From a virus: a stretch of 22,944 nt of DNA. The notes beneath the pieces were generated by a model. That model was not told the origin of the DNA. It saw nothing but the letters and a program-made list of their open reading frames with translations, and made no database searches. The DNA lies in IMG/VR virus record IMGVR_UViG_3300030116_002445, positions 1 to 22,944 of that record. One strand, given 5' to 3'. Of the stretch, positions 1-22,944 are shown in pieces. Made by a program: the position numbers and the translations under genes. Every line of letters begins with the position of its first letter. Position 1 is the first letter of the stretch.

Positions 1-440
1 CAGTTAACAAATGGTGCAGGTTATATTACATCAGCAGATGGTGGAAATGCACAGACTTTAGACGGTATTAATAGCACAAGTTTTGCAAGGTCTGATGCAG
101 GAACTACATATACTAACTATGCTAACAAACAACAATTCTATTCAAATACAAATCTAGCTTCAAGCTCAGGAAGTCAGGCAGGTCTAGAGTGTTTCTCTAG
201 TGGTTCGGGTAATGATGCATTTATGACTTTCCATGTTGGTGGAGATTTTGCTTGTTACTTTGGATTAGACGGTGGAACAAATAAACTATCCGTTGGTGGT
301 TGGTCAATGGGAGCAAACTCTTATGAGATTTATCACGCAGGAAATAAACCTTCACTAGCAACTCTTGGATTTACAGGAGCTTCAAATGCTAACTATATTA
401 CTAATAATAACCAGTTAACAAATGGTGCTGGTTATTTAAC
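1..440 (+). repeat. In-frame direct repeat in tail-fibre shaft (copies at 1-29 and 412-440)
   Basis: Two near-identical 29-base copies encode QLTNGAGYIT and QLTNGAGYLT. They lie 411 bases apart and in the same frame. Such repeats are common in phage fibre shafts and can seed recombination between fibre genes. The first copy touches the window edge, so more copies may lie upstream. Confidence 0.6.
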
Positions 441-1092
441 AAGTTCCTCTGGACTAAATGGTAGTAATATTACAAGTGGAACTGTTCCTGCAGCAAGATT
501 ACCTACTCAAAGTAAATATTTAAGAAGTAATACTTCTGATACAATGACTGCTGGTACACTAAGTTTTCATACTGACAATGTGCAAGCTCCAACATCTTCA
601 AATGCAACTACAGGAGCAAGATTAAATTTATATCCTTTAGGCAGCGGTAGAGACTATACAATAGGTATAGAAAACTCTCATATGTGGTTTAATACTGATG
701 GAGGATACAAGTTTTATCGAGATGGTAGTGCTTTTATGCATTTAGATAGTAGTAGCAATTTAACTATAACAGGTAATATCACTGCTTATGGGTCAGTATC
801 AGATATCAAAACAAAAGAAAATATAGAAATAATTGGAAATGCATTAGAAAAAGTAAAAACACTAGATGGAATAACATTTAATTATAAAGATAATCCTGAA
901 GAAAGAATGACTGGTGTTATAGCGCAACAAGTTAAAGAAGTTTTACCAGAAGCAATATATGAGCATGACAAAATAGATGGAGAACAAACTTATGCTGTTC
1001 GTTATGGACAGATGGTAGGATTATTAATAGAGGCAATAAAAGAACAACAAGACCAAATAGATGAACTCAAAGAAAAATTGGAGAATAAATAG
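1..1092 (+). CDS. Tail fibre protein, C-terminal part, with S74 intramolecular chaperone (5' end outside window)
   Basis: The frame is open from base 1, so the gene begins upstream. The visible product is about 363 residues, low in complexity and rich in Gly, Ser, Asn and Thr, as in beta-structured fibre shafts. It contains two copies of a QLTNGAGY motif (bases 1-29 and 412-440). The C-terminal ~95 residues form a peptidase S74 domain: the sequence S-D-I-K-T-K (Ser codon 799-801, Lys codon 814-816) matches the Ser/Lys dyad known to release this chaperone from endosialidase-type fibres. It is followed by the typical TGVIAQQV and YGQMVGLLIEAIKEQ segments and a short terminal coiled coil. By family knowledge the domain assists trimer folding and is then cleaved off. 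Receptor binding is inferred. The next gene starts on the last base of the stop codon. Confidence 0.9.
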   Translation, partial: QLTNGAGYITSADGGNAQTLDGINSTSFARSDAGTTYTNYANKQQFYSNTNLASSSGSQAGLECFSSGSGNDAFMTFHVGGDFACYFGLDGGTNKLSVGGWSMGANSYEIYHAGNKPSLATLGFTGASNANYITNNNQLTNGAGYLTSSSGLNGSNITSGTVPAARLPTQSKYLRSNTSDTMTAGTLSFHTDNVQAPTSSNATTGARLNLYPLGSGRDYTIGIENSHMWFNTDGGYKFYRDGSAFMHLDSSSNLTITGNITAYGSVSDIKTKENIEIIGNALEKVKTLDGITFNYKDNPEERMTGVIAQQVKEVLPEAIYEHDKIDGEQTYAVRYGQMVGLLIEAIKEQQDQIDELKEKLENK

Positions 1093-2243
1093 TGGCAATA
1101 AGTGGAGTAGGACAACAAAAATCATTCGCAGACCTACAAACTGAATTTGGAGGCTCTCACCCTATAACTATGGGTGAGTATGCTTCTTTTAGAGTATCAG
1201 GCTCTGGAAACACTATTGATATGGACGACTTTGCAGGTGCTACAGCTAATGCTTTTCCTGGATCTGGCGAAGATAGTTGGTTTCAAACAAGTGGAATCGC
1301 ACAAGATGCTCCGCCTAATCAATGGGGATATCCTACCGTATCTAATGCTAGTTATGCACAGGCTGGTTGTAATGTAGGGTTTCAAAATGACCAAACAAAC
1401 GATAGAATTGCAATGAGATGGACTACTTTTACTTCAGCAGCCGCTTCTTCTTATAGTTATGCATATGTAGGTTATGATGGTTTTGCAACAAATACATTTT
1501 ATGCAAAATGCGTTTATTCAGCTTCATCAAGTGGATTTGTTGGAAGTGTTGAAAACCCCGCTTCTTACTCTCCAGCATCAAATACTTATACCGCAATAAG
1601 TACTTCTACTTATAGTCCTATATGGCAATGGTCAGCAACGGTATCTAGTGGAAGTGGAACAAGAAGTATAACAAGTTCTACACACCCTGATTGGACAGTT
1701 GCTTCAGATAGTAGTGGAACAAATGCAATATCTGGAACAGCTAGAGCACTAAGTGTATCAGCTACTCGTGGTACTCAAGGGCCAGGTGGCGGTGGTGGTG
1801 GCGGATTTATCTGTGTTCATGAAGATATGTTAGTTTCTACTGCAAATGGAAAAATGAAGATAGACGATATAATTGCTACTGCACCTCCTAAAATTTGGGG
1901 ATATAATAAAGAAACAAATCAAAAAGAGTTAGGAGACGTTTTAGAGATAAAAGTAGTAGAGCATGATAATTTATATAAGATAAATGATATAATACTTACT
2001 GAAGACCATGCAATATATGATGAAAACTATGGACTACTTTCTGTAAATCCAACAAAAACAAAAGAAAATTATGGAAAAGACGCTACTGAAATTAAGGTAG
2101 GGGATAAAGTAAGAAAAGAAGACGAAAGTCTAGAAACTGTAAACTCAATAGAAGCCTATTCTGGCACTCATAGAACTTATACTATAAAAACATCATTTGA
2201 TAATTTTTACGCAGATAGTTACTTGGTCGATTCCGAGATATAA
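1092..2243 (+). CDS. Virion structural (tail-associated) protein with C-terminal Hint domain
   Basis: The 383-residue product starts with GTG, preceded by GGAG 8 nt upstream. The N-terminus has the motif SFADLQTEFGGSHPITMGEY (residues 11-30), which resembles a segment seen in structural proteins of marine myoviruses. The middle is rich in Ser, Thr, Gly and Tyr, as in fibre or baseplate decoration proteins. A run of seven glycines (232-238) leads into a Hint-like domain: Cys241 begins a block-A-like segment (CVHEDMLVSTANGKMKI), T303-E-D-H306 matches the block-B TxxH motif, and residues 362-379 resemble block F. The C-terminus ends in YLVDSEI without the His-Asn of inteins. This predicts at most N-terminal thioester chemistry rather than splicing. 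The virion role and the self-processing are inferred. The gene is co-transcribed with the tail fibre. Confidence 0.8.
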   Translation: MAISGVGQQKSFADLQTEFGGSHPITMGEYASFRVSGSGNTIDMDDFAGATANAFPGSGEDSWFQTSGIAQDAPPNQWGYPTVSNASYAQAGCNVGFQNDQTNDRIAMRWTTFTSAAASSYSYAYVGYDGFATNTFYAKCVYSASSSGFVGSVENPASYSPASNTYTAISTSTYSPIWQWSATVSSGSGTRSITSSTHPDWTVASDSSGTNAISGTARALSVSATRGTQGPGGGGGGGFICVHEDMLVSTANGKMKIDDIIATAPPKIWGYNKETNQKELGDVLEIKVVEHDNLYKINDIILTEDHAIYDENYGLLSVNPTKTKENYGKDATEIKVGDKVRKEDESLETVNSIEAYSGTHRTYTIKTSFDNFYADSYLVDSEI

Positions 2244-2272
2244 AAAAAGGGGCTTAAGCCCCTTTCTTTTTG
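2244..2272. terminator. Bidirectional intrinsic terminator between convergent gene blocks
   Basis: A perfect 20-base palindrome, AAAGGGGCTTAAGCCCCTTT, spans 2246-2265. On the + strand it is followed by TTTCTTTTT and on the - strand by a seven-T run, so it can end transcription from both sides. It sits 1 base after the + strand structural gene and 8 bases beyond the stop of the last - strand gene. Confidence 0.9.
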
Positions 2273-2273
2273 C

Positions 2274-2528
2274 CTATTCTACAGGCGGTACATCTTCAGA
2301 ATCTACATCTTCAACAAGCTCTTTCAACTTAGCAGTCAGAGATTCCTGACTTGCCTGTAATTGGAGTCCTGTTAATTGATTATTTTGAATTTGTGTACCA
2401 ACACTTTGTAGTGCTGCTACTACCATTCTTGCATCATCAGATAGATTCTCAATAAGATATTTTTTATCATCAAGAACTAAGACTGGTTCGTCATTAGTTA
2501 CTTGAGGTTGATTATTTTCTGTCGACAT
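2274..2528 (-). CDS. Small protein resembling the DUF6447 family
   Basis: An 84-residue acidic protein and the last gene of the long - strand block. A disordered N-terminus of about 15 residues is followed by a short beta segment (LVLDDKKYLIENL, 17-29) and a long helix (30-73) with regular hydrophobic spacing, then an acidic tail. The layout 'D-x-K-x-Y-x-x-x-x-L-S-D-x-A-R' plus a long helix recalls small phage proteins grouped as DUF6447, whose function is unknown. The family link is from memory, not from a search. An AGGAG 5 nt before ATG supports the start. It follows NrdB by 8 nt and should be co-transcribed with it. Confidence 0.7.
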   Translation of the reverse strand: MSTENNQPQVTNDEPVLVLDDKKYLIENLSDDARMVVAALQSVGTQIQNNQLTGLQLQASQESLTAKLKELVEDVDSEDVPPVE

Positions 2529-2536
2529 AATTTCTC

Positions 2537-3499
2537 CTATTTAAATATATCTTGCCAATTTCCTTGTGTACTAGCCTTAGCATACTCGGTAGCACGGTTT
2601 TCAAAAAAGTTGGTATGCTCAACCGCATTTACTTGCATATCAATCCAAGGCAATGGATTTTCACTACTGTTAAATATGTTTTTCATTCCGAGACCCAAAA
2701 GTCGTCTATCTGCAATATAACGAATATACTCTTTTACTTCTTTTGCTGTCAAATCAGGTATGTCCGCTTTATCAAAACAAACATCTATAAATTTATCTTC
2801 TAATTCAACAACGCGCTCGGCTGCGCAATATATTTCATATTTTAGTTTATCTGTCCATATATCTGGATTTTCTGCAATAAAAGTTCTAAATAATTTAGAC
2901 AATCCTTCTACATGAAGGGACTCGTCTCTTATTGACCATGTGACAATCTGCCCCATACCCTTCATTAAGTTATGTCTAGGATAGTTCAATAGTATAGCAA
3001 AACTACTAAATAATTGAACACCTTCGGTAAATCCACTGTAAACTGCCATTGTTTTTGCAATCTCATGTGGACTATTCATGTTAAAATCTGTTAGATAGTC
3101 ATGTTTTTCTGACATCGCTTGTATATCAAAAAATTCTTGGTACATATCATCTGATTTACCCAAACTTTCTAATAGTAAAGAATATGCTTCTTGATGGACT
3201 GCTTCCATCGCTGCATAACTTACTAACATCATTCTGATTTCAGGTTGTTTAAATGTTGGTAAATAATGCTTGGCATATCCACAACATACATCAACATCTG
3301 CCTGAGTAAAGAACTTAAATATGTTATCTAACAAAAGTCTGTTATCGGGACTTAACTTTTCCCGATAGTCTTTTATATCGTCTTGTAAAGGCACCTCATC
3401 TGGTAGCCAATGCATTTGCTGTTGTCTTTTATAAAACTCAAATGCCCAAGGGTATATAAAAGGTTTGTAATATTCTCTTTCTTCTAATAATTGACTCAT
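2537..3499 (-). CDS. nrdB: Ribonucleotide reductase class I small (radical) subunit NrdB
   Basis: A 320-residue R2-type protein. It holds the di-iron site and the tyrosyl radical that starts reduction of ribonucleotides in NrdA. All six expected metal ligands can be placed: D68, E99, H102 (in EAVHQEAY), E159, E193 and H196 (in RDESLH). Tyr106, four residues after H102, occupies the radical tyrosine position, so this looks like a classical Y-radical enzyme rather than the Phe-type class Ic. Length is slightly below that of bacterial R2 proteins (about 350-375). The C-terminus (GNWQDIFK), which in this family docks to the large subunit, is intact. The gene lies 2 nt after the nrdA stop, giving a two-gene dNTP-supply unit next to replication genes. 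Confidence 0.95.
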   Translation of the reverse strand: MSQLLEEREYYKPFIYPWAFEFYKRQQQMHWLPDEVPLQDDIKDYREKLSPDNRLLLDNIFKFFTQADVDVCCGYAKHYLPTFKQPEIRMMLVSYAAMEAVHQEAYSLLLESLGKSDDMYQEFFDIQAMSEKHDYLTDFNMNSPHEIAKTMAVYSGFTEGVQLFSSFAILLNYPRHNLMKGMGQIVTWSIRDESLHVEGLSKLFRTFIAENPDIWTDKLKYEIYCAAERVVELEDKFIDVCFDKADIPDLTAKEVKEYIRYIADRRLLGLGMKNIFNSSENPLPWIDMQVNAVEHTNFFENRATEYAKASTQGNWQDIFK

Positions 3500-3501
3500 A
3501 A

Positions 3502-5265
3502 TTATCCTTCACAACTTAGACAATCTTGTTGTTCAAAGATTATCTCCCTTTTAATTTTATTTGAAACATTATCTGCACGAGATATTGCCTCACTTCTTAA
3601 ATAATATAAAGTTTTCATATTTTTAGCCCATGCTAACATATGAATATTATGTAGTTCTCCCTTGTTTACATCAGGTGGGAAGAAGAGATTAACACTCTGC
3701 GACTGACAAATAAATTCTTGTCTTTGTGCCGCATGTTCTATTACCCAAGACTGGTTTATTTCAACAGCAGTCTTAAATACTTCTTTTTCTTCTTCGCTTA
3801 AGAATTCAAGATGTTGAACACTTCCTTTATTTGTAACTATACTTTTCCAAGTGCTTTCAGTATTTTGCTCATACTTTTCTAACAATTCTTCTAAGAATTT
3901 ATTTTTCTGTAAGTATGACCCACTCTTCGTTTTTTGCGTATATGCATTAGCACGAAAAGGTTCTATACTTGGACTTGTATTTCCACAAATAATAGAACTA
4001 CTTGCGTTTGGAGCAATTGCCAGTAAATGTGTATTTCTTACTGAGCAAGAATCATCATCTGGACAAGCTCCTCTTTCTACCGCAAGTTGTTCCGTTGTAT
4101 TTTGTGCTTGAGATTTTATACTATCGAACATTTCATAATTAATAGCACTTGCAAGTGGACTCTCAAAAGAGATACCATTTTTCTGCAAGTACGCATGAAA
4201 TCCCATTGCTCCTAAACCTAGACTTCTTTCACGCAAAGCACTAAACTTTGCTCTTTCTAGTTGTGGTGGAGCATTTTTTATAAAAGACTCTAGCACATTG
4301 TCGAGCATACGAATTAAATCTGGTATGAAAGCAGGTACTTTCTTCCATTCATCATAATACTCTAAATTTACACTCGATAAACAGCAAACTGCTGTTCTCT
4401 CATCATTCGTCGCAAGTGTGATTTCAGAACAAAGATTACTGTGGTGTACACGCAATCCTTTATTTTTCTGAAACTGTGGTAAGTCTGCATTTACCGCATC
4501 TTCAAACATTAAATATGGTTCTCCAGTTTCCATACGATTCTGGAGTAATTTTACCCATAATGTTCTTGCACTTACAACTTTCTTTATTTCACCGCTATGG
4601 GGATCAATTAGCTCCCAAGAGTCATCAAAGCCTGGCTCTTTGGTTGCTTTATGTATGATTTCCATAAATTTATCTGGTATTACTACGCCATGGTGTAGAT
4701 TGAGACACTTACGGTTTGTATCTCCACCAGTTGGTTTTCTCATATCGAGAAACTCCTCTACTTCAGGGTGGCTCATGTGTAGATAAGCAGCATAACTTCC
4801 TCTACGAGTTACACCCTGACTGAACGCCAACATCTCAGCGTCTACCACTTTTACAAATGGCATAACACCTGTGGATTCAGAACCCTTTGATGTTTTTGTT
4901 CCTTGTGCACGAACATCACTCCAACTGCCACCAATTCCTCCACCAAAAGATGAAAGATAGGCATTTTCTGTGTAATGTCCTGTTATTCCTTCTCTACTGT
5001 CATCTACATAATTGAGAAAACAAGAGATTGGGAGACCCCGCTGAGTCCCTCCATTGGAGAGAACTGGAGTCGCAAACATAAACCATAAATTACTAGCATA
5101 ATCATATAGTCTTTGTGCGTGTGCTTCATCATCTGCAAATGCTTGTGCAGCACGAGCAAATCCTTCTTGAGGACTTACTTCGTCACCCACAAGATATCTA
5201 TCTTGCAAAGTTTTATGACTAAACTCAGTTAAGAGTTTATCTTTTCTGTAGTCTATATTTATCAT
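3502..5265 (-). CDS. nrdA: Ribonucleotide reductase class I large (catalytic) subunit NrdA, no ATP-cone
   Basis: A 587-residue catalytic subunit that reduces ribonucleoside diphosphates to deoxy forms. Visible active-site residues are Cys82 (ISCF), the N277-L-C279-S-E281 motif with the thiyl Cys279, Cys294 as the second redox cysteine, paired Tyr554/Tyr555 for radical transfer, and a C-terminal C582-x-x-C585 that is normally re-reduced by thioredoxin or glutaredoxin. E. coli NrdA has 761 residues. The shortening is mostly at the N-terminus: the protein starts directly at the barrel-domain segment LQDRYL, so the ATP-cone that carries dATP feedback inhibition is absent. The start ATG overlaps the stop of the upstream exonuclease gene (ATGA). 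No thioredoxin gene is seen in this window. Confidence 0.95.
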   Translation of the reverse strand: MINIDYRKDKLLTEFSHKTLQDRYLVGDEVSPQEGFARAAQAFADDEAHAQRLYDYASNLWFMFATPVLSNGGTQRGLPISCFLNYVDDSREGITGHYTENAYLSSFGGGIGGSWSDVRAQGTKTSKGSESTGVMPFVKVVDAEMLAFSQGVTRRGSYAAYLHMSHPEVEEFLDMRKPTGGDTNRKCLNLHHGVVIPDKFMEIIHKATKEPGFDDSWELIDPHSGEIKKVVSARTLWVKLLQNRMETGEPYLMFEDAVNADLPQFQKNKGLRVHHSNLCSEITLATNDERTAVCCLSSVNLEYYDEWKKVPAFIPDLIRMLDNVLESFIKNAPPQLERAKFSALRERSLGLGAMGFHAYLQKNGISFESPLASAINYEMFDSIKSQAQNTTEQLAVERGACPDDDSCSVRNTHLLAIAPNASSSIICGNTSPSIEPFRANAYTQKTKSGSYLQKNKFLEELLEKYEQNTESTWKSIVTNKGSVQHLEFLSEEEKEVFKTAVEINQSWVIEHAAQRQEFICQSQSVNLFFPPDVNKGELHNIHMLAWAKNMKTLYYLRSEAISRADNVSNKIKREIIFEQQDCLSCEG

Positions 5266-6092
5266 AATATTTTTCCTAAAGTATTTTTAATTACTTCTTT
5301 GTTTTCTTCTCCGATAGCATCTTCACAGTATGTTACTAAATCCATAAGTTCAACATTTGTCAGAAGTTGTTCTGCATTTTCATTGACCGCTTGGATATAT
5401 TTATACCTTCCTTCTAGTGGACAAGCATCGTAGATGTCGAAAACTGTTCCATATTGTTCCATTAATTGTACTGCGCGTTTTGGACCAACACCAGGTACTC
5501 CTGGTACATTGTCCCCTTTATCGCCAGTTAGACATTTGAAAGTAATATAATCTTCAATTTCAAAGTCATAGTGTTCGTCCCAGTTGTGTACTGTTGTTTC
5601 TTTTCTAGTAACTGTACTAAATCTAGACACTTTATCGCTAATAAGTAAATCCCAGTCTTTATCTGACGATATTAACCAACATTCATCATAATCGATATTT
5701 TGTGTTATGTATGCAGCTATGTCATCGGCTTCAACTCCTCTAAAATGAAATACTGGGTACTTTTCTTTTATTAAAGTTAGAGTATCTTGAAACTCTGCCA
5801 TAAACATCTCAAACTCTTTTGCTTCTTGCTCAGTTTGGTCTGCGAATCTTTCTTTTCTGTTTGCCTTGTATTCTGGAAATATCTCTTTTCGATAACTACT
5901 ACCACCATCAGCACATACTATAATTGTACCTGCTTTGTACGACTTGGCTAGACTTTCTATTGTTCGTATGTAGTCATACTTAAAATCTAATATATTTTGG
6001 TGTTTCCATCGAAAAGCTACATTTAGTCCATCAACTATCAGCAAGTTCCCAATCGGAGCTGGGCTCCCAAGGTTTGCAATCGTAGTCGCCAT
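5262..6092 (-). CDS. 5'-3' exonuclease / flap endonuclease (PolA N-terminal type, RNase H-like)
   Basis: A 276-residue structure-specific nuclease expected to remove RNA primers and 5' flaps on the lagging strand. It supplies in trans the 5' nuclease domain missing from the phage polymerase. The acidic metal-binding residues of the family are visible: D21 (IVDGLN), D62 (CADGG), E121/D123/D124 (VEADD), D144 and D146 (SSDKDWD), and D191/D194 (GDKGDN). A helix-hairpin-helix, VPGVPGVGPKRA, spans 197-208. The chosen ATG has AGGAG 12-13 nt upstream and overlaps the preceding nuclease gene by 62 nt. A TTG start at residue 17, just before the first beta strand, is a possible shorter alternative. It overlaps nrdA by 4 nt. 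Confidence 0.9.
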   Translation of the reverse strand: MATTIANLGSPAPIGNLLIVDGLNVAFRWKHQNILDFKYDYIRTIESLAKSYKAGTIIVCADGGSSYRKEIFPEYKANRKERFADQTEQEAKEFEMFMAEFQDTLTLIKEKYPVFHFRGVEADDIAAYITQNIDYDECWLISSDKDWDLLISDKVSRFSTVTRKETTVHNWDEHYDFEIEDYITFKCLTGDKGDNVPGVPGVGPKRAVQLMEQYGTVFDIYDACPLEGRYKYIQAVNENAEQLLTNVELMDLVTYCEDAIGEENKEVIKNTLGKIL

Positions 6093-6522
6093 TTGTAAAT
6101 ACTATCTCCTCTTTTTCGAGCCAGTGTTCTGCGATTAGTATATATGCACCTAGCCACGCAATATGCATATAACGCAATGTATTCTTTGGTTTTCGAACTG
6201 TTACTGCAAAAAACTTTCCGTAGTTTTCTCTAAATATCAGTAACGGCTCTTGTTTCATTTCTTGTGATTGTCTACATAGTTTACTCCACCATTTATAAAG
6301 ATTATTAGTCTTTGAGGTGTATATTTTTGAGTTAAATCCGCTATCCTTGTAGAATTTAACTTCTATGCAAAATAAATTATGTTTACCAGGTACTCTAATA
6401 TCTCCTTTTATTTTTCCACTACCAGAACCTGGTACTTGTTCCCATCTCTCTTCTGTCATTCGACCAAGTAGAGACATAACTTGTTGTTCTCCTCTGTTTC
6501 CTTTTTGTCGTGAGTTAACCAT
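6031..6522 (-). CDS. PD-(D/E)XK nuclease, probable Holliday-junction-resolvase-like endonuclease
   Basis: A 163-residue protein. The first 60 residues show the PD-(D/E)XK core: KGNRGEQQV with Glu12, then PGSGSGKIKGD with Asp41, then CIEVKFY with Glu54 and Lys56. This spacing is typical of Hjc-like resolvases and related phage nucleases that act on branched DNA. The C-terminal half, rich in aromatic residues, is not recognised. The position between a cytochrome cassette and a flap endonuclease, inside a recombination block, fits a role in resolving replication or recombination intermediates, but the exact substrate is inferred. It overlaps the upstream small membrane gene by 8 nt and the exonuclease gene by 62 nt. 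Confidence 0.75.
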   Translation of the reverse strand: MVNSRQKGNRGEQQVMSLLGRMTEERWEQVPGSGSGKIKGDIRVPGKHNLFCIEVKFYKDSGFNSKIYTSKTNNLYKWWSKLCRQSQEMKQEPLLIFRENYGKFFAVTVRKPKNTLRYMHIAWLGAYILIAEHWLEKEEIVFTNGDYDCKPWEPSSDWELADS

Positions 6523-6760
6523 TAAATCCTTTATCTATTAGCCAAAAGGCCATTAACATAGAGCCAAATACAAATACCTGTACAAAAGCCATAAAAGCTA
6601 CTAAGGGTATCTGTATTTTGCCCCACCAATTTAATTCTTTTTCTTGCCACTCGTCCCACTCTTCAGCTGTTGCGTCTTCTGTTTTATTCAACTGCAACTC
6701 CAACTGTTGGGGATAGCGGTTTTCTTTGTAATTTTCTTCTCTTTTCCAAGGGTCTGTCAT
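6515..6760 (-). CDS. Small single-pass membrane protein of unknown function (cytochrome c cassette)
   Basis: An 81-residue protein with a charged N-terminal half rich in Glu, Gln and Trp (1-46), one strong membrane helix (about 50-75, IPLVAFMAFVQVFVFGSMLM) and a short tail. I do not recognise a family. It starts with ATG overlapping the cytochrome c stop (ATGA), so the two are probably translationally coupled. That suggests a role in the same membrane process, for example as an anchor or partner, which is inference only. Confidence 0.7.
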   Translation of the reverse strand: MTDPWKREENYKENRYPQQLELQLNKTEDATAEEWDEWQEKELNWWGKIQIPLVAFMAFVQVFVFGSMLMAFWLIDKGFNG

Positions 6761-7191
6761 TTCATAGTTTCTTCAATAAACTCTGATAATGTTTGTATAT
6801 CATTATCTGATAACATACCTGCTTGTGCCCACATTGTAGAACTCATATTTCCTATGGTTTCCCTATTTTGATAGGCATATAATCTTTGAGATATATACTC
6901 TGCATTTTGTCCTGCTAGTTTAGGAAAAGCACCCATGCCTTGTCCTTCTTGTCCATGACATGCTGCACAACCTGCCCATAATCCTCTTATTGACGAGAAT
7001 GGGTCTGCCGCCGCAGCTTCTGCTTGTTTCGCCATCTGTTCACTAAGCGTACCATGAACTCGTAGATACTCCTCATAACACTCTCCTGTACAAGCATGAG
7101 CCCTAGAATAACCTTTGTATTCTAAATTTTGATAAGTGTATGTTATAAGTGAAAACATCACTACTACTATTGATAAAATGTATAATCTCAT
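6757..7191 (-). CDS. Membrane-anchored c-type cytochrome (class I, single haem)
   Basis: A 144-residue electron-transfer protein. Residues 3-20 form a signal anchor without a clear cleavage site, so the haem domain should face the periplasm. The haem-binding motif C75-A-A-C78-H79 is followed by GQEGQGMGAFPKLAGQ and a C-terminal LSDNDIQTLSEFI helix, the pattern of cytochrome c4/c553-type domains. Met120 is the likely second axial ligand by alignment with that family, with Met116 as an alternative. Two extra cysteines, C34 and C38, lie in the linker (HACTGEC) and could form a disulfide. Covalent haem attachment would need host Ccm proteins. It overlaps the genes on both sides by 4 nt. A phage gene of this kind is rare, and its redox partner is unknown. 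Confidence 0.85.
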   Translation of the reverse strand: MRLYILSIVVVMFSLITYTYQNLEYKGYSRAHACTGECYEEYLRVHGTLSEQMAKQAEAAAADPFSSIRGLWAGCAACHGQEGQGMGAFPKLAGQNAEYISQRLYAYQNRETIGNMSSTMWAQAGMLSDNDIQTLSEFIEETMK

Positions 7192-7589
7192 GCTTCTCTA
7201 TCTATATCCCATCTAACTATGTTCTTGCCTTGTTTTGAAGGTCTGTTTTGCCAGAACTTCCAAGACTCTGCTTGTTGTCTCCATTCTAATAACCATGGAG
7301 CATTTTCTCTTTCCGCATCTTTAAATACGGCATTTGTAAATATAACTGGTATTAAGACTGCAAAGTGTACGAATATACTTGTTACTGTTTTATACCCTAA
7401 CCACCCCATATAATAGGTTGCTAGAAATCCAAAATATACACTCCACATAGTAAATAATACCAATGTAAAATATGCTTGTAAGCTGGGATCGGGAACATAT
7501 TTTAATGGATTATATCTATTATCCATTACTAGTCTCCAACACTCAACTATCCACATAATAACTCTTCTGTGTAATGCTGGTTTATTCAT
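7188..7589 (-). CDS. Two-helix membrane protein of unknown function (cytochrome c cassette)
   Basis: A 133-residue protein. It has a basic, Trp-containing N-terminus (1-36), two predicted membrane helices (about 38-62 and 66-88) and a polar C-terminal tail rich in Trp, Arg and Glu (90-133). Both termini are expected in the cytoplasm if the positive-inside rule holds. No cysteine or histidine pattern indicates a haem site. I do not recognise a family. It is the first gene of a three-gene membrane and cytochrome set, overlapping sbcC by 8 nt and cytochrome c by 4 nt, so a shared task with the cytochrome is plausible but unproven. Confidence 0.7.
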   Translation of the reverse strand: MNKPALHRRVIMWIVECWRLVMDNRYNPLKYVPDPSLQAYFTLVLFTMWSVYFGFLATYYMGWLGYKTVTSIFVHFAVLIPVIFTNAVFKDAERENAPWLLEWRQQAESWKFWQNRPSKQGKNIVRWDIDREA

Positions 7590-9399
7590 TTAAATAACTC
7601 ATTTCTCCTTCTTTTACCACTTCTATTTTTTCAAGAAGTGGGTGTGTCCAACCATGAGATACTATATATGTATTTAAATTATCTTCTTTTAATAATATCT
7701 CTACCAATCTTTCTTTACCAAGTTCATCAAGAACATTGGTAACTTCGTCTAAAAATAAAATGTTGATTTGAGACTTTGATATACTACTCATCAACTTACG
7801 AATTGCAAGAAGTGTAGCAGTATTAACTCTTGCGAGTTCTCCTGCACTTAGAGCAAGAATATCTACTGATTTACCATTGTCTTCAATAACAACATTTAAT
7901 TTATCATTCAGAACTACAAACTCTAAACTAAATCTACCATCACTAAGTTCTGCTAGATATTCGTTTGTTAGTTCTTCTAAGTCTTTAACTAGATTCTCTA
8001 TTTTATATGCAAGTAGTCCATTTGTACTAAATGCTTTTTTCAGTATTTCTATACTTGAGAATTTATCTTGTATCTTATCTAGTTCTTCTGTAAGCTCCTC
8101 AAATTCTCTCTCAAAATCGTTTATTTGTTCTTTTATAAGTTCTATACGAGTATTGTTTCTTTCTACTGTATTATTAAAATCGATTGCGTGTCTTAACTCT
8201 CTTTCATATTCGTCTTTTTCATCTTGCAATTCCTCTATTCTAGTTTTCAGTAAGTCTGCATTAGGAATATCACTTGTTAGGTTTTGGTCAATACTTCTGT
8301 AGATTTCTTCCCATCTTCGTATTCCTTCCTTAGCTTCTTCGTGTATGCTATTGCTCTCTTGCGCCTCTGCAAGTTTCTCCTTATCTTTTTTCGAAAACTC
8401 CTCACAACCTATCTTCCTCTCTTTATGCTCGACTATTTGACCTTTTATGAATTCGACATCAATATCTTCTCCACAAGTAGGACACACATGGTCTTCTGTT
8501 TCTAATAAATTTTGATACTTGTCAATCATGTTTTGTTCAAACATCATTTCTGATTTCCAACTACCAAGGCCTCTAAGATAGGGTGCTGTATCAATCATTT
8601 CAGGATACTCATTTAATAATCTTCTAAACTCATGAATATCAATGTCTTGTAACTCCTTTCTGTAATGATTGTTTTGATTAATTTTTTTGATATTTTCGGA
8701 GATATTTTCAAACTCTATTTGTAACTGCCGTAAAGTTTTTCCATCTTCTTCCGAATATTTTGGTAAATCCATTTTTGATAATAGTGTCGTATCTTCTAAT
8801 TTATTGTCTTTTAACCATTTTTCAATAGTTGCAATTTTCCCATCTACTCTTGATATGTCTGACCCAACGGTTCTAGATAGGTCACGAAATAGTTCAAAGT
8901 AAGATACATACTTATCTAACTGTAATAAATCAATCAAAAATTTCTTACGGTTTGTGTCGGTAGCCGTAAGAAACTGTAAACTTGCATTGGTGTTTTGGTA
9001 CACGATTTGTGAAAATGTTTTAAAATCGATACCAATTATTTCTTCTACTGTTTTATAGGTATTTGTAGCTGTATGACTTGAAATATCCTCACCGTTTTTA
9101 AGTAATTTACATTTAATACTTGCACGACGAGATACATCAATATGGTACTGGTCTTCGTTTACGGAGAAGTCCAGACTTATATCATAACCATTATTTACTT
9201 GCCTATTGGCTATGTCAGCTTTTTTGATACCTTTGGAATTTTTATTGAAAAGAACTTCCTCCAAAATTAGAGGTATAGAAGACTTACCAGCACCATTCGT
9301 GCCGATTAACTGTGTCAATGTGTTCTTTTGCAAATCTATGACATTATCACTGCCATACGAAAAGCAATTATTCCATGTTAGCTTTTCGAGAGTTATCAC
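7582..9399 (-). CDS. SbcC/Rad50-like ATPase subunit of recombination nuclease (T4 gp46-like)
   Basis: A 605-residue SMC-type ATPase that pairs with the downstream-acting nuclease SbcD (gp47) to process DNA ends. The Walker A motif GTNGAGKS is at 33-40. Long coiled coils flank a zinc hook CPTC at 306-309. The ABC signature LSAGE is at 517-521 and Walker B INILFLDE at 545-552 (Asp551, Glu552), followed by the His-switch segment VSHG. The length is close to T4 gp46 and much shorter than bacterial SbcC, because the coiled coils are short. It starts with GTG, not ATG, but has AGGAG 6 nt upstream. It overlaps sbcD by 32 nt. Confidence 0.93.
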   Translation of the reverse strand: MITLEKLTWNNCFSYGSDNVIDLQKNTLTQLIGTNGAGKSSIPLILEEVLFNKNSKGIKKADIANRQVNNGYDISLDFSVNEDQYHIDVSRRASIKCKLLKNGEDISSHTATNTYKTVEEIIGIDFKTFSQIVYQNTNASLQFLTATDTNRKKFLIDLLQLDKYVSYFELFRDLSRTVGSDISRVDGKIATIEKWLKDNKLEDTTLLSKMDLPKYSEEDGKTLRQLQIEFENISENIKKINQNNHYRKELQDIDIHEFRRLLNEYPEMIDTAPYLRGLGSWKSEMMFEQNMIDKYQNLLETEDHVCPTCGEDIDVEFIKGQIVEHKERKIGCEEFSKKDKEKLAEAQESNSIHEEAKEGIRRWEEIYRSIDQNLTSDIPNADLLKTRIEELQDEKDEYERELRHAIDFNNTVERNNTRIELIKEQINDFEREFEELTEELDKIQDKFSSIEILKKAFSTNGLLAYKIENLVKDLEELTNEYLAELSDGRFSLEFVVLNDKLNVVIEDNGKSVDILALSAGELARVNTATLLAIRKLMSSISKSQINILFLDEVTNVLDELGKERLVEILLKEDNLNTYIVSHGWTHPLLEKIEVVKEGEMSYLNE

Positions 9400-10318
9400 T
9401 AAATACTCCTATAATTTTTTTAACTTTTGTTTCGTCTAATTCTAATATATACGATAGATATTCTCCTAATTCTTCTTCTATCGTCATCTCTTTGTCCAAT
9501 ATGAGAGTGGCTTCTGTCTTTCTCTTAATTACCTTTTTGTCCAGTAGGTCAGAATTTTTGACCCCGCTCAAGTCTGATACATCACCCTCTACTTCATATA
9601 TAGTGTGGTGCCACTCTGTTTGTACCATTTCTTCTGTACTTGATACTGTTTTTCTTAATAGTTGTGGTAAATCAAATTCATGCCATGTCCAAGACCAATC
9701 ATCATCTATCAATAGATAACCAGTCTTTACTACATTTCTATGAAATGATGTTGTCATAGGACTGCCAGGATATACTATGTTTCGTTGAGTATTCTCGTGA
9801 GCATGTAAATCTCCTGCAAAAACAGTCTTAAATTTATCAAATCTTTCTAAATCTACTTCTGGCGTCACATGAGGTGGTATTTCTCCTCTCACATGAGTAA
9901 ATAGATAATCTACATCATCTATATCTTCTATACTGTTTTTTCTGTGTAAGTCAGCATAGGGTAGAATCGCCCAATCATGAAGATAAAAAGTTTCTGTTAT
10001 AACTTTTACTTTTGGATTGAGTTCTTCTGTTACTCTTTTTAAATTTGTAAAAAATGTTTTGTGCTTTCTTGTAGCTTCATGGTTACCATCAAATATAATA
10101 GTATCCACAGTAACACCTTTTACAAAGTCAAAGTAGAGTGTTAACTCGTCCATAGAAGGGACTCGATCAAACAAGTCCCCACCTATGATATGCAGGTTGA
10201 CATCTTTTTCTAATTCATAAATCTTTTCAAAAAACAATTTATAACGGGTGCAAGCCCATGCGATAGGAACATTCTTTTGTCCTAACTTAATATGCCAATC
10301 TGCAGTAAATAAAATCAT
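9368..10318 (-). CDS. SbcD/Mre11-like nuclease subunit (T4 gp47-like)
   Basis: A 316-residue calcineurin-fold metallophosphoesterase, the nuclease partner of the adjacent SbcC-like ATPase. Metal-binding motifs are D7-W-H9 at the N-terminus, GGD48 (IIGGDLFDR), GNHE at 78-81, and the later AGDLHAHEN segment. Length agrees with T4 gp47 (339). In T4-type phages this pair makes 3' single-stranded ends for recombination-dependent replication and helps degrade host DNA, and the same role is inferred here. The start ATG overlaps the peroxiredoxin stop (ATGA). Confidence 0.92.
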   Translation of the reverse strand: MILFTADWHIKLGQKNVPIAWACTRYKLFFEKIYELEKDVNLHIIGGDLFDRVPSMDELTLYFDFVKGVTVDTIIFDGNHEATRKHKTFFTNLKRVTEELNPKVKVITETFYLHDWAILPYADLHRKNSIEDIDDVDYLFTHVRGEIPPHVTPEVDLERFDKFKTVFAGDLHAHENTQRNIVYPGSPMTTSFHRNVVKTGYLLIDDDWSWTWHEFDLPQLLRKTVSSTEEMVQTEWHHTIYEVEGDVSDLSGVKNSDLLDKKVIKRKTEATLILDKEMTIEEELGEYLSYILELDETKVKKIIGVFSDNSRKANME

Positions 10319-10869
10319 GCTACGAAATCATCTCCTGGATTCCATTCACACCCAGTTAACCCTCCAGCTTTTAATGCTTGTAGAGTTCTTAATATTTCGT
10401 TTGCATTTCTCCCTGTGTTGAGAGCATTAATTGATAAATGCTGTATAACTCCTTCAGGGTCAACTATATAAGTTGCTCTGTAAGGTACTCCTTCATCTTC
10501 GTTAACTATTCCCAGTTCTTCTGCTAACACATTATTACAATCTGCTAGAAGAGGGTGGGTTGTTCCATATAAATCCGTGTGGTCACCTTGTTCACATTTC
10601 CAGTTCCATTTACAATATTCGTTGTCTGGACTTATGCCATAAACTTCATCAGTTTCAGACATTAAGTTATCCATGCCTACTATTTCAGTAGGACAAATAA
10701 ATGTAAAATCTTTTGGATAAAAGTAAATTACTGACCAATCCTTGAGTTGCCAACTTTTCACGGTAATGAAATCGTGGTCTGCGTCAGGCCAATCTTCTTT
10801 GAGATTGCTCTGATTACCACTAACTCCTGTAAGTTCAAACTCAGGAAATTTATCTCCTACACCAATCAT
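10315..10869 (-). CDS. 2-Cys peroxiredoxin, AhpC type
   Basis: A 184-residue thiol peroxidase that reduces H2O2 and organic peroxides. The peroxidatic Cys59 is in FYPKDFTFICPTE, with Thr56 and Pro60 as in the family and the conserved active-site Arg131 in YRATYIVDPEG. A resolving Cys174 is in GCEWNPGD near the C-terminus, as in AhpC proteins. Length is typical (about 185-200). The segment 84-111 differs from common bacterial forms, with extra cysteines C86, C92 and C111. No AhpF or thioredoxin reductase is in the window, so the host must provide electrons. It sits in one transcription unit between the SSB and sbcD genes, with start and stop overlapping by 1-4 nt. A likely role is protecting infected cells or phage enzymes from oxidative damage (inference). 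Confidence 0.92.
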   Translation of the reverse strand: MIGVGDKFPEFELTGVSGNQSNLKEDWPDADHDFITVKSWQLKDWSVIYFYPKDFTFICPTEIVGMDNLMSETDEVYGISPDNEYCKWNWKCEQGDHTDLYGTTHPLLADCNNVLAEELGIVNEDEGVPYRATYIVDPEGVIQHLSINALNTGRNANEILRTLQALKAGGLTGCEWNPGDDFVA

Positions 10870-11495
10870 TAGATGTCAAACTCCTCATTTATGCTTTCAT
10901 CAGCGTCAGAGTTTGAAGAACCTGCTCTGATTCTATCAAGTAATTCTTTCTGTGCGTCTGGGGTAGGTCTAGCTAAGACTTCGTCCATTGACTTGAGGTC
11001 AGCGATGAGTTCCATCTCTTGCTCATTCAATTCTCTTGGTTTACACTTAAGAGGTTGTAATTGATACTCTACATTGTAAGCCATAGGCCCAGTCTTTACT
11101 CTTTTGAAGTAAACGTCCCAACCTGTTTTAGGGTCTGCTGGGTCTCCTAAATCTTCTGCCGCTAGTAAGATTTGCTCAAGTAATTTTTTCTTGAGATTTA
11201 GTACTTTAATCTTTCCACCGTGTATGCATTGTATTGCATAAGACCAAGTACATTTTTGATCTGGGTAATATTCTCTAACCCAGTCTTTTTCTATATTAGT
11301 AAATGCTTCCTTCTCTCTATCGAATGATAGACACTCGAAAGGAACATTCTTATCGTTTTCGCCTTTTAGCCAGTAGACATATCTTGCACATACATCACCA
11401 ACCATTCTGACTACATTGTCTCCTTCTACATAAGTATAAGATTCAATTTTTCCTTTTTGGGCTTCGCCCTTTAATTTATTAAATGTTAATGCCAT
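10869..11495 (-). CDS. Single-stranded DNA-binding protein, gp32-like
   Basis: A 208-residue protein starting MALTFNKLKGEAQ, with an OB-fold-like core (about 18-150) rich in aromatic and basic residues and an acidic C-terminal tail (196-208, DADESINEEFDI). That tail is the hallmark used by SSB proteins to contact replication partners. The overall pattern resembles gp32 homologues of marine myoviruses. I do not see the classical zinc ligands of T4 gp32. AAGGA 7 nt before ATG marks a strong start, in keeping with an abundant protein. A strong promoter lies about 400 bases upstream. It overlaps the upstream gene by 10 nt and peroxiredoxin by 1 nt. Confidence 0.8.
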   Translation of the reverse strand: MALTFNKLKGEAQKGKIESYTYVEGDNVVRMVGDVCARYVYWLKGENDKNVPFECLSFDREKEAFTNIEKDWVREYYPDQKCTWSYAIQCIHGGKIKVLNLKKKLLEQILLAAEDLGDPADPKTGWDVYFKRVKTGPMAYNVEYQLQPLKCKPRELNEQEMELIADLKSMDEVLARPTPDAQKELLDRIRAGSSNSDADESINEEFDI

Positions 11496-11899
11496 TTTAG
11501 TTCCTTATTATCTGTGATTTCTTCAAATAAAAAATGGATTCTACCTTTTTCTACTCGTAGTAATCTGTTATTGGTTAATATCTCTTGCTTTCCAGTATAG
11601 AACAGCAAGTCTAGTGTGGTATCTTTTTTACTTTGATACTCAAAATAACTACGCAATGAAGCGATACCAGCATACTGCGCAATCTCAACATCTGAGTATC
11701 TATTTCTTTGAATAAGCAGTGCTTCAGGATTGAGTAAAAAGCTTTTACCATGAAAACTTTTAGTCCAATACTTAAAGCGCCTATCCTTTCTATTGATTGG
11801 AGGCTCTTTCTTATATGTCAGAATATAAAGGATAGAAACTATATCACCAACTTTTCCGTTGGTCTGAGTTCTTATCTTTTTCCAATCGTAGAATATCAT
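11486..11899 (-). CDS. Conserved-looking protein of unknown function; start codon uncertain
   Basis: About 137 residues, basic and rich in Tyr, Arg and Lys, with a segment (KVGDIVSILYILTYKK) that may form a short helix, and no motif I recognise. The start is a problem. The longest frame begins with TTG at 11926, but that TTG is the first three bases of a consensus -35 box. The ATG at 11899 overlaps the -10 box. Neither has a Shine-Dalgarno sequence and no further ATG follows. The protein would therefore need to be translated from transcripts coming from the upstream helicase gene, or from a non-standard start. The frame overlaps the SSB gene by 10 nt, which supports it being real. Confidence 0.6.
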   Translation of the reverse strand: MIFYDWKKIRTQTNGKVGDIVSILYILTYKKEPPINRKDRRFKYWTKSFHGKSFLLNPEALLIQRNRYSDVEIAQYAGIASLRSYFEYQSKKDTTLDLLFYTGKQEILTNNRLLRVEKGRIHFLFEEITDNKELKWH

Positions 11900-11926
11900 T
11901 ATATCAAAATATTGAGCATTTGTCAA
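11898..11926 (-). promoter_or_regulatory. Consensus sigma-70 promoter upstream of SSB/recombination/RNR unit
   Basis: On the - strand TTGACA (11921-11926) is followed by a 17-base spacer and TATAAT (11898-11903), an exact consensus match at both hexamers. The bases before the -35 box (AGTTC) match the other promoters in this window. Predicted transcription start is near 11890. It should drive the SSB, peroxiredoxin, SbcCD, cytochrome and RNR genes. Confidence 0.9.
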
Positions 11927-11943
11927 GAACTGTTTTTCGAATG

Positions 11944-13224
11944 TTAAATCGTCTCAACTTCATAGCTTTGTTTCATATAGTAACCCAATCTTGCATTTGC
12001 CTGTCGTCTAGCAGTTTTACCTTCAAAGTGAATATCAACGATGGTAGGTTGAGGTTTACCCTCATAAATTCTTATTATACGACCAATCAACTGTGTAAGA
12101 AGGGGTTCGTTATTTATTGGAGTTGCTAAAATTATGCAACTCAAACAGTCTACAGATAGTCCCTCTGAAAAAATACTCTGTGTTCCACAAAGAATATCTT
12201 TATCATCAAATATCTGTTTAATCATAGCAGGTCTTTCTTCATGTGGTACTTGTCCAGTAACACATATAGAGTTATCTCCAATCAATCTATTACATTGTTT
12301 TAGAAAATCAACTCTATCAGATACTACTAATACTTTATGTCCTTGTGCAGCATACTTTGCAGCGAGTAGTGCTATCATATTTTGGTATTCCCAATTATAA
12401 GCAATCGCATTTATTCTTGCAGCCCAAGGTGTTTTTGCTCCATCTGGAAATCGTACTCCAGACTTTACAACATTTACTTTTGGTACTAAATAGTTTTCTT
12501 TGGGTGGCTTGTAAACATTCGTATTAAAATAGTCACGAAAGATGACATGCCTACCATCTTTTCTTTCCATCGTACCTGTAAGGCCTATTTTGTACCTTGC
12601 TTTACTTGCATCAACAATCCTAGTAAATGTAGGACTGGATACATGGTGCATTTCATCGAGAATAAGTGTGCCAAAAACATCACTAATCTCTTTCATTCTA
12701 CGATATAGAGTTTGCACATTCCCTATAACAATCGGAGCATCTATTTCATACCTTCCGCTACCTATGATACCAGGTGTAATTCCAAAGACTTTTTGCACTT
12801 CTTTTTCCCACTGCGACCGTAACGATATTGTATGTGTTACTATCAATGTTTTCTGTTGAAGTTTATTTGCGATAGCTAACGCAGTAAATGTCTTTCCCCA
12901 ACTGACCCAAGCGTTAATTATACAACTGTCATTAACATCATCATACACCGATTGTTGTGAAGGTCGTAAAGTAAACTTAAAGTCAAAAGGGTCTATTGTC
13001 GATATTTTTCGTTTATCGACTATTTCGTAATCTTCTGGTATCAAATCCGTCCTTCCGCTAGGTAAGGTAACTAAACCTTTTCTAACTATGCCCATGTTTT
13101 TTATTATGAAAGGCGGGTCTAACGGATTTCTTGGCGGTATTGCATATGTAAGTTCATCATCAAGTTTAGATTGCATAGTAGCATTTACTTCCATGAATAT
13201 TCTATTACTCAATACTGCTTTCAT
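11944..13224 (-). CDS. SF2 DNA helicase, UvsW/XPB-like
   Basis: A 426-residue superfamily 2 helicase. Visible motifs (numbered from the chosen ATG) are RPSQQ near 87, Walker A with WGKT at 109-112, DEMH at 190-193, GLTGT at 214-218, and a motif VI, QLIGRIIR, near 380. In T4-type phages UvsW unwinds R-loops and branched DNA and moves the phage from origin-dependent to recombination-dependent replication; a similar role is inferred. The start is set at ATG 13224, which overlaps the upstream stop as ATGA. A TTG at 13236 would add four residues but is less likely. The gene ends 17 nt before the -35 box of the next promoter. Confidence 0.88.
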   Translation of the reverse strand: MKAVLSNRIFMEVNATMQSKLDDELTYAIPPRNPLDPPFIIKNMGIVRKGLVTLPSGRTDLIPEDYEIVDKRKISTIDPFDFKFTLRPSQQSVYDDVNDSCIINAWVSWGKTFTALAIANKLQQKTLIVTHTISLRSQWEKEVQKVFGITPGIIGSGRYEIDAPIVIGNVQTLYRRMKEISDVFGTLILDEMHHVSSPTFTRIVDASKARYKIGLTGTMERKDGRHVIFRDYFNTNVYKPPKENYLVPKVNVVKSGVRFPDGAKTPWAARINAIAYNWEYQNMIALLAAKYAAQGHKVLVVSDRVDFLKQCNRLIGDNSICVTGQVPHEERPAMIKQIFDDKDILCGTQSIFSEGLSVDCLSCIILATPINNEPLLTQLIGRIIRIYEGKPQPTIVDIHFEGKTARRQANARLGYYMKQSYEVETI

Positions 13225-13700
13225 ATTTTGCGCCAAGTCTTTCTTTGTTTAGTTTCTGAAAATGAATATAATATAGAAGGTTGACTACCCATGTAAAGTA
13301 TACTTGCATACCGCAGTCTAGCTTCGGGTGGTCGCTTTACAAAAAATGGAAAGGGAATATCTTTAACCCATATAAGAGTTGCAATATCCCGTTTCTCTAC
13401 TTTGTCTATCTTATGACTAATCAAACTACAAGTTTTATTCTTTATCCAACGAAAATATTTACCATTACTATCTATGTAATTACTACCTTTATGATGAACA
13501 AAATCTTGAAATCCTTCTATCATCACTTTAAGTTTGTATAAATTTTTGTGTGGACTTTGTAATCTTCTTAATCCAAGAGTCTCCCCTTTCATATTCTTAT
13601 CGTCTACTATCTCTGTATCACAGAATAGTAGTCCATCTCGTTCTTCTATTTCATCTGAGTGAAGAACATATACTGGCCACTTAATCTGTTCCAGCTTCAT
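13221..13700 (-). CDS. Conserved-looking protein of unknown function between polymerase and helicase
   Basis: A 159-residue protein starting MKLEQIKWPVYVLHSDEI. It contains the segments DDKNMKGETLGLRRLQSPH, ATLIWVKDIPFPFFVKRPPEA and a basic C-terminus. No known motif was found. The many aromatic and basic residues and the position between DNA polymerase and a UvsW-like helicase suggest a replication accessory protein, but this is guesswork. A longer frame reaches 13745 but runs deep into the polymerase gene. The ATG at 13700 gives a 20-nt overlap and is preferred. It overlaps the helicase gene by 4 nt. Confidence 0.75.
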   Translation of the reverse strand: MKLEQIKWPVYVLHSDEIEERDGLLFCDTEIVDDKNMKGETLGLRRLQSPHKNLYKLKVMIEGFQDFVHHKGSNYIDSNGKYFRWIKNKTCSLISHKIDKVEKRDIATLIWVKDIPFPFFVKRPPEARLRYASILYMGSQPSILYSFSETKQRKTWRKI

Positions 13701-15960
13701 ATTGTTTTGCAAATTTACCGAAGGAGTAATCCTCACCAATATCAAAGTCGCAACCTATTGGGCAACCTGGTATGGATAGTCCTCTATCTTTTTGCACATT
13801 TCTTTGCAGTATTTCTGAGTATTCTTCTACTGCACTTTCCTCTACTTCTGCAAGGATAGAGTCGTGAACAAGTGCAAAGATTTTAGCGGGAACTTTCTTT
13901 TCTTTAAGTTCTCGTTGGGCATCGACAGCACCAAGTAAATTAATATCTGATGCTACTGATTGAACGAGAGAGTTGATACCTGAACGAACTTCATGAGCAG
14001 CGATTGCTCTGTCAGTCGATTTTACATTTGGTAATCTTCTCTTTCTGCCAAAAAAGCTATATATGAAACCTTGCTTTTCAATAACTTTCTTACAATTATC
14101 TAACCATTTCTTTAACATAAAGAATTGTTTAAAGTAATCTTCAATCACTTCTTTAGCCTGACTTGTACTAAAGTAGGTGCCACTATCTTTGGTAACTTGT
14201 TCACTGATTTTCTTTGGGCCAGCTCCATACATTATTCCAAATGTAACAGCTTTTGCCATTTGTCTTTCTGTTGAATAATACTCAGCAACTTCGTCTACTT
14301 CACAGGGTAAATTAAATACTAGTTTCGCAATGTTTGAGTGAAAGTTTCCACCATCTTGGAACACCTGTTGAAGTGCTGTATCGTTTGCCAGTACGGCTGC
14401 ACAATACACCTCTGCTGTTGTTAAGTCCATAGCAACAATTTTGTTACCTGGCTTAGCTCGTATGCAACCCTTCACGATAGGATTATCACGAGGTATCTGT
14501 TGCATATTCATTTTCCCACTAGATGAAAGACGACCAGATGTTGTTCCGTGCAGATTGAAACCTGTACGAAGTCTGCTATCCATATCTAATGCAGGAATAA
14601 TTTTATCAAGATAAGTACTCTTGATTTTTACTTTCTGTCGAATATCGAGAACAAGCTGTGGAACGGCGTGTTCTTCGGCTAACTGCCCAAGAACTTCTGC
14701 ATCAGTTGAGTCAGCTCCTGTGCCTGTTTTCTTTCCTGTTGGTTTTAACCCGATATAATCGAACAGAAGGGAACGAAGTTGCATTGTACTATTTGGGTTG
14801 AAGTCCTTACCTTGTGCTTTCTCAAACATCTGCACTTCTTTAAATTCATAAAGACTTTCTACTGCTTTATTAATATCTTCTTGCATCAGCACCGTAGACT
14901 TTTCTAATCGTTCCCTATCAAAAGGAACTCCATTACTCTCTACATCAAGAAGAAATTCTGTAGCAGGAAGAAGGATATTTCTATAAACATTATTCAGTTT
15001 ATCATTCTCTTCAACTTTTGGTAAGAACTTCTGATAAATGAGAAAAGTACAAACTGCGTCCATTGCAGCGTAGTCTTTCATTACTTCATAAGGAATCATA
15101 TCCCAGCTGAAGTCTTGTTTGAGTAGACCGTTACGCTTACGAAAAGATTCTATCCAATCGTACATAGGTTTCTCGTAATCTCCAAAAGGAGTAAATTTGA
15201 GAGCAAGTTGTTTTAGGCCGTGAGTGCCTGGATTCTCATTTAATGTATAATGCATTAGCATTGTGTCTTCAAATCTTGGAAACTTAAATCCAAACTGGTA
15301 TCTAAAGAATGCAATATCAAACTTACTATTATGAAATACAACTTTCTTCTTATCAAAGAGTAGTTGCATTAAGTGTTCTGCTCTTTCATCAATACAGTCT
15401 GTAAGTATGTATGCTCCATGATTCTCTTTGTAAGCCATACTAATACCAATCATATGTCCATCACGAGGATAGAGACTAGTTGTTTCTGAGTCAAGTGCAA
15501 TGAAATCATTATCATGATTTAGTGCATTATCTAAGAATACATATAAATCTCTACTATCTGTAATACCAAAACAATTTTCACTATCTAGTTTTTCTTGTTT
15601 TAGTTCACCAGAAATATACTTTACAATATTATCTCTAGACTCTATCCAAGTCTTTTTTGCTTCAGGTTTAAAAGTAAGCATGGCTGGATTAATTACTGGA
15701 AGAAACTTGTCTTCAACTATTCTACCTGTATATTCTGTTATAGAATTTATTTTAGTAAAATATTTTAAAGGCTCAGACCCCACTAATATTACCCAATCAT
15801 ACTTATCTAAGTCAATATTTATATCAACATCTCTTTTTAATACTTTTTTAACCTGTGGATTGGAGCAGAGAACAAAAGAATCGAACTGAATTTTATTTTC
15901 AAATAGTTCAAAAAATTTGTTTCTGCTTGGTTTACTTTCTATTAATGCTACTTTTTTCAT
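13681..15960 (-). CDS. Family A DNA polymerase with 3'-5' proofreading domain
   Basis: A 759-residue replicative polymerase. The proofreading domain shows ExoI D157-x-E159, ExoII N211/D215 (HNSKFDIAFF) and ExoIII Y297/D301 (YAAMDAV). The polymerase domain shows motif A around D512 in the unusual form DLTTAEVY (usual form DYSQIELR), motif B (569-579) with K570, F574 and Y578-G579, and motif C H699-D700-S701, where most homologues have HDE. F574 corresponds to E. coli Phe762. There is no 5' nuclease domain; a separate gene in this window provides it. An N-terminal ~140-residue region is of unknown role. A consensus promoter ends 7 nt before the ATG and there is no Shine-Dalgarno sequence, so the mRNA is predicted to be leaderless. 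Confidence 0.95.
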   Translation of the reverse strand: MKKVALIESKPSRNKFFELFENKIQFDSFVLCSNPQVKKVLKRDVDINIDLDKYDWVILVGSEPLKYFTKINSITEYTGRIVEDKFLPVINPAMLTFKPEAKKTWIESRDNIVKYISGELKQEKLDSENCFGITDSRDLYVFLDNALNHDNDFIALDSETTSLYPRDGHMIGISMAYKENHGAYILTDCIDERAEHLMQLLFDKKKVVFHNSKFDIAFFRYQFGFKFPRFEDTMLMHYTLNENPGTHGLKQLALKFTPFGDYEKPMYDWIESFRKRNGLLKQDFSWDMIPYEVMKDYAAMDAVCTFLIYQKFLPKVEENDKLNNVYRNILLPATEFLLDVESNGVPFDRERLEKSTVLMQEDINKAVESLYEFKEVQMFEKAQGKDFNPNSTMQLRSLLFDYIGLKPTGKKTGTGADSTDAEVLGQLAEEHAVPQLVLDIRQKVKIKSTYLDKIIPALDMDSRLRTGFNLHGTTSGRLSSSGKMNMQQIPRDNPIVKGCIRAKPGNKIVAMDLTTAEVYCAAVLANDTALQQVFQDGGNFHSNIAKLVFNLPCEVDEVAEYYSTERQMAKAVTFGIMYGAGPKKISEQVTKDSGTYFSTSQAKEVIEDYFKQFFMLKKWLDNCKKVIEKQGFIYSFFGRKRRLPNVKSTDRAIAAHEVRSGINSLVQSVASDINLLGAVDAQRELKEKKVPAKIFALVHDSILAEVEESAVEEYSEILQRNVQKDRGLSIPGCPIGCDFDIGEDYSFGKFAKQYEAGTD

Positions 15961-15967
15961 ATTATAT

Positions 15968-15996
15968 ATTATATCAAAATTTTAACCTCGTGTCAA
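15968..15996 (-). promoter_or_regulatory. Consensus sigma-70 promoter immediately upstream of DNA polymerase
   Basis: TTGACA (15991-15996), a 17-base spacer and TATAAT (15968-15973) on the - strand match consensus exactly. The -35 box begins 4 nt after the primase stop codon. Only 7 nt separate the -10 box from the polymerase ATG, so transcription should begin at or next to the start codon. Confidence 0.9.
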
Positions 15997-15999
15997 GAA

Positions 16000-16851
16000 T
16001 TATTTTTCTTTGTACAATGACTCCCTTAATTTTTGAACTGATGTCTCACTAAGGTCACCCGCATCTCCTAAGTCTGGCGGTATTCTTACATTGTAATATT
16101 TTAATTCTGTTTTATCACAAAGTTCTATTACTTTTTCTACTGCTCCTTGCCCAGCATCATCTGGGTCAAAGAAAATGTCTATTTGCTCAACTCCTCTCAT
16201 TTTAAGAAGTTGAAGTTTATCTGTTGTTATATTCGATATTCCAAAACAACATAGAGCATTTGTTAGTCCTTTATCATGTAAATTAATCACATCATAAATA
16301 CCTTCTACTAATAATACTCTACCTTTTATTGGTGAAACATTTGCAGGGAATATCGGTAATTTAACTCTTGGTGGGTGAAAGATATACTTAGGTTGTCCTG
16401 TTATATTCTTACCTAGTATTCTTCCATTAAATGCAACAATCTTTCCTGTAATATCTCTGATAGGAAAAACTATTCTATTTGTGAATGGGGAGTTTACACT
16501 CAAAAATGCCTCAAACTGTTTATATGTTTCAGGTTTTATATTTCTTTCGTTTCCTACATATGGCACTATATCTTTAGGCATAAGTAGTCCTACTGATTCT
16601 GACCTCTTTCGGTCTATTGTTTGTTTTACTTTTTCTCTTTTTATATCTAAATAATTACTAGGTTTATCAAATAATTTAAATATGTTTCCTTTATATCCAC
16701 AAGAAAAACAATTAAATACTCCTGTAATTTTATCTATTCTCATACTTGGATTACTGTCATCATGCTCTGGATTTAAACACTGCACTACAAAATCAGCAGG
16801 AGACTGCTTAAACGGTATTTTTTCTTCTACTAATAATTCTTCTACTGTCAT
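16000..16851 (-). CDS. DNA primase, CHC2 zinc finger plus TOPRIM (DnaG-like)
   Basis: A 283-residue primase that makes RNA primers at the fork, expected to work with the DnaB-type helicase of this window. The zinc finger uses C25, H30, C48 and C51 (CLNPEH ... CFSC). The TOPRIM fold has the catalytic Glu183 (LLVEGIYD) and the acidic motif D229-P-D231-D232 (FFDPDDAG). Between them is a segment NRIVFPIRD...GRILG typical of DnaG RNA-polymerase domains. It is about half the size of bacterial DnaG and lacks a helicase-binding C-terminal domain. The start overlaps the methyltransferase stop (ATGA). A strong promoter follows the stop. Confidence 0.92.
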   Translation of the reverse strand: MTVEELLVEEKIPFKQSPADFVVQCLNPEHDDSNPSMRIDKITGVFNCFSCGYKGNIFKLFDKPSNYLDIKREKVKQTIDRKRSESVGLLMPKDIVPYVGNERNIKPETYKQFEAFLSVNSPFTNRIVFPIRDITGKIVAFNGRILGKNITGQPKYIFHPPRVKLPIFPANVSPIKGRVLLVEGIYDVINLHDKGLTNALCCFGISNITTDKLQLLKMRGVEQIDIFFDPDDAGQGAVEKVIELCDKTELKYYNVRIPPDLGDAGDLSETSVQKLRESLYKEK

Positions 16852-17318
16852 CTAATCCACTTTAATCCATGTAAATCTTTTATATCACTCCAAATAAACC
16901 ATGCATAGTCTATTGAGTCTGTTCCTTTTCCTGTAAAGGAAGGTCTTTTACTTAATATTACTAGACCGTCTGGCGGATACATCTGCCAAAAATCATATCT
17001 AGCTTGTGCACCAAGAAAATTAATTCTTAATAGCATTATAACTGTTGGTGCCATTGTCATTGCGTGTTCTATAAATTCTTGCGCTAAACTAAACGGAGGA
17101 TTAGTAATAACTAAATCATACTCTCCTTCATGTTTAAAAAAGTCTTTGTCCTTTTGTATTTCACACCAGTCTGTTTCTATTCCTTTATTTTCTAAGAAAT
17201 TTACTATTCTACCATCTCCAGAGCCTGGCTCAAGAGCAGAGTTAAACTGACTCCAATCAACTGGTAGTTTTTCATAACACCATTCTGGTGTAGGGTAATA
17301 ATCAAATTTATTTCTCAT
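16848..17318 (-). CDS. Small DNA methyltransferase (Class I SAM-dependent, NPPF motif)
   Basis: A 156-residue Rossmann-fold methyltransferase. The SAM-binding motif I is EPGSGDG (30-36) and the catalytic motif IV is NPPF (73-76), as in N6-adenine or N4-cytosine DNA methyltransferases. The N-terminal FDYYPTPEWCYEKLP segment is shared with phage-type adenine methyltransferases. No target-recognition domain is visible, so specificity cannot be stated, and no restriction partner is nearby. A plausible role is modifying phage DNA against host restriction (inference). It overlaps both neighbours, deformylase and primase, by 4 nt. Confidence 0.8.
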   Translation of the reverse strand: MRNKFDYYPTPEWCYEKLPVDWSQFNSALEPGSGDGRIVNFLENKGIETDWCEIQKDKDFFKHEGEYDLVITNPPFSLAQEFIEHAMTMAPTVIMLLRINFLGAQARYDFWQMYPPDGLVILSKRPSFTGKGTDSIDYAWFIWSDIKDLHGLKWIR

Positions 17319-17737
17319 TCTTGGTATACTTTTCCTCTATCTAATATTAAGAATCCATTTAAGTGATCAAATTCATGTTGAATCACTCTTGCATCGAATC
17401 CTTTGAATTTTCTTTTTATTTCTTTACCTTCTAAATCTGTGTATTTTAATGTAATACTGTGAGCGCGTCTTACTCTTACATGCGCACCAGGGCAACTTAA
17501 ACACCCTTCCCAATCTACTTTTGTATAACCACTTCTTTCTAGTATTGTTGGGTTTATAAAAACTTGTGGAGGACTGCCTGCTAAGAAAACTCTTATTGGG
17601 TGTCCTATTTGAATCGCTGAGATTCCTATACCATTATGCTCTTTCATGGTATCTTCCATATCTTTTAGTATCTTTGGGTCTACTTTTGAGACTTCTTTTG
17701 ATACTTGTCTTAATATTTTTTCATCTGTTACTATCAA
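17315..17737 (-). CDS. def: Peptide deformylase
   Basis: A 140-residue metalloenzyme that removes the formyl group from new polypeptides. All three family motifs are present: GIGISAIQ (36-43) with Gln43, EGCLS (77-81) with metal ligand Cys79, and HEFDH (121-125) with His121, Glu122 and His125. It lacks the C-terminal extension of bacterial enzymes, as known for phage deformylases. The start codon is TTG at 17737, chosen because AAGGAG lies 7 nt upstream. It overlaps the preceding mini-gene by 17 nt and the methyltransferase by 4 nt. Marine phages are known to carry such genes, possibly to keep host or phage protein maturation going late in infection. Confidence 0.93.
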   Translation of the reverse strand: MIVTDEKILRQVSKEVSKVDPKILKDMEDTMKEHNGIGISAIQIGHPIRVFLAGSPPQVFINPTILERSGYTKVDWEGCLSCPGAHVRVRRAHSITLKYTDLEGKEIKRKFKGFDARVIQHEFDHLNGFLILDRGKVYQE

Positions 17738-17840
17738 TATCTAACTCCTTTGGTAATTCCTTACCACAATGAGGACATACTAATCGTAGTCCTAATAACT
17801 TTCTATAGATACAATCTTTAATGTATGAAATCGTCTCCAT
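17721..17840 (-). CDS. Mini-protein with one CxxC (39 aa), function unknown
   Basis: An ATG at 17840 preceded by GGAG at 7 nt opens a 39-residue frame with the segment LVCPHCGKELP (20-30), which resembles half of a zinc ribbon, and one more Cys at position 10. The start lies inside the previous gene (out of frame, 23-nt overlap) and the end overlaps the deformylase start by 17 nt. The good ribosome-binding site and the CPHC knuckle favour a real gene, but it is too short for certainty. It could bind zinc as a dimer. Confidence 0.5.
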   Translation of the reverse strand: METISYIKDCIYRKLLGLRLVCPHCGKELPKELDIDSNR

Positions 17841-17991
17841 ATTGTAACTCCATTTCTGCCTCGTAGATTGGTCTAAATTCTTCCAATGATGGAATTTTTA
17901 CATAGACTTCACTACTTAAATTATATTCGTGTAATTTTCTTACATACAGTATGTATGCTGTTTGTAATTGTTTTTCTGTATATAGTATCAT
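17818..17991 (-). CDS. Small protein (57 aa) of unknown function
   Basis: The frame starts with ATG overlapping the stop of the upstream gene (ATGA). It encodes MILYTEKQLQTAYILYVRKL at the N-terminus and a second, acidic half with PSLEEFRPIYEAEMELQ. It is predicted to be mostly helical and soluble. The 'LYTEKQLQ-AY-Y' plus 'SLEEFR' pattern resembles short proteins I recall from marine myoviruses, without known function. The coupling and lack of gaps support it as a gene. Confidence 0.65.
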   Translation of the reverse strand: MILYTEKQLQTAYILYVRKLHEYNLSSEVYVKIPSLEEFRPIYEAEMELQYGDDFIH

Positions 17992-18188
17992 TTTTTAATT
18001 CCAAATACCTTTTGTTCTACTATTTCTTCTACTTCAGGTAGTTTATACCAAAGACTTGAATACATTGTTTCATTTCCATCTCCCCAGTCAACATGGTATC
18101 TTTTATAGCAAAAAATTCTATCTGAGAATATTCTAACATCTCCCAGTCCTGAATTATTTACTTGATATACTTTTTCTAATAATCTCAT
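17988..18188 (-). CDS. Small protein (66 aa) of unknown function
   Basis: A 66-residue protein, MRLLEKVYQVNNSGLGDVRI at the start, with a probable all-beta N-terminal part rich in aromatics and a C-terminal helix (PEVEEIVEQKVFG). I do not recognise it. ATG overlaps the helicase stop (ATGA) and its own stop overlaps the next start in the same way, so it is embedded in a coupled gene string downstream of the helicase. Confidence 0.65.
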   Translation of the reverse strand: MRLLEKVYQVNNSGLGDVRIFSDRIFCYKRYHVDWGDGNETMYSSLWYKLPEVEEIVEQKVFGIKK

Positions 18189-19546
18189 AAGTCTTGTGCC
18201 TCTTCACCTTCTGTGCCTAGTCCCATATCTTCTTTCATCTTTTCCTTTTCTGTTGGAGTTAATGCAGAAGCGGGACCAATCTTTAATGACTTCCAATTAA
18301 CTTCACTTGAAAAACCTTTTACTTCATTATTTCTCATTTTGGTACAGTTAAATGTCATACACTGATCTTGCGGCTCCCATGTTTCAAGAGAGTAAGCTGC
18401 ATCAGCTGCATCTAATATACCTTTTGCAAATCTAGCCTCTCCACTAGAATCTGTTTGATACGGAGCAAAAACTAAAGTTTCATACTCTTGCGCATAAGAC
18501 TTTAGTTTTTTACTTATTTCTATCTGCTCCTGCCAGTCATATTGACTGTTTCGGCCTGGTGCATTGTGGCGACGAACTTGGTTTAGATAATCTACGATTA
18601 CGATACCAATGTCTGTGCGACTAACCCTCTTATCGAGTTCGCTTTGAATTTTTGAGAGAGTGAGGGCTGGATCATAGATTACATCTAATTGCCTGTCTTC
18701 GTTCAAAGGATTTTTTGTTAACTTCCTATGGAAATCATCAAAATCTCTATGTGATTCATATTCTCTTAAAAGTTCGTCTCCACCCTGAAAACGATTTGCC
18801 CACCAACCAGCAACAAGATTCCACTCTTCTGTACTCATGACTTTATCACGAATATTAGTAAAAGTAACTCCTGTACTGATAGAGCACATTCTTTGTAAGA
18901 TAGACCTACTATCCATTTCAATAGTGAAATAGAGAGCAGTTCTGCCTGAATCATAAACATTAACAGCAAGGTTACAAGAAGTCAATGACTTACCTGAACC
19001 TCGTCGTCCACCAACAAGCACTAGGTCTTTGGGTGAAAATTTGACGCTTGCGTCATAATCTGTATTTAGTCCTAAAGGTAAATACTTTGCTCTTTGTTCA
19101 TCATCTTCAAAAAGTGTTATAGTTTGCATACTTTCTGAAGGTGGTGTTACATCTACCTTATCACTTACATTTAGAACTATTTCTTGTAGTTGTTCAATAT
19201 TTTCTTCTGCACTAGCCATAGTAACAGTTTTATCCACATACTTATCAAGTTCATCTAATATTTCAGTTTGAGTGTATTCATTCTTGAGATAGTCGAGCAA
19301 CATATCTGCGTCCACTTCAACTTCGATTGACTCAATAGCGGATAATTTTTCTTGAATGTTTTGGTCTCTTTGCCCAGCTTTTAGCTCAGCAAAGGTTGGG
19401 AGAGATTGATAATTGTCTACATGCTTTTCCAAGATGTTAAAAATCCCTCGGTACTCATTTGGTAAATAAATTTCTTTTACCTGAGACCAAGTATCTAAAT
19501 CTTGTTGTATAACTACTTGTTTTAGTAACGCACTCGCAATATTCAT
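18185..19546 (-). CDS. Replicative DNA helicase, DnaB/gp41-like
   Basis: A 453-residue hexameric-type helicase of the RecA fold. Walker A is GGRRGSGKS (179-187), the likely catalytic Glu210 lies in FTIEMD, and Walker B with Asp319 is in GIVIVDYLNQ. The N-terminal ~130 residues form a helical domain of the kind that contacts primase. The open frame extends to a GTG at 19579, but that codon lies inside the stem of a transcription terminator. The ATG at 19546, preceded by GAGAG, is the better start. No promoter is seen between the terminator and the gene, so expression probably relies on read-through. It overlaps the next gene by 4 nt. Confidence 0.92.
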   Translation of the reverse strand: MNIASALLKQVVIQQDLDTWSQVKEIYLPNEYRGIFNILEKHVDNYQSLPTFAELKAGQRDQNIQEKLSAIESIEVEVDADMLLDYLKNEYTQTEILDELDKYVDKTVTMASAEENIEQLQEIVLNVSDKVDVTPPSESMQTITLFEDDEQRAKYLPLGLNTDYDASVKFSPKDLVLVGGRRGSGKSLTSCNLAVNVYDSGRTALYFTIEMDSRSILQRMCSISTGVTFTNIRDKVMSTEEWNLVAGWWANRFQGGDELLREYESHRDFDDFHRKLTKNPLNEDRQLDVIYDPALTLSKIQSELDKRVSRTDIGIVIVDYLNQVRRHNAPGRNSQYDWQEQIEISKKLKSYAQEYETLVFAPYQTDSSGEARFAKGILDAADAAYSLETWEPQDQCMTFNCTKMRNNEVKGFSSEVNWKSLKIGPASALTPTEKEKMKEDMGLGTEGEEAQDL

Positions 19547-19555
19547 AATCTCTCT

Positions 19556-19583
19556 CAAAAAAAGGGGTGGATTGCCCACCCCT
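19556..19583 (-). terminator. Intrinsic terminator downstream of the four-repeat DNA-binding protein gene
   Basis: On the - strand AGGGGTGG, loop GCAAT, and CCACCCCT form an 8-bp GC-rich stem (19563-19583), followed by a T-run of seven. It lies 16 nt after the stop of the preceding gene and ends just before the helicase Shine-Dalgarno. It should attenuate transcription between the two genes and protect the 3' end of the upstream mRNA. Confidence 0.9.
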
Positions 19584-19598
19584 GCTAAATATTGCTAG

Positions 19599-20315
19599 TT
19601 AGCCTATTTCTTTTCTAGCTGCACCATTGTAATCAGCACATTGTAGACCTCTTCTGGTCAACATTGTTTTGACGCCTCTTACAGTTTTGCCAATGTTATC
19701 AGCAATTTCTTGTACAGTCATGTCAGAAATATCAAGGTCAGCTAAGACATCAGCTTTGCTTGAACCTTTTGTGTGTTCTTGCTTAGGAATAGCATTGATA
19801 TCACCACTTCTAAGTAATGAAAGAGCTTTACCTCTGATAGAGTTTACAGACTTTCCTAAAGATTCAGCGATAGCTTCTACAAAAGCGCCATCGTTAACCA
19901 TAGAAATGAACTGCTCTTCTTCTTGAGGAGTATAAGTTCTAACACTTTCTGGCTTAGGAGCTGGTTTAACATGCTCAGTTAATTCCATAGAAAGAATTTT
20001 ACCTTGAATTGATTTAGCTGAGAAGCTACCACCTTCAAAGTTTGATGCTATTTCAGCATAAGTATAAACTCCACTGTTATCTACAACGAAGTTTTGTAGG
20101 GTTGCTTCTTGCTCTTCTGAGAAAGACTTAGAAGCTGAAGCTGAAGCTAATTCAACATCAAAACCCATTTTTCTTAGCTTAGAAGAAACACTTCTTGTTG
20201 AAGTTTCTAATTCTTCAGCAGCATCTGCAACCATTGCCTGTGAAACAGGACTTGAATCACCGACGAAGTCCACTAGTTGCTGTGTTCTTTCGTCTGTCCA
20301 TTTTGGTAATGCCAT
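19599..20315 (-). CDS. Protein with four helix-turn-helix-like repeats, probable DNA-binding
   Basis: A 238-residue protein made of four related units of about 45-50 residues (approx. 5-53, 64-115, 127-176, 186-228). Units 1-3 begin with an acidic W/F/Y-T/S-x-E/D helix and have a central 'Q/Y-x-x-I/V-A' helix. All four have a last helix with S/T-x-x-S/G-I/V-x-x-K. This is the layout of homeodomain-like or Myb/SANT-like tri-helical DNA-binding domains. Linkers are rich in Ala, Ser, Lys and Pro. Tandem arrays suggest binding of extended DNA, as a nucleoid-like protein or a regulator. Codons are orderly and AAGGA lies 8 nt before ATG. The gene is followed by a terminator, so mRNA from the promoter at 21108-21136 would be just ligase-B plus this gene, which fits high expression. 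Function is inferred. Confidence 0.75.
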   Translation of the reverse strand: MALPKWTDERTQQLVDFVGDSSPVSQAMVADAAEELETSTRSVSSKLRKMGFDVELASASASKSFSEEQEATLQNFVVDNSGVYTYAEIASNFEGGSFSAKSIQGKILSMELTEHVKPAPKPESVRTYTPQEEEQFISMVNDGAFVEAIAESLGKSVNSIRGKALSLLRSGDINAIPKQEHTKGSSKADVLADLDISDMTVQEIADNIGKTVRGVKTMLTRRGLQCADYNGAARKEIG

Positions 20316-20316
20316 A

Positions 20317-21075
20317 TTAATTTTCCTTAATTAATTGTTTAATGTTATCGTAAATTGTTATACCCATATCTTGGGCTTTATTTGTTTTTGCTGATTCTAT
20401 ACCACTTTCATTTAATAGAATCGTTACTTTACTTGTAAGATTATCTTTTGTCTCGAATCCATGACTTTGTAAAACTTTTTGAGCTGCTGCCTTTGTTGGA
20501 TAGCTCTTTAGTTTACCTGTTATACAAACTACACCTTTCGTATAGCTGACTTCAGATATTCTCTCACAAGAGAAAGAGAAAGGTAAGTCATTGTACTCAT
20601 TTAGATAAAATACTTCATCTAACCAGTTCGTAAGATTCGACGCCGCTTTAGGACCGAGACCACTATCTATACACTTTTCGTAGGTTATCTCTGATATATT
20701 TGAGACCTTCTTGGTCAATTTATTAGATGCGCTCCGCCCTATCAGCGGTATCGAAAAAGCTGGAAGGAGTGTAGTTAAGTCTGCTGATTTAGAGTTTTCT
20801 ATTTCAGCAAACAACTTGACTCCTAACTTTTCCGAACCTAAAAGTTCAACGAGTTCACTTTCTGTGAAAGAGTAAACTTCATGATAGTCTTGTAAGTCTA
20901 ACTTTTCTATTGTAGCCTTACCAAGTCCTTTGATTTTCAAAGTCTTGGCAAAGTGTTCAATTCTCTTTGATGACTTAGCAGGACAGTCTATGTTGCGACA
21001 AAATAATTGATCGTTTACAATATCTAACTCTGAATTACAAGCTGGACAATGTGTCGGTATAATTATTTCTTGCAT
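20317..21075 (-). CDS. ligB: NAD-dependent DNA ligase, C-terminal half (Zn finger, HhH, BRCT)
   Basis: A 252-residue protein matching the C-terminal part of bacterial LigA. The four-cysteine zinc finger is C10, C13, C26, C31 (CPAC ... CRNIDC). Helix-hairpin-helix repeats follow (about 42-150, including IKGLGKATIEKL and SGLGPKAASNL), and a BRCT domain at about 178-250 (GVVCITGKLKSYPTKAAAQ). It has no adenylation domain; this is supplied by a separate gene at 21988-22923. By known LigA structure this half clamps around nicked DNA. The symbol follows the phage T5 precedent of a two-subunit NAD ligase. It has its own consensus promoter and a GAGAG ribosome-binding site, and is followed 1 nt later by the four-repeat protein gene. 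Confidence 0.9.
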   Translation of the reverse strand: MQEIIIPTHCPACNSELDIVNDQLFCRNIDCPAKSSKRIEHFAKTLKIKGLGKATIEKLDLQDYHEVYSFTESELVELLGSEKLGVKLFAEIENSKSADLTTLLPAFSIPLIGRSASNKLTKKVSNISEITYEKCIDSGLGPKAASNLTNWLDEVFYLNEYNDLPFSFSCERISEVSYTKGVVCITGKLKSYPTKAAAQKVLQSHGFETKDNLTSKVTILLNESGIESAKTNKAQDMGITIYDNIKQLIKEN

Positions 21076-21107
21076 AAAATCTGTCTCTCTTTCATTTTTA
21101 TAATTAT

Positions 21108-21136
21108 ATTATACTAAAGATTTAACCATATGTCAA
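21108..21136 (-). promoter_or_regulatory. Consensus sigma-70 promoter upstream of ligase C-terminal half
   Basis: TTGACA (21131-21136), a 17-base spacer and TATAAT (21108-21113) on the - strand match consensus exactly. The stop codon of the upstream GIY-YIG gene (21133-21135) lies inside the -35 box. The spacer shares GGTTAAA with the polymerase promoter, and the bases before -35 (AGTTC) match the promoter at 11898-11926. The ligase start is 32 nt downstream of the -10 box, so this mRNA has a short leader. Confidence 0.9.
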
Positions 21137-21498
21137 GAACTATTTTTTGGGAACTCCCGTAAAATAAGGGAAGAAATTTTGAAACACTCAGTATGCCCTC
21201 CAAATTTTTGTTGAGGTTTATAACTATCATGCTCAAACTTTTTGTGTAATTCCTGCTCTATCTTCCAGCAGTTGTAAATGGTGTCATGATAAGTTCTCTG
21301 GATTCGTAAATCATACCCTTTGAATCCACGACTTCTTTTAATCACATGACGCCAGTCTTTTCCACTAGCAATCCCTACTTTGATACATTCTCTTTCATAT
21401 GTTCTTTGATTTACTAGAATTACTCCATACAAAACACCCTCTCTTTCTTTTTCATGAGGGTGATTATCGAAGTAAGTTTGATTATATACTCCACTCAT
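21133..21498 (-). CDS. GIY-YIG family nuclease (T5orf172/Mug113-like)
   Basis: A 121-residue protein. The domain runs from VLYGVILV (22-29) through IKVGIA (39-44), a conserved Arg50 and E81-x-x-L-H85 to GGHTECF (100-106). This pattern matches the T5orf172/Mug113 branch of the GIY-YIG superfamily, where the glutamate binds the metal. A longer open frame reaches 21639 but would run 144 nt into the preceding gene. The ATG at 21498 overlaps the upstream stop as ATGA and is clearly better. The gene lies between the two halves of the DNA ligase. It may be a repair nuclease or a remnant of a homing endonuclease; activity is inferred. Confidence 0.75.
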   Translation of the reverse strand: MSGVYNQTYFDNHPHEKEREGVLYGVILVNQRTYERECIKVGIASGKDWRHVIKRSRGFKGYDLRIQRTYHDTIYNCWKIEQELHKKFEHDSYKPQQKFGGHTECFKISSLILREFPKNSS

Positions 21499-21797
21499 GC
21501 AATAAGTAGTGGAGTAAAGTGTCTGATTAGACCTGATAAGAGAATAAATACTGCGATTGCATTTAGTATGATTAATGCTCGGTCTTTCCATAAAAGACCA
21601 ACCCATAACCAACCTGAAACACCAATCAAAGATAAACAAAGGTCTATAAAAGGAAATCCTTGTGTTGACCTTACTGCAAAAGCGGCGATAAGAAAACTAC
21701 TTGATATCCATTTTACATACCATGAAAGGTCTTGTTTTGGAGTAGCACTCTTAAATATTCTTTTGCTGTTCTCTATCTCTTTCTTTGAGTATTTCAT
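21495..21797 (-). CDS. Small multi-pass membrane protein (possibly DUF6552-like)
   Basis: A 100-residue protein with a basic N-terminus (1-25) and three hydrophobic segments (about 28-43, 50-69 and 73-91). The phrases WYVKWISSSFLI, SLIGVSGWLWVGLLWKDRALIILNAIAV recall a small family of marine-phage membrane proteins (DUF6552 as I remember it), of unknown role. It overlaps the upstream coiled-coil mini-gene by 47 nt in another frame and the GIY-YIG gene by 4 nt. Confidence 0.7.
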   Translation of the reverse strand: MKYSKKEIENSKRIFKSATPKQDLSWYVKWISSSFLIAAFAVRSTQGFPFIDLCLSLIGVSGWLWVGLLWKDRALIILNAIAVFILLSGLIRHFTPLLIA

Positions 21798-21882
21798 TTA
21801 ATTCTTCTATTCTCTCGTATAGTTTATATATTTGTTGTGTTTGTTCTGCTATTTGTTGTTTTAACATTTCTACTTCAGTCAA
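21751..21882 (-). CDS. Coiled-coil mini-protein (43 aa)
   Basis: A frame starting with TTG at 21882, chosen because AGGAG lies exactly 6 nt upstream. It encodes TEVEMLKQQIAEQTQQIYKL followed by a further heptad-patterned stretch, with hydrophobic residues every 3-4 positions throughout. It is a short coiled coil, with no other domain. The start overlaps the preceding 37-residue gene by 8 nt and the end overlaps the membrane-protein gene by 47 nt. The ribosome-binding site and clean heptads favour a real gene. An internal ATG would give 38 residues. Confidence 0.6.
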   Translation of the reverse strand: MTEVEMLKQQIAEQTQQIYKLYERIEELNEILKERDREQQKNI

Positions 21883-21988
21883 TCCATTCTCCTATTTTAT
21901 AAAATACATAAGGTATTACTACTACTGCTACAAAAAACATACTAATAAATGTGAACAGCTCGTAAATATCTGCGAAAGGTTCCATCAT
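21875..21988 (-). CDS. Single-pass membrane mini-protein (37 aa)
   Basis: The frame starts MMEPFADIYELFTFISMFF and ends KIGEWID, with one hydrophobic helix (about 11-31). Its ATG overlaps the ligase-A stop codon by one base (TAATG), a typical coupling arrangement, and its stop overlaps the next start by 8 nt. Family unknown. Small membrane proteins of this size are common in phage early regions and may act on host membrane functions, which is speculative here. Confidence 0.6.
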   Translation of the reverse strand: MMEPFADIYELFTFISMFFVAVVVIPYVFYKIGEWID

Positions 21989-22923
21989 TAGTCTACTCTC
22001 CTTAGCACTTGTGGTATTATCTTTCCTGCTCTTATTACTTCTATCTTACAACCTATCTTTAGGTCAAGAGCTTCAATGATTGATTTATTGTGTAATGTTG
22101 CTTTTGATACCGTTGCTCCTTCTATGTCTATTGGGTCAAAGTGTGCTACAGGAGATACTGCTCCTGATTTACCCACTTGCCAAGATACACTTTGGAGTAT
22201 AGTGACTACACCTTTTTCCTGTTGTTTGAGAGCAAAAGCTCCACGAGGGTGATGACTTGTATATCCGTAGTGGTCAAATTTATTATTATCCGCTATACGA
22301 AATACTGAGCCATCATTAGGAAATTGAGTGTAATCACTATCAATGGCAGTCTGGATTCCGAGATTTGAAACAAACCTCATGTCCGAGACATAGTTATCTG
22401 TTGGGTAAGGAGAGACTCCATGTGCTATAAAATGTAAGTCTCTCGTTTTAAATTCTGTGGAGTCTTTTAAACTAAGAGCTCCTGCTGCATAATTCCTTGA
22501 ATTAGGAATTGTTTTAGGAGCTACTACTTCTCCTGATATTTGTAGCACTCCTTCATAATCTATTGTTTCTGGAACTAGATGTCTAATATTATGTGTTATG
22601 TCTAGTCCTTCTATTCCATCTCCTCGTGTTAAAGATTTTTGAAATTCTCCACCACCATAAAGTATGCTTATTGCTGCACCATCTAACTTTGCTGTGCAAA
22701 CAGTGGCGTCACTGCCCCAATCTGGAGCAGTGTCGATACCACTAACTACTTTCTGGAGGGAAAATAATGGGAACATATGTTTGTATCTTCGTTCATACGA
22801 ACTTTTATATCCGATACTCTCCTCTGTTGCCATATTCACGAGGTAATCGAAAATCTCATCACTCATAATGGGGTTGCCACTATAGTATGCTGTTTTTGCT
22901 CGCTTGATAAGATTTTCTAACAT
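21988..22923 (-). CDS. ligA: NAD-dependent DNA ligase, N-terminal half (Ia, adenylation, OB fold)
   Basis: A 311-residue protein matching the N-terminal part of bacterial LigA. The NMN-binding Ia segment is at about 8-30 (AYYSGNPIMSDEIFDYL), the adenylated lysine is Lys79 in KLDG (79-82), motif TRGDGIEGLDIT is at 99-110, the GEVV motif near 131-134, SRNYAAGAL at 142-150, and the OB fold near 235-311 ends with RAGKIIPQVL. It stops exactly where the zinc finger of LigA would begin. The remaining domains are encoded at 20317-21075. Together the two proteins equal one ligase of about 560 residues. The -10 box of a promoter lies 6 nt before the ATG with no Shine-Dalgarno sequence, predicting a leaderless mRNA. 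Confidence 0.92.
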   Translation of the reverse strand: MLENLIKRAKTAYYSGNPIMSDEIFDYLVNMATEESIGYKSSYERRYKHMFPLFSLQKVVSGIDTAPDWGSDATVCTAKLDGAAISILYGGGEFQKSLTRGDGIEGLDITHNIRHLVPETIDYEGVLQISGEVVAPKTIPNSRNYAAGALSLKDSTEFKTRDLHFIAHGVSPYPTDNYVSDMRFVSNLGIQTAIDSDYTQFPNDGSVFRIADNNKFDHYGYTSHHPRGAFALKQQEKGVVTILQSVSWQVGKSGAVSPVAHFDPIDIEGATVSKATLHNKSIIEALDLKIGCKIEVIRAGKIIPQVLRRVD

Positions 22924-22929
22924 TTTTAT

Positions 22930-22944
22930 ATTATACTAAAAATT
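22930..22944 (-). promoter_or_regulatory. Truncated promoter (-10 box only) upstream of ligase N-terminal half
   Basis: TATAAT on the - strand (22930-22935) is preceded by TTTAG, as in the promoter at 21108-21136. The expected -35 box would lie at 22953-22958, beyond the window. Six bases separate the -10 box from the ATG. Confidence 0.7.

Follow-up and report, generated by a model that had tools for sequence, protein, structure and literature searches.

Phage-borne cytochrome c and two new membrane protein families in a mobile gene set that likely acts on host terminal respiration

The three genes of a small phage cassette, which encode a cytochrome c with an N-terminal anchor (CYTC) and two small membrane proteins (TM133 and TM81), are likely part of a modular, horizontally exchanged phage gene set acting on the terminal host aerobic respiratory chain. 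We read the set as one that maintains or redirects terminal respiration because every recognizable member works, or carries electrons, at the quinol-to-oxygen end. The stretch of DNA analyzed here (the window) is a 22.9-kb linear IMG/VR virus record of 22,944 nucleotides, and relatives of its cassette genes in other phages share their loci with genes for AOX, DoxX, pseudoazurin, and, rarely, COX1 and COX2. A reading of the window from sequence only had proposed a membrane redox module, and these additional redox genes give that proposal strong and independent support.

All three cassette genes are intact open reading frames with ATG starts on the minus strand. TM133 (7188-7589; 133 aa) comes first and is a two-helix membrane protein, CYTC (6757-7191; 144 aa) is an N-terminally anchored class I cytochrome c, and TM81 (6515-6760; 81 aa) is a one-helix membrane protein whose N-terminal half is hydrophilic. 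The open reading frames match exactly what the sequence-only reading had described, a CAACH cytochrome with an N-terminal anchor between two-helix and one-helix membrane proteins, and its 4-nt overlaps are ATGA junctions at both TM133/CYTC and CYTC/TM81. At its ends, the cassette also shares 8 nt with sbcC and with the resolvase gene, so overlap alone is no mark of a three-gene unit, and it is because of comparative data that we treat TM133, CYTC, and TM81 as a set. Read from right to left on the minus strand, the gene order is SSB, peroxiredoxin, SbcD, SbcC, TM133, CYTC, TM81, PDDEXK resolvase, flap exonuclease, and a class I ribonucleotide reductase pair, which we take to be nrdA/nrdB. Placement in a phage recombination region, also part of the earlier description, is borne out by the adjoining genes for SbcC, SbcD, SSB, a PolA-type polymerase (about 45% identical to T5-like phage polymerases), the PDDEXK resolvase, and the flap exonuclease, which mark a replication and recombination region. 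The peroxiredoxin (AhpC/TSA; 10315-10869; PF00578, E 2.9e-25), which lies between ssb and sbcD, is kept in most loci of the window lineage and is a possible phage defense against oxidative stress; it tracks sbcD and ssb rather than CYTC. The window contig, a fragment, contains the three cassette genes and the peroxiredoxin gene and no open reading frame for AOX, DoxX, or pseudoazurin.

By sequence, CYTC belongs to the c4/c554 type of class I cytochromes c. It matches Pfam Cytochrom_C (PF00034) with an E value of 6.7e-9 and 37.4 bits (cut-off, 21.3), and its best solved relatives are small gammaproteobacterial cytochromes and c4 proteins (Vibrio c554, E 1.9e-14). Foldseek placed the CYTC model (pLDDT 74.5) with c546/556 and c554 at probability 1.00 and E values of only 2e-3 to 8e-3; confidence in the structure models of both CYTC and TM133 is moderate to low. 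From the N terminus, the protein has a signal anchor at residues 1-20 (7132-7191), with its hydrophobic segment at residues 1-19, a cysteine pair, CTGEC (CxGxC), at residues 34-38 (7078-7092), the CAACH heme-binding motif at residues 75-79 (6955-6969), and Met120 (6832-6834), the probable sixth heme ligand, all on the minus strand. Met120 occupies the same sequence position as in c4/c554 proteins (M-x3-A-x2-L) and is invariant in the 36-row CYTC alignment. The heme site, whose loss in close homologues the sequence-only reading had named as evidence against its own proposal, is retained as CxxCH in all 120 distinct full-length homologues examined, as is the CxGxCY motif upstream of the heme domain, and the N terminus is hydrophobic in 118 of the 120. 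Among near relatives, dN/dS is about 0.07-0.13 for CYTC, 0.12-0.18 for TM133, and 0.12-0.20 for TM81, and on such ratios CYTC is under purifying selection as a heme protein. Covalent attachment of heme c and a periplasmic location are predicted from the N-terminal anchor only.

The CxGxC pair of CYTC may form a disulfide or serve as a metal or thiol redox site. A CuA or COX2-type site (CxExCxxxHxxM) was considered for the pair and rejected, as the cysteine spacing of CTGECYEEY fits but the His and Met positions do not. The order nrdB-CYTC-glutaredoxin in T4-like loci hints at ribonucleotide reduction, but such a role was discarded as the main reading, since a periplasmic location is predicted for CYTC and the gene also lies away from nrdAB in loci L004, L042, and L145.

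TM133 and TM81 are two new small conserved membrane families. Hydrophobic segments span residues 39-57 and 71-89 of TM133 and residues 53-71 of TM81. W18, N27-P28-L29, and H75 are invariant among close TM133 members, and a His in the second helix is kept in 25 of 25 aligned members of the wide family. TM133 has no Pfam or PHROG match and no match in fold searches of PDB and BFVD, members of its family alignment have no match below 0.07 against PHROGs, and TM81 has no family match in Pfam or PHROG. Cultured OM43 phage Melnitz and Phage C48C1 each encode a remote TM133 relative, and neither has CYTC. Remote members found beside pseudoazurin match the narrow TM133 profile weakly (E 1e-6 to 1e-16) and were judged by the shared motif. 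Roles for both families are inferred from association only.

An alignment-based search found CYTC relatives in 492 IMG/VR contigs, and TM133 relatives were present in 298 viral contigs of the same database; these redundant counts are of contigs, not distinct viruses. The cassette is widespread rather than absent from relatives, an absence that the sequence-only reading had named as evidence against its proposal, and homologues in hundreds of contigs, purifying selection, and the universally kept heme motif argue that it did not arise by chance. None of 50,697 GenBank phage records encodes CYTC or TM81, and no cultured member has CYTC. Among 84,980 bacterial and archaeal species genomes, CYTC matches occurred in three MAG contigs only, all with the phage gene order nrdA-nrdB-CYTC, and when the phylum to which one of the carrier MAGs belongs was searched for cellular relatives, it gave weak matches to other cytochromes and nothing more. 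CYTC is phage-borne. The three contigs (L082, L083, and L084) are T4-like phage contigs in MAGs labeled Synechococcus, Sphingobacteriales, and Planctomycetaceae, and they are probably binning errors or come from infected cells.

Two phage lineages share the cassette genes, the window type, with SbcCD and a T5-like polymerase, and a T4-like lineage near the SAR11/OM43 phages, with Gp23 on contigs of 129, 135, and 146 kb. Gp23 of the 146-kb contig shares 69.5% identity with its Melnitz counterpart and 67% with that of SAR11 phage HTVC008M. A cyanophage origin was rejected, although one carrier MAG is labeled Synechococcus, as no D1/D2 photosystem genes (PF00124 above the cut-off) were present in the 12 contigs scanned and Gp23 is nearest to OM43/SAR11 phages. 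One contig of the window lineage, L088 (IMGVR_UViG_2823148864_000008), has an IMG number unlike that of a metagenome and could be a single-cell genome that names a host.

At least nine changes of lineage label are needed across a tree of 67 CYTC proteins, and well-supported branches force six of these, a topology indicating that the cassette genes moved between lineages in at least six transfers. Gene order varies across loci (TM133-CYTC-TM81, TM81-TM133-CYTC, CYTC-TM81, and TM81-CYTC), and TM133-CYTC and CYTC-DoxX adjacencies each occur in both lineages. All three T4-like contigs of 129-146 kb carry CYTC and TM133 about 7-15 kb apart, many T4-like loci have CYTC without TM133 nearby, and in most T4-like loci a glutaredoxin gene directly follows CYTC. 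Tight coupling of the three genes had been taken as a sign of one functional unit; recurrent association upholds part of that claim, but the genes are not a fixed trio, their order and spacing vary, and the overlap argument is weak by itself. The question of whether the flanking membrane genes co-occur with the cytochrome elsewhere is answered by their recurrence beside it in two unrelated phage lineages.

Further redox genes near the cassette genes were found by clustering neighbors. AOX scores 224.5 bits against PF01786 (cut-off, 22.7), and its di-iron ligand motifs LET, NERMH, and EEE are invariant in the AOX alignment. In the L007/L092 group, a close relative of the window, AOX is flanked by CYTC and TM81, with an overlap of 4 nt; in one T4-like group, it lies a few genes downstream of CYTC; and in relatives L007 and L366, a small electron carrier shares one phage locus with AOX. 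DoxX is above its Pfam cut-off and lies directly behind CYTC in both lineages. The third neighbor is a secreted cupredoxin with all copper ligands present. Phage copper carriers score best with pseudoazurin rather than plastocyanin, and of three cupredoxins scanned against the NCBIfam pseudoazurin equivalog (TIGR02375), one was above the cut-off (132.7 versus 109.85 bits) and two were just below. AOX occurs in 429 viral contigs, the cupredoxin in 129, and DoxX in 52. Within INPHARED, AOX is found in Phage C48C1 only, and the phage pseudoazurin is absent.

Searches run in reverse, from AOX, DoxX, or pseudoazurin as seeds, return to CYTC, TM133, and TM81. For each gene, the non-redundant (90%) loci found with its own seed were counted, and a further module gene lies at most 1.5 kb away from CYTC in 39 of 51 loci, from pseudoazurin in 25 of 33, from AOX in 11 of 20, from DoxX in 10 of 18, and from TM133 in 15 of 31. 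Random placement in a 140-kb genome would give about 2% per partner, a figure that is our estimate and not a computed null. Some adjacency comes cheap owing to tight operons, and some AOX- or DoxX-bearing contigs have no other module gene within reach.

The strongest single argument for function comes from an exchange of carriers. In L309, L307, L405, L411, and other loci, TM133 and DoxX flank pseudoazurin with no CYTC nearby. Heme-bearing CYTC and copper-bearing pseudoazurin are unrelated in sequence yet occupy the same place beside TM133 and DoxX, which argues for electron transport by CYTC and for joint action of TM133 with the carrier. On the T4-like contig G007, which has TM133, a soluble cytochrome of the same heme type with a signal peptide replaces the anchored one (L191; G007 54664-54927).

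A terminal oxidase is part of the set on G135, a T4-like contig of 134 kb with the gene order COX2-Cox11-COX1-TM133-DoxX-pseudoazurin (about 33989-39500; L434 823-5105; L473-L479). COX2 (PF00116) has the CuA motif CSELCGKNHAYM, Cox11 belongs to PF04442, and COX1 matches PF00115 with 529 bits. The same contig encodes a T4-like endolysin, a gp9/10-like tail fiber protein, an exonuclease, PhoH, ThyX, a CsgG-like protein, and a tmRNA; CsgGF is present in phage Melnitz too (PMC9004378). Bacterial contamination as the source of the COX genes is disfavored by these phage genes and by a second assembly, from another metagenome, that is identical to G135 over COX1. COX1 also occurs on viral contigs L482 (together with COX2 and AOX), L483, L484, and L485, so few that a phage oxidase must be regarded as the exception. 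COX1 matches in INPHARED records of Listeria, Staphylococcus, and the like were left out, as they are probably host DNA in unannotated records. G135 also encodes an aminotransferase that reads like 5-aminolevulinate synthase (5977-7170, minus strand) and a heme oxygenase (PF01126; 50001-50534, plus strand), placing heme synthesis and breakdown genes on a contig with a heme-copper oxidase. Its tmRNA (L474 10208-10594) is permuted, as in alphaproteobacteria, a hint to the host.

Together, these genes suggest that the marine phages behind these hundreds of uncultured contigs keep or re-route host respiration during infection. CYTC would be anchored in the inner membrane with its heme domain in the periplasm, where the host Ccm system would attach heme, and it would accept electrons on the host quinol:cytochrome c side (bc1) and pass them to a c-type terminal oxidase. 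Respiration and ATP supply could thereby persist after shut-off of host gene expression. In other phages, pseudoazurin would perform the step of CYTC, AOX would be added as a direct quinol:O2 outlet, and, rarely, cytochrome c oxidase subunits would be brought by the phage itself. TM133, TM81, and DoxX would act as membrane partners, most likely providing a dock between the carrier and either a respiratory complex or the quinone pool. We advance more tentatively the bolder proposal that phages of marine heterotrophs build a partly phage-made terminal respiratory branch (cytochrome c or pseudoazurin, AOX, and rarely cytochrome c oxidase) in which TM133, TM81, and DoxX are previously unknown electron transfer or docking subunits, and that they control host respiration in this way during infection.

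An unlikely alternative is that the genes act mainly as an overflow valve and redox protection, draining an over-reduced quinone pool to O2 and limiting reactive oxygen species as host metabolism collapses, with energy conservation secondary. AOX conserves no energy, DoxX proteins are tied to redox stress in some bacteria, and the peroxiredoxin of the window lineage and the glutaredoxin of the T4-like loci lie close to CYTC, as this explanation would have it. However, CYTC and pseudoazurin, like COX1/COX2, are components that feed proton-pumping oxidases, the peroxiredoxin follows other genes than CYTC, and the glutaredoxin could be no more than part of the nrdAB neighborhood.

We regard as improbable that the cassette interferes with respiration instead, the phage cytochrome competing with host cytochrome c and throttling respiration, and so setting lysis timing via membrane potential or excluding other phages, with TM133 and TM81 as small Imm-like exclusion proteins. 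Exclusion and lysis control typically involve small membrane proteins, and some phages, including Melnitz, have TM133 without CYTC. Working electron transfer is nevertheless what strict heme-site conservation, repeated pairing with AOX and COX1 with catalytic motifs kept, and replacement of CYTC by a copper carrier all point to, and neither TM133 nor TM81 has a PHROG match to Imm or superinfection exclusion (Sie) families at E 0.1. Least probable, and disfavored, is that these are neutral passengers, host-derived genes co-located in a hypervariable phage site without joint function, or that the contigs are bacterial. Movement between lineages and shuffled order would fit passengers, but the genes are under purifying selection and the same families re-associate in unrelated phages, while the contigs' hallmark phage genes (Gp23, SbcCD, PolA, endolysin, and tail fiber) and the confinement of cellular matches to three MAG contigs with phage-like gene order speak against a bacterial source.

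CYTC resembles the bacterial c4/c554/c552 type (Vibrio c554, 2zzs; Thioalkalivibrio c546/556, 8yts; Pseudomonas c4, 1etp and 8smr) in heme-domain sequence and fold, CxxCH, and the Met ligand, but in front of the heme domain it has, in addition, a transmembrane anchor and some 45 conserved residues that include CxGxCY, and unlike diheme c4 it has a single heme. Cytochromes of the CycM/Paracoccus c552 type have an N-terminal membrane anchor, a periplasmic class I heme domain, and a link between bc1 and aa3; CYTC shares the anchor, the class I domain, and, as proposed, such a link, whereas its heme domain falls in the c4/c554 group. The phage cupredoxins keep the copper ligands of pseudoazurin (TIGR02375) and differ in being phage-borne.

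The phage set may be viewed as a heterotrophic counterpart of the cyanophage plastocyanin-PTOX cassette, in which petE and PTOX are part of a hypothesized mobile gene cassette that likely prevents electrons from backing up (PMC3037559). Like that cassette, relatives of the window contig pair a phage-borne small periplasmic or lumenal carrier with a quinol oxidase of the AOX superfamily, and both sets are sporadic, probably mobile among T4-like marine phages, and proposed to keep electrons flowing in infection. Here, in contrast, an anchored cytochrome c or pseudoazurin serves as carrier, the set also includes DoxX, two new membrane families, and, rarely, COX1/COX2, no D1/D2 genes were found in the 12 contigs scanned, and the T4-like members are closest to phages of OM43 and SAR11. 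Since plastocyanin and the features of a photosynthetic host are not found, we do not count the phage set as a member of the petE-PTOX cassette. The open-access full texts searched describe neither a phage-encoded class I cytochrome c with such partners nor a phage pseudoazurin. Viromes have yielded reads of cbb3 oxidase subunit I (PMC3474794) and matches to coxA, cydA, and petB, the latter with a warning of cellular contamination (PMC3877843).

How phages power replication after host shut-off is an old question that these genes make testable, and the conserved membrane families TM133 and TM81 gain a specific hypothesis. Respiration by SAR11, OM43, and similar bacteria returns much of the carbon fixed in the ocean to CO2. 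If a common phage set targets terminal respiration, infected heterotrophs respire under partial viral control, much as infected cyanobacteria do with photosynthesis. Whether phages use iron-based CYTC or copper-based pseudoazurin as the carrier can also be compared with the availability of metals in the ocean.

Outside the cassette, the window holds several other features. The phage protein encoded at 1092-2243 has a C-terminal part resembling a Hint (hedgehog/intein) autoprocessing domain. An NAD-dependent DNA ligase is divided between two open reading frames (20317-21075 and 21988-22923), with a GIY-YIG (T5orf172) gene between them (21133-21639). A small membrane protein (LSWYVKW...WKDRALI) encoded at 21495-21797 recurs at 16 loci in both lineages and may be another accessory membrane protein.
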